From Bacteroidota bacterium (GTDB taxonomy: Bacteria > Bacteroidota > Bacteroidia > NS11-12g > UBA955): a DNA stretch of 64,000 nucleotides. Below, piece after piece: positions 1 to 64,000 of the stretch (position 1 is the stretch's first letter; every line of letters starts with the position of its first letter). A program made the position numbers and the translations under genes. The notes under the pieces were generated by a model. That model was not told the origin of the DNA. It saw nothing but the letters and a program-made list of their open reading frames with translations, and searched no databases. Location: contig SYIL01000004.1 of the NCBI GenBank assembly GCA_005798825.1, forward strand, positions 62,001 to 126,000, read 5' to 3'.

Positions 1-1139
1 GTAAAAGAATATTCACCAAATATTGCTGTTAATACAGTAGCTGCAGCACTTGAAACAGTGCTGTGACCGGACGGGAATTCTGGAAATGCAGGGGTTTGGA
101 TGGGTGGTGTCCAACTCGAATCTATAAGTTGCTGTATAGCCGAAATGGGCCGAACATATTCCTCTTTGTATTTCACATACCAACAAGTAATAAAGGCATC
201 AAAAATGGCAGAAGAAAGATGAAGCATTCCATCTGCTGACTGAATTAAAGAGTAATTTTTTTGTCTTGCGACGTTTGAAAACATTGATAACCAATGACCT
301 GCAGGAGAAATTTTGAGTATGTTGATGGTAGCATGTCCATAATGAACAGAGGCATTTGGATTGTCATCCCAATACAGGGCTGTTGCAAGGTTTGATTTGT
401 TATTTAGATTAACAGTTGTGTATACATCGTTGGCAATTTGAAAAAAACGTGATTTTTTGCCGGAATCAAATTTCGCAGGCGCAGAATACGAAAAATAGCG
501 GGGTGATTTCAATAAAACAGGTCTAATTTTACCCCAATTTGGCTCAATTGCATCCATAAAATCTGGAGCAGTGGGTTCCCATTTCCCGGGACTATTTTTG
601 GCAAGGTAAAATTCGCGACCCCTGTAATAATTAAAAGAATCAAATGTTGACCATTCAACAATGTGCTTGCCAATTAAATCACCATAGGCAACAGATGCTT
701 CGAACATTGACAATGACATTTTAGGCTTATACAATGCAAATTGCCGTTTTCTAAAAAAGATAATAGAATCTTCTTTATACACGAGTTTTTGACTAACATA
801 AGTGTGTGCAGATAGAGCAACAAGGTCTAAACAGTATCTTAGGGAGGTGTCTGGTTTAGGCAAAGCACTTAGGCCGTTTAATGCAGGTGCTACACTTTGG
901 TAATCGGGGTAGAATGGTACCAAAGATTCATAGGCAGCGATCGAGGCGTACACATACCTTCGTGAGCCTACAGGGGCAGCAACTCGATCAACAACAATTG
1001 CATTTTGGATGGATATATTACACAAAGACAAAATATCATTTTGGATAATGCGATTTTGGGTTTCTGAGGGTTGTCCGCAGTGAACCAAAAATTGCGATAA
1101 AAACAGAGTGTATAATAAGGGTGTTCGTGTAAATTTCAT
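1..1139 (-). CDS. Vanadium-dependent haloperoxidase-like (PAP2 superfamily) lipoprotein, partial
   Basis: The gene is truncated at the window edge, so only about 379 N-terminal residues are seen. It starts at the ATG at 1137-1139. The N-terminus is a hydrophobic signal ending in a lipobox-like LVHC, which suggests an exported lipoprotein. The window-edge end contains EYVRPISAIQ and then FPEFPSGHSTVSSAA, the conserved RP and SGH elements of the vanadate/phosphate site in vanadium haloperoxidases and PAP2 phosphatases. The second catalytic His and Arg lie outside the window. It is downstream of the FG-GAP gene and the 51-residue gene on the same strand. Whether it halogenates or is a phosphatase cannot be told from this part. 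Confidence 0.85.
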   Translation of the reverse strand, partial: MKFTRTPLLYTLFLSQFLVHCGQPSETQNRIIQNDILSLCNISIQNAIVVDRVAAPVGSRRYVYASIAAYESLVPFYPDYQSVAPALNGLSALPKPDTSLRYCLDLVALSAHTYVSQKLVYKEDSIIFFRKRQFALYKPKMSLSMFEASVAYGDLIGKHIVEWSTFDSFNYYRGREFYLAKNSPGKWEPTAPDFMDAIEPNWGKIRPVLLKSPRYFSYSAPAKFDSGKKSRFFQIANDVYTTVNLNNKSNLATALYWDDNPNASVHYGHATINILKISPAGHWLSMFSNVARQKNYSLIQSADGMLHLSSAIFDAFITCWYVKYKEEYVRPISAIQQLIDSSWTPPIQTPAFPEFPSGHSTVSSAAATVLTAIFGEYSF

Positions 1140-1141
1140 AT

Positions 1142-1184
1142 TGGTAGCGTAAAATCTACAAATACCAAAAAATGGTAGCGTAAA
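1142..1184 (-). repeat. 12-bp direct repeat upstream of the haloperoxidase-like gene
   Basis: TTTACGCTACCA (minus strand) occurs twice, at 1173-1184 and 1142-1153. The copies are 31 bp apart, about three helical turns, and the second ends 2 nt before the start codon at 1139. The arrangement is operator-like, but no factor is known. Confidence 0.55.
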
Positions 1185-1188
1185 TATA

Positions 1189-1344
1189 TTAGTTGCTTTC
1201 TTGGTCCTCCAAAACAATTCCGGAAGTTCCTTTGAAAGGAGAAGCAATGTTTATAACCATTTTCAAGCGCTTAATATCTTGAACGCGTTTTGTGGTTCTG
1301 CTTCGATTTTTAGCTTCTTTTCGTTTGAGTCTTGTAACAGCCAT
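1189..1344 (-). CDS. Small basic hypothetical protein (51 aa)
   Basis: The 51-codon frame begins MAVTRLKRKEAKNRSRTTKR and ends in an acidic tail (LEDQESN). The N-terminal two thirds is very rich in Lys and Arg. Short proteins with this MAVTRLKRK-type start seem familiar to me as conserved small hypotheticals in Bacteroidota, but I know of no assigned function; nucleic-acid or ribosome binding would fit the charge. A TAGTTTTG promoter element at 1363-1370 lies 18 nt upstream, so the gene probably has its own transcript, and the haloperoxidase-like gene follows 49 nt later. Confidence 0.7.
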   Translation of the reverse strand: MAVTRLKRKEAKNRSRTTKRVQDIKRLKMVINIASPFKGTSGIVLEDQESN

Positions 1345-1362
1345 GGTATAAAATTTAGTGTG

Positions 1363-1370
1363 CAAAACTA
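1363..1370 (-). promoter_or_regulatory. TAnnTTTG -7 element (TAGTTTTG) of the 51-aa gene
   Basis: This is a perfect match to the Bacteroidota -7 consensus, with 18 nt between it and the ATG at 1344. Confidence 0.5.
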
Positions 1371-1415
1371 ATCAATTATCTTGATTTCTACAATTAAAAA
1401 CATAAATACATTCAA

Positions 1416-4400
1416 TTATAGGCGTCTTCCATTTACAGCATAAAATTCGATATTGCCAACACCTTGTGTTTTCCAAATTCCTGGACAAGGAGCACTAAGG
1501 TATCCATTACCCGAAGCTAGACTCACATATTTAATATTGCCATTTACAATTACATGAGCATAGAGGGCATTTTTTGGAGCCTTAACAAATAATACATTGA
1601 GTGGTTTATTGCCTTTTTGGGTAATTTCAAATCCTTTAGCTTGTGAATTATTGTTGGCGATAATGAGTTTAACACCATTCGATTTCGTGGGTAATAGTGT
1701 CATGCTCTTTCCATCTTCTTGATTGTATATACCCAATTGAGAACCTGGTCGATAAGAAAATTCTCCATTATTGTTAAACAAAACAAAACTTGGCATGGCA
1801 TCATCACGACCGTGCGGAACACGGGTATTATAATTATTGCCTGTGCAAATAATATCATCAAATCCGTTGCCGTCCACATCGAATGCTTGCATTCCAAATA
1901 GGGGGGAAGATTGTGCGATGAAAGGCAATGGTTTAAATTCAAATTTCCCCCCATTATTGAGAACCAGGAAACTCGAAAAATTGCTTGCGGTAAGGCTGTT
2001 TTGATTTAAAGATTCTGTACCAAAAACATCAACCATTGTTTTTCCAGCAAATTCGGTATACGTGGTGAATTTTTTATTGATAAATCCGGGATAGGCTTTA
2101 CCCATTTCATCCATGGTAAAAAGCGGGTATTCAGCACCATTGTACCTGTAGCTCATGGCTATATCCTGACGGCCATTTTTATCAAAGTCAGCCCAATAAA
2201 CCTTGCATGGACTTGAAGCATTGGCTTGAATAAAACTATTATTGCCTTTGTTACCAAGCACAAAATCTAAGTCTCCATCATTGTCGATATCAATCGGCAA
2301 TACGCTATTCATCCAACCCGAAATTGTCGGATCGCCAACTTCAGATGTTTTATTTACAAATTTTCCGTTGACATTTTCCATAAAAATCAGCGGCATCCAT
2401 TCTCCCGCCAAAACCAAATCGGGCTTTCCGTCACCACTGTAATCTGCAAAAACTGCAGCACAAATCATTCCGGCGAATTCTAAATCCGGAGCAATCGCAC
2501 GTGTGACATCTTTGAATTTGCCATTGTTATTTTGCAAGATATAGCTGCGAACTTCCAATGTTGGGTAATTTCCTGGCATGGTTCTTCCAGCTACAAATAA
2601 GTCTAAGTCGCCATCGGCATCAAAATCAGCAGCGCTAACAGCGCTTCCGCTCGTTACGACATTGGGTAACAGGCCCCTACTTTCAGTGTAATTTCCCTTC
2701 CCATCATTCAAATACAATTTGTGTTCGTATTTAACAGAGGGCCATTCAAATTCAGAACCACCAACTGAAACATATAAATCCTGATCCCCGTCGTTGTCCG
2801 AATCAAAAAATAATGAACCCATTACATCTGTATCTAAATTGCGCCAAGGTTGACTTGTGGACAGTTTCAAAGTTCCCAATGCATCATTTGATTGTAAATA
2901 CAAACAAGAGCCCTTACTTTCTCTTGCATTGCCTATAAAAACATCTATTAATCCATCACCATTCACATCAGCGGAAGACACGCCTGGACCAAGCATGGTG
3001 TACCTGTGAGGCAGCAGTGACTCACGCTTAAAATCAGGATTTTCTTGCTCCAAATGAATAAAATTCATGCCCCAAAGCAGGCCATTTTCCGTAAAATAAT
3101 TTCCTTGATTGCTGGAATGGATTCTGGCCTCACTCAGCAGTGCATCGTTGCTATTGAGCGTCAAGGTTTGATCGGTACTAATATTCTGTATGATTTGTGT
3201 TTTTCCGTTTGGCCAAACAATCGTCAACTTGACAAGTTTGTCTTTTGTCCCCATACCAATATGTATCATTGGCTCAGAAGAACTTTGATACCCCTTGGAC
3301 ATTTGCATTTCAAATTTTCGGACAGCACCAGATTCGTCTTCTACATAAATCTGACAACCCACACCAAACTTGTTTTGTCCAGATTCGCCTTTGCAAATTA
3401 TATTTAGATAATGATTGGTTTGATTGACATTCTTATAAACCATGGGCGATTCATTTTGGTTGCATACAACCAAGTCCAAACGGCCATCTCCGTCAAGGTC
3501 ACCCGTAGCTGAACCCGTGCTGTGTGTAATATCATCAAGACCTAATTCTGCTGCATAATTCAAAAATCCATTTCCATTTTGATTCATAAACAAAAAATTT
3601 TGAATTTTTTCGTATGGCAGTTTTTGCAATAATTCTTCATGGGTAAGGGCGCGCTTTTTTTGTTGTTCAATTCTACTTTGAAACAATACAAAGTCTAAGT
3701 TCGTTACATCTCTATAATAGCCATTCGAAATAAACAAGTCGGTAAATCCATCATCGTTAAAGTCGGATAGTATAGGACTCCAACTCCAGTCCGATTTGGC
3801 TATGCCGTATAAATATGACAAATCTGAAAAGTGGCCATTGCCAAGATTCATTTGCAGGGTGTTTTTTAAATATTGATGTTCATAGCCGTTTTTTATGCCC
3901 ACCATCGTATAATCATAATCTTTGGGACCCATCAGCGACATAAATCTCTTGGGATTCTCAGAAAGCATATCAACGGTTACCAAATCACTCCATCCATCAT
4001 TGTTTATATCCGCGACATCGCTTCCCATACTATTTGTACTGCTGTGTTTAAACTGGGTATTGAACTTATTTGAGAAAGTGCCATCGCCATTGTTTATATA
4101 ATAGAAATCTGGCACATGGTAATCATTGCATATGTAAAGGTCAACAAAACCGTCATTATTATAATCAGCCGCAGCAGCACTTAAACAATATCCCATCGCC
4201 AAAATACCCGCTTTATCAGAAATATCGACAAATTTTGTTCCGTCATTTCTAAAAAAATACTGTTGGTTGTGTTTGTCTAGGTTTAGCGAACGGGAATAGG
4301 GAGTATTTATATTGGAAAAGAACTGATCCGCGTGGTTTCCAAGATAAAAATCCAAATCCCCATCATTGTCGAAATCAAAAAAGCTTGCACAAGTTGCATT

Positions 4401-4919
4401 TCCATCGTTATCAACGCCCCATGCCGCAGATTCCTCTCTAAAGGTTTCGTTTTTTTGATTAATAAATAGCTTATTTCGTTTGGAACTGTTCTTCTTTATT
4501 GGGCCAGATGAGCATACGTATATATCGAGCCATCCGTCATTGTTTACATCAACCATCGTCACGCCTGTCATCCACTGGTTTGTTTCGGTACCACTGGTTT
4601 TTGTGATGTCTTTAAATGAGAATTCTCCTTGGTTGAGATAGAGTTTAGAAGATGTCTCGTTGCCACTGAAATATAAATCGGGTTTGCCATCGTTGTTGAT
4701 ATCCCCAATGGCCACTCCATTGCCGTTGTATAAATAGTGATAGATAAACTGATTTAAAGAATCATTCTCCGGGATTGTATTAATGAAATCAATGCCTGTT
4801 TGAGAGGCTTCTATTTTTTGAAATAATTTATTGCTTGTTTCTCCATCAGATTGTTTGCATGAATAGGACAGAAGAACCATTAAAATGATTGAAACGATAA
4901 CAGGACAATTAGATTTCAT
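1416..4919 (-). CDS. FG-GAP/VCBS-repeat, ASPIC/UnbV (CRTAC1-like) lipoprotein
   Basis: This is an 1167-residue exported lipoprotein with lipobox LSYSC at residues 17-21. Residues 55-500 carry many FG-GAP/VCBS motifs of the type DINNDGxxDLY (for example DVNNDGWLDIY, DFDNDGDLDFY), which form calcium-binding beta-propeller blades. Residues about 517-590 form an ASPIC/UnbV domain ending in VWPNGKTQIIQNI, and a second set of FG-GAP blades follows from about 640. Such proteins are displayed on the cell surface and are thought to mediate binding. A haloperoxidase-like gene lies downstream on the same strand, separated by the small gene. TAATTTTG at 4942-4949 is a likely promoter. The ligand is unknown. 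Confidence 0.88.
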   Translation of the reverse strand: MKSNCPVIVSIILMVLLSYSCKQSDGETSNKLFQKIEASQTGIDFINTIPENDSLNQFIYHYLYNGNGVAIGDINNDGKPDLYFSGNETSSKLYLNQGEFSFKDITKTSGTETNQWMTGVTMVDVNNDGWLDIYVCSSGPIKKNSSKRNKLFINQKNETFREESAAWGVDNDGNATCASFFDFDNDGDLDFYLGNHADQFFSNINTPYSRSLNLDKHNQQYFFRNDGTKFVDISDKAGILAMGYCLSAAAADYNNDGFVDLYICNDYHVPDFYYINNGDGTFSNKFNTQFKHSSTNSMGSDVADINNDGWSDLVTVDMLSENPKRFMSLMGPKDYDYTMVGIKNGYEHQYLKNTLQMNLGNGHFSDLSYLYGIAKSDWSWSPILSDFNDDGFTDLFISNGYYRDVTNLDFVLFQSRIEQQKKRALTHEELLQKLPYEKIQNFLFMNQNGNGFLNYAAELGLDDITHSTGSATGDLDGDGRLDLVVCNQNESPMVYKNVNQTNHYLNIICKGESGQNKFGVGCQIYVEDESGAVRKFEMQMSKGYQSSSEPMIHIGMGTKDKLVKLTIVWPNGKTQIIQNISTDQTLTLNSNDALLSEARIHSSNQGNYFTENGLLWGMNFIHLEQENPDFKRESLLPHRYTMLGPGVSSADVNGDGLIDVFIGNARESKGSCLYLQSNDALGTLKLSTSQPWRNLDTDVMGSLFFDSDNDGDQDLYVSVGGSEFEWPSVKYEHKLYLNDGKGNYTESRGLLPNVVTSGSAVSAADFDADGDLDLFVAGRTMPGNYPTLEVRSYILQNNNGKFKDVTRAIAPDLEFAGMICAAVFADYSGDGKPDLVLAGEWMPLIFMENVNGKFVNKTSEVGDPTISGWMNSVLPIDIDNDGDLDFVLGNKGNNSFIQANASSPCKVYWADFDKNGRQDIAMSYRYNGAEYPLFTMDEMGKAYPGFINKKFTTYTEFAGKTMVDVFGTESLNQNSLTASNFSSFLVLNNGGKFEFKPLPFIAQSSPLFGMQAFDVDGNGFDDIICTGNNYNTRVPHGRDDAMPSFVLFNNNGEFSYRPGSQLGIYNQEDGKSMTLLPTKSNGVKLIIANNNSQAKGFEITQKGNKPLNVLFVKAPKNALYAHVIVNGNIKYVSLASGNGYLSAPCPGIWKTQGVGNIEFYAVNGRRL

Positions 4920-4941
4920 AGTTACAATATATTATAATGTA

Positions 4942-4949
4942 CAAAATTA
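4942..4949 (-). promoter_or_regulatory. TAnnTTTG -7 element (TAATTTTG) of the FG-GAP gene
   Basis: The consensus match lies 22 nt upstream of the ATG at 4919, in the short gap after rodA. The FG-GAP gene can therefore be transcribed independently of the mre operon. Confidence 0.5.
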
Positions 4950-4962
4950 CGAAAAACTGAAG

Positions 4963-6231
4963 TTATTTACGAACCTGGTCTACACGTAAAAATATGAATA
5001 AAAATAGGGTGAATGCCCATAAACTACTGCCACCATAGGATACAAAAGGCAAGGGAATACCAATCACAGGTGTCAATCCTATTGTCATCCCAATATTGAT
5101 TAATAGGTGAATAAACAGAACGCATGATAAAGAATAGCCAAATACTCTTCCAAAAACTGTTGATTGTCGTTCGGCAAGTATGACAATGCGTAAAATCATT
5201 CCAAAAAAAATCAATAAAAAAATCAGGGTCCCCACAAATCCCCATTCTTCGCCGATAGTATCAAAAATAAAATCGGTATGTTGTGCGGGTACAAATCCCA
5301 TTTTTGTTTGGGATCCTTGCATATAGCCACGACCCCAAAATTCACCCGCTCCGATGGCAATTTTTGATTGTTGAAGGTTGAATCCTACGCCTTTATTGTC
5401 TTCCTTTAAACCCAATATTAATTCTATTCTATCGCGTTGATAGGGCTGCAAGACTTGTTGGTAAGTTGTTCCAACAACTGTATAAAAAAGTGAAGACAAA
5501 ACCGCAACCAGGATGGTTATTTTAACAATTCCCTTGTCTTTGCGAAAAAACAATACAATCATAGAAGCCAATCCCAAAAGAATACCATAGCCATAAAAAC
5601 TTGATATCCCACTGGCTTCACTCATAATCCTTAGAATTGAAAGAATCAAAAACCATGCGGCTGAAAGCAGAATAAAACCCGGCAAACCCTCTCGGTAAAG
5701 AACCAAAAAGAAAGCCAAAAAAACCAGTGCGCTTCCCGTGTCATTTTGAATAAGTATAATCGCAAACGGCACCAAAAAAATTACAAAACAGATGAATATG
5801 TTTTTGAATCCCTGAAAACGAATTCCATATGTACCCAAAAATTTTGCCAAAGCAAGGGCAGTGGCAATTTTGGCGAATTCACTTGGTTGAATCCCAATTC
5901 CACCATATCCAAACCAAGATTTGGCGCCAGATATTTCTTTGCCCAAAAACAATACAGCAATATTCAACGCGATGGCAATGGCGTAAAATCCATAGGCGAA
6001 ATAATCGATCACTACGATATTTGAGAAAATAATACTCAATACAATAATGAATGCTCCTGCGATCCAGATTAATTGTTTAACTGCAATTGGGCTCAAATTA
6101 TACAACTTTTGGTTGACAACAGAGGTTGCTGAACTTATGCTAATAAATCCAATAAAAATCAAACAGACATAAAAAAAAACGACAATGGAATCAATTTTAT
6201 TGTTGGTTTTATCGAATGTTCCAATGTCCAT
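4963..6231 (-). CDS. rodA: RodA, peptidoglycan glycosyltransferase of the elongasome
   Basis: This 422-residue polytopic membrane protein belongs to the SEDS (RodA/FtsW/SpoVE) family. It polymerises lipid II into glycan strands during side-wall growth together with PBP2. Family signatures seen are ALALAKFLGTYG, the NDTGSALVF segment, HTDFIFDTIGEEWG and, near the end, GIPLPFVSYGGSS. About ten hydrophobic segments are visible. It starts 1 nt after the stop of mrdA and is the last gene of the mreBCD-mrdA-rodA operon. The operon context identifies it as RodA rather than FtsW. Confidence 0.96.
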   Translation of the reverse strand: MDIGTFDKTNNKIDSIVVFFYVCLIFIGFISISSATSVVNQKLYNLSPIAVKQLIWIAGAFIIVLSIIFSNIVVIDYFAYGFYAIAIALNIAVLFLGKEISGAKSWFGYGGIGIQPSEFAKIATALALAKFLGTYGIRFQGFKNIFICFVIFLVPFAIILIQNDTGSALVFLAFFLVLYREGLPGFILLSAAWFLILSILRIMSEASGISSFYGYGILLGLASMIVLFFRKDKGIVKITILVAVLSSLFYTVVGTTYQQVLQPYQRDRIELILGLKEDNKGVGFNLQQSKIAIGAGEFWGRGYMQGSQTKMGFVPAQHTDFIFDTIGEEWGFVGTLIFLLIFFGMILRIVILAERQSTVFGRVFGYSLSCVLFIHLLINIGMTIGLTPVIGIPLPFVSYGGSSLWAFTLFLFIFLRVDQVRK

Positions 6232-6232
6232 A

Positions 6233-8074
6233 CTACTTGATTACGCTGGTTTTAATCCGTTCTTCCATTTCTGGCTTGGAGGTAGTTAGTTCAGGGTGAA
6301 TGTATTTTTCTATCATGAGATTTGCTATAGGAGCTGCCCATGTTGCCCCAAATCCTCCGTTTTCAACAATTACAGCAATGGCAATTTTTGGATTGTCTTT
6401 TGGTGCGAATGCCATAAAGATAGAGTGATCTTTACCATGTGGATTTTGGGCAGTCCCTGTTTTAGCGCATATTTCTATGTCTGCAATGCCCGTTCCATTT
6501 GCGGTTCCACCGGGTTTGGTTACATCAGACATTCCGTCAATTATCGTAGCAAAATGCAAGGGATGAATGGTTGTGAATTGTCTTATTTTGTATTTTCTGT
6601 CCCAACCTGTATCAGCGTAACCCTCAATTTTTTTTACCAAATGTGGTGCGTAATACCAACCCCTGTTTGCTAAAATAGCGGCCACATTACAAATCTGAAG
6701 GGGTGTAAGCAAAATTTCTCCCTGGCCAATGCTCAAGGAAATAATGGTGCTACTTTTCCACCTTTCTCCGTGACGCCTGTTGAGTTGCCCTACGCTTGGA
6801 ATATTGCCTTTAGACTCGCCCAAAAGGTCTATTCCCAGTTGTTTGCCTAGCCCAAATGAACGGAGGTGCTTTTCCAAGGCAGCATAACCGAGTTTTATAT
6901 CTCCATATTTGGGATTGTCTATTATGTCTCGAAAAACTTGGCAATAATAACTATTACAGGAAATACGAATAGACCCACGCAAATCTAAAGGACCACCATG
7001 AGCATGGCAACCAACAGTAATGCTGCCCAATCGATAACCACCGCCACAACCATGAGTAGTGGTTGCGTTCAAGACACCTTCTTGCATACCAATCAATGCC
7101 ATTACTGTCTTAAATGTAGATCCGGGAGGGTAGGTTCCTTTAACTGCTCTATTGTAAAGTGGCTTTTGGGGATCCAACAACAAAGCTCTGAATGTAGTGG
7201 AACGTTCTTTGCCTATCATGGTATTTTGGTCATAATCGGGATTGTTAATAAAGGCCAATATTTCTCCTGTTTTTGGCTCAATGGCTACGACACTTCCTCT
7301 TTTTCCATTTAACAGCAGTCTTCCATATTCTTGTAGATCGATATCAAGGCTACTGGTTACATCTGGACCAGCCACTGAAGGGTAGTTAAATTGGGTGTCT
7401 TTTACGACACCTCGTTCTGCATAGGTTCTATCTTGCCACACGGTTTTTACCCCTTTTATACCCCGTATTTGTTTTTCGTAATAGCGCTCAATTCCTGTAA
7501 TGCCCAGCAAATCTCCAGCTTGATAATAATCATCAATTTCAGCATTGGGTTCTTTTGTTTCACCCAAATAACCCAATGCATGGGAGGCAGAAATTGTAGA
7601 AAATTGTCTGTCTGTTCTAGACTCAATAAAAAATCCTTTTAACCGGTATATATTTTCACGAAGCAGAGCGAATTGACCATTGGTGAGGTTTGAATAAAAA
7701 GTAGCCGACTTATTAAAAGAATTGTTTTTTTGTCTTTTATTAGACCGTATCGTCGCATCATGCAATAAAAAACGAACCCGTGGAAAATCAATTTCTAAGA
7801 TTGAACACAACAATCCGGTATCCAGGGTGGTTATTTGATGAGGGAATATCGACAAATCATACATCTGCGTACTATACACCATCAATTTCCCTTTTCGATC
7901 GAAAATATTGCTTCGAGAAGGGTAGAGCGTTATTTTGTTCAGCGCATTATTAATGGCCATTTTTTTGTATGGAACAGGACCCAGTTGAATGCGCGCTATA
8001 CGAAATGTGTAGACAAGGAATATCAATAAAAACAATGCAATGTATACGTACTGCCTATTTTTTCTTGTTTCCAT
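6233..8074 (-). CDS. mrdA: Penicillin-binding protein 2 (transpeptidase of the elongasome)
   Basis: This 613-residue class B PBP cross-links peptidoglycan with RodA. It has an N-terminal transmembrane anchor (residues about 9-27), a PBP dimerisation domain, and a transpeptidase domain with the active-site motifs S319-T-F-K322 (in PPGSTFK), S372-C-N and K538-T-G. It lies 3 nt downstream of mreD and 1 nt upstream of rodA, the usual order for this operon. Its length is normal for the family and nothing is missing. Confidence 0.96.
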   Translation of the reverse strand: METRKNRQYVYIALFLLIFLVYTFRIARIQLGPVPYKKMAINNALNKITLYPSRSNIFDRKGKLMVYSTQMYDLSIFPHQITTLDTGLLCSILEIDFPRVRFLLHDATIRSNKRQKNNSFNKSATFYSNLTNGQFALLRENIYRLKGFFIESRTDRQFSTISASHALGYLGETKEPNAEIDDYYQAGDLLGITGIERYYEKQIRGIKGVKTVWQDRTYAERGVVKDTQFNYPSVAGPDVTSSLDIDLQEYGRLLLNGKRGSVVAIEPKTGEILAFINNPDYDQNTMIGKERSTTFRALLLDPQKPLYNRAVKGTYPPGSTFKTVMALIGMQEGVLNATTTHGCGGGYRLGSITVGCHAHGGPLDLRGSIRISCNSYYCQVFRDIIDNPKYGDIKLGYAALEKHLRSFGLGKQLGIDLLGESKGNIPSVGQLNRRHGERWKSSTIISLSIGQGEILLTPLQICNVAAILANRGWYYAPHLVKKIEGYADTGWDRKYKIRQFTTIHPLHFATIIDGMSDVTKPGGTANGTGIADIEICAKTGTAQNPHGKDHSIFMAFAPKDNPKIAIAVIVENGGFGATWAAPIANLMIEKYIHPELTTSKPEMEERIKTSVIK

Positions 8075-8077
8075 AAC

Positions 8078-8587
8078 CTATTTTTTGCCAACCAAATATC
8101 TAAATATTTGCATAAAAAAAATCGTTGCAATGGCACTGATAATGGATATTGAAATTACGGTAAAAATTGCCGACCAACGGAAGTAATCCAAAGAAAAGAA
8201 AATGATGTGGTGGGCAAGAATGATGGATAAGCAATACAGGTAATACCATTTCCAACCTTTGTATTGTTCATTTACACATTGAAAACCCTGTAGTTGAAGC
8301 GAATTTTCATTTACAAAATAGCGGTCTATTATATTTTTTATAAATGCAATAGAAACACATGCAGCAGAATGCATACCCATGCTGCCTCCCAAAAAATCAA
8401 GTGTAAGTCCAAAGAAGAAAGAGCCGACCAAAACCCCAAAACGATTGGCAGAAATGGGTATAAGAAAAAAGAAATATACATAAGGCATGGGTTTTATCCA
8501 CCAGGCCAAATTAACTTCTTTGATAACCATTGTTTGAATGATCGCCAAAACCAAGCCACTCAGTATAAACCTAATTGTTTCTATCAT
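8078..8587 (-). CDS. mreD: Rod shape-determining protein MreD
   Basis: This 169-residue inner-membrane protein has about five hydrophobic segments and the typical small-residue stretch GSFFFGLTLDFLGGSMGMHS. MreD links MreC to the rest of the elongasome. Sequence conservation in this family is low, so the call rests on size, membrane pattern and position. Its start overlaps the end of mreC by 17 bp, which suggests translational coupling. Confidence 0.9.
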   Translation of the reverse strand: MIETIRFILSGLVLAIIQTMVIKEVNLAWWIKPMPYVYFFFLIPISANRFGVLVGSFFFGLTLDFLGGSMGMHSAACVSIAFIKNIIDRYFVNENSLQLQGFQCVNEQYKGWKWYYLYCLSIILAHHIIFFSLDYFRWSAIFTVISISIISAIATIFFMQIFRYLVGKK

Positions 8588-9428
8588 CCTTTATGGGTAT
8601 GGCATTGTCTAATTTATCTATCTCTTCTTGTTGATTGTTTTTTACAACCGAAACCCAATCAATTTTTGAAAAATCTGTTGCCAATTTAACTTTTATGGTA
8701 AAAAAATTGGCTTTGAGGTTTGAACTGCTTTTGACAATGGTACCGATGGGTATCCCTGCAGGAAAAATCAATGAATAGTTGCTCGTAAACAACTGCATTC
8801 CGTTTTTTACTTTCACAAATCGATTCACCTCTTCAAGTTCTACATATCTTGAATCTTCGCCATTCCAATTAATTACGCCATGGCTTGATTGTAATTCTTT
8901 GAAATAAGGGGTGATTTCAAATTTTGAATTTAAAACCGACATTACAAGTGAATAATGTGCCGTTGATTCTAAAACGATTCCAACAATTCCCATAGGTGAT
9001 ACAACCGACATGTGTTGTTTAACACCATTTTCATACCCCTGGTCTAATATAATAAAGTTATTTTGTTCATTTACAGAACTTCGAATTACACGCGCTTTGA
9101 TATAGTGGTATTTAACAATGCTATTGGTAATGGAATCTAGATAGCTGATATCGCGTTTAGGGGAGTAATCGGTAAGGTTCCAGTTTAACTGATCTTTGAG
9201 CAATTGGTTTTCGTTGATCAATTTCTGGTTTTTTTCTTCAAGGTCGAAATATTGGGTAATATCAGATTTCCATGAATCAATTTGGCGATAGAATCCCAAA
9301 TACTGGTTGAAGTAAATACTTTGTTGATAGAGGTGAAACCGGAGAATTTGAGACCATGCACTTAAAAATAGCAATGCAAACAGGAGGGGGTAGGCTTGAT
9401 TCCGAATCCAACGGAATATGACTAACAT
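8571..9428 (-). CDS. mreC: Rod shape-determining protein MreC
   Basis: This 285-residue protein has an N-terminal membrane anchor (residues about 12-30), then a coiled-coil segment (residues about 55-85) and the periplasmic beta domain. Conserved MreC features include YIKARVIRSS, the ILDQGYENGVKQHMSVVSPMG region (family consensus NKGxxxGVxxGMxVxxxxG) and a later GIPIGTIVK. It bridges MreB to PBP2. The gene lies 13 nt after mreB and overlaps mreD. Confidence 0.95.
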   Translation of the reverse strand: MLVIFRWIRNQAYPLLFALLFLSAWSQILRFHLYQQSIYFNQYLGFYRQIDSWKSDITQYFDLEEKNQKLINENQLLKDQLNWNLTDYSPKRDISYLDSITNSIVKYHYIKARVIRSSVNEQNNFIILDQGYENGVKQHMSVVSPMGIVGIVLESTAHYSLVMSVLNSKFEITPYFKELQSSHGVINWNGEDSRYVELEEVNRFVKVKNGMQLFTSNYSLIFPAGIPIGTIVKSSSNLKANFFTIKVKLATDFSKIDWVSVVKNNQQEEIDKLDNAIPIKDDRNN

Positions 9429-9441
9429 TGATTACATTTAT

Positions 9442-10467
9442 TTAGGCAGTCATCAAAAATTTAAATCTACCGATATTTTTCAAAGCAGTTCCGGTTCCAC
9501 GCACAACCGCCCGAAGAGGGTCTTCGGCAATTTGAACACGCAGTTTCGTTTTCGCAGAAATGCGCTTATCCAGACCTCTCAGCAACGCACCTCCACCTGT
9601 AAGCCAAATTCCATTGGCCAATATATCTGCACTCAATTCTGGTGGTGATTGTTCTAATGCACGCAAAACAGCCTCTTCCACTTTCATAATACTTTTGTCT
9701 AAACAACGGGCAATTTCACTGTAACTAATCAAAATTTGCTTGGGAATGCCTGTCATCAAGTCACGGCCGAATACAGCGTAGTCTTCTGGTGGGGTATCCA
9801 ATTCTTGTAAAGCCGAACCAATATGAATTTTAATTTTTTCAGCTGTACGCTCTCCAATTAGTAAATTGTGGTCTCGGCGCATAAATTCTACAATGTCTAA
9901 ATTGAATTCATGCCCTGCTACCCGTATACTTTCGTCGCATACAATTCCCCCCAAAGCAATAATTGCAATCTCAGTGGTTCCACCACCAATATCAACAATC
10001 ATATTGCCCTGAGGCTGGGTAACATCAATTCCAATCCCAACGGCTGCAGCCATGGGTTCATGAATTAAATATACTTCCTTGGCTCCGCTTCGCTCCGCAC
10101 TGTCTTTTACAGCACGTTTTTCCACCTCGGTAATACCCGATGGTATACAAATTACCATCTTTAATTGTGGAGAAAACCAATGTTTTTTTTGATCCATCAT
10201 TTTGATCATACCGCGAATCATGTGCTCAGCGGCTTGGAAATCAGCAATTACGCCATCCTTCAAAGGACGAATTGTTTTAATTCCTTCATTTTCTTTACCA
10301 AACATTTGCATAGCGTCTTTACCTATAGCAATTACATTGCCTGTATTGCGTTCAATGGCAATAATGCTGGGCTCATCTACAACAACTTTGTCTTTGTAAA
10401 TGATTAGGGTATTGGCAGTACCCAAATCAATGGCCAGCTCTTGGGTTAAAAAACTAAAAAAACTCAT
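9442..10467 (-). CDS. mreB: Rod shape-determining protein MreB (bacterial actin)
   Basis: This 341-residue actin homologue forms membrane-bound filaments that orient side-wall synthesis. Actin-fold phosphate motifs are clear: LAIDLGTANTLIIYKD at the N-terminus (phosphate 1), MIVDIGGGTTEIAIIALGG (phosphate 2) and the adenosine segment GIWLTGGGALLRGLD. It is the first gene of the mre operon. Upstream there are only near matches to TAnnTTTG (for example CAATTTTG), so the promoter is not pinned down. Confidence 0.97.
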   Translation of the reverse strand: MSFFSFLTQELAIDLGTANTLIIYKDKVVVDEPSIIAIERNTGNVIAIGKDAMQMFGKENEGIKTIRPLKDGVIADFQAAEHMIRGMIKMMDQKKHWFSPQLKMVICIPSGITEVEKRAVKDSAERSGAKEVYLIHEPMAAAVGIGIDVTQPQGNMIVDIGGGTTEIAIIALGGIVCDESIRVAGHEFNLDIVEFMRRDHNLLIGERTAEKIKIHIGSALQELDTPPEDYAVFGRDLMTGIPKQILISYSEIARCLDKSIMKVEEAVLRALEQSPPELSADILANGIWLTGGGALLRGLDKRISAKTKLRVQIAEDPLRAVVRGTGTALKNIGRFKFLMTA

Positions 10468-10540
10468 TTATTTGTTGGTATAATAAGTTGCAAAATAAAT
10501 ACAAAATTGCGCAATCCGAAGTGTGCAGGCGACTATTTTA

Positions 10541-13500
10541 TTAAAAATTCCACGACATGCATAAATGTTGAACGGGACACTGCATTTGACCTTCTTTTAT
10601 ACCCCATGCAAATTCATAACGCAAGGGGGTTTTTAGAATTGTTGCAGACAGTCCCATTCCAATACCAACGAGGTAGGGGTTCCGTTTTGCTGTAACCGAA
10701 ATACTGTAATCGGGCCTATGAATTATTTGGGTATTGAAAGGATTGTTCGGATCTGCAGGGCTTGCATTTAAAAATGCTGTGCCGACATCTAAAAATGTGA
10801 ACATATTGACAGACTGGGAGAATTCTTGTTTTAAGATGGTTTTTTTCAATAATTGATAGGGCTTGAACACCAGATTATTTTGAATTGCCATTGAACCAGT
10901 TCCCATTCGCTGCCCATTGATAAAACCCCTTACAAAGCCACCCTGCTGTCGATAAATATACTGACTCGCCAAAAAGCTTGGATGAATTTGGGTTTCCCAC
11001 TGGTCATTGCTTGTCCAACCCTCTGATCCACCAACCCAAAAAAGGGTTTTATTAGATCCTCGGGATAGGTCTAAGGATATGTCCGATTTGAAGTTAATCC
11101 ATTTATTGAATGATTTATAAATTTTTGATCGAATGAAAAGAACCAGCATATTGCCAGATTTAGAAGAATTACTGGAATGAGTGCTCCATTGAGCAGATGC
11201 TTCAGTTTCAATAAAATAACGCATTTCCGTTTCAGGTTTTTTACTGGAATAAAAATGGTTCATCCTACACTGAAGCCCATAAAGTTGGTATTTTTTATGT
11301 TGAAAATTTGCAAATCCTGGATTTGAAACCCTGCTAAAATTCAGATCATTTTTACCCCATGCACCCAAGAATAATTGTAAATTAGGAAGCCAACTACGCG
11401 ACAATCCGAGGGAAAAAAAGGTAGTGGTATTTTTCTTGTTGGCATTTTCATTCCATCGATAATTTCGATTTCTTGTAATGAGTGATTGTTCTATTTGGAA
11501 GCGATCCAATCGAATTATTTGGCTTAAACTAAGCCCAATTCGACCTGCATCTATGGTTGATAAAAGCCCTGCCGTTATTTGGTGTTTGTGTTTCGCATCC
11601 AATAGGCACAAACGAATTTGAGGGGTAAAAGGGGAATTGTATACCATAGCAGGGCCAATTTCTCGCATATAGGGCAATAAATTATATTCTTGATTGCCCA
11701 AAAATAGTCCTCCATGGGAGAGAAAATAAAAATCGTAATTATACGATGAATCAATATTTCCATTGTATTTTGATTGAGATTGTTTTTGTAAACGACGAAG
11801 CCACGATTGCATTGGGAAAGAGGATATATAATGCCATGTATCTTGGTTGTTTTGGCCTTGATTGTTGTCAGGGCTGTAGCGTATATCGAAATTGGGAATT
11901 GTGGGAATATTGTCTTGAAGCGCGTTGTTCTTGACCAGCGTTTCCAATTCTCTTTTGGTATCAGAATTAAGGTCAAGTCTTCTTAAGGTATTGGCTTTAT
12001 TCGCAAAACTATATTCTAGAATATTTCCCAACTGGGAATTTGAAGAAAAGCTTTGGTTGTAAAAACTATTTTTTACTTCTGACTGCCAACGATAATCTGC
12101 CGTATTGGAAAACTGATAAAAACGAAGTCTCCACACTTCCCCTTGGTTTTGAACATAGCTAAACTTTCCCAAACCTTCAGAAATCATTCCCCGAATAATA
12201 GGCTTGGTTGTAAGTGTATCCCTTCGTAAAATTTGTTCATCTCCCTTATTTATAGAAATAAATTTGAGTATGAACGTGTTTTGAAACTCTTCGATTCCAA
12301 TAGAAAAAAATCCTTGATTGAGGTTAATGGATACCACGGCTGCGCGTTCATCATGGAGTATTGTTGGCTTGCTGGAAACAAAATGGGGTTGGGGTCTTGC
12401 TGATTGGGTGTAAAAATGACTTTGCTGCAAACCATAGAAACAATCAATCCAATACCCCTGAATCGACTGATCGTTCTGTTTGCATTGGGCCCATAATATC
12501 GGAAGACTTGTTATACCTGAAAGGGTGTCTGAGCGCATCAATGTTGCTTCGAAATTCCTTGTTTCAATCAAGCATTTATGATTTTCTGATCGCATTATTT
12601 GAAATGTCGTACTGTCAGATAATCCACCAGCATTGAATACAAAAATGGGAAATTGAACATTGCTTAAAATACTGGGGATGGGTTTAACACAATTCCATAC
12701 CATTTTTTTTTCTGTTGAATTGTAAATAGAAATACGCTGTTCACCAATCGAAAACCATTCAATGGCATAGGAATGTGATTGACCTAATTGAAAAAGGTTT
12801 TTTATGGGCAAATTTTTGTATGGATGAATTAATTCAATTTCATTTTGAGAATAAATAGTCGAAGTAGTGGACGGTGTTCTAGCAGAATTCCATTTTGCAA
12901 ATGATTGGCCAGTTTGAAATTTGAATGCAGCTTCTGCATTTCCTGTATATTTCACAACAAACCACATCGCAGAAAAAACAGGTTTTCCATAGTTTACAAA
13001 CAAGTCTTTCCAAATCTTTTTCCCGTAAACTTGAGCTCCCAAAGGGTCAATTGCATTGGGTGATCGAAAAGCCCCTTGGCTTTCGAAATATGTATATTCA
13101 TCGGCTGCCGAACTATTCCATCCTTCGGCCAGGTAAGCACAAAATCCCTGCATAAACCAGGGCGGAAGTTTTTTGTATCCAACTTGTCTGAGCTGTTGAG
13201 CTACAGTAGTTCCATATAAAAATTCTTTGATCAATGCATGTGCGAAACAATATTGCAATTGATCTTTAATATTGGAATATGCCGTGTTGATATAGATTGG
13301 GTAGGTATGTTCTTGGGCAAGAATGGGGTTGATTTTTTGTCTTTCAATCCAAATTATATTGCGTCCAAGAGCCAGGTGGTAATCATCTAAGTCTGTGAAG
13401 AGTGACAATCTAAATTCTCCACGTAATTTATATCCAAGCAACAACTCAAAGGCTCGCATTGTATTTTCTGTAAAACTAAAAATTGAATCGACGCATACTT

Positions 13501-13681
13501 TTTGGGCAATTCCACGATGATTAAAATCTGCCGGAATGATTAGGGATGTTCGACCATAAACCAACTTGACAGGACACTGTTCTGCAAAACTGAAAAAGGG
13601 AGATAATCCTAGGAAAAACAGGGAAATAAGTTTGCATTTTGTGCAGTCTCCAATGTGAATAGTGGGGATTCTCATTCTCAT
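10541..13681 (-). CDS. Large exported protein: degenerate peptidase-MA-like domain plus C-terminal outer-membrane barrel
   Basis: This 1046-residue protein has a signal-like N-terminus (residues about 17-33). Residues about 35-260 resemble the gluzincin (peptidase MA) domain of large Bacteroidota surface proteins. The landmark LPPWFMQGFCAYLAEGWN is present at about 172-189. The segment that should hold HExxH reads FAHALIKEF at about 146-154, so the zinc site looks lost. The middle part (about 270-620) is a likely beta-propeller. The last 350 residues have alternating polar/hydrophobic strands and end in aromatic WNF, typical of an outer-membrane barrel of the surface-antigen type. The substrate is unknown. 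The start could also be the second ATG, 6 nt in. Confidence 0.65.
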   Translation of the reverse strand: MRMRIPTIHIGDCTKCKLISLFFLGLSPFFSFAEQCPVKLVYGRTSLIIPADFNHRGIAQKVCVDSIFSFTENTMRAFELLLGYKLRGEFRLSLFTDLDDYHLALGRNIIWIERQKINPILAQEHTYPIYINTAYSNIKDQLQYCFAHALIKEFLYGTTVAQQLRQVGYKKLPPWFMQGFCAYLAEGWNSSAADEYTYFESQGAFRSPNAIDPLGAQVYGKKIWKDLFVNYGKPVFSAMWFVVKYTGNAEAAFKFQTGQSFAKWNSARTPSTTSTIYSQNEIELIHPYKNLPIKNLFQLGQSHSYAIEWFSIGEQRISIYNSTEKKMVWNCVKPIPSILSNVQFPIFVFNAGGLSDSTTFQIMRSENHKCLIETRNFEATLMRSDTLSGITSLPILWAQCKQNDQSIQGYWIDCFYGLQQSHFYTQSARPQPHFVSSKPTILHDERAAVVSINLNQGFFSIGIEEFQNTFILKFISINKGDEQILRRDTLTTKPIIRGMISEGLGKFSYVQNQGEVWRLRFYQFSNTADYRWQSEVKNSFYNQSFSSNSQLGNILEYSFANKANTLRRLDLNSDTKRELETLVKNNALQDNIPTIPNFDIRYSPDNNQGQNNQDTWHYISSFPMQSWLRRLQKQSQSKYNGNIDSSYNYDFYFLSHGGLFLGNQEYNLLPYMREIGPAMVYNSPFTPQIRLCLLDAKHKHQITAGLLSTIDAGRIGLSLSQIIRLDRFQIEQSLITRNRNYRWNENANKKNTTTFFSLGLSRSWLPNLQLFLGAWGKNDLNFSRVSNPGFANFQHKKYQLYGLQCRMNHFYSSKKPETEMRYFIETEASAQWSTHSSNSSKSGNMLVLFIRSKIYKSFNKWINFKSDISLDLSRGSNKTLFWVGGSEGWTSNDQWETQIHPSFLASQYIYRQQGGFVRGFINGQRMGTGSMAIQNNLVFKPYQLLKKTILKQEFSQSVNMFTFLDVGTAFLNASPADPNNPFNTQIIHRPDYSISVTAKRNPYLVGIGMGLSATILKTPLRYEFAWGIKEGQMQCPVQHLCMSWNF

Positions 13682-13730
13682 CCGAATATACGAAAATTGC
13701 TATAAATTCCCACAGTTAAGATTCTACTAT

Positions 13731-13738
13731 TACCTTTG
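13731..13738 (+). promoter_or_regulatory. TAnnTTTG -7 element (TACCTTTG) of rocD, nearly leaderless
   Basis: This is a perfect -7 match with only 5 nt between it and the ATG at 13744, so transcription should start at or next to the start codon. I see no clear -33 TTG. Confidence 0.65.
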
Positions 13739-13743
13739 CCATT

Positions 13744-14973
13744 ATGCCAACTGAGACCAACCCACAGTATTTTATTGATCTAGAAAATCACTATGGCGCA
13801 AACACATATTCTCCTTTGCCCGTGGTTATAGAAAGAGGCGAGGGTGTTTTCCTTTGGGATGTTCAGGGAAAACAATACATCGATTTCTTGTCGGCATATT
13901 CGGCAGTGAATCAAGGACATTGTCATCCAAAGATTGTAGCCGCAATTCTCAAACAAAGTCAAATACTCACTTTAACATCCCGTGCTTTTTACAACAATAT
14001 GTTGGGTCCTTTTGAGGAATATATTACTGGTCTTTTTGGGTATGACAGAGTATTGCCAATGAATACAGGGGTAGAGGGGGGAGAAACAGCCCTAAAATTG
14101 GCAAGAAAATGGGCTTATACACTGAAAGGAGTCGCCGAAAACCAGGCTAAGATTGTTTTTGCCAGTGGGAATTTCTGGGGCAGAACCATTGCTGCAGTCT
14201 CTACTTCACAGGATTCTGCGAGCACCAAAGATTTCGGCCCCTTTGTACCGGGATTCACCATAGTCCCCTTCAATGATTTGAAGGCTTTAGAAGCCGCTTT
14301 TCAAGATTCTTCAGTAGCGGCTTTTATGGTGGAGCCCATTCAGGGAGAAGCGGGTGTTATTGTTCCAAGCGATGGGTATATTGCGGGTGTTCGAAGACTG
14401 TGCACCCAATACAATGTTTTGTTCATTGCTGATGAAGTTCAAACTGGATTGGGCAGAACTGGTAAAATGCTATGTTGCGAACACGAATTGGTAAAACCTG
14501 ATGTTTTGATTTTGGGCAAAGCATTGGGTGGTGGGGTATTTCCTGTGAGTGCAGTATTGGCATCTACTGAGATTATGGAGATTTTACACCCTGGCCAACA
14601 TGGGTCTACCTTTGGTGGCAATCCATTGGCTTGTGCTGTTGCGACTGCCTCATTAAAAGTATTGGTTGAAGAAAAATTGGCAGACAATGCTATAGCAATG
14701 GGTGATATTTTTCGCAAAAATCTGAGAAATATTCAAACAGAAATTGTAACAGGTGTTCGCGGAAAAGGATTGCTAAATGCCATAGATATCAAGCCCTTTG
14801 GCAATGGCAAAACTGCATATGATGTTTGTTTGGCATTGAAAAATAATGGATTACTCGCAAAGCAAACCCATATCCATACCATTCGTTTTGCACCACCTTT
14901 GGTTATTACTGAGCAACAATTGCAATCGGCAACAGAGATTATCTCGTATACAGTTGCTGAAATTTCTAAATAA
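13744..14973 (+). CDS. rocD: Ornithine aminotransferase
   Basis: This 409-residue, PLP-dependent class III aminotransferase converts ornithine and 2-oxoglutarate to glutamate semialdehyde and glutamate, linking arginine breakdown to proline and glutamate. The start [20 protein letters not shown] and the block [18 protein letters not shown] are characteristic of RocD. PLP-site motifs include [29 protein letters not shown] and [10 protein letters not shown] with the Schiff-base lysine. The length is normal. The gene is divergent from the gene ending at 13681 and has its own promoter element. Confidence 0.95.
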
Positions 14974-14989
14974 TATCTTGCTTTTATCT

Positions 14990-14997
14990 TATTTTTG
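14990..14997 (+). promoter_or_regulatory. TAnnTTTG -7 element (TATTTTTG) of tRNA-Leu
   Basis: The consensus match ends 7 nt before the 5' end of tRNA-Leu (15005), the expected distance for tRNA transcription. It should also drive the lipoprotein gene directly behind the tRNA. Confidence 0.55.
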
Positions 14998-15004
14998 CGA
15001 ATTC

Positions 15005-15090
15005 GCTCGGGTGGCGGAATAGGTAGACGCGCAGGACTTAAAATCCTGTTTTCAGCAATGAAAGTACGGGTTCGATTCCCGTCCCGAGCA
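15005..15090 (+). tRNA. tRNA-Leu (anticodon TAA)
   Basis: The 86-nt cloverleaf has acceptor stem GCTCGGG/CCCGAGC, discriminator A, anticodon stem CAGGA/TCCTG with loop CTTAAAA (anticodon TAA, reading UUA), a long class II variable arm typical of leucine, and T arm GGGTTCGATTCCC. The 3' CCA is not encoded: CAA follows. A protein-coding gene begins 3 nt after the discriminator base. Confidence 0.97.
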
Positions 15091-15093
15091 CAA

Positions 15094-16107
15094 ATGAAGA
15101 AGATTGGAATATCAATCATTCTGTTGCTTGTTTTTTCTTGCCATTCACCCCAAGATTCGGGGAGATTTATAAGTGAAACAGATACCACATATTCTGCAGA
15201 TGTTCGCAGTATTTCTGCCAAAATAAATTCACAACCCCAAGACCCTGAATTGTTTTATCGAAGGGGAAACACATTTTATTTTGAAGGCAAGTTTCAGGAT
15301 GCAGAGATTGATTTTTACCATGCCATCGAACTTAATCCCAAGCAAGCGCTGTATCACCTAAAAATCGCAGAATGCTTTATTTCGATGGATTCTGCAGATT
15401 CCAAAAAAACCCTCTACCATTTGCTAAAAGCCCTGGAAATAAAACCTGATTTCACAGAAGCTAAATCACTGCTGGCCAAATTTTACCTGGCCCGTCAACA
15501 ATATAAGGAGTCAATGATTCTTTACGAGGAACTCTGTGGTATTTTAGAGTACCAAGACAACGCTTTTGTAATGATGTCTTTGGCGTATAAAGAACAAAAA
15601 GATTCGATGGCAGCTGAAGCCATTATTGATAAGGCACTGGCAATAAATCCAGAAAATTTTGATGCGGTTATGCAAAAGACGCTTTTTCTAATTGCCAAAA
15701 ACAAATTGTCTTTGGCAATGCAGTGGGCTCAGAAAGCCGTGCGCATGAATGAGTATAGTGACGAGGCAAATTACACATTGGGGCTTGTTTTTCAAAAACA
15801 AAATCGATTTGCTGATGCATTGTCAAATTATTTGCGTGTACTCAAAATAAATCCGAATTTTATTCTGGCGTATTACAATTCGGCCGTTATTGAATCATCT
15901 TTTGAAAATTTTTTAGTGGGTATTGAATGGTGTGATAAAATGCTTGTTCTGGATCCAAATTATGCCAACGCAATGGCGGTAAAAGGATATTGTTATGAAA
16001 AGTTGGGCAATAAGAAAGAGGCGCTCGTCTTTTACAAGCAGGCCATTGCAATTGATTCGAATTTGATTCTAGCGCGAGAAGGATTGAATGCCATCAAAGA
16101 ACATTAG
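15094..16107 (+). CDS. TPR-repeat lipoprotein directly behind tRNA-Leu
   Basis: This 337-residue lipoprotein starts MKKIGISIILLLVFSCHSPQ, with the lipobox at about residues 13-16. About seven tetratricopeptide repeats follow from residue 45 (for example ELFYRRGNTFYFEGKFQDAE, and PNYANAMAVKGYCYEKLGNK near the end). It probably scaffolds protein complexes in the periplasm. The ATG at 15094 is chosen because upstream in-frame codons lie inside the tRNA and because the signal peptide must be N-terminal. Only 3 nt (CAA) separate it from the mature tRNA end, so there is no room for a ribosome-binding site. Confidence 0.85.
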   Translation: MKKIGISIILLLVFSCHSPQDSGRFISETDTTYSADVRSISAKINSQPQDPELFYRRGNTFYFEGKFQDAEIDFYHAIELNPKQALYHLKIAECFISMDSADSKKTLYHLLKALEIKPDFTEAKSLLAKFYLARQQYKESMILYEELCGILEYQDNAFVMMSLAYKEQKDSMAAEAIIDKALAINPENFDAVMQKTLFLIAKNKLSLAMQWAQKAVRMNEYSDEANYTLGLVFQKQNRFADALSNYLRVLKINPNFILAYYNSAVIESSFENFLVGIEWCDKMLVLDPNYANAMAVKGYCYEKLGNKKEALVFYKQAIAIDSNLILAREGLNAIKEH

Positions 16108-16562
16108 TGTTTTTTAAAGACAATTTTCGAGTACATATAATCTGTAGTCCCTCCAAAATTATAGTAATATTTTCGACGAAGAATAATTTGTTCACCTGTC
16201 ATGGATGATATGTCCCAGAGGAAGCCGAACATAGTCACCTTTGAATCATTTGCGTCATTCATAGACCAAGATTGCTTCTGAGTTGGCAAATCGGAGGGAT
16301 TACATTTGGTATTAGTGTTTATTTCCAATTGATTGGTTGATATGAAAGTGTATACATCATCTTTCATACAAGGCTCAATATTGTCATATTTATCTTGAAA
16401 AGAACTGTCTATCCATGAGCTTAATTCCCAACCGTGCAACATAAAGACTTCTTGTTTTGTTTTTCCACTGATATCAATGGCACCCTTATTGGAAGATAAA
16501 GAATCACAAGAACTGGCTAATAATAGTGTCAAAGTAGAGAGCAGGATCAGATTTTTTTTCAT
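16104..16562 (-). CDS. Lipocalin-like lipoprotein
   Basis: The protein has 152 residues with signal peptide and lipobox LASSC (residues 15-19). The rest reads like the small lipocalin-like barrels common in Bacteroidota: an early KQEVFMLHGWELSSWID, an acidic Cys-containing loop EPCMKDD followed by YTFISTNQLEIN, then SWSM and later strands ending YMYSKIVFKKH. It is convergent with the TPR lipoprotein and overlaps its last 4 bp. A TATATTTG promoter lies at 16574-16581. The ligand is unknown. Confidence 0.6.
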   Translation of the reverse strand: MKKNLILLSTLTLLLASSCDSLSSNKGAIDISGKTKQEVFMLHGWELSSWIDSSFQDKYDNIEPCMKDDVYTFISTNQLEINTNTKCNPSDLPTQKQSWSMNDANDSKVTMFGFLWDISSMTGEQIILRRKYYYNFGGTTDYMYSKIVFKKH

Positions 16563-16573
16563 AAATTATAGAA

Positions 16574-16581
16574 CAAATATA
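16574..16581 (-). promoter_or_regulatory. TAnnTTTG -7 element (TATATTTG) of the lipocalin-like gene
   Basis: This is a perfect match, 11 nt upstream of the ATG at 16562. Confidence 0.5.
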
Positions 16582-16692
16582 AAGTTTTTTATGGATTGCC
16601 AATTAATCTGGTAAATCTTGGATTACTTCAGTCGCTATTGTTGGTATAAAAAGGGCAAAATTCATAAACGCTCAGATACAAACTCCATACTT

Positions 16693-16700
16693 TACCTTTG
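16693..16700 (+). promoter_or_regulatory. TAnnTTTG -7 element (TACCTTTG) of the S8 peptidase gene, nearly leaderless
   Basis: The match lies 4 nt upstream of the ATG at 16705. It decides the start: the open frame extends upstream to 16618, but those codons precede the promoter. Confidence 0.65.
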
Positions 16701-16704
16701 TATT

Positions 16705-18978
16705 ATGTTCCATAGACCGATTAAGGGTTGCGTTATTTTCAGTATTTTTTTTACCCTTGTATGGTCATTGCAAGCACAATCCCCGTCAAATACAAAAAAG
16801 TTCAATATTTTTGGGCCTAGCGCCCAACTTTTTCTGGATTCTGTGTTGCGCCAAAAATTTATTCCCCAGTTTGATGGCTTTTACCATGCACAAGCAATTG
16901 TTACAAAGTATTTTTCGGGCAATAATGATTGTGTTATTTTGTCTGAATTACAAGATCCTGATGGGTTTGACAATAAAATTGTGCATTTGCAGTTTACGCT
17001 GAAAGGCTGGAATTTAATTCAGATGAGCCCAGAAATACTATATGTAGACGTGTCTTCAAAACTCAATAGCCCGAGATCACTGAATGACACAGCGAGAATT
17101 CATTCTAGGGTTTATTTGGCTGAGGAGGGTTTAAGAAATGGTCTAAACCAGAATTATAATGGGAAAAATGTGCTGATTGGAGTTGTCGATATAGGATTTC
17201 AAACGGATCATCCAACATTTTATAGTTCAGACGGAAATCAATATCGGGTTAAACGTTTTTGGAATCAGCAAAAAATAGGCATTCCTCCAAGCCAATTCAA
17301 TTATGGCATTGAATATAAGGACTCTAACACCATTTCAAGCGCAGTAGACGATGATGGAACCCATGGTACTCATGTCGCAGGAATTGCTGGTGGTTCTGGT
17401 CTGGGATCACCAAACTTAAAATACCGGGGGATGGCTCCAATGTCTGATTTGGCCTTTGTAGGTATAAAATATACAAATGACACCCTTACAGGAAGTGGAT
17501 TGGGCGATTATATCGTGGCAAATCCTACCATTATAGACGGCTATAACTACGTTTTTAAGTATGCAGAACGAATAGGGCAGGCAGCAGTTTGCAATCTCAG
17601 CTGGGGCATGCATACAGGCCCACACGATGGAACTTCTTTGTTCGATCGCTCAGTCAAGGCGCTTGTCGGATCGGGAAGGATTATCGTAGGAGCTGCAGGC
17701 AATGATGGCGGCAATCAAATGCATTGTAACCAAAAACTTGATGGCGACACAGTTTATACGGTGGCAATTGATAAGAATCGGCGTGATTTTCGGCGGGAAA
17801 ATATCCTTGTAGACATTTGGGGTGGTGTTAATGATCGCCTTTCTATTCAAGTTGCCTTGGTAGATACTTTCGGAAACAAATTGCTGGAAAGTCAATGGAA
17901 TCGAGCGGGAGATTGTATTAATTGTGGCGCATATAAAAGTTTACTAACCAATGGTTTAGATACGATTTGGATTGTTTGGACAGAGCAGAATTATGTATTT
18001 AACAAAAAGTCAAATATGCTATTGATTGTGGAACACAATCGACCGAATACCGGATATATCCGACTGGGTATTACCTCTTCAGGGGAATACAATGCTTGGA
18101 ATTCGGGACAGGCCTATCGTTGGACTTCTGGAAGTTTTTTAAAAGGGCACAAGGGCCAATCATTTGGCAAAAATTTTGTAGAGGGTAGCCCAGAAGGTTC
18201 GGTTGGCGAAAATGGGGGATCGGGTACCCATACATTGACCGCCGGGGCCTATATCAACCGCAATGAGTGGACCAATTATAAGGGAGAATATTTTTATCAA
18301 TCATGGAACGAAGTGGGAAGTATTGCCGGATTTAGCAGTCGAGGTCCGATGCCCAAAAGCCAAGAATTTCCCACTGGCAGAATCAAGCCCGATATCATCG
18401 CGCCTGGCCAAATGATCGCATCTTCATTGCATCGCAGATTGGTCCCTGGATGGCTTAACAACGAATTGGTTTACAAAACACAATACAAGGGAAGTGATGT
18501 GTATTGGGCAATGTTTTCCGGCACATCAATGGCTTCTCCTCATGTAGCAGGAATAGTTGCACTTTATCTTCAAGCGAATGAATGGCTTACACCCGCAGAG
18601 ATTAGGCAATTGTGGCGACTTACCGCACGCAAAGACAAGTATACCACTAATGATTCCAATGGAAACAGTGGCTTTGGGAAGATTGATGCATATGAGACCC
18701 TAAAAATATTGGACCAATATACAGGTCTCAAACAAAAAGATAAAAAAGAGGGCTGGGGGTACTTCTTAAAAAATGATCGGGAGCTGCTAGTAGGAAACAA
18801 CAAATTGTGTGAGCATATTCAGGTCGAAATCTTTTCAATGAACGGTGTAAGAGTGATGTCCAAAAAAGGTAAAAATGAATTGTCGTTCGATATTTCTGGG
18901 CTGTCTGGTGGAATGTATTTTTTAAAAGCGCAAAACCTTGAAAGCTACGAGTCATTTTCAGCTACTTTTGTTCGCTAA
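16705..18978 (+). CDS. Subtilisin-family (S8) serine peptidase with T9SS type A sorting domain
   Basis: This 757-residue secreted peptidase has a signal peptide at about residues 1-25 ending QAQ. The catalytic triad is visible: Asp162 in GVVDIGFQTDHP, His223 in DGTHGTHVAGIAGG and Ser608 in FSGTSMASPHVAG, with a long insertion between His and Ser. The last 80 residues (VEIFSMNGVRVM, then GLSGGMYFLKA) form a T9SS type A sorting domain, so the protein should cross the outer membrane by type IX secretion. The start is set at 16705 by the signal peptide and promoter. Its end overlaps the converging GNAT-like gene by 21 bp. Confidence 0.92.
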   Translation: MFHRPIKGCVIFSIFFTLVWSLQAQSPSNTKKFNIFGPSAQLFLDSVLRQKFIPQFDGFYHAQAIVTKYFSGNNDCVILSELQDPDGFDNKIVHLQFTLKGWNLIQMSPEILYVDVSSKLNSPRSLNDTARIHSRVYLAEEGLRNGLNQNYNGKNVLIGVVDIGFQTDHPTFYSSDGNQYRVKRFWNQQKIGIPPSQFNYGIEYKDSNTISSAVDDDGTHGTHVAGIAGGSGLGSPNLKYRGMAPMSDLAFVGIKYTNDTLTGSGLGDYIVANPTIIDGYNYVFKYAERIGQAAVCNLSWGMHTGPHDGTSLFDRSVKALVGSGRIIVGAAGNDGGNQMHCNQKLDGDTVYTVAIDKNRRDFRRENILVDIWGGVNDRLSIQVALVDTFGNKLLESQWNRAGDCINCGAYKSLLTNGLDTIWIVWTEQNYVFNKKSNMLLIVEHNRPNTGYIRLGITSSGEYNAWNSGQAYRWTSGSFLKGHKGQSFGKNFVEGSPEGSVGENGGSGTHTLTAGAYINRNEWTNYKGEYFYQSWNEVGSIAGFSSRGPMPKSQEFPTGRIKPDIIAPGQMIASSLHRRLVPGWLNNELVYKTQYKGSDVYWAMFSGTSMASPHVAGIVALYLQANEWLTPAEIRQLWRLTARKDKYTTNDSNGNSGFGKIDAYETLKILDQYTGLKQKDKKEGWGYFLKNDRELLVGNNKLCEHIQVEIFSMNGVRVMSKKGKNELSFDISGLSGGMYFLKAQNLESYESFSATFVR

Positions 18979-19905
18979 GTATTGTTTGTATGTGTTGATA
19001 TAGCGGTCTTTCTTTTGCTGGTATATGTCATCAATTGTAATCATGATCCCGGTTTCCTCCACATCGCCAAAATGATTATTTTTTGCGGTTCCAAAAATTT
19101 TCAAGGTAGAACTTAAACCCATATAGCTATTAAACATCGGGGGAATATTTTCACCCAATTCTCGAACCCGAAGATTTAACAATTTGTGTCCATCGGTGAA
19201 GTCAACACCTTGCAAAGAATCCAAGAAGTCGACACATTTAAATTCAATTTTAATGGGATTTTTTGTAGTTGCCAAATTTGTTGAATCGCTAAAATAATAA
19301 TGTAAAAAATGCAAAATCGTATCCCTGGCTTCTTTATTGTAAGAGGTAAACATTGTTACCTTCCCAAAAAAATATTTGATTTTGGGATTCGAAATAACGA
19401 TTGAACCCAATCCATCCCACAAATTATCCAAAGAAAATAAACCTTTTCTATTGCTGGAATTGGGTTGGAAACTAGGCTGAACAAAAGAACGACCCAACTC
19501 AATCGTATAGGGGAAATACTGTTTTTTTAGTTCTTCAGAATAGGTAAGAATCTCAGAGGATGACAATGCAAAATTTCCCCTTGTATCTTCAGTATCTGCG
19601 CAACAAACATACCTATACCCACCCACCAGTTTCAATTCTTCAGGATCCCAGACAATTAGTTGGCTATATCCAAATTCGCCATTGTCATAACTGTCGATAT
19701 CAACCTTTTTCCCAGTTCCCCCGCCTGCAGCCCTGAATGTTAGCTCACGCAATCGGCCTAACTCAAGCATTAAGTTGGGCTTGTCTTTTCCTTTGAAAAT
19801 ATAAATATGGTTTGATCCGTTTTTTGTTGGACGAACAAATATGTCTTCGGTCAACTCCGACAACAATGCTTTGAGTGGAACAGGCTCAATTATCTTTTCT
19901 ACCAT
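18958..19905 (-). CDS. GNAT-type N-acyltransferase, GlsB-like (amino-acid lipid synthesis)
   Basis: The 315-residue protein begins MVEKIIEPVPLKALLSELTE. The motif LGRLRELTFRAAGGGTGKKVD followed by YDNGEFGYSQLIVWDPEE and GGYRY marks the hemolysin/OlsB-like acyltransferase family of the GNAT fold, which transfers 3-hydroxyacyl chains to an amino group. In Bacteroides the GlsB/GlsA pair makes glycine lipids, and the PlsC-like gene just upstream matches that pairing. An upstream ATG at 19938 is in frame, but the TATTTTTG promoter at 19926-19933 lies inside those extra codons, so the start at 19905 is preferred. The amino acid used is not known. Confidence 0.72.
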   Translation of the reverse strand: MVEKIIEPVPLKALLSELTEDIFVRPTKNGSNHIYIFKGKDKPNLMLELGRLRELTFRAAGGGTGKKVDIDSYDNGEFGYSQLIVWDPEELKLVGGYRYVCCADTEDTRGNFALSSSEILTYSEELKKQYFPYTIELGRSFVQPSFQPNSSNRKGLFSLDNLWDGLGSIVISNPKIKYFFGKVTMFTSYNKEARDTILHFLHYYFSDSTNLATTKNPIKIEFKCVDFLDSLQGVDFTDGHKLLNLRVRELGENIPPMFNSYMGLSSTLKIFGTAKNNHFGDVEETGIMITIDDIYQQKKDRYINTYKQYLANKSS

Positions 19906-19925
19906 ACAAATTAAATAATACAATA

Positions 19926-19933
19926 CAAAAATA
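19926..19933 (-). promoter_or_regulatory. TAnnTTTG -7 element (TATTTTTG) of the GlsB-like gene
   Basis: The match lies 20 nt upstream of the ATG at 19905 and inside the codons that the in-frame ATG at 19938 would add. Confidence 0.5.
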
Positions 19934-19959
19934 CGCAAACAATGATATTCTGCTATTCT

Positions 19960-20817
19960 TTAGGGTTTACCATAAGAGGCTTCGGGATTGTCTTTGAGCG
20001 TATAAACAAATTCTTTGATTTTTTGGGCGTCGTTCCATGCATTGCGCTTAGAAAAATGTTCGAAAGAAATGGGTTTTCCTATGGTGATATGTATTTCTTT
20101 TCCTTTTTGTTTAAAAAATTCATCAATTAGAGTCAACATTTCTATGTTAAACTTAAGACCTAGGAATTTACGTAAATTGGCCAATCGATAAAAGCGATTT
20201 GAATTTTTTCCTTCGACATGCACTGGAATAATGGGTAATTTGTACTGTATGGCCTTGTTAATAAAACTTTTCTGCCAATCTAGGTCTTTAATTACACCAC
20301 GGTTTTTTCTCGAGCAAAGTCCTGAGGGAAAAATCAATAGTAAATTATTTCCCGAAAATGTTTTTTCTATTTCTAAAATGGCTTCTTTGGGGGTATTTCC
20401 TACTTTATTTATAGGAATAAAATATCCCTTAAAATTGGGCAATTGGCTTACAATATCATTCACCAGTAATTTTACACTGGGATGAATTTTGCATGATTCT
20501 GCAAACAATGAAATAGCATCAATGCCCCCGAGTGGGTGATTGGCAACTAAAATTACGGGTCCTTTAGGGGGTATACGGTGCTTATTTTTGATAAAAACCT
20601 TTAATCCCAAAGCGTTTACTATACTCGCACAAAATTCTGGACATTGTTTTGAGCCATGAATACTCAAAAGGGCATTGAGTTCGTCTTGGTGTATCAAGTG
20701 TTTAAGCCAATTTAACAGTATCCTTGGCATCCATTTTAATGCGCTCGGAAATTTTATGGCCAGAACAGACTTTAAATCTACCCTAAAATCCCCCAATATT
20801 GGAACTACTTCATTCAT
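19960..20817 (-). CDS. PlsC-like O-acyltransferase, GlsA-like
   Basis: The 285-residue protein has the acyltransferase HX4D motif in LVANHPLGGID (residues about 111-121) and the substrate-binding block LLIFPSGLCSRKNRG. It belongs to the lysophospholipid acyltransferase family. Next to a GlsB-like N-acyltransferase it probably adds the second acyl chain to an N-acyl amino acid, as GlsA does in Bacteroides. Its ATG overlaps the stop of the upstream phosphohexomutase gene (ATGA), indicating translational coupling. A role in ordinary phosphatidic acid synthesis is the main alternative. Confidence 0.8.
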   Translation of the reverse strand: MNEVVPILGDFRVDLKSVLAIKFPSALKWMPRILLNWLKHLIHQDELNALLSIHGSKQCPEFCASIVNALGLKVFIKNKHRIPPKGPVILVANHPLGGIDAISLFAESCKIHPSVKLLVNDIVSQLPNFKGYFIPINKVGNTPKEAILEIEKTFSGNNLLLIFPSGLCSRKNRGVIKDLDWQKSFINKAIQYKLPIIPVHVEGKNSNRFYRLANLRKFLGLKFNIEMLTLIDEFFKQKGKEIHITIGKPISFEHFSKRNAWNDAQKIKEFVYTLKDNPEASYGKP

Positions 20818-22217
20818 TGATTGAGGATAGAAGATTTAGTGGCCTCCAGTATAGCAAATGCAGAAGCACTGTCTGTTGATTCGGCATATATTCTCAATAC
20901 GGGTTCTGTTCCACTGGGCCGAATCATAACCCATGAACCATTGTCTAAGCGAAATTTATAACCATCAATTTCTTCTACAGCAACAATTTTGTAATTTTTA
21001 AATGAAGTATAACTATTATTCTTACAATTATTTACAATATTTTGTTTTAACTCATTATTCAAATATATATCATATCGTTCTACTGCAAAAGTTCCGACTT
21101 TTTTGTATATTTCTTGAATCAGTGTGGAGACAGTTTTTTTAGATTTTGCCATATATTCCATTAAAACCAAGCCCATCCAAACCCCGTCGCGCTCGGGAAT
21201 ATGTCCCTTGATTGCAATACCTCCACTTTCCTCGGCTCCAATCAATACATCGTCATTAACCATGTGTTCACAAATATATTTAAAACCTATCTTGGTTGTA
21301 ATAACTTCTAATCCTTTTAAGTCGCACAACCGCTGAACCGCATCACTTACTGAGAAACTCTTAACCACCTTGCCATTAAATCCTTTCCAGGTGCTTAAAT
21401 ATTCTATCAGCAATAAAATAAGGTGGTGAGAATCGATAAAATTCCCTTTTTCATCAAACCAACCGATACGATCTGCATCTCCATCGGTAGCCAATCCGCA
21501 AACAAACGACTCATCTTTTGCAATGATGGGTCCAATCTCTGGCAAATTCTTCACGATGGGTTCTGGTGCACGGCCCTCAAAACCTGGGTTGTAATTGCCA
21601 TGGAGAATTTTTGATTTGGGCAACAAGCGCTTTACGATAGATTGCCCTGCGCCAAACATCGCATCGTAAACCAAACCTTTGGAAATCTCTTCTATGGCAG
21701 GCATATCGAAATTATTCAGACAATGTTCAAAATATAAAGTTTCAAAGTCGCCATATTCAACCATGCCATTTTCAAGGAAGGTATCAAAAGAATCTCCGGC
21801 TTCGATAAGTGATTCGGGAATCATAGATTCGAGAATAGCCACTTCGTCTGGTATGGCGGGTCCTCCGTAATGGGCTTTAATTTTATACCCATTATAGGAT
21901 GGAGGGTTGTGACTTGCGGTAATTATAACACCTGCACCGGTTTGTAATTTGTTCGCGGCCAATGAAATCATAGGAGTAGACACAAACCCATTGGAAAGAA
22001 TAACACGAACGCCAGAATAAGCCAACTGTCTTGCAGTTTCTTTGGCAAACATTTCCCCCCCAAAACGACAATCGTAACCCACTACGCATGATTTGGACAA
22101 TCCACTTTGGTTTATCCATTTGGCAGTAGCACTTGCAACTCTCCGCACATTTTCAACCGTAAATCCATCGGCAATTATTTCACGCCAACCATCTGTTCCA
22201 AATCTAATTTGATACAT
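20814..22217 (-). CDS. Phosphoglucomutase/phosphomannomutase family phosphohexomutase
   Basis: The 467-residue alpha-D-phosphohexomutase begins IRFGTDGWREIIADGFT. It has the phosphoserine loop GVIITASHNPP with Ser102, the metal-binding loop ATDGDADR (residues about 243-250), the sugar-binding loop GAEESGG and the C-terminal phosphate-binding RPSGTEPVLRIYAES. It interconverts hexose 1- and 6-phosphates. The sugar specificity (glucose, mannose or glucosamine) cannot be read from the motifs. It sits 9 nt after the acyl-CoA dehydrogenase gene and overlaps the GlsA-like gene by 4 bp. Confidence 0.92.
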   Translation of the reverse strand: MYQIRFGTDGWREIIADGFTVENVRRVASATAKWINQSGLSKSCVVGYDCRFGGEMFAKETARQLAYSGVRVILSNGFVSTPMISLAANKLQTGAGVIITASHNPPSYNGYKIKAHYGGPAIPDEVAILESMIPESLIEAGDSFDTFLENGMVEYGDFETLYFEHCLNNFDMPAIEEISKGLVYDAMFGAGQSIVKRLLPKSKILHGNYNPGFEGRAPEPIVKNLPEIGPIIAKDESFVCGLATDGDADRIGWFDEKGNFIDSHHLILLLIEYLSTWKGFNGKVVKSFSVSDAVQRLCDLKGLEVITTKIGFKYICEHMVNDDVLIGAEESGGIAIKGHIPERDGVWMGLVLMEYMAKSKKTVSTLIQEIYKKVGTFAVERYDIYLNNELKQNIVNNCKNNSYTSFKNYKIVAVEEIDGYKFRLDNGSWVMIRPSGTEPVLRIYAESTDSASAFAILEATKSSILNQ

Positions 22218-22226
22218 TGTTAAATT

Positions 22227-23444
22227 TTAATTAAACGCATTTTCTCCTGTAATTTCCATTCCCAAGATTAATAAATGAATATCGTGCGTTCCTTCATAGG
22301 TGAGAACCGATTCAAGATTCATTATGTGACGCATAACGGGGAATTCCCCTGTAATCCCCATTCCGCCAAGAATTTGCCTGGATTCTCGGGCAACACTAAG
22401 TGCAATTTCAACATTATTTCTTTTTGCCAATGAGATTTGTGCAGCACTTGCAATTCCTTTGTCCATCAATTGGCCCAAACGCCAGACCAACAATTGCGCT
22501 TTGGTTATTTCGGTTAGCATTTCAGCCAATTTCTTCTGTTGTAATTGAAATCCTGCAATGGGTTTTCCGAATTGAGTTCTTTGTTTAGAGTAAGTAAGCG
22601 CTGTGTGGTAGCAATCCATGGCAGCACCCAAAGCGCCCCAACTAATGCCATAACGGGCAGAATTCAAACAGGTAAGTGGGCCCTTCAGCCCGGAAACACC
22701 TGGCAATATATTATTTTTTGGAATCCGCACATTGTCAAACACCAATTCACCTGTTGCGCTGGCTCGTAAACTCCATTTATTATGGGTTGTCGGCGTGCTG
22801 AATCCCTCCATACCTCGTTCGACAATTAAACCATGAATCTTACCCGTTTCGTTTTTAGCCCAAACAATCGCCAAATCTGCAAATGGGGCATTGCTAATCC
22901 ACATTTTTGCTCCGTTGAGCACGAAGTGGTCTGCTTTTTCAACAAAATGTGTGGTCATACCCCCGGGATTAGATCCGTGATCGGGTTCTGTTAGTCCGAA
23001 ACATCCCAATAGATCACCACTGGCCAAACGGGGCAAAAACCGCTGTTTTTGCTCCTCACTTCCAAACTTGTATATTGGGTACATCACCAATGAACCCTGG
23101 ACAGAAGCAGTAGACCGAACGCCACTGTCACAGCGTTCTAATTCTTGCATAATGATTCCATAGGAGGTATAATCCATTCCACCACAGCCATATTCAGTGG
23201 GTAATTGTGGACCAAAAGCCCCAATTTCACCCAGTTGTTTTACAATATGAATGGGAAATTCTGCCTCTTGCGCAAAATGTTCAATAATAGGACTAAGTTC
23301 TTTTTTTACGTAATCTCTTACCGACTGACGAACAAGTTTATGTTCATCGGTCAATAAATCGTCTATACCATAAAAATCAGGTGCCACGTAAGAATCTTTG
23401 CCCTGGTGGGCGTCTAAAATATCTGAAATGCGTATTTTGCTCAT
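22227..23444 (-). CDS. gcdH: Acyl-CoA dehydrogenase, glutaryl-CoA dehydrogenase type
   Basis: The 405-residue flavoenzyme has LGCFGLTEPDHGSNPGGM (FAD and substrate contacts), WISNAPFADLAIVWAK and the C-terminal VLTYEGTHDIHLLILG with catalytic Glu384. The TYEGTHDIH context and the segment RSTASVQGSLVMYPIY are those of glutaryl-CoA dehydrogenases, which oxidise and decarboxylate glutaryl-CoA to crotonyl-CoA in lysine and tryptophan breakdown. A non-decarboxylating relative is possible. The promoter element TACATTTG lies at 23458-23465, and the gene is divergent from folB. Confidence 0.87.
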   Translation of the reverse strand: MSKIRISDILDAHQGKDSYVAPDFYGIDDLLTDEHKLVRQSVRDYVKKELSPIIEHFAQEAEFPIHIVKQLGEIGAFGPQLPTEYGCGGMDYTSYGIIMQELERCDSGVRSTASVQGSLVMYPIYKFGSEEQKQRFLPRLASGDLLGCFGLTEPDHGSNPGGMTTHFVEKADHFVLNGAKMWISNAPFADLAIVWAKNETGKIHGLIVERGMEGFSTPTTHNKWSLRASATGELVFDNVRIPKNNILPGVSGLKGPLTCLNSARYGISWGALGAAMDCYHTALTYSKQRTQFGKPIAGFQLQQKKLAEMLTEITKAQLLVWRLGQLMDKGIASAAQISLAKRNNVEIALSVARESRQILGGMGITGEFPVMRHIMNLESVLTYEGTHDIHLLILGMEITGENAFN

Positions 23445-23457
23445 ACAATTATATTTA

Positions 23458-23465
23458 CAAATGTA
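23458..23465 (-). promoter_or_regulatory. TAnnTTTG -7 element (TACATTTG) of gcdH
   Basis: The match lies 13 nt upstream of the ATG at 23444, in the 63-bp divergent spacer with folB. A perfect 10-bp palindrome, TTGCATGCAA, lies at 23481-23490 in the same spacer. Confidence 0.5.
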
Positions 23466-23507
23466 CTAAAATTGCGTTCTTTGCATGCAATATATTGATT
23501 CAGTAGA

Positions 23508-23870
23508 ATGGTAATAAGTGTTTTTATTGATCGGCAAGAAATCATAGCTCCCATTGGTTGGTATGCAGCAGAAAGGACCAATAAAGTGAGGCTTTTGGTA
23601 AGTGTGAGGGTTACATTCTTGGGAATGATTGAAGATGATGATTTGGCAAATACACTCGATTATACCCGACTGTCAACCCTTTTGATAGAATGTGCTCAGA
23701 AGCCCCAAAAACTTTTAGAAACATACGGTAAAAATATCATCCAACATATTAAAGCCGATTACCCAAAAAATTTGCAACAAATTTGGGTGCGGATTGCAAA
23801 AAAGAGCATTGATCAGATTCAATCCAACGCCGAAGGATATGGCATTGAGTTGAAAGAAGAGTATGCTTAA
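23508..23870 (+). CDS. folB: Dihydroneopterin aldolase
   Basis: This 120-residue protein has the FolB fold pattern: an N-terminal strand with IIAPIGWYAAERTNKVRLLVSV (the conserved E in the YAAER block), then NTLDYTRLSTLLIE, LLETYGKNIIQHI and a C-terminal strand VRIAKKSIDQIQSNAEGYGIEL carrying the lysine region. It cleaves dihydroneopterin to 6-hydroxymethyl-dihydropterin in folate synthesis. Sequence identity to the classic family looks modest, but length and motif order fit. No other folate gene is in the window. Confidence 0.85.
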   Translation: MVISVFIDRQEIIAPIGWYAAERTNKVRLLVSVRVTFLGMIEDDDLANTLDYTRLSTLLIECAQKPQKLLETYGKNIIQHIKADYPKNLQQIWVRIAKKSIDQIQSNAEGYGIELKEEYA

Positions 23871-23887
23871 TATTTCACGAAATCTAC

Positions 23888-23895
23888 TATATTTG
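23888..23895 (+). promoter_or_regulatory. TAnnTTTG -7 element (TATATTTG) of the TonB receptor gene, nearly leaderless
   Basis: The match ends 5 nt before the ATG at 23901. The in-frame GTG at 23895 shares the last G of the promoter, so the ATG is preferred. Confidence 0.65.
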
Positions 23896-23900
23896 TGAAG

Positions 23901-26228
23901 ATGGGATTGGCACGTTTTTTTGTCTGCATTCTAATTTTTTCATTCCAAATGCTTCGTGCACAAACCCCCACTATAAATGGGTGGGTGTACAACAAAAAAA
24001 CCCTCGAAACCATTGCTGGTGCAATAATTGTCGATTCATCTTCTTATAAATTTGTTGAAACAAATGCCTTTGGCCACTTTCAATTTTCATCAAGAAAGGG
24101 GGATAAAATTTTTTTTATAGCAGCCCGTGGTTTTAAATCACAGCGATTGGCCATCAATGTAGAATCGTCTAATAATAAGAATTTTTTTCTCGTGCCAGTG
24201 GGTTATAACGAGCTTGATTCTGCAGAAGAATTTTTTTCCTTATACAATATGAAGCCTTCTTTTTATGCGGCTACTAAAAAACATATTATTGAAGCCCCAA
24301 GTGTATTAAGTGTAAGTGATCCAATAAAATATTTGCAATTTTTGCCAGGGGTTTCTGGAGGAATCGAAGGTCTTTCGGGTCTACTCGTTAGGGGAAGCAA
24401 TCCAGATCAAAATTTGATGCTCATGAATGGAATGCCCATTTATGGCAATGGGCATATTTGGGGTTTTGTATCCAATTACAATCCAGAAATACTTCAATCG
24501 ATCCATTTTTATCGTGGGGTTGCCCCTGCTAGATTTGGAGGAAGGGCTGGGGGAGGCGTATTGGATGTTCAAACCGATGGGGGTTCGGCCAAAGAGTGGA
24601 CGGGAAAATTTCATGTTGATCCTATCACTTTTAATTTGGTTATGAATGGCCCCCTAGACCATCGGGGCAAGGTAACCGCTTCGTTTGCTCTTCGAAGAAG
24701 CTATCTCGATTGGGTTCTGGGCAACCAAATTAATTCGGTTCTCACAGGAAATATTCACGATGCCAATATTCGGATTAACTTCAAAAAAAATCAACATACC
24801 CAATGGAATTATTGGTTTTATAATGGAAGAGACAAATATGGGTTTTTTATCAAAGATGATCAAATTGATTCTTTGGGTCGCAGAATTATTCTTGATTACA
24901 AAAGTCTTACTTTTTGGCAGAACACCCAGGCGGGAATTCGTTGGTCACATGAGTTTAATGCAAATCATTTTGGCTCAATAACAGCAGGGTATTCTCGCTA
25001 TAATTTTGTGAACGACAATAGTATTGACGCATCAATTACCCAAGGTCTTTCTGTTCGTTCAGTTCAATTCAAAGACAAACTAAGCAATGCCATTAACGAC
25101 ATCAGTGCCAACGCCGATTTTTCTTATGTATATTCTTTACGCCATACCCTGAGATACGGGAGCCAATTTATATTGCATGGATTGAAGCCGGGAATAACCC
25201 AAGTCGTTGAGAAAACAAGTTCAGCCAATATAGATACCCTATATGGAATATCAAATATACAGTCGGCCATTGAATGGTCTCAATATACCGAATTAGACCT
25301 GCACCCCAATATTGGTCTAAGCCTCAATATTGGAATCCGACTATGGTCTTTTCTCGCCAGAGACAAGGCGTTCATTCGCCCAGAACCCCGTATTATTTTG
25401 AGCCAATTGCTGGAAGGAAAAAAACGCATTCAATTGGGATTTTCGATTGCAAACCAGGGCCTTCACCAACTCTCAAGTGTCAATGGTACTTTGCCGAGAG
25501 ATGTATGGTTCCCCAGCGGTGAATCATTTAAACCCCAAACTACTACCCAATTTTCGGCTGCCTTTTTGATGCCTGCCGGATCGGGAATTGAATTCTCTAC
25601 AGAATTTTTTTACAAGAATTTTAAGGGAATAACAGATTTGACAGGAATAGATGAAGATCCACTTGTGAAAAATTTCTGGGAGAGGAGCATTGTTCAAGGA
25701 AGTGGGACGGCACTTGGATTTGAAATGTTGTTGATTAAACAAACCGGTGTATTCACCGGATTGTTGGGTTACACGTACTCAAAAAGTACAAGAACGTTCG
25801 ATTTTATCAACAACGGGGAACAATTTCCCTATCGTTGGGATCGTCCGCATCAAATCAAAGGACAACTCACAATCAATTTGGTTAGTTGGCTCAAAATTAA
25901 CATAGCGGGTGTATTAATGAGCGGCAATGTATATTCTGTTCCAACCGGAAAATATTTAAGCACCGAAGGCAAATTATTGTACGATTACAACACCAAAAAC
26001 AACTACCGCATGCCCACATATAAAAGAATAGACCTAGGATTTACGAAAGAGATAAAACCTTTTCAGTATCGTTCGTATAAAGAATTTTATGGCATTCAAT
26101 TTTACAATACATTCGGTTGGGTGAATCCGTTGGGTGCCAAATTAGACATTGACATTAATGGACGAATTAGTTTCAAAGGACAATATTTTGGCTTTATACC
26201 TTCAGGGTTTTACCGATTAGAATTTTAA
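23901..26228 (+). CDS. TonB-dependent receptor with carboxypeptidase-like regulatory domain
   Basis: This 775-residue outer-membrane receptor has a signal peptide ending about residue 21 (LRAQ). A carboxypeptidase-regulatory-like beta-sandwich (residues about 25-100) is followed by a plug domain with the typical DPIKYLQFLPGVSGG, GLLVRGSNPDQNLMLMNGMP and GRAGGGVLDVQT, then a 22-stranded-type barrel ending in a C-terminal phenylalanine (GFYRLEF). It is the first gene of an apparent unit with the DUF4249 lipoprotein, the usual partner. It imports or binds an unknown ligand and is not a SusC type. Confidence 0.92.
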   Translation: MGLARFFVCILIFSFQMLRAQTPTINGWVYNKKTLETIAGAIIVDSSSYKFVETNAFGHFQFSSRKGDKIFFIAARGFKSQRLAINVESSNNKNFFLVPVGYNELDSAEEFFSLYNMKPSFYAATKKHIIEAPSVLSVSDPIKYLQFLPGVSGGIEGLSGLLVRGSNPDQNLMLMNGMPIYGNGHIWGFVSNYNPEILQSIHFYRGVAPARFGGRAGGGVLDVQTDGGSAKEWTGKFHVDPITFNLVMNGPLDHRGKVTASFALRRSYLDWVLGNQINSVLTGNIHDANIRINFKKNQHTQWNYWFYNGRDKYGFFIKDDQIDSLGRRIILDYKSLTFWQNTQAGIRWSHEFNANHFGSITAGYSRYNFVNDNSIDASITQGLSVRSVQFKDKLSNAINDISANADFSYVYSLRHTLRYGSQFILHGLKPGITQVVEKTSSANIDTLYGISNIQSAIEWSQYTELDLHPNIGLSLNIGIRLWSFLARDKAFIRPEPRIILSQLLEGKKRIQLGFSIANQGLHQLSSVNGTLPRDVWFPSGESFKPQTTTQFSAAFLMPAGSGIEFSTEFFYKNFKGITDLTGIDEDPLVKNFWERSIVQGSGTALGFEMLLIKQTGVFTGLLGYTYSKSTRTFDFINNGEQFPYRWDRPHQIKGQLTINLVSWLKINIAGVLMSGNVYSVPTGKYLSTEGKLLYDYNTKNNYRMPTYKRIDLGFTKEIKPFQYRSYKEFYGIQFYNTFGWVNPLGAKLDIDINGRISFKGQYFGFIPSGFYRLEF

Positions 26229-26232
26229 ATTC

Positions 26233-27096
26233 ATGAAAAAAAATCGCTATCGCTATTCGACAATTTTATTAACGGCGCTTTGTTTGTGTGCTTGTGAATC
26301 AGAGCTGGATATTACTGGGATTAAACATGATCCTTTATTGGTAGTTAATTCATTGGTAAACAGCGATGATTTTTTTTCTGTTCAAGTTTCAACGACCATT
26401 CCTTTGAAAGATACATTGTATCCCAAATTTGTTGAAACCGCAAAGGTGAGTGTCTTAGATGGGATCACCCTGCTCGCTGTATTACCCTATGACTTGGGTG
26501 AAGAAAAATATATAGGAAATTTTAAGCCCTTGCCAGGTAAAACATATACTGTCATGGTAGAAAAAACTTCTTTTTACACTGCATCTGGAAGTATGAAGTT
26601 GCCAGAGAAACTCAATAGCCCGCCTGCAAAGTGGATGGACAACACTGGAACTGACTCATTGGGATTTGCAACAGGTACGATTACGTGTTTTATATCCGAT
26701 CCGCAAAAAGATCGCAATTATTACGAAATCAATCTATACCGATACGATGATTTTGATCAATCTTGGTATACAGTCATTCCCCTGCCAATCGATCCTTTTA
26801 TAAATGAAAATGCCATTCGAACAGAAAAGGGAGGCATGCTTATTGATGATCGAAATTTTAACGGACTTTCAAAAGAAATAGGTTTCGTAACACCATTCGG
26901 AAGTGCGGGTACGCAGTATAAATTTTTGGTTGAAGTTCGCTCATTGAGTGTGGATTATTATCGATACCTCGAATCCTTGGCAAATTATCGATCCATTTCA
27001 GGCTTGTTTTCAGATCCATCACCCGTATTTAGCAATATTGTTAACGGAAGAGGTATTTGTGCAGGTTCATCTGTTGAGAAAGACACCATTCAATAA
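26233..27096 (+). CDS. DUF4249-family lipoprotein
   Basis: The 287-residue protein has a signal peptide and lipobox LCAC (residues about 17-20). Its layout matches DUF4249: an N-terminal LLVVNSLVNSDDFFSVQVS strand region, a KVSVLDG beta-sandwich repeat with PGKTYTVMVE, and a C-terminal helical segment SVDYYRYLESL. These proteins are surface or periplasmic partners of the adjacent TonB receptor and may help capture ligand. It begins 4 nt after the receptor gene, so the two are co-translated. Confidence 0.85.
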   Translation: MKKNRYRYSTILLTALCLCACESELDITGIKHDPLLVVNSLVNSDDFFSVQVSTTIPLKDTLYPKFVETAKVSVLDGITLLAVLPYDLGEEKYIGNFKPLPGKTYTVMVEKTSFYTASGSMKLPEKLNSPPAKWMDNTGTDSLGFATGTITCFISDPQKDRNYYEINLYRYDDFDQSWYTVIPLPIDPFINENAIRTEKGGMLIDDRNFNGLSKEIGFVTPFGSAGTQYKFLVEVRSLSVDYYRYLESLANYRSISGLFSDPSPVFSNIVNGRGICAGSSVEKDTIQ

Positions 27097-27108
27097 TCAT
27101 CAACTTTA

Positions 27109-29919
27109 GTGACAAGCCAAGAGAAACAAATTCGCATTATCAATGCATATCAACACAATCTAAAACACCTGAATATTGATATAAATCATGGTTCGTTTAC
27201 GGTTGTGACAGGTGTTTCGGGTAGTGGCAAATCCAGTCTTGTATTCGAAACACTTTTTGCTGAAGGTCAGCGCAGGTATGTGGAGAGCTTGAGTAGTTAC
27301 GCACGTCAATTTTTGGGTAGAATGAAAAAACCTTTGGTTGATGATATTCAGGGTCTCTGCCCCGCTGTTGCCATTGAACAAAAGGTTAATACGCGCAATC
27401 CTAGGAGTACAATTTCTACGTCAACCGAAATATATGATTATATAAAATTACTTTTTAGCAGGGCTGGACATACCCTATCACCGATTTCTGGACGTGAAGT
27501 AAAACGGGAAACCACGGAAGATATACTGCATTATTGCGTTTCAGAAAAGCCAAATGAGAAAATACTCATTTTGGCTCCACAAGTACCCAAAAATCGCAAT
27601 TTAACAGATTGGGACTTGTTGGTTCAGAAAGGGTTTAGCAGAATTTGGTACAACACAGAAATACTTGAGATACAAGAATTAATTGACAGTAAAAAAATGA
27701 TTGACTCGGCGATTTATATCGTCGTAGATCGAATGCAAGTCAATCCGGATGACGAAGAATTTCAAACCCGATTGTTTGACGCATGTGAAACTGCATTTTG
27801 GGAAGGAGAGGGGAATTGTACTATTTATTGTATAGAAAGTCAAAAGAGTACTGATTTTAATAACCGGTTTGAATTGGATGGGCTGAAATTCGAATTGCCT
27901 ACAAGAGATTTTTTGAGTTTCAACAACCCACATGGAGCCTGTAGGACCTGTGAAGGATATGGGAATTTGTTGGGAATAGACAAAGATTTGGTTGTTCCCG
28001 ACCATTCGCTCAGTGTGTTTGAGGGAGCCATCGCACCTTGGAAGGGCGAAGTATTGGGTGAGTGGAGAAACGATTTTATTCGCTTGGCTACAAATGAAGA
28101 CTTTCCCATTCATAAGCCCTACAGAGAACTTTCAGAGAAACAATTGTCGCTTTTGTGGAACGGCACAAGCAAATTGCCAGGCATCAATGATTTTTTCAAA
28201 TACCTCGAAGAAAAATCCTACAAGATCCAGTACCGGGTTTTAGCGGCTCGATACAGGGGGAAAACCATCTGTCAAGATTGTTTGGGTACACGTTTGAGAA
28301 AAGAAGCATCCTTCGTAAAAATTATTTCAACCCAAAAATCAACAGAATTTCCCAAAGAGTTATCTATTCAAGCGTTGCTTTTAATGACAGTTGATAGGGC
28401 ATTGGCTTATTGTGTTCAATTAAAACTGAGTCCCCAAGATTTTTCGATTGCCCATAGAATACTCGAAGAAATCAGAAATCGTCTGCAATTTCTGACCAAT
28501 GTTGGATTGGGATATTTGTCATTGAATCGTCTGAGCAATACCCTCAGCGGGGGAGAAAGTCAACGGATTAACCTAGCAAGCTCCTTGGGTACCAACCTCA
28601 CTGGCTCAATGTATATTTTAGATGAACCCAGTATTGGGCTTCACAGTCGAGATACAGAAAGATTGATTGGTGTTTTAAAAGCCTTGCAGCATGAAGGCAA
28701 TACAGTCATTGTGGTTGAGCATGATGAGGAAATGATGTGCAGTGCAGAAAATATTATTGATATCGGTCCACTTGCAGGTTCACAGGGTGGTCAATTGCTG
28801 TACCAGGGGAAATTGGGCGGATTATTGGCATGCGAGCGGAGTATAACCGGAAAATATCTGAATAAAACAGAAACGATTGCAGTTCCCAATACCCGGAGAA
28901 AATCGCCAAATTTTATAGAAATAACAGAGGCCTCAGCCAACAATCTCAAACACGTCACCTGTAAATTTCCCCTAGAATCGCTCACAGCAGTTACGGGTGT
29001 TTCGGGCTCGGGTAAAACTACACTGATAAAACAAGTTCTATTTCCTGCTATAAGCCGACATCTTGGTCAGTTTACTACCAACAAGCCAGGAAAACACAAA
29101 AACCTTTCTGGTGCATTGCATTTGATCAAAGGAATTGAAATGATAGACCAAAATCCAATCGGTAAAAGCAGCCGCAGCAATCCTGTTACCTACGTTAAAG
29201 CCTTTGATGAAATCAGGGAGTTGTTTGCCAATGTGGCTACTTCAAAATTCAATGGATTTAAAAGTTCTCATTTCTCGTTCAATGTCGATGGTGGAAGATG
29301 TGACAATTGCTCGGGAGAGGGCGAAAATATTATTGAAATGCAATTTATGGCCGATATTAAACTTTCCTGTGAGGTTTGTGGGGGCAAACGATACAAAAAA
29401 GAAGTGCTGGAGGTTGAGCACAAAGGAAAAAATATCCACGATGTTTTGGAAATGTCTGTTGATGAGGCAATGGAATTTTTTTCGTCAACCAAGGCGATTC
29501 ATGACCGGCTAAGACCCCTTCAAGACGTTGGCTTGGGGTATGTGAAATTGGGTCAGGGTTCAAACACATTGAGTGGGGGTGAAGCGCAACGCGTTAAATT
29601 GGCATTTTTTTTAAGCAAAGCCAGTCCGCACAAGGAAGGGGGAACCTTGTTTATTTTTGACGAACCCACTATTGGACTGCATGCCCATGATATCAAAAAG
29701 CTTATGCAGTCATTTCAAGCGCTTATCGAAAAGGGAAACACGGTTCTGTGTATCGAACACAATCTGGATGTCGTAAAATGTGCAGATTGGTTGATTGATT
29801 TAGGACCCGAGGCTGGCAGTGCCGGTGGGGAATTGGTTTACCAAGGGGTTCCTGAAGGAATCGCAACCGTAAAAAATAGCATTACCAAAAAATACCTATT
29901 GCAGAAACTTGAAGCATGA
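27109..29919 (+). CDS. uvrA: Excinuclease ABC subunit A
   Basis: This 936-residue damage-recognition ATPase of nucleotide excision repair has two ABC modules, with Walker A GVSGSGKS (residues about 35-42) and GVSGSGKT, and signature motifs LSGGESQR and LSGGEAQR. Zinc-finger cysteines are seen in CRTCEGYG/CQDCLGT and CDNCSGEG/CEVCGG. The start is GTG at 27109; the residues after it align with the usual UvrA N-terminus and no nearer ATG fits. It follows DUF4249 by 12 nt, so it may be read from the receptor transcript. Confidence 0.97.
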   Translation: MTSQEKQIRIINAYQHNLKHLNIDINHGSFTVVTGVSGSGKSSLVFETLFAEGQRRYVESLSSYARQFLGRMKKPLVDDIQGLCPAVAIEQKVNTRNPRSTISTSTEIYDYIKLLFSRAGHTLSPISGREVKRETTEDILHYCVSEKPNEKILILAPQVPKNRNLTDWDLLVQKGFSRIWYNTEILEIQELIDSKKMIDSAIYIVVDRMQVNPDDEEFQTRLFDACETAFWEGEGNCTIYCIESQKSTDFNNRFELDGLKFELPTRDFLSFNNPHGACRTCEGYGNLLGIDKDLVVPDHSLSVFEGAIAPWKGEVLGEWRNDFIRLATNEDFPIHKPYRELSEKQLSLLWNGTSKLPGINDFFKYLEEKSYKIQYRVLAARYRGKTICQDCLGTRLRKEASFVKIISTQKSTEFPKELSIQALLLMTVDRALAYCVQLKLSPQDFSIAHRILEEIRNRLQFLTNVGLGYLSLNRLSNTLSGGESQRINLASSLGTNLTGSMYILDEPSIGLHSRDTERLIGVLKALQHEGNTVIVVEHDEEMMCSAENIIDIGPLAGSQGGQLLYQGKLGGLLACERSITGKYLNKTETIAVPNTRRKSPNFIEITEASANNLKHVTCKFPLESLTAVTGVSGSGKTTLIKQVLFPAISRHLGQFTTNKPGKHKNLSGALHLIKGIEMIDQNPIGKSSRSNPVTYVKAFDEIRELFANVATSKFNGFKSSHFSFNVDGGRCDNCSGEGENIIEMQFMADIKLSCEVCGGKRYKKEVLEVEHKGKNIHDVLEMSVDEAMEFFSSTKAIHDRLRPLQDVGLGYVKLGQGSNTLSGGEAQRVKLAFFLSKASPHKEGGTLFIFDEPTIGLHAHDIKKLMQSFQALIEKGNTVLCIEHNLDVVKCADWLIDLGPEAGSAGGELVYQGVPEGIATVKNSITKKYLLQKLEA

Positions 29920-29965
29920 GAAAACAAAATTTCCGCAAAATATCCTTCGCCATGATGAACAGAAT

Positions 29966-29986
29966 TCTTCGTTGGTAAATCGAAGA
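29966..29986. terminator. Possible terminator hairpin between convergent uvrA and the T9SS gene
   Basis: A 6-bp stem TCTTCG/CGAAGA with a 9-nt loop lies in the 78-bp convergent spacer. No T-tract follows it on either strand, so its role is uncertain. Confidence 0.3.
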
Positions 29987-29997
29987 TTGTCGGCGAA

Positions 29998-32574
29998 TTA
30001 TTGAATTTGAATGGCCGAAACCTTTTCAGTTCCATCAAACATTCTAATTCGCAATTGGTAAATCCCTTTTGCCAAATGAACATATCCCTTTGCAGAATAA
30101 GGGGTTTCTGATGAAAATTTGATGTCTAATTCCTTGCCCAATAGGCTAAATATTTTGATCTCAGACATCGGATAAATGGATGAGATATGAATGGTAGCAT
30201 TCGCTTCTGTCGGATTGGGGTAAACCAATATTGTATTTCGTAACAATTGGTTTACAGACAAAGTAGGAATTAGAAGTTCTACATTGGATTGTGCAAAACA
30301 AGAATCACCAACTTTTTGGATTTCGTGAATGATAACGATTGTTTTCCCGGCGTAAGGCTGAACATCCAATACAGGTTTTTTGTCGGAGGAATTCCAAGCA
30401 GGCAAACCAGTTGTATACCAACTGTGAACTCCCAAGCTATCATTGGGTAAGAGTTGGTAGAAGTTTACTTTTTTGTCAATCGAAAATTCGGCTTTGGGTT
30501 TTGGATTTAGTATAATGGAACAGGGGTTTGAGCGCAGTGTGCAACCCAAATTAGAGCGAACTACGACAATGACTGAGTCTCCGTTTTTTACTTTTACTGA
30601 ACAAGCATTTGGATTGGGCAAGGAGATTTTTGCTTTTCCTACCAAGGCCCAGACACTATCATAATCACCCAAAACGCGGTACTCGAAAGCAATTGCAGCT
30701 GCACATGTGCTGAGTGTTTTGTATGAATCCAAGCTGGTACTGATCGAAACCAAAGAATCGGCCGCGATATATAATTTTTTGTCGCTTGTTCCACAGACCA
30801 GTTGGGAAGAATCAATTACAGCGATATCATATTTATTGTTTTTTTGCGATAAAAACAATTTGGGGTTAGATTTTGAAGAGAAAATGCCACCATTAATTTG
30901 AATCGAAAATCGGCTGGGCAAGGACAAGAACTCCAATTCAATAGATCCATTAACACAACGTGGGCCGGGTTTGACTTTTACAGAATAGGATAGGGGGGAG
31001 CATGATTTTGTTTTCCCTTGTATTTTGGCAATGGGACTAAATTCACAATCAGAATTCACCTTGTATTTCAACCAAAGTTCGACCGCGGTATTTCCAGTTG
31101 CTGTAACAATGGTGTGGAAGGTGTCTTGTCCTGAATTTGATGATTGATTCCACGTTTTGCCAAAATCTTCACTCACGTAATATTCCAATCCTCCATTGTG
31201 TGTGTTCCAAGAAAATGTAATTTGTGTAAGTTGGGTATCGGCAATGATGAGCTTGGCTTTTGGTGCAGAATCGGCAATCGATAAGATTTTTGTAAAACCC
31301 TTGCTTACACAGCCATTGGTCGATTTTGCCCATCCAAATAATGTTTTTTTGGAAGCGCTGGCAATGGTTTTGAAAATCGTATCCAGAAGAAACGGACCAT
31401 TGTTAGAAACTTTGCTAAATGAATCTCCAAAGGCAGAACGCATCGCAAACTCAATGGAACTCCCAGCACAATAGTTTGATTTCGGGTTTTTTACCTCAAT
31501 GGTTCCGAATGGCTTTTGTTTTACCACTATTTTTATTGGATCACTTTTTTCTTTACACCCATTGTTATTTGTTGCAATAGAATAATAGTTTCCGGAGTCT
31601 TTTGCGTAGACAATAAGTTTTGTTTGATTTCCAGGAAACCAACGAATAGAGTGACCGGCTATACTATACGTTAGCAATTTCAACGAATCACCTTGGCATA
31701 TACTTGAGCTTGTTGTATTGGGTGAGATTTGAGGTTTGCTTGCCCCTTGCAATACTTTAAAACGAAACGTGTCCGGAGAAGAGGGTCCTTTGCTATTGCT
31801 CACTTGTAAAATAGCCATGTAACTCCCTGCGGTAGCATAACTGATGTTCGGATTTTGTTGGGTAGAAGCATTGGGACTCCCAGAGGGGAAAGTCCATTTA
31901 AATGTCTTGGGAGAATTGGTACCCGACCCTTTAAAGGACAAACTGCTGCCAGAACACAGCAAAGTGTCTGATAATTTTATGGATGCTACCGACAATAAAG
32001 AAGATGTGTTGGCATCGATTGTTTTCTCATAAATATAATCCCCACTGGTGCCCCCATTTCCGTTGGCTGAATTTAAGTTTATATAAAAACGCACTTTGCC
32101 CATATTGGTACTGGGTGCTTTCCATTGAAAAACCCAAGAAGTGGAATCGCTGGCGACGGCAGCTGTGCCTTTAGATGTTTGGCTAATATAATAGCGTGTT
32201 TTGCTACTTACAGTCCCTCGAGTGGTTTGTGTTCTTGCATCGGTAGAAGTAAAAGTACCCGCAGCAGAATTGGTACTCACATCCAGGCAGGTGAGTTCAA
32301 AGCCAAAAGTGGAAATTCCGCTTTCTTTGTAGGTGAGTGTGAGGGTATAGGTAGAATCCGGAATGTATCCATCTCCAGTAAAATTATTTTTAAGCCTAAG
32401 CCTTCCCCAATTTGTTCCGGATGTTTGTAACCCATAAGAACCATGGCAACTGGTGCAATCTCCTTCCGAAGGAGCACCGGTATAGGATGCGTTTGGACCA
32501 CTCGAATTGGAAATTACTGTTGAAATAATCGCAGTGCTTATCAAGATTAAACTAATTTTTATGGATTTCAACAT
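29998..32574 (-). CDS. T9SS type A surface protein with N-terminal CTSCH motif (choice-of-anchor V-like), PKD and Ig-like domains
   Basis: This 858-residue secreted protein has a signal peptide at residues about 1-22. Residues about 33-45 contain GAPSEGDCTSCHGS, the CxxCH-bearing start of reelin-like/choice-of-anchor V domains, which continue to about 180. A PKD-like domain with KTFKWTFPSGSPNAS comes next, then several Ig-like domains with paired cysteines, and a C-terminal T9SS type A sorting domain (VYPNPTEANATI, then LAKGIYQLRI). The open frame extends to a TTG at 32589, but the ATG at 32574 gives a better signal peptide. Whether the CTSCH really binds haem is unknown. Confidence 0.82.
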   Translation of the reverse strand: MLKSIKISLILISTAIISTVISNSSGPNASYTGAPSEGDCTSCHGSYGLQTSGTNWGRLRLKNNFTGDGYIPDSTYTLTLTYKESGISTFGFELTCLDVSTNSAAGTFTSTDARTQTTRGTVSSKTRYYISQTSKGTAAVASDSTSWVFQWKAPSTNMGKVRFYINLNSANGNGGTSGDYIYEKTIDANTSSLLSVASIKLSDTLLCSGSSLSFKGSGTNSPKTFKWTFPSGSPNASTQQNPNISYATAGSYMAILQVSNSKGPSSPDTFRFKVLQGASKPQISPNTTSSSICQGDSLKLLTYSIAGHSIRWFPGNQTKLIVYAKDSGNYYSIATNNNGCKEKSDPIKIVVKQKPFGTIEVKNPKSNYCAGSSIEFAMRSAFGDSFSKVSNNGPFLLDTIFKTIASASKKTLFGWAKSTNGCVSKGFTKILSIADSAPKAKLIIADTQLTQITFSWNTHNGGLEYYVSEDFGKTWNQSSNSGQDTFHTIVTATGNTAVELWLKYKVNSDCEFSPIAKIQGKTKSCSPLSYSVKVKPGPRCVNGSIELEFLSLPSRFSIQINGGIFSSKSNPKLFLSQKNNKYDIAVIDSSQLVCGTSDKKLYIAADSLVSISTSLDSYKTLSTCAAAIAFEYRVLGDYDSVWALVGKAKISLPNPNACSVKVKNGDSVIVVVRSNLGCTLRSNPCSIILNPKPKAEFSIDKKVNFYQLLPNDSLGVHSWYTTGLPAWNSSDKKPVLDVQPYAGKTIVIIHEIQKVGDSCFAQSNVELLIPTLSVNQLLRNTILVYPNPTEANATIHISSIYPMSEIKIFSLLGKELDIKFSSETPYSAKGYVHLAKGIYQLRIRMFDGTEKVSAIQIQ

Positions 32575-32705
32575 GGCTTTTGTAAACAATAATTTAGTGC
32601 TGTAAAGATAGTAATAAATGTTATTGGGTTTTATTAATGTAGCCCACCCACTCTTTCATACAGTATTTGAAGGCATGAATTGCTATTTTTTAATCGGCAA
32701 TTAGT

Positions 32706-32713
32706 TAAATTTG
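32706..32713 (+). promoter_or_regulatory. TAnnTTTG -7 element (TAAATTTG) of the M16 peptidase gene
   Basis: The match lies 9 nt upstream of the ATG at 32723, so the leader should be very short. Confidence 0.55.
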
Positions 32714-32722
32714 TAGAATATT

Positions 32723-35668
32723 ATGAAAAACTTCCTATTGTTAATTCTTTTGTTGGCAAGTAATGTGGCCGAAATATTTGCCCAAGCGATATTGGTCGAA
32801 AAGGTTGTATCCGAACCCGGGAAATTGACCATACCTTACGAAAAATATCAATTCCCCAATGGCTTAACCCTCATTGTGTGTGAGGACCACAGTGATCCCG
32901 TAGTGAATATTAATGTAACCTACCATGTGGGTTCGGCCCGCGAAACGCGGGGTAAATCTGGTTTTGCACATTTTTTCGAACATATGTTATTTCAAGGTTC
33001 TAAACATGTTGCAGACGAAGAGCATTTTAAGATTATTAAGAATTATGGTGGTGACGTAAATGGGAATACTACCCGTGACCGCACAGTATATGTCGAAACA
33101 TTCCCCAGCAATTTTACAGAAACTGCTTTGTGGATGGAGGCTGATCGAATGGGTTGTTTTCTAGAAGCCTTTTCCAATAAAAAATTCGAAATTCAACGCA
33201 GTACAGTCAAAAATGAAAAAGACGAACGGTATGATTCACCCTACGGATTTTTGATGGAGGTAAAGGACCAAGAATTATACCCAAAAGAGCATCCATATAG
33301 TTGGTCAACCATTGGTTTTGTTGATGATCTAGATCGGGCAGACAGCAACGACCTAAAGAATTTTTTCTTGCGCTGGTATTCACCAAACAATGCATGTGTG
33401 ATTGTGTGTGGCGATTTAAATACCAACGAAGTTGTGGCATGGGTTGACAAATATTTCTCCGGAATTCAACGTGGCCCTGAGGTAAAAAAACAATCCTTGC
33501 GCAAGGTGGAGTTAAAAGAAAATAAAGTCATTTCATATTCTGATGCAAACGCATATACCCCTTTGATTTACACTACTTATGTAGGTGTTCCTGTAGGTCA
33601 TCCCGACGAAGCCGCATTGGATGTATTAACGTATTTGATGGGAGGAACCCGAAATTCTCCTATGTACAAAAAATTCATAGATGCCGATTGGGCGTTGGGC
33701 GCAAGTGCGGGCAACAACCCCATGAGCTCCATCAATCATGAATTGGCTGGAGAAATATCCTTTATTGTATCAGGATACCCATATTCAGACATCCCTCTTT
33801 TACAAAAAATGTTAAAAAGTGCCATAGATTCTTTTGGCATTGTGGGATTCTCAGACGATGACCTCGAAAGGGCCAAAACCAACATATTGAGCAACTATTC
33901 AGATGGTCTTGAGGATGGTAGCACCAAAGCGAATTACCTGAGTTCTTTTTGGTATTTAGACTCAAAAAATGCTGATGGTAGGAGTTTTAACCTGGATGAT
34001 GATGCAAATCGATACAGAAACCTGTCCAAATCAGACATTGTTCGTGTTTATGAAAAGTATTTGACCAATAAATTCTCGTCAACAGTAATTATAACCCCTG
34101 CACAGATTGTCGAAGGCGAAGAAAAACCAAAGTATCAGAGTGTAAATCCCAATGCAGGTTATACCAGCAAAATTGCTGAAGTAGAATACAATGGATTGGT
34201 TGGCAGACCCACAAAAGATAATTTTGACCGCAATTTGAGGCCAAAAACCAAAGAAATCACTTCAGTGCAATCTCCCAAAGTCGACAAGAGAATCCTTGAA
34301 AACGGCTTAGAAATTTGGTCGACCTATTTTGATGAAACACCTCGTGTAATTGTTCAAATGAATATGGAAGGGGGAAGACTATTAGAAGATGGAAAAGATT
34401 TTCCAGCAGGAACAGCAGAATTAATGGCTGAGATGATGAATTATGGAACTGCTGTCCGTGGTTCTGAAGAAATGGAAAAGGAACTTGAGAAATTGGGCTT
34501 GTCCATAAATTTTAGTGCTGGAAAAACAGGGCTCAATGTATCTGTCACGTGTCAAAAGGATAAATTAGACGCTTCTCTCGCATGGTTAGAAGAATGTATG
34601 TTCAAACCCCGTTGGGATGAGGCAGAATTTAAAAAAGTCAAAAAACGCTCTAAAGAGGGGTCCAAGAGTAGTCTCACAAACCGGCGTGTAGGGGCAAGCA
34701 ATGCTTGGGCTAGAATAATGAATGGAGACAATGTCATGGGAACACCATTGTTGTCTGATGATTATGATAAAGTAAGTATTGAAAATTGCAAAGCATATTA
34801 CAATGCCAATTTCGTTCCCAACGCAACAAAAATGGTAGTGGTTGGACCCCTAACCGCAGAAGAAATTTACAGTAAATTTTCGTTTCTTACCCGTTGGCAA
34901 AGAAAAAATATTGTGTTGCTGATGCCTTCCATTCCTACGAAAATTGTTACGCCTCAAATTTTTGGTGTAAAGTATAACGATGCAGAACAGAGTGATATTT
35001 ATGTGGGGTTTAAATCTCAAGCTTATGATTTTGCAGGTAAGTTTTTTCAAAGTAATATCATGAATTTTGCATTGGCTGGTAATTTCAATTCTAGACTAAA
35101 TCTAAAAATTCGAGAAGACAAAGCCTGGACTTATGGAATCCGTGGAGGTTTTTCTCCTGCATTCAAAGATTTGCCTGGCAATTATACCATCAGCGCAGGG
35201 ATAAAATCTGGGGCTACCGACAGTGCCATTGTTGAGATCGTTGATGAACTCGTTCGATACAAAAATGTGGGTATTACAGACGAAGAATTTAATTTCACAA
35301 AATCAGCATTGATTGCCAGTGAATCATTGGAATACGAATCTATCGGACAAAAAGCAGGTTATATCCAACAAATGGCCAACCGCGACCTACCCATTGATTT
35401 TGCCGATCAACAATTAAAAGTATTGCAAAACATTACGCGAGACCAAATTAATGTCTTGGCTAAAACACAATTCAGTCTTGATAATTTGGTGGTAGTAGTA
35501 GCTGGAGATTTAATTGAACTTCAACCCAAGCTTGAAGCTCTGGGGATGGGAAAAGTTCAGATGTTAGAACCCAATGGCAAGGGAAAAATAAAATATTTGA
35601 AGGCAGGAGAAACAAAATTGCCCCGTAAAAAGTTGGATTATATTCCCCCCGCAGATTTGCGCAAATAA
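32723..35668 (+). CDS. M16 family zinc metallopeptidase (pitrilysin/insulinase type), two-domain
   Basis: The 981-residue exported protein has a signal peptide at residues about 1-21 (IFAQ). The N-terminal M16 domain holds the inverted zinc motif HFFEH (83-87) and the distal ligand Glu164 in KNEKDERY, so this half should be active. The second M16 domain (from about 525) keeps the fold (PAGTAELMAEMMNYGT) but lacks HxxEH, as expected for the inactive half of the clamp. It probably degrades peptides in the periplasm or on the surface. It is preceded by its own promoter and followed by gyrA. Confidence 0.93.
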   Translation: MKNFLLLILLLASNVAEIFAQAILVEKVVSEPGKLTIPYEKYQFPNGLTLIVCEDHSDPVVNINVTYHVGSARETRGKSGFAHFFEHMLFQGSKHVADEEHFKIIKNYGGDVNGNTTRDRTVYVETFPSNFTETALWMEADRMGCFLEAFSNKKFEIQRSTVKNEKDERYDSPYGFLMEVKDQELYPKEHPYSWSTIGFVDDLDRADSNDLKNFFLRWYSPNNACVIVCGDLNTNEVVAWVDKYFSGIQRGPEVKKQSLRKVELKENKVISYSDANAYTPLIYTTYVGVPVGHPDEAALDVLTYLMGGTRNSPMYKKFIDADWALGASAGNNPMSSINHELAGEISFIVSGYPYSDIPLLQKMLKSAIDSFGIVGFSDDDLERAKTNILSNYSDGLEDGSTKANYLSSFWYLDSKNADGRSFNLDDDANRYRNLSKSDIVRVYEKYLTNKFSSTVIITPAQIVEGEEKPKYQSVNPNAGYTSKIAEVEYNGLVGRPTKDNFDRNLRPKTKEITSVQSPKVDKRILENGLEIWSTYFDETPRVIVQMNMEGGRLLEDGKDFPAGTAELMAEMMNYGTAVRGSEEMEKELEKLGLSINFSAGKTGLNVSVTCQKDKLDASLAWLEECMFKPRWDEAEFKKVKKRSKEGSKSSLTNRRVGASNAWARIMNGDNVMGTPLLSDDYDKVSIENCKAYYNANFVPNATKMVVVGPLTAEEIYSKFSFLTRWQRKNIVLLMPSIPTKIVTPQIFGVKYNDAEQSDIYVGFKSQAYDFAGKFFQSNIMNFALAGNFNSRLNLKIREDKAWTYGIRGGFSPAFKDLPGNYTISAGIKSGATDSAIVEIVDELVRYKNVGITDEEFNFTKSALIASESLEYESIGQKAGYIQQMANRDLPIDFADQQLKVLQNITRDQINVLAKTQFSLDNLVVVVAGDLIELQPKLEALGMGKVQMLEPNGKGKIKYLKAGETKLPRKKLDYIPPADLRK

Positions 35669-35689
35669 GCATTTTGAATGTACTGGTGG

Positions 35690-35722
35690 AACAAAACACA
35701 GGTCATTGGCCTTTGTTTTGTT
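35690..35722 (+). terminator. Hairpin between the M16 peptidase gene and gyrA
   Basis: An 8-bp stem AACAAAAC/GTTTTGTT encloses an inner AGG/CCT pair and lies 22 nt after the M16 stop. There is no clear T-tract, so it may be a weak terminator or an RNA-stability element. Confidence 0.4.
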
Positions 35723-35829
35723 GTGGGCAAAGAAATAGCCGTTTAAATGTATAAAATATGTGGGCAATATCCCCACAGAAAAGACCTGTTTTTAGCGATT
35801 TTAGTCGTAAATTGCTTGCATAACCATAC

Positions 35830-38499
35830 ATGGAAGAACTAGACGAAAATACCGAGAGAATTATATCCATCAACATTGAGGATGAAATGAAAACTGCTTA
35901 TATCGATTATTCGATGTCTGTTATTGTTTCCAGGGCATTGCCCGATGTAAGAGATGGACTTAAGCCCGTTCACAGAAGGGTTTTGTTCGGGATGAATGAT
36001 TTGGGTTTGGCCTCGAATAGAGCCCACAAGAAATCAGCCCGTATTGTTGGTGAGGTTCTCGGCAAATACCATCCCCATGGCGATAGTAGTGTTTACGACA
36101 CAATGGTTCGAATGGCACAGAGTTGGAGTTTGCGCTATCCCTTTGTAGATGGGCAAGGCAACTTTGGGTCAGTAGATGGTGATCCGCCAGCGGCAATGCG
36201 TTATACCGAAGCGCGTTTAAGGAAAATAGCGGAAGAGATGATGGTCGATCTCGACAAGAATACAGTTGATTTTAAACCCAATTTTGACGAAAGTCTTGAA
36301 GAACCTTCGGTAATGCCCGCCAAAATTCCCAACTTATTGGTTAATGGTGCGAGTGGCATTGCGGTAGGGATGGCCACCAATATGGCTCCACACAACCTCA
36401 CAGAAGTATGCGAGGGGATTATTGCTTACATAGAAAATAAAGAAATTACGGTTGAAGATTTAATGGCCTATGTCAAGGCCCCTGATTTCCCTACTGGTGG
36501 ATCAATTTATGGTATCGAGGGCATCAAAGATGCTTTTGAAACTGGTAGAGGTAGGATTGTGATGCGAGGCAAAGCAGAAGTGGAGTTGTCTAGTACCGGT
36601 AAAGAGATGATTGTCGTTACGGAAGTTCCATATCAGGTAACACCTTCTCAAATCATTATTAAAACAGTTGATCTTATTAACGAAAAGCTGATTGATGGTA
36701 TTTCAGCAGTTCGCGACGAAAGTGGGCGCCAGGGAATGCGAATTGTGTTTGATATAAAGCGAGATGCAATTCCGAATATTGTATTGAATCAATTGTATAA
36801 ATACACCCCTTTACAAAGCAGTTTTTCTGTCAACAATATCGCCTTGGTGAATGGACGTCCAGTAATGTTGAACTTAAAAGACATGATTCGCCATTTTGTA
36901 AATCATCGCCACGAGATTGTTCAACGTAGAACCCAGTTTTTATTAGACGAAGCCCGCAAACGCATCCATATTTTAGAGGGTCTTATTATTGCCCTTGATA
37001 ACCTTGATGCTGTTATTCAACTCATTCGAAAAAGCCGAACACCCGAAGATGCTCGCCTGGGTTTAATGGGACAATTTGGTTTATCGGATATCCAATCAAA
37101 AGCCATATTGGAAATGCGTTTACAGCGTTTGACCGGTCTGGAAATTGATAAAATTCGGGAAGAGTACAATAACATCGTAACTGAAATTCAGTACTATGAA
37201 TCTGTTTTGGCAAGTGAAGAATTGCGAATGGGTATTATCAAGCAAGAAATTGCTGAAGTCAAAGACAAATACGGTGATGATCGCAGAACGACGATTGAGT
37301 TCGGTGCCGGGGAATTTAATATAGAAGATTTAATACCCAACGAAGAGGTTGTGATTACAATTTCTCATATGGGATATATCAAACGAACCTTATTGAATGA
37401 ATACAAAGAGCAAAACCGGGGAGGGAAAGGGTTACGCGGTGTTGCCCATAGGGATGCAGATTTTGTTGAACACCTATTTATCGCCAGTACCCACAATTAT
37501 TTATTGTTGTTTACGGAGCAGGGCAGGTGTTTTTGGCTAAAGGTATATGAAATACCAGAAGGTCAAAAAGCCACGAAGGGTCGTCCCATACAAAATTTAA
37601 TCAGTATACCCAATGACGATAAGGTTAAAGCCTATCTAAACGTTATCAATCTCAAGGATGAAGAATACCTAAACAATAATTTTATTATTATGGTTACCAA
37701 GCGTGGGGTAGTGAAAAAAACATCCTTAGAAGCATACAGTAGGCCCCGAACCAATGGCATTAACGCCATCACAGTTCGCGATGGAGATGAGTTGTTACAA
37801 GCTTGTTTGACAGACGGAGCCAGTGAGGTTATTATTGCCAAAAGAATGGGAAAAGCCATTAGATTTCCTGAATCCAAGGTAAGGCCTATGGGCAGAACTG
37901 CTGCTGGGGTTAGGGGGGTAACTTTAGAATCAGCCCAAGATGAAGTAATTGGCATGGTTTGTGTTAATCCTAATTTGACGGCTACTACTATTTTGGTTTT
38001 GAGTCAAAATGGGTATGGCAAGCGTTCAGACCTCCAAGATTATCGCATTACTGGCAGGGGAGGGAAGGGCGTTAAAACCATCTCAATAACCGAAAAAACT
38101 GGAAGTTTGGTAGGCATTTTATTGGTGACAGACGAAGATGGCTTGATGATCATTTGCAAAAGTGGACTCACGATTCGAATGGCCATTGATAGGTTGAGAA
38201 TAATGGGCAGGGCAACCCAAGGGGTAAGGCTCATTAATCTCAAAGGAACAGATTCAATTGCAGGTTTGGCTAAATCGCCCAAGGAAGAAGACGAAGAAGA
38301 AGACGAAAGTTTAAGTTTAGCCATCTTGGCTGATGGAGAAATAGATGAACTGGGAATAGACAATGTAGAAAACACCACAAATTCGAATGGTCAGAACAAT
38401 GAAACTCGAGAAAAACATGACGAACATAATCAATCAAACGATGCGAGCGATGAAGACGACGACAGTTTACCAGTTGAAAATACAGAAGAAGATGAATAA
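35830..38499 (+). CDS. gyrA: DNA gyrase subunit A
   Basis: This 889-residue type II topoisomerase subunit nicks and re-joins DNA together with GyrB. Catalytic Arg124-Tyr125 lie in [10 protein letters not shown]. The quinolone region reads [17 protein letters not shown] with wild-type Ser86 and Asp90. The C-terminal pinwheel starts with a GyrA box NRGGKG (variant of QRRGGKG), which separates it from ParC. The last 75 residues form a very acidic tail (for example EEDEEEDES and DASDEDDDS). The stop overlaps the start of the following TPR gene (ATGAATAA). Confidence 0.96.
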
Positions 38500-39715
38500 G
38501 ATACTCAAAACAGGGATTGGCTTTTGCTCAATGGTGTTTTTTTCTCACTGTGTCGCACAAAACAAAGTCGTTAATTCTGCCGAGTATGCATTAATGTCAA
38601 ATACCATAGAAAACCTTGTTATAGCCAAAGAGGAAATAGACAAAGCCAAATTGAATCCCAAGACCGCAGATGCCCCTAAGATGTGGTTGATTCGGGCAAC
38701 TGTATACAGCAGAATTGCAGCGGCCAAGAACAACGAGTTGCTCAAAGGATTAACTGCGAATGCAGGGTTGGAGGCTTGCCAGGCCATGAATAAGTTTTAT
38801 GCCAGCCCAATGAGCAAAAAACAGGAGGAAATAGAAACTGCAATTGGAGAGTCGGGAAATGCTTTTGCTGCAGGATACAATGAATCTTCCGGCTTGTTTT
38901 CAACAAAGAATTATGATTTGCTGTGTGTGTATTATTTAGAATTGTTGAATTTATATGGTCATCTCGATACATCAATGACCAACAATCTCACCAACAATAA
39001 AATCACACAAAACAGTATCATTGAAACCTATGCGCAGGCGGCATCGCTTCATAGTGACAAACAAATAAAGATTTCTATACTTCAAGGCTTGGTTGATAAA
39101 GGAATGCTTGTTCCAGCCGTAATAGAAGGTTTGTCTCGTTCGTATTTAACGGTTGGGGATACAATGAATGCAGAAAAATGCATACGAAAAGCACTATTAT
39201 CGACAAATAACGATGGAACTATATTCCAATTGCTGGTAAACTTATATGTTATACTAGAAAAAGAATTCATGCTTTTTTCTGACGTCAATAATCAAATTCT
39301 AATCGAACCCGATAATAGTCGTTTGTATTATACCCGTGCCTTTTTATATGAAAGCCAAAAAAAATACACTGAGGCGCTTGCCGATTATCGCAAATCGGTC
39401 GAACTGGACGAATTTAATTATGACGCAAATTTCAATTTAGGCCTTGGCCTTATGAAATACGAGAGTAGAAATCTCTACGACAAACGATCTGGAGCAACAG
39501 GAGCAAAACGAAAATTAATTGACGAAGAATTAAAAATGCTGTTTCAGGATGCCAAAAAATACTTAGAACGTGCATTAGACAACACCGATTATCCCATTGT
39601 AGACCAAATCAATATTTGCAAAGCACTCAAATCGGCTTGCCTTGAGATAGGAGATACAGAATCAGTTTCCAAATACACCCAATTAATTAAAGGAATGGAA
39701 GAGGAATCAAACTAA
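38492..39715 (+). CDS. TPR-repeat protein coupled to gyrA
   Basis: The 407-residue exported protein begins [20 protein letters not shown]; the signal ends near CVAQ. Tetratricopeptide repeats are evident, notably [20 protein letters not shown] and [20 protein letters not shown] near the C-terminus. The first half is a more diverged helical repeat. The in-frame ATG at 38387 lies inside gyrA; 38492 is chosen for the signal peptide and because it overlaps the gyrA stop as ATGAATAA. Translation should be coupled to gyrA. The function is unknown; a similar TPR protein after gyrA is, to my knowledge, common in Bacteroidota. Confidence 0.8.
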
Positions 39716-39736
39716 TATGAATTGCACATAGAAACG

Positions 39737-39765
39737 GCCTGTATTCACCACAGGCTCTTTCTTTG
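39737..39765 (+). terminator. Rho-independent terminator after the gyrA/TPR unit
   Basis: A 6-bp stem GCCTGT/ACAGGC with a 7-nt loop is followed by TCTTTCTTT, 21 nt after the TPR gene stop. Confidence 0.55.
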
Positions 39766-39810
39766 CGAATTCAATTTAACATAATGTAAATTATGTAACA
39801 AAAGAAGGTG

Positions 39811-39832
39811 GCAGGTTGAACGGGGACCCTGC
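39811..39832 (-). terminator. Possible terminator of the homogentisate dioxygenase gene
   Basis: The stem GCAGG/CCTGC is followed on the minus strand by the T-rich ACCTTCTTTTGTT, about 25 nt beyond the hmgA stop. The stem is only 5 bp. Confidence 0.35.
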
Positions 39833-39857
39833 AGGTTGTTGAATGAACCCTACAGTA

Positions 39858-41015
39858 TTAAACATTCCAGGATTTCCAATAATCTGGGTCTTCCATATCC
39901 ATTGCATCTTGTGTAATCATTAATGGATGAAATGGATCTATCATTACAGACAATTCATTGGTTTCTTTTGTATTGAGGCTTTTTTCAACAGCTCCAGGAT
40001 GTGGACCATGAGGAATTCCTTTGGGGTGCAAGCTAATCATTCCTTTTTCAACATGATTTCGACTCATAAAATTGCCTTCTACATAATAGAGAACCTCATC
40101 ACTGTCTATATTGCTGTGATTATAAGGTGCTGGGATCGACAATGGGTGGTAATCGTACATCCTTGGAACAAAACTGCAGATTACAAAGTTTCGGCCTTCA
40201 AATGTTTGATGCGTTGGCGGTGGCATATGAAGTCGGCCTGTAATGGGTTCAAAATTGTGAATACTAAAGGCATAAGGGTATAAGTATCCATCCCAACCGA
40301 TTGCGTCAAATGGGTGTGTTCCGTATGTATAAGGCCAAATCATGCCTTGTTTTTTTATTAAAACCTTAAATTCTCCTTTTTCATCGTGTGTTTCAAGATG
40401 TTGGGGCAATTTTATGTCACGTTCACAATAGGGAGAATGTTCCATGAGCTGGCCAAGCTTGTTTTGGTAGCGTTTTGGGGGATATATGGGTGATGGAGAC
40501 TCAATAAAAAAGAGTTTGTTTCCCTCATCTGAAAATTCTAATTGGTATATTGTGCCCCTCGGAATCACCAAATAATCTCCATATTCAAAAGGGATTTGTC
40601 CATAAATCGTTTTGAGCATACCACTCCCTTCATGAATAAACAGCACTTCGTCTGCATCAGAGTTTTTATAAAAATACCCATTGAAGCTTTTGGTTGGAGC
40701 GGCTGACCCCAATTGGACATCAGCATTCATTAACAAAACCTTTCTGCTGCTTATATAATCAGCCTCTGGCTTGGTTTTGAATGTGAGAAAACTGCGGTGT
40801 TGCATATTTTTTTGCAAAGCAATCTTGGGCTCAACGCTCCATGGCTCCCCGATATGCGTTACAATTGTGGGTGGATTGCAATGGTAAACAAGGGAATAGA
40901 TACTGCTAAAACCTTCTGTGCTTACCAATTCCTCTGAATACAATGAACCATCAGATTTGCGGAACTGTGTATGTCGTTTGGCCGGAATTTGACCCGTTGT
41001 ATGATAAAATGGCAT
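39858..41015 (-). CDS. hmgA: Homogentisate 1,2-dioxygenase
   Basis: The 385-residue, iron-dependent cupin-type enzyme opens the ring of homogentisate in tyrosine and phenylalanine breakdown. Recognisable blocks are GYFYKNSDADEVLFIHEG (first cupin), HPFDAIGWDGYLYPYAF, PPPTHQTFEGRNFVICSFVP and PYNHSNIDSDEVLYYVEG followed by LHPKGIPHGPHPG, which hold the predicted His and acidic iron ligands and the second His. It stands alone: no fumarylacetoacetase or 4-hydroxyphenylpyruvate dioxygenase gene is in the window. The length is somewhat shorter than the human enzyme, as in other bacterial forms. Confidence 0.93.
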   Translation of the reverse strand: MPFYHTTGQIPAKRHTQFRKSDGSLYSEELVSTEGFSSIYSLVYHCNPPTIVTHIGEPWSVEPKIALQKNMQHRSFLTFKTKPEADYISSRKVLLMNADVQLGSAAPTKSFNGYFYKNSDADEVLFIHEGSGMLKTIYGQIPFEYGDYLVIPRGTIYQLEFSDEGNKLFFIESPSPIYPPKRYQNKLGQLMEHSPYCERDIKLPQHLETHDEKGEFKVLIKKQGMIWPYTYGTHPFDAIGWDGYLYPYAFSIHNFEPITGRLHMPPPTHQTFEGRNFVICSFVPRMYDYHPLSIPAPYNHSNIDSDEVLYYVEGNFMSRNHVEKGMISLHPKGIPHGPHPGAVEKSLNTKETNELSVMIDPFHPLMITQDAMDMEDPDYWKSWNV

Positions 41016-41144
41016 GGTGTTATTCGGTGACGAAATTAATCAATAGTATTGGTTTGATAAATGAGAAACAGCACAAACTTTTAAAATACCCTATTTTCAT
41101 GCCGATATTTCGATCTCATATTTTTTATAACAGGCATAAATCTA

Positions 41145-41152
41145 TATTTTTG
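41145..41152 (+). promoter_or_regulatory. TAnnTTTG -7 element (TATTTTTG) of the six-gene operon, nearly leaderless
   Basis: This is a perfect match with 4 nt (AACT) before the ATG at 41157. It is the only promoter-like site I find for the operon 41157-48840. Confidence 0.65.
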
Positions 41153-41156
41153 AACT

Positions 41157-42080
41157 ATGTGGATTAAGAAAAATTTGTTTTTTTTCTTTGTTACTACCCT
41201 ACTTTCTATGGTTTCGTGTACACAAGAAGAAACAATTGTTGTTGATAACAATAAAATACCCAATTACAAGATTGTTTCAACCCTGCGCATTGAAAATTAT
41301 GTGCAGCGTATTTTTATTGATGTATTGGGTCGAGATGCGACAGATATAGAACGAATTTCCTTAACCAACCAATTGAAAATCGCAGAATTACATGACTCCT
41401 GTAGGCGAAAGATTATTCATTTATTGCTTTTTGATACACTCTATCGTAGTGGGGATTCTTCTTATAGGCATGCTTTTTCCCAGCGAATTTATGATATATC
41501 CAAAGCCCGTTACATAGAAGGTGCGGAGGATGGTGTTTTTTGGCAACAAATTGGCAATTTGGGATTTGGAATATTGGTTGCTCGTCTTGATGGAGATTCT
41601 GTAAAGGTCCATGAGTACCTAGACCAACAAAAGATGTACAGCAATGTCTTGTCGAGTAAAATGCGATTTAGAAAAAACCTTATTGATTACAGACAAATGA
41701 GTTCCGTGATGATGAATAACCCCATTTACAATGTAATCAATATGAATAGTTTTAATTTTGTGAATGCTTCCTATGACGATGCATTATTGCGCAAGCCCAG
41801 TGACGACGAATTCAAAAGAGCCTATAATATCATTGAACAGAACGTTCCCAGCCCCATTTTTGGCAAATGGGCCTCCAACAAAAATGAATTTTGTACTGCG
41901 TTGACAGAATCTGATGCCTTTCACGAGGCTCAAATACGGTGGCTGTATTTTGTGATGGTTCAGCGTGAACCCAGCAATCAAGAGGTTATTCGCTTGTTTA
42001 AACCCTATTTTTCCGATCACAAAATTGAATCAATCATTGAAGAAATTTTAATTACCGACGAATATGCCCAATTCTATTAA
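41157..42080 (+). CDS. Lipoprotein with PSCyt2/DUF1549-like helical module (operon gene 1)
   Basis: The 307-residue lipoprotein has lipobox MVSC (residues about 18-21). Residues about 44-62 read RIENYVQRIFIDVLGRDATD, close to the opening of planctomycete PSCyt2/DUF1549 domains (hydrophobic helix, then LGR, then a T/P-containing turn). The C-terminus WLYFVMVQREPSNQEVIRL ... DEYAQFY repeats the same helix-R-x-P-x-x-E pattern. No catalytic motif is visible. It is the first gene of a six-gene operon and overlaps gene 2 by 17 bp. I do not recognise a named family for the full length. Confidence 0.7.
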   Translation: MWIKKNLFFFFVTTLLSMVSCTQEETIVVDNNKIPNYKIVSTLRIENYVQRIFIDVLGRDATDIERISLTNQLKIAELHDSCRRKIIHLLLFDTLYRSGDSSYRHAFSQRIYDISKARYIEGAEDGVFWQQIGNLGFGILVARLDGDSVKVHEYLDQQKMYSNVLSSKMRFRKNLIDYRQMSSVMMNNPIYNVINMNSFNFVNASYDDALLRKPSDDEFKRAYNIIEQNVPSPIFGKWASNKNEFCTALTESDAFHEAQIRWLYFVMVQREPSNQEVIRLFKPYFSDHKIESIIEEILITDEYAQFY

Positions 42081-42561
42081 ACAATTTTCCTGGTTTCTGT
42101 TACTGGGTAGTGCCCTGATTGTTGCCTGTAAAAAAGAGCAAACCGTTGTATTTGGGGTAAACAGAGTGGGTATTTCTGAAGATAAAAGCAATAAAACCAA
42201 AAAGAAGAATGGTGCAGAATATATTTCTATTTTGTATACCAATTTATACCAAAAGGCGATCTCCCCCAACCAATTATACAAAACCCAAAACGTCCTGTAT
42301 TCGATTGGTGACCAAGATGTGGCCAATGAAATGTTATTGAGTAATTATTTCAATACTGGAAGCATTGTAATGCCGAGCAATGCGATTATGCGAAGCGATA
42401 TCGAGGCATTTGTAGTCAATACATTCAAACGGTTTTATCTAAGATACCCCAGCGAGGGCGAAAAAGCTTTTTTTAAGCAATATATAAGTAAAAACAATGC
42501 GGTAAGTGTAGAGATGGTTTACACAGCATTTGCTACAAGCAAAGAATATCAATACTATTAA
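42064..42561 (+). CDS. Small lipoprotein, paralogue-like module of gene 1 (operon gene 2)
   Basis: The 165-residue lipoprotein has lipobox IVAC (residues about 19-22). Its C-terminal half, DIEAFVVNTFKRFYLRYPSE through to SKEYQYY, has the same layout as the end of gene 1: helix, R-x-P-x-x-E, helix, then an EYxxxY terminus. It resembles DUF4214/PSCyt2-type helical modules. It overlaps gene 1 by 17 bp and is followed after 8 nt by the DUF1501-type gene, so it probably works with both products. Confidence 0.65.
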   Translation: MPNSIKQFSWFLLLGSALIVACKKEQTVVFGVNRVGISEDKSNKTKKKNGAEYISILYTNLYQKAISPNQLYKTQNVLYSIGDQDVANEMLLSNYFNTGSIVMPSNAIMRSDIEAFVVNTFKRFYLRYPSEGEKAFFKQYISKNNAVSVEMVYTAFATSKEYQYY

Positions 42562-42569
42562 CCCATAAG

Positions 42570-43910
42570 ATGAACCGAAAAAAATTTATTCAAAAAAGTT
42601 CTATGGCATTGGGCGCTGGTATTGTTGCTCCATATTTGTTGCCCTCTGGTAGATTGTTTGCAAAAACCGGCAGCGTTAAAGCCGACCATGTTGTATTGGT
42701 TATGTTTGCAGGAGGTGTTCGTCAACAAGAAAGCATATTGGGCCGGTATTTAGAGGACAGTCAAGGGGTTTTGGGTGCTGCCGGCAATATTATGCCAAAT
42801 TTGTTTGAAGGGAACGCCCCTACTAAAAAAGTGGTTTACGGAACATCCATTGCTGGCTTACCCAATGGCTCAGAGCCAATTCCAAAATTACTCACCCAGA
42901 GTATGGAAAACAGTGGTGTTTTATTTCCCGAACTAAGGGCCTTGAGTGCCGGGCATTATGTTGGATTAAGCACGCTGCTCACTGGAAATACCGGTACGGC
43001 TCAAGGATTAAGGGTTAGGCCTAGATATCCCACAATATTTGAATATCTGCGCAAACATGCCGGATTCAAGGCTACGGATACCTGGTTCATTGGAAATGGA
43101 ATTGGGAACTCTACCCCATTGCTGAATTCCAGCAATCACCCCGATTATGGTTTGCAATACGGCGCCAACATGTTTGCTGCCCCCGTAACCTTTTCTGGTT
43201 CCGGCAGAGAGGTTTTGGGAAATTCCAAGACCTATACCCGTGCCGATTTGGAACCCATGTATTATATCAAAAATTTTTTAGATAGATCCTTTGCCCTTTC
43301 CAAAGACCAAATTGCGAGTGTAAGCAATACCGATGAGGAGCGAACCCAAATCAAAGATTTTATTAAGAGTGTATTTGCAAAACAACAAGCTGGACAATTG
43401 GCAATGCCCCCTGTTTTTGACAATGGCGATGCAGTTAATGTAATGTATGCAGCGGAAGTATTACGCGAATTTAAGCCCAAAATGTTGGCTGTGAATATTT
43501 CAAGTGTTGACGGTTGCCATAGTAATTTTACAGGATATCTTCAAAACCTCCATAGAGCCGACCATATTACGGGATGGCTTTGGCAACACATTCAAAACAA
43601 TATCCCTGAGATGAGTGGCAATACCATTATGATTGTAGCGCCAGAATGCGGCCGAAACGAAAAGCCCAATCCAATTTTGGATCAAAACGATTGGCTTGCA
43701 TTCGACCACAGCGACAGAAATGCCTTGCGTGTTTGGAGTCTCATGCTCGGAAAAGGAGTATCTCGCCAACGTGTGGGCAGTGAAGCCAAACCCATTGGAA
43801 GATTAACCGATATTGCCCCAACCATTGCCGATATTTTCGGGGTTTTAGACCCAGTTATGCAATCTGGCTTGCTAGATCCATTGGCAAAAAGCCAGTTTTT
43901 ACAGTTATAG
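42570..43910 (+). CDS. DUF1501-type protein, alkaline-phosphatase superfamily (operon gene 3)
   Basis: The 446-residue protein has a Tat-like leader MNRKKFIQKSSMALGAG with RK in place of RR. Residues about 38-52 (ADHVVLVMFAGGVRQ) match the first strand of DUF1501 proteins. Further on, IMIVAPECGRNEKPN and WLAFDHSDRNALRVWSLMLG correspond to the FGRT and DH metal-site elements, and IGRLTDIAPTIADIFGV is the phosphomutase/sulfatase-like C-terminal signature. It should be an exported, metal-dependent hydrolase or a derived binding protein. The nucleophile is not obvious and the substrate is unknown. It sits 8 nt after gene 2 and 2 nt before gene 4. Confidence 0.8.
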   Translation: MNRKKFIQKSSMALGAGIVAPYLLPSGRLFAKTGSVKADHVVLVMFAGGVRQQESILGRYLEDSQGVLGAAGNIMPNLFEGNAPTKKVVYGTSIAGLPNGSEPIPKLLTQSMENSGVLFPELRALSAGHYVGLSTLLTGNTGTAQGLRVRPRYPTIFEYLRKHAGFKATDTWFIGNGIGNSTPLLNSSNHPDYGLQYGANMFAAPVTFSGSGREVLGNSKTYTRADLEPMYYIKNFLDRSFALSKDQIASVSNTDEERTQIKDFIKSVFAKQQAGQLAMPPVFDNGDAVNVMYAAEVLREFKPKMLAVNISSVDGCHSNFTGYLQNLHRADHITGWLWQHIQNNIPEMSGNTIMIVAPECGRNEKPNPILDQNDWLAFDHSDRNALRVWSLMLGKGVSRQRVGSEAKPIGRLTDIAPTIADIFGVLDPVMQSGLLDPLAKSQFLQL

Positions 43911-43912
43911 CC

Positions 43913-44881
43913 ATGAACCCAAGCGTTTCTGCCAAAAAATCACCCCAAATTCTACTGATGTTTCTGTGGTTCACGCTGGTATCCTTGTTTGTTTTATCAT
44001 CTTGTAATGCCGACAAGAATACGATCAAAAACCCCTACCCCAACGGAAAAGACAGCATTGTAAAGAAAAAAGACACCCTTAATTATAGAACAATTCAAGG
44101 ACTTCACACAGGATTGTTTAAACCAACCTGCGCCAATAGCGGTTGTCATGATGGCAATTTTGAGCCCGATTTTCGGACCGTTGAAAGCTCCTATTATAAC
44201 CTAGTGGCACAACCTGTAATTAAATTGGATACCCAAGGCAATTATACGACCCGTGTAATCCCCGGAAATGCCACGTTGAGTATGTTGTTGCATCGCATGC
44301 GAGTAGATCTAAATGGAAATTCGGGAATTATGCCTTTGTCTTTAGAGCCCAATAGCAATTACCCCATAGAAAAGGACACATGGCTCGCGCGCATTGGCCT
44401 GTGGATTGATTCGGGTGCGAAAGACTGGTTGGGCAGAAAGCCACCAAGTATCGACTTTCCTCCTCAATTGCAAGGTGTTCAGGCATTCTCTAATGGCAGT
44501 GTATTGACCCGAAAAAGCCGATATGAGGCTATTGAAGCACTGGCGGGTGAGACCCTGCAATTATGGTTTTCGTTGAGCGACGACAAAACCCCCATTTCAA
44601 ATTTAACAAACATGCGAATCAATTGGTCGACTGACCCCAATGTATTCGACCCGTTAAACGAACGTCCTTTGGTCAAAGGCAGTGTGAAAACAATGCCTGG
44701 TTTATACAGAACAAGCACAGATTATATGTGGTACTTTGATTTTAATGATCGAACTACGCAGCCTTTTGGGGTCTATTGGTTTAGAATTACCCTCAGCGAC
44801 GCAGTCAATAAAGAATTCAATTTACCCAATTCAAATAGTATGTTTTTTATTAAAAAATACTTCGCTGTTAAATTTAATTAA
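43913..44881 (+). CDS. Lipoprotein with CX4CH haem motif, PSCyt1-like (operon gene 4)
   Basis: The 322-residue lipoprotein has lipobox LSSC (residues about 28-31). Residues about 60-160 contain FKPTCANSGCHDGNFEP, a CX4CH variant of the cytochrome c haem site, then PGNATLSMLLHRM and GNSGIMPL, where a Met could be the distal ligand. This is the layout of PSCyt1-like cytochromes. The last 130 residues form a beta-rich domain with LQLWFSLSDDKTPISNLTN. It is co-translated with the DUF1501-type gene (2 nt gap), so electron transfer or redox sensing at the envelope is possible. Confidence 0.75.
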   Translation: MNPSVSAKKSPQILLMFLWFTLVSLFVLSSCNADKNTIKNPYPNGKDSIVKKKDTLNYRTIQGLHTGLFKPTCANSGCHDGNFEPDFRTVESSYYNLVAQPVIKLDTQGNYTTRVIPGNATLSMLLHRMRVDLNGNSGIMPLSLEPNSNYPIEKDTWLARIGLWIDSGAKDWLGRKPPSIDFPPQLQGVQAFSNGSVLTRKSRYEAIEALAGETLQLWFSLSDDKTPISNLTNMRINWSTDPNVFDPLNERPLVKGSVKTMPGLYRTSTDYMWYFDFNDRTTQPFGVYWFRITLSDAVNKEFNLPNSNSMFFIKKYFAVKFN

Positions 44882-44889
44882 TATAATAT

Positions 44890-45330
44890 ATGAAACTGAT
44901 TTACATTATATTAACTATTTTTTTATTTTGTTATGGGTGTAGCACAGAACAGTATTATATAGGCAATCCCATACCCATTCTGAGCAACCCCAGTTTAAAC
45001 CAAAATACCTTTAAACAATTTACAGATACCGTTGTCATCGGATTTGACTATAAAGATGGTGATGGTGATTTAGGCTTTGAAAAAGCCGACTCCCTAAACC
45101 TTGAAATACGCGATATCCGATTTGCGAAACCCGATTATTACCATATCTCTCCACTGGCTCCTTTGGGTAAACAAATTTCTATCCAAGGAAGTATTGCATT
45201 GCGCCTAAAAAATGTATTTTTATTGGGCGCCGGCCAATTGGAAATTACCAAATTTCAAATACGTGTTAAAGACCGAAACCAACATTGGAGCAACTTAATT
45301 GAGACAAAAAGCATCTCTATTATCAAATAG
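44890..45330 (+). CDS. Small beta-rich lipoprotein (operon gene 5)
   Basis: The 146-residue lipoprotein has lipobox CYGC (residues about 14-17). The segment FDYKDGDGDLGFEKADS contains a DxDGDxD-like acidic loop that could bind calcium, followed by beta strands ending TKFQIRVKDRNQHWSNLIE. I recognise no family beyond general similarity to short Bacteroidota lipoproteins with a YKDGDGDLG motif. It lies 8 nt after gene 4 and 12 nt before gene 6. Confidence 0.65.
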   Translation: MKLIYIILTIFLFCYGCSTEQYYIGNPIPILSNPSLNQNTFKQFTDTVVIGFDYKDGDGDLGFEKADSLNLEIRDIRFAKPDYYHISPLAPLGKQISIQGSIALRLKNVFLLGAGQLEITKFQIRVKDRNQHWSNLIETKSISIIK

Positions 45331-45342
45331 ATTCTAAATCTC

Positions 45343-48300
45343 TTGTCTACAAAGTATCCTATATTGTTCATTTTGGCTTTCATGCTTTCAGATTCGTTGA
45401 TTGCACAATCCGATTTTACACAACAGAATGGACGTTTTCGAATATGCAAAGGGTTTATTGAAGACTCCAACGGCTTCCAAAATAAAAGCGATTACGACCA
45501 TAACGAAAATTCGACCATGACACTGTCTATGCCAGGGTCACGGTCTATTTCATTGCAATTTTCTTCTTTTTGTACTGAAAAAGACAATGACGTATTGCGC
45601 ATTTTTGACGGACAAGATACCAATGCAACTTTAATTGGAACCTACAGCGGAAAGGCTGGGCCAGGTACAATTACCTCTAAAGACAGTTTTATTACCCTTC
45701 ATTTCAGATCGGATAAAAGCATTAAATGCAGTGGTTGGAAGGCCAAAATACTCATAGACATGATCACCCCCATTGCAGTAAAATTTTCACAAACCGGAAA
45801 TGGAATCCCAAAGCCCTCTTGTCTTGACTCCGTCTTTCGATTTGCATTAAATCAGAGTATACCCTGCGATTCAATTAATGTAAACAATACCTCTATTGTT
45901 GGTCCGGGCAATCCGTCTATTCGTATGATAAAGGCGATTAATTGTAGCAATGGCAAATGTTCTATGGTCGAAATAACGACAACACCTGGCTTGTATTTGA
46001 ATGGCACATATACCCTAACCCATGTTCACGGTTACCGAGATTATTGTGACAGTGCATATAGGTTAACGTCAATTTTCAAGATATCCATTAGCAACTGTCC
46101 TATAATTGTTCAACTGAGTAGCAATAAAGATACCCTGTGCAAAGGGGAATGTGTAAAAATCACTTTGAGTGTTAAGGGTGGAGATTCAACCAAATACAAA
46201 TACACATGGATTCCGTCAACCCTCAAGGGAAAGGGTCCTTTTACACAATGCCTTACCCAAAATACCCGGTATATTGTTTTGGTTGAAGACGGCAGTTCAA
46301 CCCCGGGGCGTGATACGCTTAATATTGTTGTTTTGAGGCCACCCTCTGCCCAAAAAGATACACAAGTATGTTATTATTCGCCCAATTTTACATTGCGGGC
46401 CAGTCCACCAGGTGGAAAATGGAAAGGATTGGGTATTGTAAATGCACAAACAGGCGAGTTTAAGCCCAGTCTTGTATGGGGCAATTCCGTTGTATATTAT
46501 CAAATAGGGGGCTGTAATGATACAGTCATTGTTTCTGTGACTGCGCCATCGAACCTCGAAAATGCTTTTTGCCCGTCACCGCTCAGTTTTCCTGTGTACT
46601 GGTATTGGCCCGCCGGTGGAACGTGGACGGGACCCAAAATTAGCAGTGCAGGCATTTTTAAACCTGATACTGCAGGAAAATACGTGGTAACATATACGTG
46701 GAAAGGCTGCACGTCGTCAAAAATTATTTATGTTCAATCGCTCAAAGTGCTCAAATATGATACAGTTTGCGAGTCTTTAACAAACGCAACCCTAACTTTT
46801 TCTCCCAAAGGCGCATACCCCAATTACTTTGCAGGGCTGGCCAATTATTATACTGGAGACTATAATCCTTCATTGATGGGTGGTCCGAAAAACTATACTA
46901 TCATCTATGTAGTTCAGGGTGGTTGTAGAGATACCACGCGACTTACCCTTTTGCCAAGCGACGCGGGATTAAACGATACTTTTTGTCCTTTGGCAGGTGC
47001 CCAAACCCTCAAAGTTTTTCGACCCAACAGCAATTATAGTTGGAAAAGCAAGGGAATCAATGGGACAGGTACTATTTATGACCCTTCCTGGTGGAGGCCA
47101 GGCAAGTCAAATAAAGACACCCTTGTACTCTCGTCGCCTCGCTGCACCGACAAAAAAATGGTCTATATCATAGACAACAAGATTTTACAACCTGACACCC
47201 TTTTCTTTTGTAAAGAAGATAGTACAAGTTTGTTGAGCTTAAAAGGGGTAAAAACGTCAATTGAGGGAGGGAAATGGGTTGGAAATGGGGTTGTCAAATC
47301 GCTATATTTTAACCCTCGAATTACAGGAGTTGGAAAGTTTAGCATCGTCTATGACAACAAAGGTTGTTTAGACACATTGCCGGTGGTAGTTAGAGATAAA
47401 CCAAAGATACAAATAGATACATTTATGTGTATCAATAACAATGCATTACTATTATATAAAAAAGATGTAAATGGCATATTTTGGGGTCCTGGGATTACCC
47501 ATTCGAAGGGTATTTTCAATCCGTTGATTGCCAAAGAAGGTACCCATACAATATACTATAAATCGTCTGCGGGTTGTCTCAACCAAACCACCATCCAAGT
47601 AGATACAGTTTTGCCCATCAGTATTGTACAATCTAAGCCTTTTTGTTATAAGGATAGTTTATTTGGGCTCTCGGTCTCTCCTACGGGTGGAAATTGGTCA
47701 GGAACCGGCATTCAAAAAGGCAAATTTAACCCCGCATTTGCAGGTCCGGGCAAACACAGGGTCTATTATACTCTAAATACCAATGCCTGCAGGACATTAG
47801 ACAGCCTCAACGTATTTGTGAATAGCCCACTATTGTTGGAAATAAGTCCAGCAATCGACAGTGTTTGTTATGGGAAAATTGTCGAAATTCAAGCCTTGTT
47901 AACGGGGGGGAATGCCCAGCAATATCAAATACAATGGTCGCATGGTCAGACAGGGAACAAAACATTTTACGTCGCTACCCAAAGTGGTCAATTAACCGTT
48001 ATTGGAACTGATGGTTGCAGCGACTATGCCACTGCCCAAACCCGCATAATAGTGCATCCTAGAATTTGGTCCATTGCCACTACCAACCCACCCGTGTGCA
48101 AGGGACTTAATGGCTGGGCATTGGTAAATCTGGGAAATGGCAACCCTGCTACACGCAAATGGTTCCATGATCCTGTTTACAAAAAAGACACTCTTGTAGC
48201 CCCCGCTGGAAACCGATACCGTATTACATTAACCGATAAAAAAACAGGGTGTTTTGGTGATACTGCCATTGAATTACCAGGATACGATGCGATTCGAGCT

Positions 48301-48840
48301 GATTTTATGCTCCAAAAGAGTTCAACCGATGACTGCCTCACCCCACTCGACCAAACAGCTACATTTTTTAATCAATGTACAGGCGGAACCAAAGGAACTT
48401 GGTATTGGGGAGACGGCACTTCTAATTTATTTATTCCTACAGAAAATCCAATCCACACATTTGATGGATTGCGACTTTCGTATAAAATCCTGCTGGCAAT
48501 AGAAAATGAAGGGGGATGTAAAGACACCGCCATCCACTCAATTTGTTACAAGGATACAATTTTTGCGTATATACCCAATTCGTTTACCCCAAACGGAGAT
48601 GGAATCAATGATGATTTTGACTGCCGTCTCTATGGCGCCAATTTTATAGATTTACACATTGTCAACCGTTGGGGTCAGTTGGTATTTAAAAGCAATACCC
48701 TCAGCAAGAAATGGGATGGGCAGTACAACGGGAAAGATTGTCCGGAAGGCGTATACGGTATTTTTGTAAATTATAAGGGAAATCACCAAGGCAAAAAAAC
48801 TTTGTCGAGCTCTATCACACTGTTGCGGCCAAAGTCGTAG
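45343..48840 (+). CDS. Large T9SS type B (gliding-associated C-terminal domain) protein with CUB domain and tandem repeats (operon gene 6)
   Basis: The 1165-residue secreted protein has a signal peptide at residues about 1-22 ending LIAQ. A CUB-like domain (about 25-142) includes DNDVLRIFDGQDTNATLIG. About seven tandem modules of 70-80 residues follow, each with GGxWxGxGI, a G-x-F-x-P turn and one Cys-containing strand. A PKD-like domain (WYWGDGTSN) precedes the C-terminal IPNSFTPNGDGINDDF ... VNRWGQLVFK domain, the type B T9SS signal. The start is TTG at 45343, required to include the signal peptide. It is probably a surface adhesin or scaffold for the products of genes 1-5. Confidence 0.85.
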   Translation: MSTKYPILFILAFMLSDSLIAQSDFTQQNGRFRICKGFIEDSNGFQNKSDYDHNENSTMTLSMPGSRSISLQFSSFCTEKDNDVLRIFDGQDTNATLIGTYSGKAGPGTITSKDSFITLHFRSDKSIKCSGWKAKILIDMITPIAVKFSQTGNGIPKPSCLDSVFRFALNQSIPCDSINVNNTSIVGPGNPSIRMIKAINCSNGKCSMVEITTTPGLYLNGTYTLTHVHGYRDYCDSAYRLTSIFKISISNCPIIVQLSSNKDTLCKGECVKITLSVKGGDSTKYKYTWIPSTLKGKGPFTQCLTQNTRYIVLVEDGSSTPGRDTLNIVVLRPPSAQKDTQVCYYSPNFTLRASPPGGKWKGLGIVNAQTGEFKPSLVWGNSVVYYQIGGCNDTVIVSVTAPSNLENAFCPSPLSFPVYWYWPAGGTWTGPKISSAGIFKPDTAGKYVVTYTWKGCTSSKIIYVQSLKVLKYDTVCESLTNATLTFSPKGAYPNYFAGLANYYTGDYNPSLMGGPKNYTIIYVVQGGCRDTTRLTLLPSDAGLNDTFCPLAGAQTLKVFRPNSNYSWKSKGINGTGTIYDPSWWRPGKSNKDTLVLSSPRCTDKKMVYIIDNKILQPDTLFFCKEDSTSLLSLKGVKTSIEGGKWVGNGVVKSLYFNPRITGVGKFSIVYDNKGCLDTLPVVVRDKPKIQIDTFMCINNNALLLYKKDVNGIFWGPGITHSKGIFNPLIAKEGTHTIYYKSSAGCLNQTTIQVDTVLPISIVQSKPFCYKDSLFGLSVSPTGGNWSGTGIQKGKFNPAFAGPGKHRVYYTLNTNACRTLDSLNVFVNSPLLLEISPAIDSVCYGKIVEIQALLTGGNAQQYQIQWSHGQTGNKTFYVATQSGQLTVIGTDGCSDYATAQTRIIVHPRIWSIATTNPPVCKGLNGWALVNLGNGNPATRKWFHDPVYKKDTLVAPAGNRYRITLTDKKTGCFGDTAIELPGYDAIRADFMLQKSSTDDCLTPLDQTATFFNQCTGGTKGTWYWGDGTSNLFIPTENPIHTFDGLRLSYKILLAIENEGGCKDTAIHSICYKDTIFAYIPNSFTPNGDGINDDFDCRLYGANFIDLHIVNRWGQLVFKSNTLSKKWDGQYNGKDCPEGVYGIFVNYKGNHQGKKTLSSSITLLRPKS

Positions 48841-48861
48841 TTTTATCCGATTTTTGCTATC

Positions 48862-50340
48862 ATGTTTAGTACGGCCGGAGTTTTAGATTTGTGGAGCAAT
48901 TACTTGCGAAAAAAATTTAGCATCCCAAACGACCAAATCGTAAATTGTGATGATTGTGTAGCAAAGCCACCCATTTTTGCAGGGGGTTTGAGTGTTGACA
49001 AAGACAAGCTATTTCTAAAATTTATTGCCAATGAGAATCCTTTTGTACTGGAAATTCAGTTTTTAGAAGGGAATCTGATGATTCTTACAAGCGAGAATCA
49101 ATTGGATGTATCCGACAGCCAGAAAGGAATTGTCCAATTTAAAGAAATAGAAAATCAAGCCATTACAAGGATTGTAAATGACCCGAAAGATCGTTGGATT
49201 TGCATGGAACTGACCCATGGTCTCCAGCTTTGGATAAAGGGGTTTGGCAAAATGGGCAATGTTATTTTGCGAGACACCACCAACAATTCGGTAAAGCAGA
49301 TGTTTAGACTTTCTCAGAAATCGGATTGGGGATTTGTTTTCCCCAGTCTCAACCCCTCACAATGGTATACAAGGTCTTTGAAACCATTGGATAACAAACC
49401 CAAGGTGAGTGAAAGTTTATCCTCGGGCCCGATGATAGAGGTAAATACAATTCTACCGGACACTGTGTTAAACCAGCGCAACAAGCAATTTAGTATCGAA
49501 GTGCTTTGCCACGAACAAAGAGCGTTTATTCGCCAATACTATTTCAAGAGAAACAAAGATCAAATGATTGCAGTATTAGAAAAGAAAATCAAATTGTTAT
49601 CAAAAATTCTTTCAGAAACAAATCATCGGATGCAAGAAATCGCAACCAGGCGAAGCAATAAAGAACTGGGTGACATTCTTTTGACCCATGCCCATTCGCT
49701 GAGACCAGGATTAAGCAAAGCCCTGGTAACAGATTATTTTACCCAACAGAGAATTTGGATCAAGCTTAATGCAACACTCAGCGCAGTTGAAAATGCCAAT
49801 AAATACTATGGTAAAGCAAAAAATGAGCGTATCGAAAGCCAAAAAATTCAGGAAAAGTACCACATAACCCTTGCCCAAATTACTGATTTCCAATATCAAT
49901 TGGAAACGGTGAAGAACGCAACCGATTTGAAAGCAATCAAGACCATTCAAAAAATTGTCAAACCCCTTGGCTTAAAATCACAAGAACCCCTACCCTATAA
50001 GCTTTACGAATGTATGGGCTATCAAATTTGGCTGGGGAAAAATAATAAATCAAATGACCAAATGTTGAAATTGAGCCAAAAAAATGATTTGTGGCTTCAT
50101 GCCAAAGATGTGAGTGGTTCGCATGTTATCATCAAAAAAAAAGGTGTGGATTACCCAAAAGCGGTTGTAAATTTTGCCGCTCAATTGGCAGCCAAAAACT
50201 CCAAAGCCAAAAATCAAGCCATTGTTCCGGTTATAGTAGTATTGCGCAAGTATGTTTCAAAACCCAAACAGGCTGCTTTGGGAGAGGTGCGTATACTAAA
50301 AGAAGACTGCATTGACGCATTTCTGGATATTGTCTATTGA
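48862..50340 (+). CDS. rqcH: NFACT-family protein, RqcH-like ribosome quality control factor
   Basis: The 492-residue protein has an NFACT-N-like start, a long central coiled coil (about 215-370, with the HhH region reduced) and a C-terminal NFACT-R (DUF814) domain with YQIWLGKNNKSNDQMLKLS, DLWLHAKDVSGSHVII and KNQAIVPVIVV. Bacterial RqcH adds alanine tails to nascent chains on obstructed 50S subunits. A DR pair occurs in NDPKDRWICMEL, where RqcH has its key Asp-Arg. It is shorter than Bacillus RqcH (about 570). A near-match promoter (GATTTTTG) lies 5 nt before the ATG, 21 nt after the operon gene at 48840. Confidence 0.85.
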   Translation: MFSTAGVLDLWSNYLRKKFSIPNDQIVNCDDCVAKPPIFAGGLSVDKDKLFLKFIANENPFVLEIQFLEGNLMILTSENQLDVSDSQKGIVQFKEIENQAITRIVNDPKDRWICMELTHGLQLWIKGFGKMGNVILRDTTNNSVKQMFRLSQKSDWGFVFPSLNPSQWYTRSLKPLDNKPKVSESLSSGPMIEVNTILPDTVLNQRNKQFSIEVLCHEQRAFIRQYYFKRNKDQMIAVLEKKIKLLSKILSETNHRMQEIATRRSNKELGDILLTHAHSLRPGLSKALVTDYFTQQRIWIKLNATLSAVENANKYYGKAKNERIESQKIQEKYHITLAQITDFQYQLETVKNATDLKAIKTIQKIVKPLGLKSQEPLPYKLYECMGYQIWLGKNNKSNDQMLKLSQKNDLWLHAKDVSGSHVIIKKKGVDYPKAVVNFAAQLAAKNSKAKNQAIVPVIVVLRKYVSKPKQAALGEVRILKEDCIDAFLDIVY

Positions 50341-50575
50341 TTGGCGTTGAAACGGATTTTATTTTTTTCCTTGGGGTTGTAAGTTTTTTGGCAGTATCAA
50401 AATGGTGGGTTTCGACCATGTGAATACCGCTCGCCCAAAAGTGGTGGATACATATTGCCAATTTCAAACCGTCCGCAAATATATATCGTCTTTCATTGGA
50501 GACTTTTTTACCCCTTATTGGTCCGGTTTTACTTGCTTGGTTTATAGCGACGACATTGGGATTTGAGAATGATTC
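50341..50575. other. 235-bp convergent spacer with a minus-strand promoter-like site
   Basis: The spacer lies between the stops of the rqcH-like and LpxL-like genes. It contains TATATTTG on the minus strand (50476-50483). A short open frame follows (start near 50467, running into the rqcH-like gene in antisense) and has no recognisable product. No terminator hairpin is evident. Confidence 0.4.
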
Positions 50576-51487
50576 TCAGGGTTGGCGATTGTGCTTCCAC
50601 CGTCGGTGACTCCAAAGCCATATATGGGGCTGAGCCAAAATTTCTCTTTCTGTATGTTGGGCAATGAGGTTGGTAATTTCGCCATCTGAGGTAGATTTGG
50701 GGTCTAAGCACAGAGGAATCGTTTGGGTTTCGTAATACCCTCGACCCACTTTTTTATTTGAGAGATAATAGACGGGCCAATTGAGTTTCCGGGCAATTTT
50801 TTCTGCACCCCACATAAAAGGTGTATCTTGGTTTAGAAAATTTGTCCAATAGGCCGAATTTCCAGAACTTGGGTTTTGATCTCCGATAAATGCATTTACG
50901 GTGGTTACTTCTTTGTTGGCATCCATTACACGGAGAGTTTGCTCCATGGGAATCGGATTTGCTCCAAATTTGCTGCGTACAAGGTACATCATTCGATCAA
51001 ATCCCGGATTGCTGAGTGTTTTGTATATACATTGGACTCTTTGCTGACAAACAAGTTGAGACATCAAACAGACCCATTCCCAATTTCCGCAATGACTCAT
51101 TACAATGATAAAACTTTTACCTTGGGAGTATAATTCATCGAAATGATTCTGACCCAAATTTAGCATGCGTTTTCTCATCTGTGATTCTGAAATCGAGATT
51201 CCTTTGATGGTCTCTACAAACAAATCGGATAAATGACGGTAATAGCGATGTTCAATTGCCTTTAGCTCTTTTTCGGATAAATCGGGAAAGGCCTTGGCCA
51301 AATTCTTCCTTACGACCTCAATACGGTATCGGATGAGCCTGTAAAGAACTATGAAAATCAGATCCGATAAAAGGTAAAGTAGTCTGAAGGGCAATAGAGA
51401 TATGGCCTTAAACCATGGCAAAACCAAAAATTGAAAAGCCAAAGTTCCATTTGGAGCCTGGGTTCGTTTCATGGTTAGAAGTTGCAT
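50576..51487 (-). CDS. LpxL/HtrB-family lipid A (Kdo2-lipid A) acyltransferase
   Basis: The 303-residue membrane-bound acyltransferase has a hydrophobic N-terminal segment (residues about 20-50). The catalytic HX4E motif is in MSHCGNWEW, the family block FIGDQNPSS follows, and the C-terminal signature is IWLWSHRRWK. It transfers secondary acyl chains during lipid A synthesis. The ATG at 51487 shares its A with the stop of the upstream M42 peptidase gene (TAATG), so translation is coupled. A second ATG 15 nt downstream is the only alternative start. Confidence 0.88.
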   Translation of the reverse strand: MQLLTMKRTQAPNGTLAFQFLVLPWFKAISLLPFRLLYLLSDLIFIVLYRLIRYRIEVVRKNLAKAFPDLSEKELKAIEHRYYRHLSDLFVETIKGISISESQMRKRMLNLGQNHFDELYSQGKSFIIVMSHCGNWEWVCLMSQLVCQQRVQCIYKTLSNPGFDRMMYLVRSKFGANPIPMEQTLRVMDANKEVTTVNAFIGDQNPSSGNSAYWTNFLNQDTPFMWGAEKIARKLNWPVYYLSNKKVGRGYYETQTIPLCLDPKSTSDGEITNLIAQHTEREILAQPHIWLWSHRRWKHNRQP

Positions 51488-52554
51488 TACAGGTAATTAA
51501 ATGTTTGGTTCTCTTTGAGACTTTTTACGCTGTGATACATCAATTGAATGCAACTCTCAATATCATTTTCATGAACCGTTTCAACTGTAGTATGCATGTA
51601 TTTGAGGGGTAGGGAAATCAAAGCCGAGGCAACACCCATACCCGAGTAGGCAAATGAATCGGTATCGGTTCCAGTACTCCGACTCACGGCATTTCGCTGA
51701 ATGTCTATTTTGTTGGCTTTGGCAACAGAAATTATTTGTTGTAATAGATTGTTTTGTACGGCTGGCCCATAAGTAAGAACGGCACCTTTACCACATTTAC
51801 AGTCACCTTGTATTTTTTTTGTGTATAAAGGAGATTGCGTGTCATGGGTAACATCGGTAATGAGCGCAACATCGGGTTTTAACCGCCGTGAAATCATTTC
51901 GGCTCCCCGCAATCCAATTTCTTCTTGAACACTGTTTACCAGGTATAAGGTAAAAGGCAGGACATCTTTTTTTTCATGGAGTTGCCTGGCCACTTCTGCA
52001 ATCATAAATCCACCCATTCTGTTGTCAAGTGCTCGTCCAACGAGGTATTTTTTGTTGAGCCAAAAACAATCTGCTTCAAAAACAGCCACTGCTCCGATAT
52101 GAATACCCAAGGCTTCTACTTCTTGGCGATTGGCGCAACCCACATCGATAAAAATTGTATCTTGCTTGGTTTCGGGATTCTTGTCTGGCCTTACATGAAT
52201 GGCTGGCCAACCAAATACGCCTTTAACGGTGCTTCCATTTTCACAATGAATATTGCAGCGCATGGAGGGAGCGATTTGAAAATCTGATCCCCCATTTCGA
52301 ATAACATAAATATAGCCCTCATCACTAATATAGTTTACAAACCAAGAAATCTCATCGGCATGGGCTTCCAAAACAACTTTGTAAGGCATTCCAGGATTGA
52401 TAACCCCAACAGCAGTTCCGTAGGTGTCTATGAGGGTTTCATGAATATAAGGTTTAAGATAATTCAACCAAAGGGATTGTCCCGAATGTTCAAAACCCGT
52501 CGGACTTACATTGTTGAGGTAGGTTTCTAAAAATTGTTTGGACTTTGCTCTCAT
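51487..52554 (-). CDS. M42-family aminopeptidase (deblocking aminopeptidase/endoglucanase-M type)
   Basis: The 355-residue, two-metal, co-catalytic metallopeptidase has ligand and catalytic residues visible in VLEAHADEI (His), GRALDNRMGG (Asp), VQEEIGLRG (catalytic Glu-Glu), ITDVTHD (Asp) and LKYMHTTVE (His). The start is set at the ATG at 52554: the in-frame ATG at 52578 would place the TACCTTTG promoter (52560-52567) inside the coding region. It is followed by the LpxL-like gene with a TAATG overlap. Confidence 0.9.
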   Translation of the reverse strand: MRAKSKQFLETYLNNVSPTGFEHSGQSLWLNYLKPYIHETLIDTYGTAVGVINPGMPYKVVLEAHADEISWFVNYISDEGYIYVIRNGGSDFQIAPSMRCNIHCENGSTVKGVFGWPAIHVRPDKNPETKQDTIFIDVGCANRQEVEALGIHIGAVAVFEADCFWLNKKYLVGRALDNRMGGFMIAEVARQLHEKKDVLPFTLYLVNSVQEEIGLRGAEMISRRLKPDVALITDVTHDTQSPLYTKKIQGDCKCGKGAVLTYGPAVQNNLLQQIISVAKANKIDIQRNAVSRSTGTDTDSFAYSGMGVASALISLPLKYMHTTVETVHENDIESCIQLMYHSVKSLKENQTFNYL

Positions 52555-52559
52555 GTGTT

Positions 52560-52567
52560 CAAAGGTA
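52560..52567 (-). promoter_or_regulatory. TAnnTTTG -7 element (TACCTTTG) of the M42 peptidase gene, nearly leaderless
   Basis: This perfect match lies 5 nt upstream of the ATG at 52554 and decides that start over 52578. Confidence 0.65.
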
Positions 52568-52663
52568 AGACAATGCAATGAATGGGTTTTAAGAAAAAAT
52601 CTAACAACGATTTAAATGAATCTTACCATTGTAGTCAGACCCACTTGTATACATTTAGATTAT

Positions 52664-52686
52664 GGGCCGTGAGCTCCGCGGCGGCC
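52664..52686. other. Short GC-rich inverted repeat in an AT-rich spacer
   Basis: GGCCG/CGGCC (5 bp) encloses TGAGCTCCGCGG. The base composition contrasts sharply with the surroundings. It lies just past the DUF1566 gene stop and could be a terminator stem, but no T-tract follows. Confidence 0.35.
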
Positions 52687-52703
52687 AAACCCCTATTCAA
52701 TCT

Positions 52704-53276
52704 TCAAAATTCGCGTATCGCGCGAACATACACAGGGCTACCTTTATAATTATTAACCATTTGTTTTCCCGTTGAAAAATCTTGTAACCAAGCGTAATTG
52801 GCATTGTCTTCACTCGAACTCCAATAGTAATAATTGGCGAAGCCGCCAATGGCATTGCGGTTGATGTAAAGTTTATTTAATTCGTCACAACTTGGCAAAT
52901 GCCAATCGCTATATGTTCCCGTAACCAAATCGCTACAAAGTTTAGCAGCATAGGTTCCAGAACCTTGGATCGTCACTATTTTTTGGGTATTTGAATTGCC
53001 TTTGCCGATAGACTTATCGGTCGCACCAGTAATTAATGGACTACCATTATACCATTGAATACCAATGCTTTGATCGGAAGGTGCAGCAATTATTCCGTGG
53101 GTTTCTGTTGATTTATATCCTGGATCACCCGGAACAAAAAAGTAAGCAATCTTACCTCCTTTATAACTTTCACCCAATACCAATCCACCATTGGGGATGG
53201 GTAATTCTTTCTTGCACGCATCCAATGATAGGAAAACCAGTGCAATCACAACACTAAAAAGAAAATTGTTTTTCAT
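52704..53276 (-). CDS. DUF1566-domain lipoprotein
   Basis: The 190-residue lipoprotein starts MKNNFLFSVVIALVFLSLDA, with the lipobox Cys at residue 21. The mature part has GGKIAYFFVPGDPGY and then the DUF1566/Lcl-type C-terminal signature SDWHLPSCDELNKLY ... YYWSSSEDNANYAW ... YVRAIREF, found in secreted beta-rich proteins of Bacteroidota. The start at 53276 is chosen because the longer frame would bury the signal peptide. The function is unknown; it stands alone between the M42 unit and tRNA-Val. Confidence 0.78.
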   Translation of the reverse strand: MKNNFLFSVVIALVFLSLDACKKELPIPNGGLVLGESYKGGKIAYFFVPGDPGYKSTETHGIIAAPSDQSIGIQWYNGSPLITGATDKSIGKGNSNTQKIVTIQGSGTYAAKLCSDLVTGTYSDWHLPSCDELNKLYINRNAIGGFANYYYWSSSEDNANYAWLQDFSTGKQMVNNYKGSPVYVRAIREF

Positions 53277-53456
53277 GATTTGAAGAATATAGATGATGGG
53301 CGAAAATACCCAAAAATGACATTTAAAATGAAGAAATTTTATTGGCTTAAAATTTATCAAAGGCTTTGCCAATCAAGCACGTTCAGGATGGATTGTAAAA
53401 CAACCATTCAGTATGTTCATTAAACATCCCCCAAGTAATTCAGGGTATAACCAATA

Positions 53457-53486
53457 AAAAAGCCCCAAATTTCTTTGAGGCTTTTT
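53457..53486 (-). terminator. Rho-independent terminator of tRNA-Val
   Basis: The 8-bp stem AAAAAGCC/GGCTTTTT has an inner CAAA/TTTG pairing after one mismatch, followed on the minus strand by TTTTTT. It starts 4 nt beyond the tRNA 3' end. Confidence 0.8.
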
Positions 53487-53489
53487 GGG

Positions 53490-53564
53490 TGGGAGTTGAG
53501 GGGTTCGAACCCCCGACCCTCTGCTTGTAAGGCAGATGCTCTGAACCAGCTGAGCTAAACTCCC
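53490..53564 (-). tRNA. tRNA-Val (anticodon TAC)
   Basis: The 75-nt cloverleaf has acceptor stem GGGAGTT/AACTCCC, discriminator A, D arm with AGCTCAGCTGGTTCAGAGC, anticodon stem TCTGC/GCAGA with loop CTTACAA (anticodon TAC), and T arm GGGGGTTCGAACCCC. CCA is not encoded. A strong terminator follows directly. Confidence 0.97.
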
Positions 53565-53710
53565 GAGTTTAAAAATCAAGGAGTGCGAAATTAGTAAAAT
53601 TATTGGAATTAGGTGGTGATTGATTGAATATTTTTCAAAAAGAATGGTTAAACACGCTTTAAAAATTGAAAGTGGAACCGACATGGAATGTGGAACTCGA
53701 AAATAATCTG

Positions 53711-53718
53711 TAAATTTG
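53711..53718 (+). promoter_or_regulatory. TAnnTTTG -7 element (TAAATTTG) of the nitroreductase gene, nearly leaderless
   Basis: A perfect match with 4 nt (AGAC) before the ATG at 53723. Confidence 0.65.
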
Positions 53719-53722
53719 AGAC

Positions 53723-54352
53723 ATGCCAATTTTAGAAGACCTCAAGTGGCGATATTCTACAAAAAAATATTTAGACAAAACCATAAGTGATGAAAATGTC
53801 TTCATAATTCTAGAAAGCATCCGTCTTTCCGCGACATCGTTGGGAATTCAGCCCTTCAAAGTATTTATAATAGAAGATAAATCGGTACGCGAACAATTGA
53901 GAATTGCCTCAAACAATCAATCGCAAATCACCCAAGCGTCTCATGTTTTGGTTTTTGCAGCGTGGAAACATATCGACAATAATATGATCGATGCCTATAT
54001 TCACTTGATTGCTAAAACGCGAAATGAAGAATTGGTTTCTTTGCAAAGTTTCAAAAATATGATTGTTCAATTTGTAAAAGAAAAAAATCCTTCAGAAATT
54101 CTTGAATGGACGTCAAAACAAACCTATATCGCTTTGGGAAAAGCGATGTTTTGTGCTGCTTCTTTAAAAATAGACGCGACTCCCATGGAGGGATTCAACG
54201 CCACTCAGGTAAATACCCTCTTAAATTTTGATATTCAAGGTCTTCACAGCTCGGTGATTCTTGCCTTGGGATACCGAGATGCCACAAACGACAAGCTCTC
54301 TCACAAAGCAAAAGTGCGAAGACCCGCATCAGAATTTTTCGAAAGTATTTGA
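53723..54352 (+). CDS. Nitroreductase-family NAD(P)H-dependent flavin oxidoreductase
   Basis: The 209-residue protein shows the nitroreductase fold: LKWRYSTKKYLDKTIS at the N-terminus (FMN phosphate contacts), RLSATSLGIQPFKVFII, the central helix WTSKQTYIALGKAMFCAASL, and IDATPMEGFNATQVN. It resembles the NfsB/dihydropteridine reductase subgroup and reduces quinones or nitro compounds with FMN. The in vivo substrate is unknown. An ArsR-type regulator follows 70 nt downstream on the same strand but has its own promoter. Confidence 0.9.
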   Translation: MPILEDLKWRYSTKKYLDKTISDENVFIILESIRLSATSLGIQPFKVFIIEDKSVREQLRIASNNQSQITQASHVLVFAAWKHIDNNMIDAYIHLIAKTRNEELVSLQSFKNMIVQFVKEKNPSEILEWTSKQTYIALGKAMFCAASLKIDATPMEGFNATQVNTLLNFDIQGLHSSVILALGYRDATNDKLSHKAKVRRPASEFFESI

Positions 54353-54390
54353 TTCTTTTTTTAGACAATTGTGTTTTTTGAATCTTTTTA

Positions 54391-54398
54391 TATATTTG
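54391..54398 (+). promoter_or_regulatory. TAnnTTTG -7 element (TATATTTG) of the ArsR-type gene, with a TTG at -33 distance
   Basis: A perfect -7 match lies 24 nt before the ATG at 54423. A TTG at 54369-54371, 19 nt upstream, has the spacing expected of the -33 element. This is the most complete promoter in the window. Confidence 0.6.
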
Positions 54399-54422
54399 CA
54401 ATATCCGATAAAGCGAATTAAA

Positions 54423-54752
54423 ATGGGTACTTTTCCAAAAATTCAATCTCCAAATAACCCGATGGCCGCGACAATGAAAGCAATGGGTCATCCTGCCCGT
54501 ATTTCAATCCTCCAGTATTTATTGGTCAATGGGCCTTCTACTTGTCAAGATATTGTTGATCAATTTTCTTATAGCCAAAGCACGGTTTCTGGCCATTTAC
54601 AAAAATTGAAAGATGGAAAACTCATTGAAATGAAGCCGATTGGCACCTCGAGCGTCTATACGATTAACAGCGAAGCGATCGAGCAATTGTCTAAAGACAT
54701 GTTCGTTGTATTTAATCTCCGTAGTGAAAAAAAACAAATGTCCTTATTTTAG
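54423..54752 (+). CDS. ArsR-type winged-helix transcriptional regulator
   Basis: The 109-residue protein has a winged helix: MKAMGHPARISILQYLLVNG, STCQDIVDQFSYSQSTVSGH (helix-turn-helix), LQKLKDGKLIEMKPIGTSSV (wing). No CxC metal site of the ELCVCDL kind is present, so it is not a classical arsenic or zinc sensor. The start at 54423 fits the promoter and family length; the longer frame overlaps the nitroreductase gene. Its target could be the adjacent nitroreductase gene, but nothing in the sequence proves this. Confidence 0.87.
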   Translation: MGTFPKIQSPNNPMAATMKAMGHPARISILQYLLVNGPSTCQDIVDQFSYSQSTVSGHLQKLKDGKLIEMKPIGTSSVYTINSEAIEQLSKDMFVVFNLRSEKKQMSLF

Positions 54753-54799
54753 CGAATTGGGTTCAAGCACTGGGTTGTGTGGTGTAACATTTGCCTGAT

Positions 54800-57700
54800 T
54801 TAGTGTAATACACTGACGGTACCTGTTTTTGTATACTTTTTATTGTCCCATCCAATAAATTCAACTGCCCAAGCATACACGCCATCAGGAATTTCTTCTT
54901 CTTCAAACTGACAATCCCATTGTGTTTTCTTGTTTGTACTTTGCCATATTTTTTGGCCGTAGCGATTGAATACACTTAGCGTGTATTTTTTTACAAACAA
55001 TGGGAATGTTCCCCATACGTCATTTAATCCGTCATTATTTCGGGTTATCCCCGTGGGTATCCAAACCTCTGGGGGCTGAATTAGGTAGATCCAATTGCTC
55101 TCACTCAAAGATTGTGATAAATCCATTGCGGCATTTCTGGTCGCCGTAACGCGGTAGAAGTATCCACCATAATCATAATTTAACTGGTCATCTTTAAAAT
55201 CACGAACAGCCATAGAAGGCTGCAGAACCGAAAATGCATGTTCATCGTCTTTTCGCTCTAATTTCCAATCTTTAACCCCCTCAGCCCATCCTTGATAATC
55301 CATCCAGTTTAGGTCGAAATAATAGTTTGGTGGCCCCATGGAAGAGGTACCTCCAATCACTACATTACAGCCTTCATTGCTGCCATTGCTTACATGACCA
55401 CATGCATCAACCACTACTATTTGGTAACAAAAAGAGATGCCATCGACATCAAACGAGGAATCGCGGTAAAACGTATCGACAAGAATTGCCAAAGGAGTAG
55501 ATCCAAATTTGCCTCCCCTTGGGGTTCGATAAAGTTCGTATTCTTTAAAGTCCAATTCTTTGCTTCTTGCCCATCTGATTTCGGCATATTTGTCATTTAC
55601 AATGGTGGTAGTATAAATCGGAACTCCAACAATCGGTGAATTAAGTTCCTTGACAGTGCAAAATATATTCTTTGAAAATACTTGCACATTGCAGATATTG
55701 ACTCCAATTAATTCGTAACAGTAATTGTTCTGTCGGGGAAATACGATATTTTTATCCGTAAATGTTTGGGCATCTGCTGTATAAATCGTGTCGAGAATCA
55801 GGGTGCTGCCATCGGGATTTGTTCTACGCAATAAAAAATACTTGAAAAAAGCCTTGTTGACGGGAATGTTTTTCCATGCGATTAACATGCGGGAAGTTTG
55901 TCGATCGAAGCTCACACACAGCGCATCTGGTGGAATTATTTTGGGAGGCTCTGTAACCAGAATCTTAATTCTAGCAAAGGTGGTATCTGCCTTTGGACAC
56001 CCCTTGTCCATTACATATACGAGAAGTTCTGCGGTATCTTGTGAATAACTACTACAAAGGGTTTTCCAATCAATTTTCACAGACCCCTTCCCTATTCCTG
56101 GTAAAAGTGTCACGATTGCAGTATCATTCGATTTCATTCCCCCCTTCGAAAGCCAACGGGTTTTGAAATATAGAGTATCGAAGGGGTCAGGGTCAACGCC
56201 TCCAATTTGAAAACCAATGGATTGTGTTGCAATTACCTCAACAAAGGTGTCTTTGAGTCGGGGTTTGAGATTCAAATTTTCGAAATCAATTTTGAACAGT
56301 GCATTGTTGCAGTTGTTGCTGTTCATGGTTTTACTGTAAGCCATAGGAGTTACTGGAAATAGTCCATTTCTCCTGCATCCAGCACAAACGGCTTGGTAGA
56401 TAACCCCTTTGGCATCAAAACGACTTGTACCACCATCTACATGCTCAGTAGCAGATTTAGAAGAGGTGCTTATTCCACCAAAAAAAGTTGCATACGCCAA
56501 TGAATAAAAGTTTTTGGAGAAAACGCCAATATAAAAATCACTGCCATCGGTTGTTTTTTGGGCGGCGTCATTGGTTACTTGTAATCCCCTGGTATTTCCT
56601 TTGTTTCTGTGAACTTTGAGGGTGGAAGTGTTAATATCGTATAAGGAATTATTGGTTTGACCACCCCAACCGGAAACAAAAATTCTTTCACATCGGTCTA
56701 TCAAAAATGCACTGGGGCTTATATTGGGCATTATAATGCCGTTTGTGTTAACGCCAAAACTTGTTTGCATGTCTACGCTCTTCAAATCGCTCGAAAAACA
56801 AGAAATAAATTGCCCTCCTCCTGCTTGGTAAAATCGTGCATTTACATTGGCCATATTGCCTTCTGTTTGCCCGTAAATATAAGGCCTGCCAGAATTGTCG
56901 GTTTGAACAAAATGGGCTTGATCATACAGGGAGTTTCCGTGATAACGACCTGCCAATAGTAAACCAGAAGAATTGTCAAGGCGCAAGAGTATGGCATCAG
57001 CGATACCTCCCAAATAGGGATTAATCCATTTTACCCCCCATTTTGAATTCAAATTTGAACTGGTAGAGCCTCCACTAACAAAGACATCTCCAAATTTTCC
57101 GAGAGCTACACCATACAGGGCATCATATCCTCCACTCCCGATTAGTTCAGACCATTGAAGCGATTTCAATCCATTGTCCAAACAAAAGACAATGCCATCC
57201 GATTTGCCACCGTAGACATTGCTGCCTGTATTGGGGAAATTGTCGCTATAAGTAACCCCCGCAACATATATACTTTTTTGGTCGGTCACAATTTCGCCCC
57301 GGAATTCGTCTGCATAATTGTATATCAAGGGAAATTCGTCTATGGGTGTTATAGATCGATCTGCACCCACCGCATCCAATCCGCTACCACCGATATAGGT
57401 CGAGGCGAGAATTTGTGTGCCATTGGCATTGAGTTTGGTGATAAAGAAGTCGTAGTTGCCCTTGTTTTGAGAGGAATAACATCCAATGCTAGTGGGAAAG
57501 TTAGAACTCCGTGTAGAGCCCATGATAAACAAATTTCCCAAAGTATCTGTTACCATGGAATGGGGTTGTTCGTTATTAGAACCTCCCAAATAAGTGCAAT
57601 ACAACAATTTACTTCCCACAGCGTTAAATTTTAGAATTGCAGCATCGCGAGAGCCACCATACCCTAAGTCTTCGTCAACTCCATCGCCAAATACTTCTTG

Positions 57701-58798
57701 GGCCGCACCCGCAGTTGTGGGTAAACCAATATCAAATACCGTCCCACCCGTGAATCCGTTTCCCTGTATATCGTAGGTTCCTGTACAACCAAAATTGTCA
57801 GCCCTTGAGCCTGTATAGGTGCTAAACACCAACAAAGGATCTATAATTAAATCAGCATCCTTGTTCAGTTCCGATTGCAACTTCAATCCAATCATGTTGC
57901 TTTCTGTTGAAGTGATGACAGGTTCTGCTGAAGTGAGGGTATTTGTCAACTTGGCTACTGTTGAAATCGAAGCGTATTGAACTTTTTGAATGAGGCATTG
58001 TGTTTTATTGGGGATCGAATCTTGGTGAGAATTTGTAGCCGAAAGGACTATATTTTGATATACCAAAGGCATATATTCATCCCAATGAATGAGGGAAGTA
58101 TAACAAGAAATTCGATTTTGGCCAATCCTAAGACTGTCTAGGCCCTGGTATGACACTTGGATTTGGTCGATGCGTGCAGATTTTTTTACAATCCAGTTGT
58201 ATTTGATGGTTCCTTGCCACGCTTTCAATTCAAGGTCAATGCCCGGCCAAACATCTCTTACCCGAATAGTATTATATTTATGAAGTTTGCTTTGCCATTT
58301 TTTGGGATCTGAGGAATGAAAAAAATTGTAATATTCTGACGATGCTTGGCCCACCATTTCAATGGTACTTATTGGGATTGCACCAACGAAATCCATAAAA
58401 ACAGTATGGGTATTTACCCGTTGTGAGTGAGTGCTGCGATCATGCAATGAATCTATCATTTTTGTGTCCCAGAAATGCCAGGCCAACCCTTTTTTTGTTA
58501 GCCATAGATCGCCAATGTTGAGAGAAGCTTTGGCCAAAACATTCACACCCCATTGTCCGCGATTTTCAATAAAAATAGTTTCCTCGTTGGAATCTGTTGT
58601 TTGGATTGAATCGAAATCAATGCCATTAAACCCCGACATTTTCAACCCCCCTTTCATTTCCAAATACCCATACGAAATACATTTTTTATGGACTGATGAG
58701 TAGAGTGAATTAGAACTGTAAATCAATAATAATATGGGTATAGAGCGTATAAGTCTCTTGTTATATAGGTATTTTAACAAGGGTCGACAAATATTCAT
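54800..58798 (-). CDS. Large T9SS type B protein with SBBP beta-propeller repeats (gliding-associated C-terminal domain)
   Basis: The 1332-residue secreted protein has a signal peptide at residues about 15-35. An N-terminal domain with FIENRGQWGVNVLAKA (DUF7948-like) leads into SBBP-type beta-propeller repeats such as YCTYLGGSNNEQPHSMVTD and ILASTYIGGSGLDAVGADRS (about 375-700). Fibronectin-like segments follow, and the last 90 residues (VWIPTGITRNNDGLNDVWG ... FNRYGQKIW) are a type B T9SS domain. It is a probable surface adhesin or exopolymer-binding protein. A near-match promoter (GTATTTTG) lies about 20 nt upstream of the start. Confidence 0.87.
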   Translation of the reverse strand: MNICRPLLKYLYNKRLIRSIPILLLIYSSNSLYSSVHKKCISYGYLEMKGGLKMSGFNGIDFDSIQTTDSNEETIFIENRGQWGVNVLAKASLNIGDLWLTKKGLAWHFWDTKMIDSLHDRSTHSQRVNTHTVFMDFVGAIPISTIEMVGQASSEYYNFFHSSDPKKWQSKLHKYNTIRVRDVWPGIDLELKAWQGTIKYNWIVKKSARIDQIQVSYQGLDSLRIGQNRISCYTSLIHWDEYMPLVYQNIVLSATNSHQDSIPNKTQCLIQKVQYASISTVAKLTNTLTSAEPVITSTESNMIGLKLQSELNKDADLIIDPLLVFSTYTGSRADNFGCTGTYDIQGNGFTGGTVFDIGLPTTAGAAQEVFGDGVDEDLGYGGSRDAAILKFNAVGSKLLYCTYLGGSNNEQPHSMVTDTLGNLFIMGSTRSSNFPTSIGCYSSQNKGNYDFFITKLNANGTQILASTYIGGSGLDAVGADRSITPIDEFPLIYNYADEFRGEIVTDQKSIYVAGVTYSDNFPNTGSNVYGGKSDGIVFCLDNGLKSLQWSELIGSGGYDALYGVALGKFGDVFVSGGSTSSNLNSKWGVKWINPYLGGIADAILLRLDNSSGLLLAGRYHGNSLYDQAHFVQTDNSGRPYIYGQTEGNMANVNARFYQAGGGQFISCFSSDLKSVDMQTSFGVNTNGIIMPNISPSAFLIDRCERIFVSGWGGQTNNSLYDINTSTLKVHRNKGNTRGLQVTNDAAQKTTDGSDFYIGVFSKNFYSLAYATFFGGISTSSKSATEHVDGGTSRFDAKGVIYQAVCAGCRRNGLFPVTPMAYSKTMNSNNCNNALFKIDFENLNLKPRLKDTFVEVIATQSIGFQIGGVDPDPFDTLYFKTRWLSKGGMKSNDTAIVTLLPGIGKGSVKIDWKTLCSSYSQDTAELLVYVMDKGCPKADTTFARIKILVTEPPKIIPPDALCVSFDRQTSRMLIAWKNIPVNKAFFKYFLLRRTNPDGSTLILDTIYTADAQTFTDKNIVFPRQNNYCYELIGVNICNVQVFSKNIFCTVKELNSPIVGVPIYTTTIVNDKYAEIRWARSKELDFKEYELYRTPRGGKFGSTPLAILVDTFYRDSSFDVDGISFCYQIVVVDACGHVSNGSNEGCNVVIGGTSSMGPPNYYFDLNWMDYQGWAEGVKDWKLERKDDEHAFSVLQPSMAVRDFKDDQLNYDYGGYFYRVTATRNAAMDLSQSLSESNWIYLIQPPEVWIPTGITRNNDGLNDVWGTFPLFVKKYTLSVFNRYGQKIWQSTNKKTQWDCQFEEEEIPDGVYAWAVEFIGWDNKKYTKTGTVSVLH

Positions 58799-58974
58799 CG
58801 TGCAGTTATTTTACACAAAATACGTTATAAATTGTGGTTTTTAATTCAAAAACTCCTTTTCTCGACCAAAATGTAATGGATGAGCCCAATCTTTGTGGGG
58901 GTAAAACAACTTTTGTGCGTGTAGTGGTTTTAACATCCATTTTCGCTTGGGTATGCTACCTCTATTTTGATGCA

Positions 58975-58982
58975 TACCTTTG
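58975..58982 (+). promoter_or_regulatory. TAnnTTTG -7 element (TACCTTTG) of fmt
   Basis: A perfect match lies 16 nt before the ATG at 58999, in a 200-bp divergent spacer. I see no further feature in the rest of that spacer. Confidence 0.55.
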
Positions 58983-58998
58983 CAGTAAATAATTCAGT

Positions 58999-60033
58999 AT
59001 GCATACTCTTAGAATCGTATTTTTTGGCAGTCCAACTTTTGCCTCAACTACACTCGAATATATTTGTGCAGCAGGTTATTTGGTTGTGGGTGTTGTTACT
59101 TCCCCAGATAAGCCCTCTGGGCGGGGACAGAAAATAACACAAAGCGCGGTTAAGTTGAGTGCGTTAACACTCGGATTGCCCGTATTTCAACCTACAAATT
59201 TACAATCCCCAATATTCCAGAAACAACTAAAAGACATGAATCCCAATCTGGGATTGGTTATCGCATTTCGAATGCTGCCAGAAATGGTTTGGAGTTTTCC
59301 GGTATTGGGCACCGTTAATCTCCACGCATCCTTATTGCCACAATACAGGGGAGCAGCTCCCATTCACCATGCAATTATCAATGGAGAAACAGAAACCGGT
59401 TTAAGTACTTTTTTTTTACAACACGCCATTGACACTGGAAACATAATAGAGACCTGCAAAACGCCCATTGGACCCAATGACAATGTGGGTGACTTGTACG
59501 ACCGCATGATGCACCAAGGAGCCTCATTGGTAGGCAGAACCTTGCTGGCGATTGCCAACAATACTACAAATGACTTTGTTCAACAGTCCGATTGCCCGCT
59601 TAATCTAGCCCCAAAAATCAATCGTGGTTTTTGTGAATTGTCTTTTGCCTTATCGCCAATTGATTTTCACAATAAAGTGAGGGGACTGTCGCCCAGCCCG
59701 GGTGCTTGGATAAGCAGTCCTTGGGGTGATATGAAAATTCGCTGTGGAATCCCTGTATTTTCTTCCGAAATAAAGCCAGAAGATGGAAATGAAAAGACCC
59801 CAGCCAATGCGGTAATTTCGGTTATGGATGAAGCGAATAGGGATTTTGCATACACAGAAAATACCCGTAAAATGGTCTATCCCCAAGGGAATTCTAATTT
59901 TATCGTAACGGCCGCTGCTGAAAAAAAAATATACATCCAATTGACCGACGGATTCTATGAGATTGTCAAACTTCAATTGCCCAATAGACCATTGATGGCA
60001 GCAGCTGATTTTGTGAACGGATTAAAAAAGTGA
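58999..60033 (+). CDS. fmt: Methionyl-tRNA formyltransferase
   Basis: The 344-residue enzyme formylates initiator Met-tRNA with 10-formyl-tetrahydrofolate. Motifs seen are RIVFFGSPTFAS at the start, the SPDKPSGRGQ loop, NLHASLLPQYRGAAPIHHAI (catalytic Asn-His), the downstream HAIDTGNI with catalytic Asp, and the C-terminal barrel starting KVRGLSPSPGAW. It is somewhat longer than the usual 310-320 residues because of an extended C-terminal domain. It is monocistronic with its own promoter. Confidence 0.96.
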   Translation: MHTLRIVFFGSPTFASTTLEYICAAGYLVVGVVTSPDKPSGRGQKITQSAVKLSALTLGLPVFQPTNLQSPIFQKQLKDMNPNLGLVIAFRMLPEMVWSFPVLGTVNLHASLLPQYRGAAPIHHAIINGETETGLSTFFLQHAIDTGNIIETCKTPIGPNDNVGDLYDRMMHQGASLVGRTLLAIANNTTNDFVQQSDCPLNLAPKINRGFCELSFALSPIDFHNKVRGLSPSPGAWISSPWGDMKIRCGIPVFSSEIKPEDGNEKTPANAVISVMDEANRDFAYTENTRKMVYPQGNSNFIVTAAAEKKIYIQLTDGFYEIVKLQLPNRPLMAAADFVNGLKK

Positions 60034-60059
60034 CAATTTTTTTTTAATTTTTAGTAAGA

Positions 60060-60067
60060 TAAATTTG
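60060..60067 (+). promoter_or_regulatory. TAnnTTTG -7 element (TAAATTTG), possible promoter of the ECF sigma gene
   Basis: The match lies 118 nt upstream of the sigma factor ATG. If used, it gives a long leader, unlike the very short ones elsewhere in the window. Confidence 0.35.
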
Positions 60068-60174
60068 TTTTATTCAAAACATTTTAGTTATTTCACTTTT
60101 ATAAATCTTAAAATAAACGCCTATACGTCATAAAAATACTCGACATTACTTGCTTTTTTAACCATTTAACCGCA

Positions 60175-60181
60175 GGGAGGG
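60175..60181 (+). promoter_or_regulatory. Strong Shine-Dalgarno-like sequence of the ECF sigma gene
   Basis: AGGGAGG (60175-60181) lies 4 nt upstream of the ATG at 60186. Such a strong site is rare in Bacteroidota genes and unlike the other genes here. Confidence 0.5.
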
Positions 60182-60185
60182 TACT

Positions 60186-60758
60186 ATGACAACATCAACA
60201 ATCACGGACGACGTTCTTATCACAAGGTATATCCATGGTGATAATTCAGCATTTGAAATTTTATTAAATCGACACAAAGCGAGAATACTTTCAAGTATCT
60301 ATCTATTGATTGGTGATCGTTACTTGGCAGAAGATATATTTCAAGAAACCTTCATCAAAATCATACACAATATCCAAGGTGGAAAATACAACCACGAAGG
60401 CAAGTTTCTCCCCTGGGCATTGCGTATCGCCAGAAATATGAGTATTGACAGCCTACGTGCAAAAAAACGTATGCCCGTTGTTTTGGATACAGACGGTCGG
60501 AACGTATTTGATGCTATGGGAATCACGGTAGAAAGTCAAGAAGACTGTCGTATTATAAAAGATGAAACAGAAATGTTGCGCCAATGGATTCGAGAACTTC
60601 CCGAAGATCAACGAGAAGTATTGATTTTGCGTCAATATGCAGAACTGAGTTTCAAGGAAATTGCGGTTATTACCGATACCAATATTAACACCTGTATTGG
60701 TCGAATGCATTACGCCATTCTCAACATGAGAAAAAAGATGCAAAAAAATACAGTATAA
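60186..60758 (+). CDS. ECF-type RNA polymerase sigma factor
   Basis: The 190-residue sigma-70 family member has only regions 2 and 4. Region 2 includes LAEDIFQETFIKII and FLPWALRIARNMSIDSLR; region 4 includes LPEDQREVLILRQYAELSFK and the DNA-reading helix up to NTCIGRMHYAILNMRKKM. ECF factors direct transcription of envelope or stress regulons. No classical FecR-type anti-sigma gene is beside it; a 77-residue protein follows 56 nt downstream. It is preceded by a strong Shine-Dalgarno site and a possible long leader. Confidence 0.92.
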   Translation: MTTSTITDDVLITRYIHGDNSAFEILLNRHKARILSSIYLLIGDRYLAEDIFQETFIKIIHNIQGGKYNHEGKFLPWALRIARNMSIDSLRAKKRMPVVLDTDGRNVFDAMGITVESQEDCRIIKDETEMLRQWIRELPEDQREVLILRQYAELSFKEIAVITDTNINTCIGRMHYAILNMRKKMQKNTV

Positions 60759-60814
60759 CCAAAATAAAACCCAGAACCGATCGTTATAAACGTGTTGTTT
60801 TAAATACGATCTGC

Positions 60815-61048
60815 ATGATTAAACCTTTATCCTACTCAGATTTGTTGCTTTATTACTTCGGTGAAGCCGATTTACAAACTACAAAGTATATTAATAAGCA
60901 TATTTCGGAGTATAGGGATTGGTCTGAGTATTTAAATACTGTACACGAAACATCCTTGGCCATGAATACATTGTCTGTTTTGCCAGAGTCCACTACCCTT
61001 TCTATTATTCTTGAAGAAAGTGACTCAAAACTATATCTCCCCATTTAA
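60815..61048 (+). CDS. Small hypothetical protein downstream of the ECF sigma factor
   Basis: The 77-residue protein begins MIKPLSYSDLLLYYFGEADL and has an acidic C-terminus. No transmembrane segment or zinc motif is seen. The opening (DLLLYYFGE) resembles the N-terminal helix of small sigma partners and anti-sigma factors in Bacteroidota, where a helix with LxxYLxGE binds the sigma factor. It is separated from the sigma gene by 56 nt on the same strand. An anti-sigma or co-regulator role is inferred from position only. Confidence 0.55.
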   Translation: MIKPLSYSDLLLYYFGEADLQTTKYINKHISEYRDWSEYLNTVHETSLAMNTLSVLPESTTLSIILEESDSKLYLPI

Positions 61049-61075
61049 TTTCAGGTAATTGCGGATTGCGTATTT

Positions 61076-61083
61076 TAACTTTG
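61076..61083 (+). promoter_or_regulatory. TAnnTTTG -7 element (TAACTTTG) of the 2OG oxygenase gene, nearly leaderless
   Basis: A perfect match with 4 nt (TTCC) before the ATG at 61088. Confidence 0.65.
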
Positions 61084-61087
61084 TTCC

Positions 61088-62038
61088 ATGAACGCTATTC
61101 CAAAATTGGATTTATTGAATTTTACTGAGGGTTCAGAAGAACAGAAAATCGCATTTGTTTCTGAATTTGGAAAAGCTTTCGAAGAAATTGGATTTGTAGC
61201 CATTGCCAATCATGGTGTCCCTGCTATAATGCTCCAAGAATTGTACGCACAAATTGCCATGTTTTTTGCACTGCCCGATTCCATTAAACTTCAATACGAT
61301 GACACCAAAGGAGGGGGTCAGCGTGGATATACAGGTTTTGGGAAAGAACATGCAAAAAACCGCAATGCCGGAGATTTGAAAGAATTTTGGCATTTTGGAC
61401 AATACATAGAAGGTGATGAACAGCAAAACGCTCCACAATTTCCACCCAATAAAACGGTAGTCGAATTACCCCTTTTTAATACGGCTGGAAAAAACATCTA
61501 CAAAGCATTGGAGAAAACGAGTATTTCTTTGCTTCGAGCTATCGCTTTGCACCTAAATCTAGACGAATTTTATTTTGACAACAAGGTGCAAATGGGAAAC
61601 AGTATTTTGAGAGCCATCCACTACCCACCCATCACATCAGATCCAAATGATGCCATTAGGGCAGGAGAACACGAGGATATAAACCTCATCACACTTCTCG
61701 TTGGCGCCAGTGCAGATGGTTTGGAAGTTCTGAATAAACAAGGAAAGTGGTTTGCTGTTTCACAGGTTGAAGACCATATTGTAGTAAATGTTGGCGATAT
61801 GCTGCAAAGGATTACCAATGACCAATTAAAAAGCACTACGCACAGGGTTGTAAACCCACCCTCTTCGCTTTGGCAATTTCCGCGCTATAGTATTCCATTT
61901 TTCGCTCATCCTCGACCAGAAGTGCGCTTAGACAGCCTTCCACAGTGTATTAGTGACCTAAACCCCAAACAATACTCTGATTGTAGTGCCGATGAATTTT
62001 TGATTGAACGATTGAGAGAAATTGGATTGGCCAATTAG
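61088..62038 (+). CDS. 2-oxoglutarate/Fe(II)-dependent oxygenase (isopenicillin N synthase family)
   Basis: The 316-residue protein has the N-terminal DIOX_N region (PKLDLLNFTEG, FEEIGFVAIANHGVP) and the core 2OG-Fe(II) domain: iron ligands in GEHEDINLITLL (His, Asp) and STTHRVVNPP (His), and the 2-oxoglutarate-binding Arg in RYSIPFFAHP. The family hydroxylates or desaturates small molecules and includes ethylene- and antibiotic-forming enzymes. The substrate cannot be inferred, and no biosynthetic partners are nearby. It converges with the thioesterase gene, 10 nt apart. Confidence 0.92.
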   Translation: MNAIPKLDLLNFTEGSEEQKIAFVSEFGKAFEEIGFVAIANHGVPAIMLQELYAQIAMFFALPDSIKLQYDDTKGGGQRGYTGFGKEHAKNRNAGDLKEFWHFGQYIEGDEQQNAPQFPPNKTVVELPLFNTAGKNIYKALEKTSISLLRAIALHLNLDEFYFDNKVQMGNSILRAIHYPPITSDPNDAIRAGEHEDINLITLLVGASADGLEVLNKQGKWFAVSQVEDHIVVNVGDMLQRITNDQLKSTTHRVVNPPSSLWQFPRYSIPFFAHPRPEVRLDSLPQCISDLNPKQYSDCSADEFLIERLREIGLAN

Positions 62039-62048
62039 TTTCGCAAGG

Positions 62049-62567
62049 CTATAAAAATAAATTTTTCAATTCTTGTGCCTCTTCGGGTTTCATTTTTCCG
62101 GCAAGAATGAGTCTTACTTGACGTCGACGCAGTGCGCCTTCAAATTTTTGTTTTTCTTCATCAGATTGTGGTACCAATTCAGGAACTGTAATGGGTGTAT
62201 GCTTGTTGTCTAGGGCAACAAAAGTGTAGTACGCTTCGTTGCTTTTTATTTTTTTCCCCTTGGGCAAATTCTCGGAAAATACTTCAATAAAAACTTCCAT
62301 ACTACTATTAAAAGATCTTGTAACATAAGACGTTAGGGTAACTACATCTCCTAGATGAATGCTTTCTTTAAACGAAACACTATCGACCGAAGCAGTTACA
62401 ACAATATGGTTGCTATGTTTTTGAGCAGAAATGGCAGCACAAATATCCATCCAATGTAAAAGCCTGCCCCCCATTAAATTGGTAAGCGTATTGGTATCGT
62501 TGGGAAGAACCAATTCGTTCATGACTGTGCGTGAATCGGATGGGTGTTTTGGCGTAGTTTTTTCCAT
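62049..62567 (-). CDS. Acyl-CoA thioesterase (hot-dog fold, YciA/BFIT type)
   Basis: The 172-residue protein has the hot-dog helix NLMGGRLLHWMDICAAISAQ with the conserved Asp-containing turn, the strand VTASVDSVSFKESIHLGDVV and EAYYTFVALD. These are typical of acyl-CoA hydrolases that release free CoA from medium- or long-chain acyl-CoA in the cytoplasm. The C-terminal 30 residues are a charged helix ending in KNLFL. It is monocistronic; the terminator of rplU-rpmA lies just upstream. Confidence 0.9.
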   Translation of the reverse strand: MEKTTPKHPSDSRTVMNELVLPNDTNTLTNLMGGRLLHWMDICAAISAQKHSNHIVVTASVDSVSFKESIHLGDVVTLTSYVTRSFNSSMEVFIEVFSENLPKGKKIKSNEAYYTFVALDNKHTPITVPELVPQSDEEKQKFEGALRRRQVRLILAGKMKPEEAQELKNLFL

Positions 62568-62583
62568 GATAGTTTTTTATTTG

Positions 62584-62612
62584 CAAAAAAAAAGGAAAGA
62601 TTCGATCTTTCC
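62584..62612 (-). terminator. Rho-independent terminator of the rplU-rpmA operon
   Basis: The perfect 8-bp stem GGAAAGAT/ATCTTTCC has a 3-nt loop and is followed on the minus strand by nine T residues. It lies 27 nt after the rpmA stop. Confidence 0.88.
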
Positions 62613-62638
62613 CTTCAAATATCGTTTAAAATTGTCTG

Positions 62639-62896
62639 TTACGCTTGACCTACAACAGAAACAAAACTTCTGCCTTGTTTGCTTTTACGAAACAGCACAA
62701 CACCGTCTGTCAATGCAAATAATGTATGGTCTTTACCGAGTCCAACATTGACATCAGGATGATGCAATGTGCCACGTTGACGAACAATAATATTACCGGA
62801 TTTTACAATCTGACCACCAAATATTTTTACTCCTAAGCGTTTGCTGTGCGATTCTCTTCCGTTTTTGGTGCTACCAGCCCCTTTTTTGTGTGCCAT
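62639..62896 (-). CDS. rpmA: 50S ribosomal protein L27
   Basis: The 85-residue protein begins [20 protein letters not shown] and has [20 protein letters not shown] and [15 protein letters not shown], all diagnostic of L27, which reaches into the peptidyl transferase centre. The N-terminus is the mature short form with no extra cleaved segment. It is 13 nt downstream of rplU and is followed by a strong terminator. Confidence 0.98.
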
Positions 62897-62909
62897 GGTG
62901 TGTAAGTGC

Positions 62910-63221
62910 TTATTTTGTTTGGATGGATTCTATTTTTAACAAGGTGTGAAAATGGCGAAACCCATTCTTTTTGGTATACCCTTTTCTGCGTTTCTTTTTA
63001 AAAACCAAAACTTTGTCACCTTTGCTGTGCTCTTTTACCGTAGCGGTAACCGAGGCACCTGCAACGGTTGGTGCGCCAACATAAATTTTCTCGCCACCGA
63101 GCATGAATACTTTATCAAACTCAATGGTTGTTCCAGTATCGGCTTGAAGTCGATTAACAACCAGGTGTTTATTTTCTTCTACTCTATATTGCCTTCCGGC
63201 TATTTCAACTATGGCGTACAT
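62910..63221 (-). CDS. rplU: 50S ribosomal protein L21
   Basis: The 103-residue protein begins [20 protein letters not shown] and carries the L21 signature [20 protein letters not shown] near its C-terminus. It binds 23S rRNA and L20. It forms the usual rplU-rpmA operon. The promoter TATCTTTG lies 18 nt upstream, leaving no room for a structured L21 leader. Confidence 0.98.
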
Positions 63222-63239
63222 GACTTATCAATTGGGCTG

Positions 63240-63247
63240 CAAAGATA
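63240..63247 (-). promoter_or_regulatory. TAnnTTTG -7 element (TATCTTTG) of rplU-rpmA
   Basis: A perfect match lies 18 nt upstream of the ATG at 63221, in the divergent spacer with the outer-membrane protein gene. Confidence 0.6.
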
Positions 63248-63428
63248 GCAAAAAGCAACAAATCTCGAAACTTTTTATTAAAAAATTCACAACTTTAATG
63301 CGCAACCTTTCAATATTAGCAGAGGATGCTTCTTGAACTCCGGAGAAATGGCCATGAGGGTAATCTAGAATGCGTTTTATTTATTAGACAGCGAAAAAAA
63401 TGGTGGTTAACGTTTTGTCGAGACAAAA

Positions 63429-63436
63429 TATATTTG
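63429..63436 (+). promoter_or_regulatory. TAnnTTTG -7 element (TATATTTG) of the last gene, nearly leaderless
   Basis: A perfect match lies 6 nt before the ATG at 63443. Confidence 0.6.
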
Positions 63437-63442
63437 TATTTG

Positions 63443-64000
63443 ATGAAAAGCACAATTTTTTTTGGAATATTTACAGCAATTGGTTCTGTTTTATATGCCC
63501 AAACCGGTAAAAATGGATTTGAAAATTCGTCACGAGATGTGACTACCCAGTTCAAACCCAAGCTCATCACAGCTTCGAAGTTGTTGTTGGAACCAATGGT
63601 TCCTCGCTCAGAAAATCCAAAAATTGGCGTAAAATTCGAAACCCCTGAATTGCTTTGGAATACCCGTAAAATTACCCGTCCAATTGTTCCAGAGAAACTA
63701 AAAGACAAATCTTCAGATTCTGTATACCTATCAAATTATGCGCGCTTTGGAGGGGGTAATTATGGTCATATGTTGGGTGAATTGTTCTTGAGTAATCCAA
63801 GCAATTCAAATTACAGTTACAGTTTCAGTGGCATGCACCTCAGCGCGAGTCCTGCGAATTCAAAAAGGGCATTTTCTGACAACCGTTTTCAGTTACAAGG
63901 CGCTAAATATTTTGAGAATGCGGGTATTGAAACAAAAATATTCTATAACCGCAATAAAATAAATTATTTTGCCAAAGACAGTCTTTACAAAACCCCTGAA
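63443..64000 (+). CDS. Outer-membrane barrel protein, partial (3' end outside the window)
   Basis: About 186 N-terminal residues are visible. A signal peptide (MKSTIFFGIFTAIGSVLYAQ) is followed by a Lys/Pro-rich linker with PKIGVKFETPELLWNTRKIT and PIVPEKLK, then amphipathic strands such as NYARFGGGNYGHMLGELFLS and YSYSFSGMHLSA. This layout (proline-rich linker, then a NYARxGxGxY start of a barrel) is that of a widespread uncharacterised Bacteroidota outer-membrane protein family. The start is set by the signal peptide and the promoter. Its function is unknown. Confidence 0.7.
   Translation, partial: MKSTIFFGIFTAIGSVLYAQTGKNGFENSSRDVTTQFKPKLITASKLLLEPMVPRSENPKIGVKFETPELLWNTRKITRPIVPEKLKDKSSDSVYLSNYARFGGGNYGHMLGELFLSNPSNSNYSYSFSGMHLSASPANSKRAFSDNRFQLQGAKYFENAGIETKIFYNRNKINYFAKDSLYKTPE

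Follow-up and report, generated by a model that had tools for sequence, protein, structure and literature searches.

The window, that is, the whole stretch of 64,000 nucleotides analysed here, derives from a Bacteroidota bacterium and contains a tRNA-Leu(UAA) gene followed almost immediately by a TPR lipoprotein gene (Table 1). ARAGORN called the tRNA at 15005-15091 with the anticodon TAA, in agreement with the Rfam match (RF00005, 15005-15090, 63.6 bits against a cut-off of 29), and the letters across the junction were CCCGAGC, A at 15090, CAA, and ATG at 15094-15096. The original prediction had placed the tRNA 3 nt before the lipoprotein start codon, with the discriminator base at 15090 and the ATG at 15094, and had described the tRNA as lacking an encoded CCA; the former was borne out by the sequence, ARAGORN and Rfam, and the latter by the sequence. 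Of the 20 tRNAs examined in the genome of the window, only one was tRNA-Leu(UAA). The lipoprotein reading frame started with the N-terminus MKKIGISIILLLVFSC, a lipoprotein signal, and contained TPR repeats (Pfam, TPR_1, 5.8e-25). Beyond these repeats there was no hint of function; none of the NCBIfam matches listed (25 models) reached its cut-off. The dN/dS values of the gene were 0.02-0.13 in five pairs of relatives, with dS saturated in one pair, and by this measure the gene is under purifying selection. The lipoprotein gene and an opposite-strand gene (16104-16562) overlapped at their ends by 4 bases (16104-16107), so that the mRNA would carry one gene after cleavage.

Table 1. Features at the tRNA-lipoprotein junction (feature, position, strand, basis)
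Putative -7 promoter box TATTTTTG (consensus TAnnTTTG)	14990..14997	+	sequence; ends 7 bases 5' of tRNA
tRNA-Leu(UAA), CCA not encoded, discriminator A15090	15005..15090	+	sequence, ARAGORN, Rfam
CAA, the entire spacer between tRNA and start codon; predicted mRNA 5' end	15091..15093	+	sequence
TPR lipoprotein gene, 337 codons	15094..16107	+	ORF, Pfam
Possible hairpin directly 3' of AUG (hint only)	15098..15122	+	folding z-score

A protein search of 97 related genomes, combined with inspection of the loci, repeatedly found the same tRNA upstream of the lipoprotein gene. When the junction was searched for as a pattern (tRNA 3' end, 0-6 bases, ATG), it was detected in 33 of the 70 genomes and 4 of the 14 genera of the family, while the reversed pattern, used as the control, gave no match in these 70 genomes. 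The junction was found in 14 of 15 genomes of the genus of the window (g1), 2 of 2 of g4, 14 of 14 of g5 and 3 of 3 of g10, and in none of the 36 genomes of the remaining ten genera. The single exception among the 34 genomes of the four junction genera was G005 of g1, which held a gene fragment at a contig start. Conservation of the junction in relatives, which the original prediction had proposed to look for, was thus confirmed. The ATG opened a lipoprotein frame with a signal sequence at all 33 loci, two of which had a short frame (G029, at a contig end; G058, with internal stops), and six of the junction genes were present in named public records (L053-L058), all from metagenome-assembled Bacteroidota. 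Beyond the family, a looser tRNA-Leu pattern matched five of 390 genomes of the class, a count of matches that gives no rate, and the frame that followed had at most 31 codons in all five. A chance ATG behind the tRNA was rejected on the conservation in the family and this survey of the class, and the junction, as judged from these comparisons, is not a product of chance. A start codon inside the tRNA was also rejected; translation from such a codon is improbable, since it was only in the genus with the leader of 3 bases that an open frame ran through the tRNA.

Of the 19 junction loci of g1, g4 and g10, 15 had an exact TAnnTTTG box 7 bases upstream of the tRNA; the four without an exact box were one of g1 and all three of g10. 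In g5, an exact box was located 10-15 bases upstream of the tRNA at 13 of the 14 loci. The box at 14990-14997 presumably drives transcription of the entire tRNA-lipoprotein unit. Transcripts of F. johnsoniae begin 4-5 bases downstream of this box, as stated in part of the source (PMC6847099); the tRNA would then have a 5' leader of 2-3 bases. No TAnnTTTG box was found within 60 bases upstream of either in-frame ATG (15058 and 15094), which agreed with the earlier claim that the lipoprotein gene has no second promoter before it, and a promoter of the usual type inside the tRNA was rejected on this ground. The missing ribosome-binding site, also put forward as an argument, was given no weight: a Shine-Dalgarno-like 5-mer was present in just 3 of 334 ORFs of this genome, and the argument was dropped because such sites are absent nearly everywhere in this genome.

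The best explanation of this arrangement, and one that we consider likely, is that tRNA maturation makes the 5' end of the lipoprotein mRNA, which would be translated as a leaderless message. The tRNA-Leu(UAA) and the lipoprotein gene would be co-transcribed from the promoter at 14990-14997, the tRNA would fold within the RNA, and its 3' end would be cut between A15090 and the AUG, with RNase Z as the most likely enzyme. This cleavage would yield a tRNA that receives CCA afterwards and, at the same time, a 5'-monophosphate mRNA starting at most 3 bases before the AUG, with CAAAUG as its beginning if the cut falls behind the discriminator. Cleavage by RNase Z leaves a 5' phosphate on the downstream product. 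The ribosomes of this lineage would translate such leaderless mRNAs routinely. RNase Z was encoded in this genome (G000:C9:825-1718; TIGR02651, 299.8 bits; cut-off, 292.95), so that both substrate features, a tRNA without encoded CCA and an RNase Z gene in the same genome, were present here.

The leader between the discriminator and the ATG varied in sequence and hardly in length. Nine sequences were found in the 33 junction genomes, namely CAA in 14, CC in 10, CAAA and CCAA in two each, and CTAA, CTAC, CCAC, CA and CG in one each, all of 2-4 bases though 0-6 had been allowed (3 bases in 14 genomes, 2 in 12 and 4 in 7). A Kozak-like A at -3 was not conserved across these leaders. On a tree of 31 of the 33 junction proteins, from which G029 (gene ending at the contig end) and G058 (internal stops) were left out, as they were from the folding test below, the length changed at least five times and the sequence at least eight times, always within 2-4 bases. 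This fixed spacing with a varying sequence fits a need for closeness to the 5' end rather than for a sequence element. A second tree of 61 proteins, consisting of 55 proteins of the family and six from the 38 f2 genomes searched, required one change for the presence of the junction; both trees were built by a quick method with SH-aLRT as the only support measure, and long branches were flagged by the program. The single gain, together with the CAA leader shared by all 14 junction genomes of g1, would also be expected from compaction without function, in which an ancestral deletion removed a terminator and a promoter and left the gene dependent on the tRNA promoter, with a short spacing that was inherited rather than selected. 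The repeated changes in leader length, never above 4 bases, and the purifying selection on the lipoprotein gene argue against this explanation, and we regard it as rather unlikely. It is compatible with the cut itself and denies only a coupling of purpose.

A survey of tRNA 3' ends covered 107 tRNAs of four genomes (G000, G008, G039 and G041); one 33-bit tRNA match without an ARAGORN call (L023) and three of the 33 tRNA matches of G041, not given as loci, were dropped from this survey. CCA was encoded in 25 of the tRNAs and not in 82, and the base after the discriminator was C in 106 of the 107. This C may be a remnant or a processing signal, and a cut one base later, behind the C, would also be possible. 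For S. coelicolor, a portion of PMC4681348 places the cut between the two Cs in most of the tRNAs that encode CCA. Thirteen of the 33 leaders began with CC; in the ten genomes with the leader CC, the DNA reads A-CC-ATG, and the CCA of the tRNA and the AUG share one A. RNase Z cuts trailers starting with CC or CCA poorly, and the enzymes tested cut CCA precursors behind the CCA, as described in part of PMC7479834. A CC leader with a cut behind CCA would have its start codon split, and the sister species with CC-ATG thus speak against a plain RNase Z cut as read from their sequences. Either the RNase Z of this lineage would cut at the discriminator anyway, or the tRNA and the mRNA would be alternative products.

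The latter option forms a rival explanation, in which normal maturation, whether by 3' exonucleases or by cleavage at the start codon or beyond it, would destroy the message and the lipoprotein would be made only from unmatured transcripts. It gains from the CC leaders, which let the mature CCA end reach into the start codon in 10 of the 33 genomes, from the behaviour of the RNase Z enzymes described above, and from the tRNAs with encoded CCA, given which two processing routes may exist. However, the ribosome holds single-stranded RNA just before the AUG, and in an unmatured transcript the acceptor stem of the attached tRNA would end there, 2-4 bases before the AUG. As the leader was other than CC in 23 of the 33 genomes as well, we consider this explanation improbable.

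Promoter spacing was also counted at other genes of the lineage. Mechanical calling across 464 kb of this genome (the window plus twenty further stretches) gave 334 ORFs, 94 of which had an exact TAnnTTTG box no more than 52 bases from the first ATG. The box was separated from the ATG by 4-7 bases in 34 of these 94 ORFs (4 bases in 12, 5 in 12, 6 in 4 and 7 in 6) and 0-3 bases in none, while a box at 4-7 bases was found for only 2 of 2564 internal ATGs taken as the control. In relatives, sampled on a smaller scale, this spacing was found for 3 of 15 (G041), 8 of 20 (G020), 3 of 14 (G024) and 2 of 8 (G063) box-bearing ORFs. As a prediction from spacing, these results suggested that many mRNAs of this lineage are leaderless, in contrast to what has been reported for cultured Bacteroidota. 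In partial accounts of RNA-seq studies of Bacteroidota, a 5' UTR under 10 nt was given for 3.7% (PMC7366714) and leaderless mRNAs for 5.5% (PMC9723704), and 87% of the leaders of F. johnsoniae exceeded 10 nt (PMC6847099). This rarity in Bacteroidota studied by RNA-seq counts against a leaderless lipoprotein mRNA. In the sections of a review concerned (PMC9031893), leaderless initiation is tabulated as enhanced by a 5' phosphate and inhibited by a 5' UTR, and structure around the start codon is described as hindering it. The folding z-score of codons 1-11 of the lipoprotein gene was -2.90 in this genome, -2.46 to -3.28 in 12 of 14 genes of g1, and -2.63 to -2.90 in 4 of 13 genes of g5; of the 31 genes tested, most of the remaining 15 lacked the signal, and five downstream windows averaged -0.07 to -0.34. 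Because codons 1-11 were chosen with the data already in view and the genes share ancestry, these values give only a hint of a hairpin directly 3' of the AUG, which, if present, may count against leaderless initiation.

The neighbouring branch of the family provided a comparison at the lipoprotein gene itself. The tRNA and the gene were adjacent in all seven genomes of g7 and in the single genome of g8, at a distance of roughly 65-140 bases, and these intervals contained a promoter box before the gene and, in several cases, a terminator-like hairpin. No tRNA was found upstream of the gene in any of the 16 f2 genomes, out of 38, for which upstream regions were fetched. In all seven genomes of the sister genus g7, an exact TAnnTTTG box ended 4 bases before the ATG; transcription should thus start at about the A of the ATG, and the mRNA looks leaderless by promoter placement. 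Among the 25 orthologues without the junction, an exact box was located 4 or 5 bases before an early in-frame ATG in 10, including these seven, and in the other 15 the box was at 3, 6 or 7 bases (5 of 15), mismatched, farther off, or absent. It seems from these arrangements that the lipoprotein gene needs an mRNA starting at the AUG, obtained through a promoter in g7 and most likely through tRNA 3' cleavage in the four junction genera. The promoter of g7 right before the ATG, and the possibility of an unusual sigma factor, might also favour a promoter inside the tRNA gene, unlike the main consensus, that starts a short mRNA right before the AUG next to a tRNA end of no consequence, but with no TAnnTTTG box in the 60 bases before the ATG and a tRNA sequence that is constrained by the function of the tRNA and nearly the same in all junction genera, this is very improbable. 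The original claim that tRNA 3' processing creates the mRNA 5' end was therefore upheld in part: the spacing of 2-4 bases, the lack of an internal promoter, the leaderless-looking orthologue of g7 and the RNase Z gene agreed with it, while the CC-ATG genomes did not agree with the plain RNase Z cut that it had assumed. Control of the lipoprotein by the supply of tRNA would be a further step beyond this claim.

A second tRNA-Leu gene showed a similar arrangement. Behind tRNA-Leu(CAA), which encodes CCA, a conserved hydrolase-like gene had its GTG start 4-5 bases after the CCA, or 7-8 bases from the discriminator, in 15 of 15 genomes of the genus (L022:1501-2432, G000:C34; L203-L217), and the distance from the discriminator was 15 bases in g10 (G039). 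In the survey of four genomes, a coding sequence of at least 100 codons began within 10 bases of 6 of the 107 tRNAs, all of them tRNA-Leu(UAA) or tRNA-Leu(CAA). Looser recurring pairs were tRNA-Gln, 55-64 bases before a gene whose product we take from its N-terminus to be ribose-phosphate pyrophosphokinase, tRNA-Leu(UAG), 40-71 bases before a presumed trigger factor gene, and tRNA-Thr, 31-37 bases before a presumed EF-Tu gene, both likewise assumed from the N-termini. A speculative extension, which we put forward tentatively, is that these bacteria have a small tRNA-punctuation system, in which the tRNA-Leu genes mark the cuts that release leaderless 5'-monophosphate mRNAs, for the lipoprotein behind the UAA tRNA and the hydrolase behind the CAA tRNA. 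With a CC leader, each transcript would then give either a CCA-ended tRNA or an mRNA, and the choice of cut would tie lipoprotein output to tRNA maturation.

The arrangement is best read, unproven as this is, as a bacterial form of the tRNA punctuation that Ojala et al. reportedly described in animal mitochondria in 1981. In both, a tRNA lies within a few bases of a coding sequence (2-4 bases in all 33 junction genomes), and excision of the tRNA would define an mRNA 5' end with little or no leader, as predicted here. Punctuation is a genome-wide rule in mitochondria, where most coding sequences are bordered by tRNAs, whereas one or two tight junctions were found per genome examined here, the junction unit has its own promoter box, and other genes seem to obtain leaderless mRNAs from promoters. 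The tRNA-mRNA operons secG-leuU and thrT-tufB of E. coli combine a tRNA and a protein gene in one transcript that is separated by tRNA processing, as is predicted here. At the present junction, in contrast, the tRNA lies upstream, and the 3 bases between it and the start codon are too few for a separate leader; at the tRNA-Thr of this family, unlike the tight junction, the gap to the EF-Tu-like gene is the 31-37 bases given above. Promoter-made leaderless mRNAs, as covered in part of the review (PMC9031893), also have the AUG at or near the 5' end and no Shine-Dalgarno sequence, whereas here an endonuclease would produce the 5' end, which would bear a monophosphate. In archaea and plants, RNase Z releases RNA located behind a tRNA, for instance Tko-sR44 behind tRNA-Arg, as stated in part of PMC4247193; there, the 3' cut of the tRNA frees the RNA that immediately follows, as is proposed here, but the product is a small non-coding RNA rather than an mRNA. 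No bacterial case of an mRNA 5' end made by tRNA maturation was found in the open-access papers searched. If the cut is real, a bacterium would make an mRNA 5' end by tRNA maturation, as known from mitochondria, and its ribosomes would start on a monophosphate end left by processing instead of an end set by a promoter. An envelope protein would then be coupled to the making of a single-copy tRNA, and the junction would offer a natural test of the requirements of leaderless initiation.

Some further features were observed in the window and at the start of the gene. A TAnnTTTG box ended 4-5 bases before the ATG in 7 of the 43 ORFs of the window, for example at 13731-13738, 16693-16700, 23888-23895 and 41145-41152, and leaderless mRNAs would accordingly be expected in numbers that are unusual for Bacteroidota. 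The silent sites of codons 2-10 of the lipoprotein gene (15094-15123) were unusually conserved in the genus, and the Lys codons 2 and 3 were AAG in 26 of 26 cases, although AAA is the commoner Lys codon. A link between the tRNA and the gene through UUA codons was also considered; TTA accounted for 2 of the 37 Leu codons of the lipoprotein gene, compared with 323 of 1597 in the long ORFs of the window.

Follow-up and report, generated by a model that had tools for sequence, protein, structure and literature searches.

Proteins of PSCyt1-PSCyt2-PSD1 architecture (PF07635-PF07583-PF07587) are encoded in pairs with DUF1501 proteins (PF07394) in Planctomycetes, Verrucomicrobia and some Bacteroidota. 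The PSCyt, PSD, DUF1501 and DUF1800 relatives have been described as uncharacterised (PMC5615132, PMC4452313, PMC5122149), and carbohydrate-binding modules in PSCyt proteins give a hint of carbohydrate metabolism (PMC5615132). Because the PSCyt/PSD/DUF1501/DUF1800 sets have no known activity in these papers, function cannot be transferred from them to the operon analysed here, and no description of this six-gene operon was found in the literature searched.

The operon, with genes g1 to g6, lies in a 64,000-nucleotide stretch of a Bacteroidota contig (SYIL01000004.1), hereafter the window. Like the PSCyt/PSD and DUF1501 pairs, it has a PSCyt1-like haem domain, a DUF1501-type partner, export signals and a helical protein encoded upstream of the DUF1501-type gene. 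It differs from them in that a gene of its own encodes each of the haem, helical and phosphatase-fold parts, the haem motif is CX4CH, g1 and g2 are short and linker-like, g5 is always present and a giant protein of the type IX secretion system (T9SS), type B, mostly so, and the proteins fall below Pfam cut-offs. In other Bacteroidota, PSD-type proteins were found encoded directly beside DUF1501 genes. The DUF1800-DUF1501 pairs also place a DUF1501-type protein beside an uncharacterised protein, with a Tat-like start and type IX export, but those pairs have no haem protein, and g1 and g2 gave no profile match to DUF1800; derivation of g1 and g2 from DUF1800 was rejected (hhalign probability at most 0.3%). 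One such pair is encoded in the window's own genome (L087:9500-12832, G000:C13), its DUF1501 protein bearing a T9SS type A tail, and DUF1800 is present in 51 of 58 relatives. With phycobilisome linkers and DUF4214 proteins, g1 and g2 share a fold resemblance and a repeat motif, but they are lipid-anchored, come from Bacteroidota and sit in an operon without phycobiliproteins. Finally, g6 resembles the SprB-like T9SS type B adhesins encoded with PorP/SprF in its CHU_C sorting domain, its Ig/PKD repeats and, in some relatives, an adjoining PorP/SprF gene, whereas its CUB start, mostly constant length and fixed place behind g1-g5 set it apart.

Operon layout and co-inheritance

The six genes occupy 41157-48840 on the forward strand, as do all features within them given below. 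As the sequence-only reading had proposed, they are tightly packed, with gaps of at most 12 nt or an overlap (-17, 8, 2, 8 and 12 nt from g1 to g6, by ORF calls), and every product carries a predicted export signal: lipoboxes on g1, g2, g4 and g5, a Sec signal on g6 and a Tat-like N-terminus on g3, with RK in the window protein and RR in many relatives. Acidic residues, a candidate surface-export signal, were common after the Cys of the lipoproteins when inspected without a control set. Genes for cytochrome c assembly, PorP/SprF and TatC are present in the window's genome. The 5′ neighbour is a divergent homogentisate-dioxygenase-like gene (39858-41015), and an NFACT-like gene begins 22 nt past the end of g6. 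Farther off, the ORF called for a TPR protein (38387-39715) shares 113 nt with gyrA, and its true start is probably further in, at a signal-like stretch. Since the window's g1-g5 proteins alone were nearly blank in Pfam and NCBIfam, relatives and profile comparison were used for these five.

The promoter that had been placed at 41145-41152 did not hold up. The bases TATTTTTG are present there, but they end 4 nt 5′ of the g1 ATG, so that a transcript would begin within g1, and no TTTG partner was found at the correct spacing. In the window's genus, an alignment of 12 upstream regions placed a TA[CT]ATTTG element further upstream, with a conserved AAACTTG about 20 nt before it. The corresponding site in the window is 41110-41117 on the forward strand, where the bases, TCGATCTC, are degenerate. 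The genus-conserved bases 5′ of the operon, across 41030-41117, are CGAAACTAAT, AAATGA, CATAAACTTG and TA[CT]ATTTG, the last of these being the degenerate one in the window.

A search with g3 gave matches in 74 of the 108 genomes of the window's order; in a second order, 199 genomes yielded about 40 strong cases, mainly in one family (f9) that we take to be Saprospiraceae. The phylum-wide search (392 genomes) added a single full-length case, from a genome at the centre of the second order. The order g1-g2-g3-g4-g5-g6, on one strand, was found in every locus with a flank long enough, and the neighbourhood survey thus extended the arrangement from one genome to two orders, with 30 complete sets from the window's order and from Saprospiraceae and neighbours. 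The genes flanking the operon differ between lineages. This recurrence, without exception among loci of sufficient length, is far beyond chance, and the six-gene set is an ancient co-inherited unit. Among the 30 complete sets, all 15 pairwise gene-distance correlations were high (r 0.87-0.94) and none of 999 permutations reached them; this correlated divergence is a sign of shared history and does not amount to physical interaction. Median identity in these sets was 55% for g3, the most conserved subunit, and 31-40% for the other five.

Variant loci bear on the roles of individual genes. Five genomes (G061, G062, G096, G101 and G104) gave a weak or shortened g3 match. At three loci (L104:9384-10427, L105:9575-10591 and L106:9574-10662), the three whose surroundings were examined, a sole eroded g3-like gene of 338-362 aa lies between the divergent dioxygenase-like and NFACT-like genes, the same synteny as the operon. 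Read by eye, the genes of L104 and L105 keep all five motif blocks of g3 (GG, His, D-x-C-H, E-x-G-R-N and DH), and the more diverged gene of L106 has GG, D-x-x-H, D-H-G-R replacing E-x-G-R, and DH. Because a lone, eroded g3-like gene at this place in the three genomes has kept most of the motif residues, g3 is probably the active core of the set. In family f70, additional diverged copies of g1-g5 occur without an adjacent g6 (L198, L199 and L201), and for this reason g6 looks like an accessory part.

Linker-like lipoproteins and a DUF1501-type protein

The product of g1 (41157-42080) is a 307-aa lipoprotein whose AlphaFold2 model is all-helical (pLDDT 90.7). Its top Foldseek match was the phycobilisome LCM linker 3osj (probability 1.00, E 0.45, TM by target 0.52), and the top 50 included other linkers as well; when the g1 profile was searched against the PDB with hmmsearch, 10 of 11 matches were phycobilisome linkers (ApcE and others, best E 0.0045). 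Since no Foldseek match had E below 0.001, the likeness suggested by the model is a fold resemblance, short of proof. The protein has two linker-like repeats. The N-terminal one (residues 42-92, 41280-41432) has an N-Y...LGR motif with N47, Y48, D55, G58 and R59 invariant, and the relatives' matches to DUF4214 (E 2e-6 in L050) and PSCyt2 (0.01-0.03) fall within it. The C-terminal one (residues 252-306, 41910-42074), which ends in DEYAQF, takes in the relatives' PBS_linker_poly and DUF4214 matches, a weak match to the C-terminus of PSD1, and the PDB linkers.

The 165-aa lipoprotein encoded by g2 (42064-42561) had been called a small paralogue, and it does share the g1 repeat: hhalign with signal peptides removed found a weak likeness over several repeats, paralogous to parts of g1. 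Its DUF4214-like repeat (residues 114-163, 42403-42552) scored E 0.0092 in the window and 1.7e-5 in the best relative, with a DUF4214 match in 10 of 15 g2 members. Lipoprotein-lipoprotein hhalign matches of up to 88% were rejected as a signal-peptide artefact, being gone or weaker once trimmed. The window's g1 and g2 themselves lie below the DUF4214 and PBS_linker_poly cut-offs; among relatives, DUF4214 reached 2e-6, with the g1 proteins of L050 and L203 exceeding the cut-off, and PBS_linker_poly 2.4e-7, among the A2 members. The assignment of g1 and g2 as PSCyt2/DUF1549-like survives only marginally, in fragments (Pfam E 0.0068-0.03 for PSCyt2 and 0.0031-0.07 for PSD1, the best of each in relatives; hhalign E 0.01-0.04), DUF4214 and phycobilisome linkers being the better match. 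The weak g1 matches are collinear: those to PSCyt2 cover its beginning and those to PSD1 its end.

The third gene, g3 (42570-43910), encodes a 446-aa protein with a Tat-like export signal. Its AlphaFold2 model has a modest mean pLDDT of 71.6 and a pTM of 0.79, and Foldseek returned 263 PDB matches at E<0.001 with probability 1.00, including sulfatases, LtaS and alkaline phosphatases, which places the modelled overall fold in the alkaline phosphatase superfamily. Profile searches of the PDB with g3 and with g4 gave nothing useful. The claim that g3 is of DUF1501 type was borne out by profile-profile matches, a series of motifs and the Tat-like start, but not at the Pfam cut-off: the window g3 had no Pfam match of any kind, and PF07394 matched none of 11 members. 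Against two local comparison sets of 14 and 21 sequences, representatives of which Pfam confirmed as PF07394, hhalign gave probabilities of 84% for the PSD-coupled and 68% for the DUF1800-coupled set, with about 90 columns aligned. Weak phylum-wide g3 matches (L058-L085) were considered as DUF1501 proteins and rejected, appearing from their neighbourhoods and starts, where inspected, to be ordinary alkaline-phosphatase-superfamily proteins; they were left out of the DUF1501 evidence.

In g3 and in both DUF1501 sets, a His precedes [TS]G by eight residues and is followed further on by D-x(1-2)-H, E-x-G-R and DH; a Gly-Gly occurs in g3, in the DUF1800-coupled set and in some of the PSD-coupled proteins. 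In g3 the invariant G48-G49 (42711-42716) stands where catalytic relatives carry a metal-ligand D-G, and H129 (42954-42956, H-x8-[TS]G), invariant in g3 and a His in both DUF1501 sets as well, occupies the usual nucleophile position, at which sulfatases have the nucleophile Cys of their C-x-P-S-R motif. Farther along are the invariant D314-x-C316-H317 (43509-43520; D-T-H or D-x-H in DUF1501), E359-x-G-R362 (43644-43655) and D379-H380 (43704-43709), the invariant Cys316 being extra in g3. By motif spacing, the Ser/Thr/FGly nucleophile and the first Asp metal ligand are thus absent, with His and Gly in their places. These motifs argue for a DUF1501-type protein unable to use the usual phospho- or sulfo-enzyme route, and, because a His stands where sulfatases and phosphatases have their nucleophile, they argue against ordinary ester hydrolysis by g3.

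The putative haem lipoprotein, g5 and the T9SS cargo

The g4 gene (43913-44881) encodes a 322-aa lipoprotein with a PSCyt1-like haem domain followed by a C-terminal domain of no recognised type. Its CANSGCH sequence (44129-44149) is a CX4CH haem-binding motif in which C73, C78 and H79 are invariant; M140 is also invariant and is likely the distal haem ligand. When g4 was compared by hhalign with PSCyt1-PSCyt2-PSD1 proteins, their PSCyt1 region matched with a probability of 86.6% (trimmed sequences) or 92.9% (untrimmed) over 101 columns that take in the MP and WI..GA motifs, the haem motif being CX4CH in g4 and CX2CH in PSCyt1. The reading of g4 as a CX4CH haem lipoprotein of the PSCyt family is therefore upheld by motif and profile likeness and not by Pfam PSCyt1 (PF07635), which matched none of 12 g4 members. 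The g4 protein has a PSCyt1-like mono-haem domain with putative covalent haem. In L050 (about 11377-11835) the g4 homologue is just 162 aa and retains the haem domain, with the C-terminal domain either broken or absent. A small c-type cytochrome lipoprotein (CAGCH) is encoded about 1.2 kb 5′ of the operon in another relative (L044:7008-7382).

The g5 gene (44890-45330) encodes a 146-aa lipoprotein with an acidic D-x-D-G-D-G-D-type loop; it is kept in all loci, and no Pfam or NCBIfam family was found for it. The largest product, the 1165-aa g6 (45343-48840, TTG start), is a T9SS type B cargo, and its expected architecture was solid in Pfam and NCBIfam: a CUB domain (45487-45747; PF00431, E 2.6e-12), Ig/PKD-like repeats and a CHU_C or T9SS type B sorting domain (48571-48801; PF13585, E 6.3e-17; TIGR04131, E 4.2e-13). 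Distant relatives have g6 proteins of the same architecture, with CUB, repeats and CHU_C. The length of g6 is mostly about 1150-1210 aa, with a single exception of 1730 aa (L200). PorP/SprF proteins are the typical partners of T9SS type B cargo, and a PorP/SprF gene lies directly 3′ of g6 in L088 and L200.

Possible roles of the six-gene set

The operon is real and conserved, and is best seen as a variant of the unexplained PSCyt/PSD-DUF1501 systems, one with a linker-like scaffold and an added type IX surface protein. Our preferred interpretation, to which we give a probability of about 0.45, is that its products form a single complex in the cell envelope and that it is a Bacteroidota variant, split into separate genes, of the PSCyt1-PSCyt2-PSD1 and DUF1501 pairs. 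We infer such a single complex, metal binding by g3 and electron exchange between haem and g3 as follows. The g1 and g2 proteins would be lipid-anchored scaffolds that keep g3 attached to g4 at the outer membrane. The His/Asp/Glu cluster of g3 (H129, D314/H317, E359 and D379/H380) may be a metal site, its geometry being predicted from sequence, at which a reaction other than ordinary ester hydrolysis would take place, with the g4 haem passing electrons to or from it. A spacer or calcium-bound adaptor could be provided by g5, and g6 would bring substrate or surface to the complex, whose most likely task would be to modify a surface-bound polymer, either oxidatively or in a metal-dependent reaction.

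A quite different interpretation, which we consider rather unlikely, makes g3 a pseudo-enzyme and g1-g5 a chemistry-free platform for assembling and anchoring the g6 adhesin. The His at the nucleophile position and the Gly for the first metal ligand, in g3 and DUF1501 alike, would suit it, as would the resemblance of g1 and g2 to the purely structural phycobilisome linkers and the PorP/SprF genes after g6 in L088 and L200. However, the motif residues persist at the g3-only loci, where neither a partner gene nor g6 adjoins, g1-g5 copies occur with no g6 beside them, and it is hard to see why a pure scaffold would conserve a haem domain. That domain could instead suggest a conduit that delivers electrons to an acceptor outside, g4 providing the terminal haem and g6 the contact with the surface, and a mono-haem lipoprotein within an envelope operon, in a genome with cytochrome c assembly genes, is consistent with this; yet the operon has one haem motif and no multihaem or porin-cytochrome partner, and g3, the subunit under the strongest conservation, is left without a role, which makes a conduit improbable.

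The relationship to the PSCyt systems could itself be questioned, if g1-g5 were unrelated by descent to the PSCyt/PSD/DUF1501 sets and helical-linker, alkaline-phosphatase and haem folds had been combined independently. The match of g1 and g2 to PSCyt2 and PSD1 is weak, and better to DUF4214 and PBS linkers, but the combination itself, the DUF1501 motifs held in common, including the His, and the collinearity of the weak g1 matches all speak for common descent, and we regard independent assembly as unlikely. Returning to the preferred single complex, one may extend it, possibly though doubtfully, to the whole family: within the alkaline phosphatase superfamily, DUF1501-type proteins would make up a redox branch that is metal-dependent and His-centred, and the operon would be their most compact, fully separable form, in which the enzyme and its partner haem protein are held on the cell surface by phycobilisome-linker-like lipoproteins, next to a T9SS adhesin.

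Here the haem, scaffold and phosphatase-fold parts each have a small gene to themselves, so that they can be expressed and deleted one by one, and the linker-like fold of g1 offers a first clue to the structure of the helical partners. PSCyt, PSD, DUF1501 and DUF1800 proteins are widespread yet uncharacterised, and if the redox-branch extension is true, the PSCyt/PSD/DUF1501 proteins that are abundant and unexplained in Planctomycetes would be built on this architecture too.
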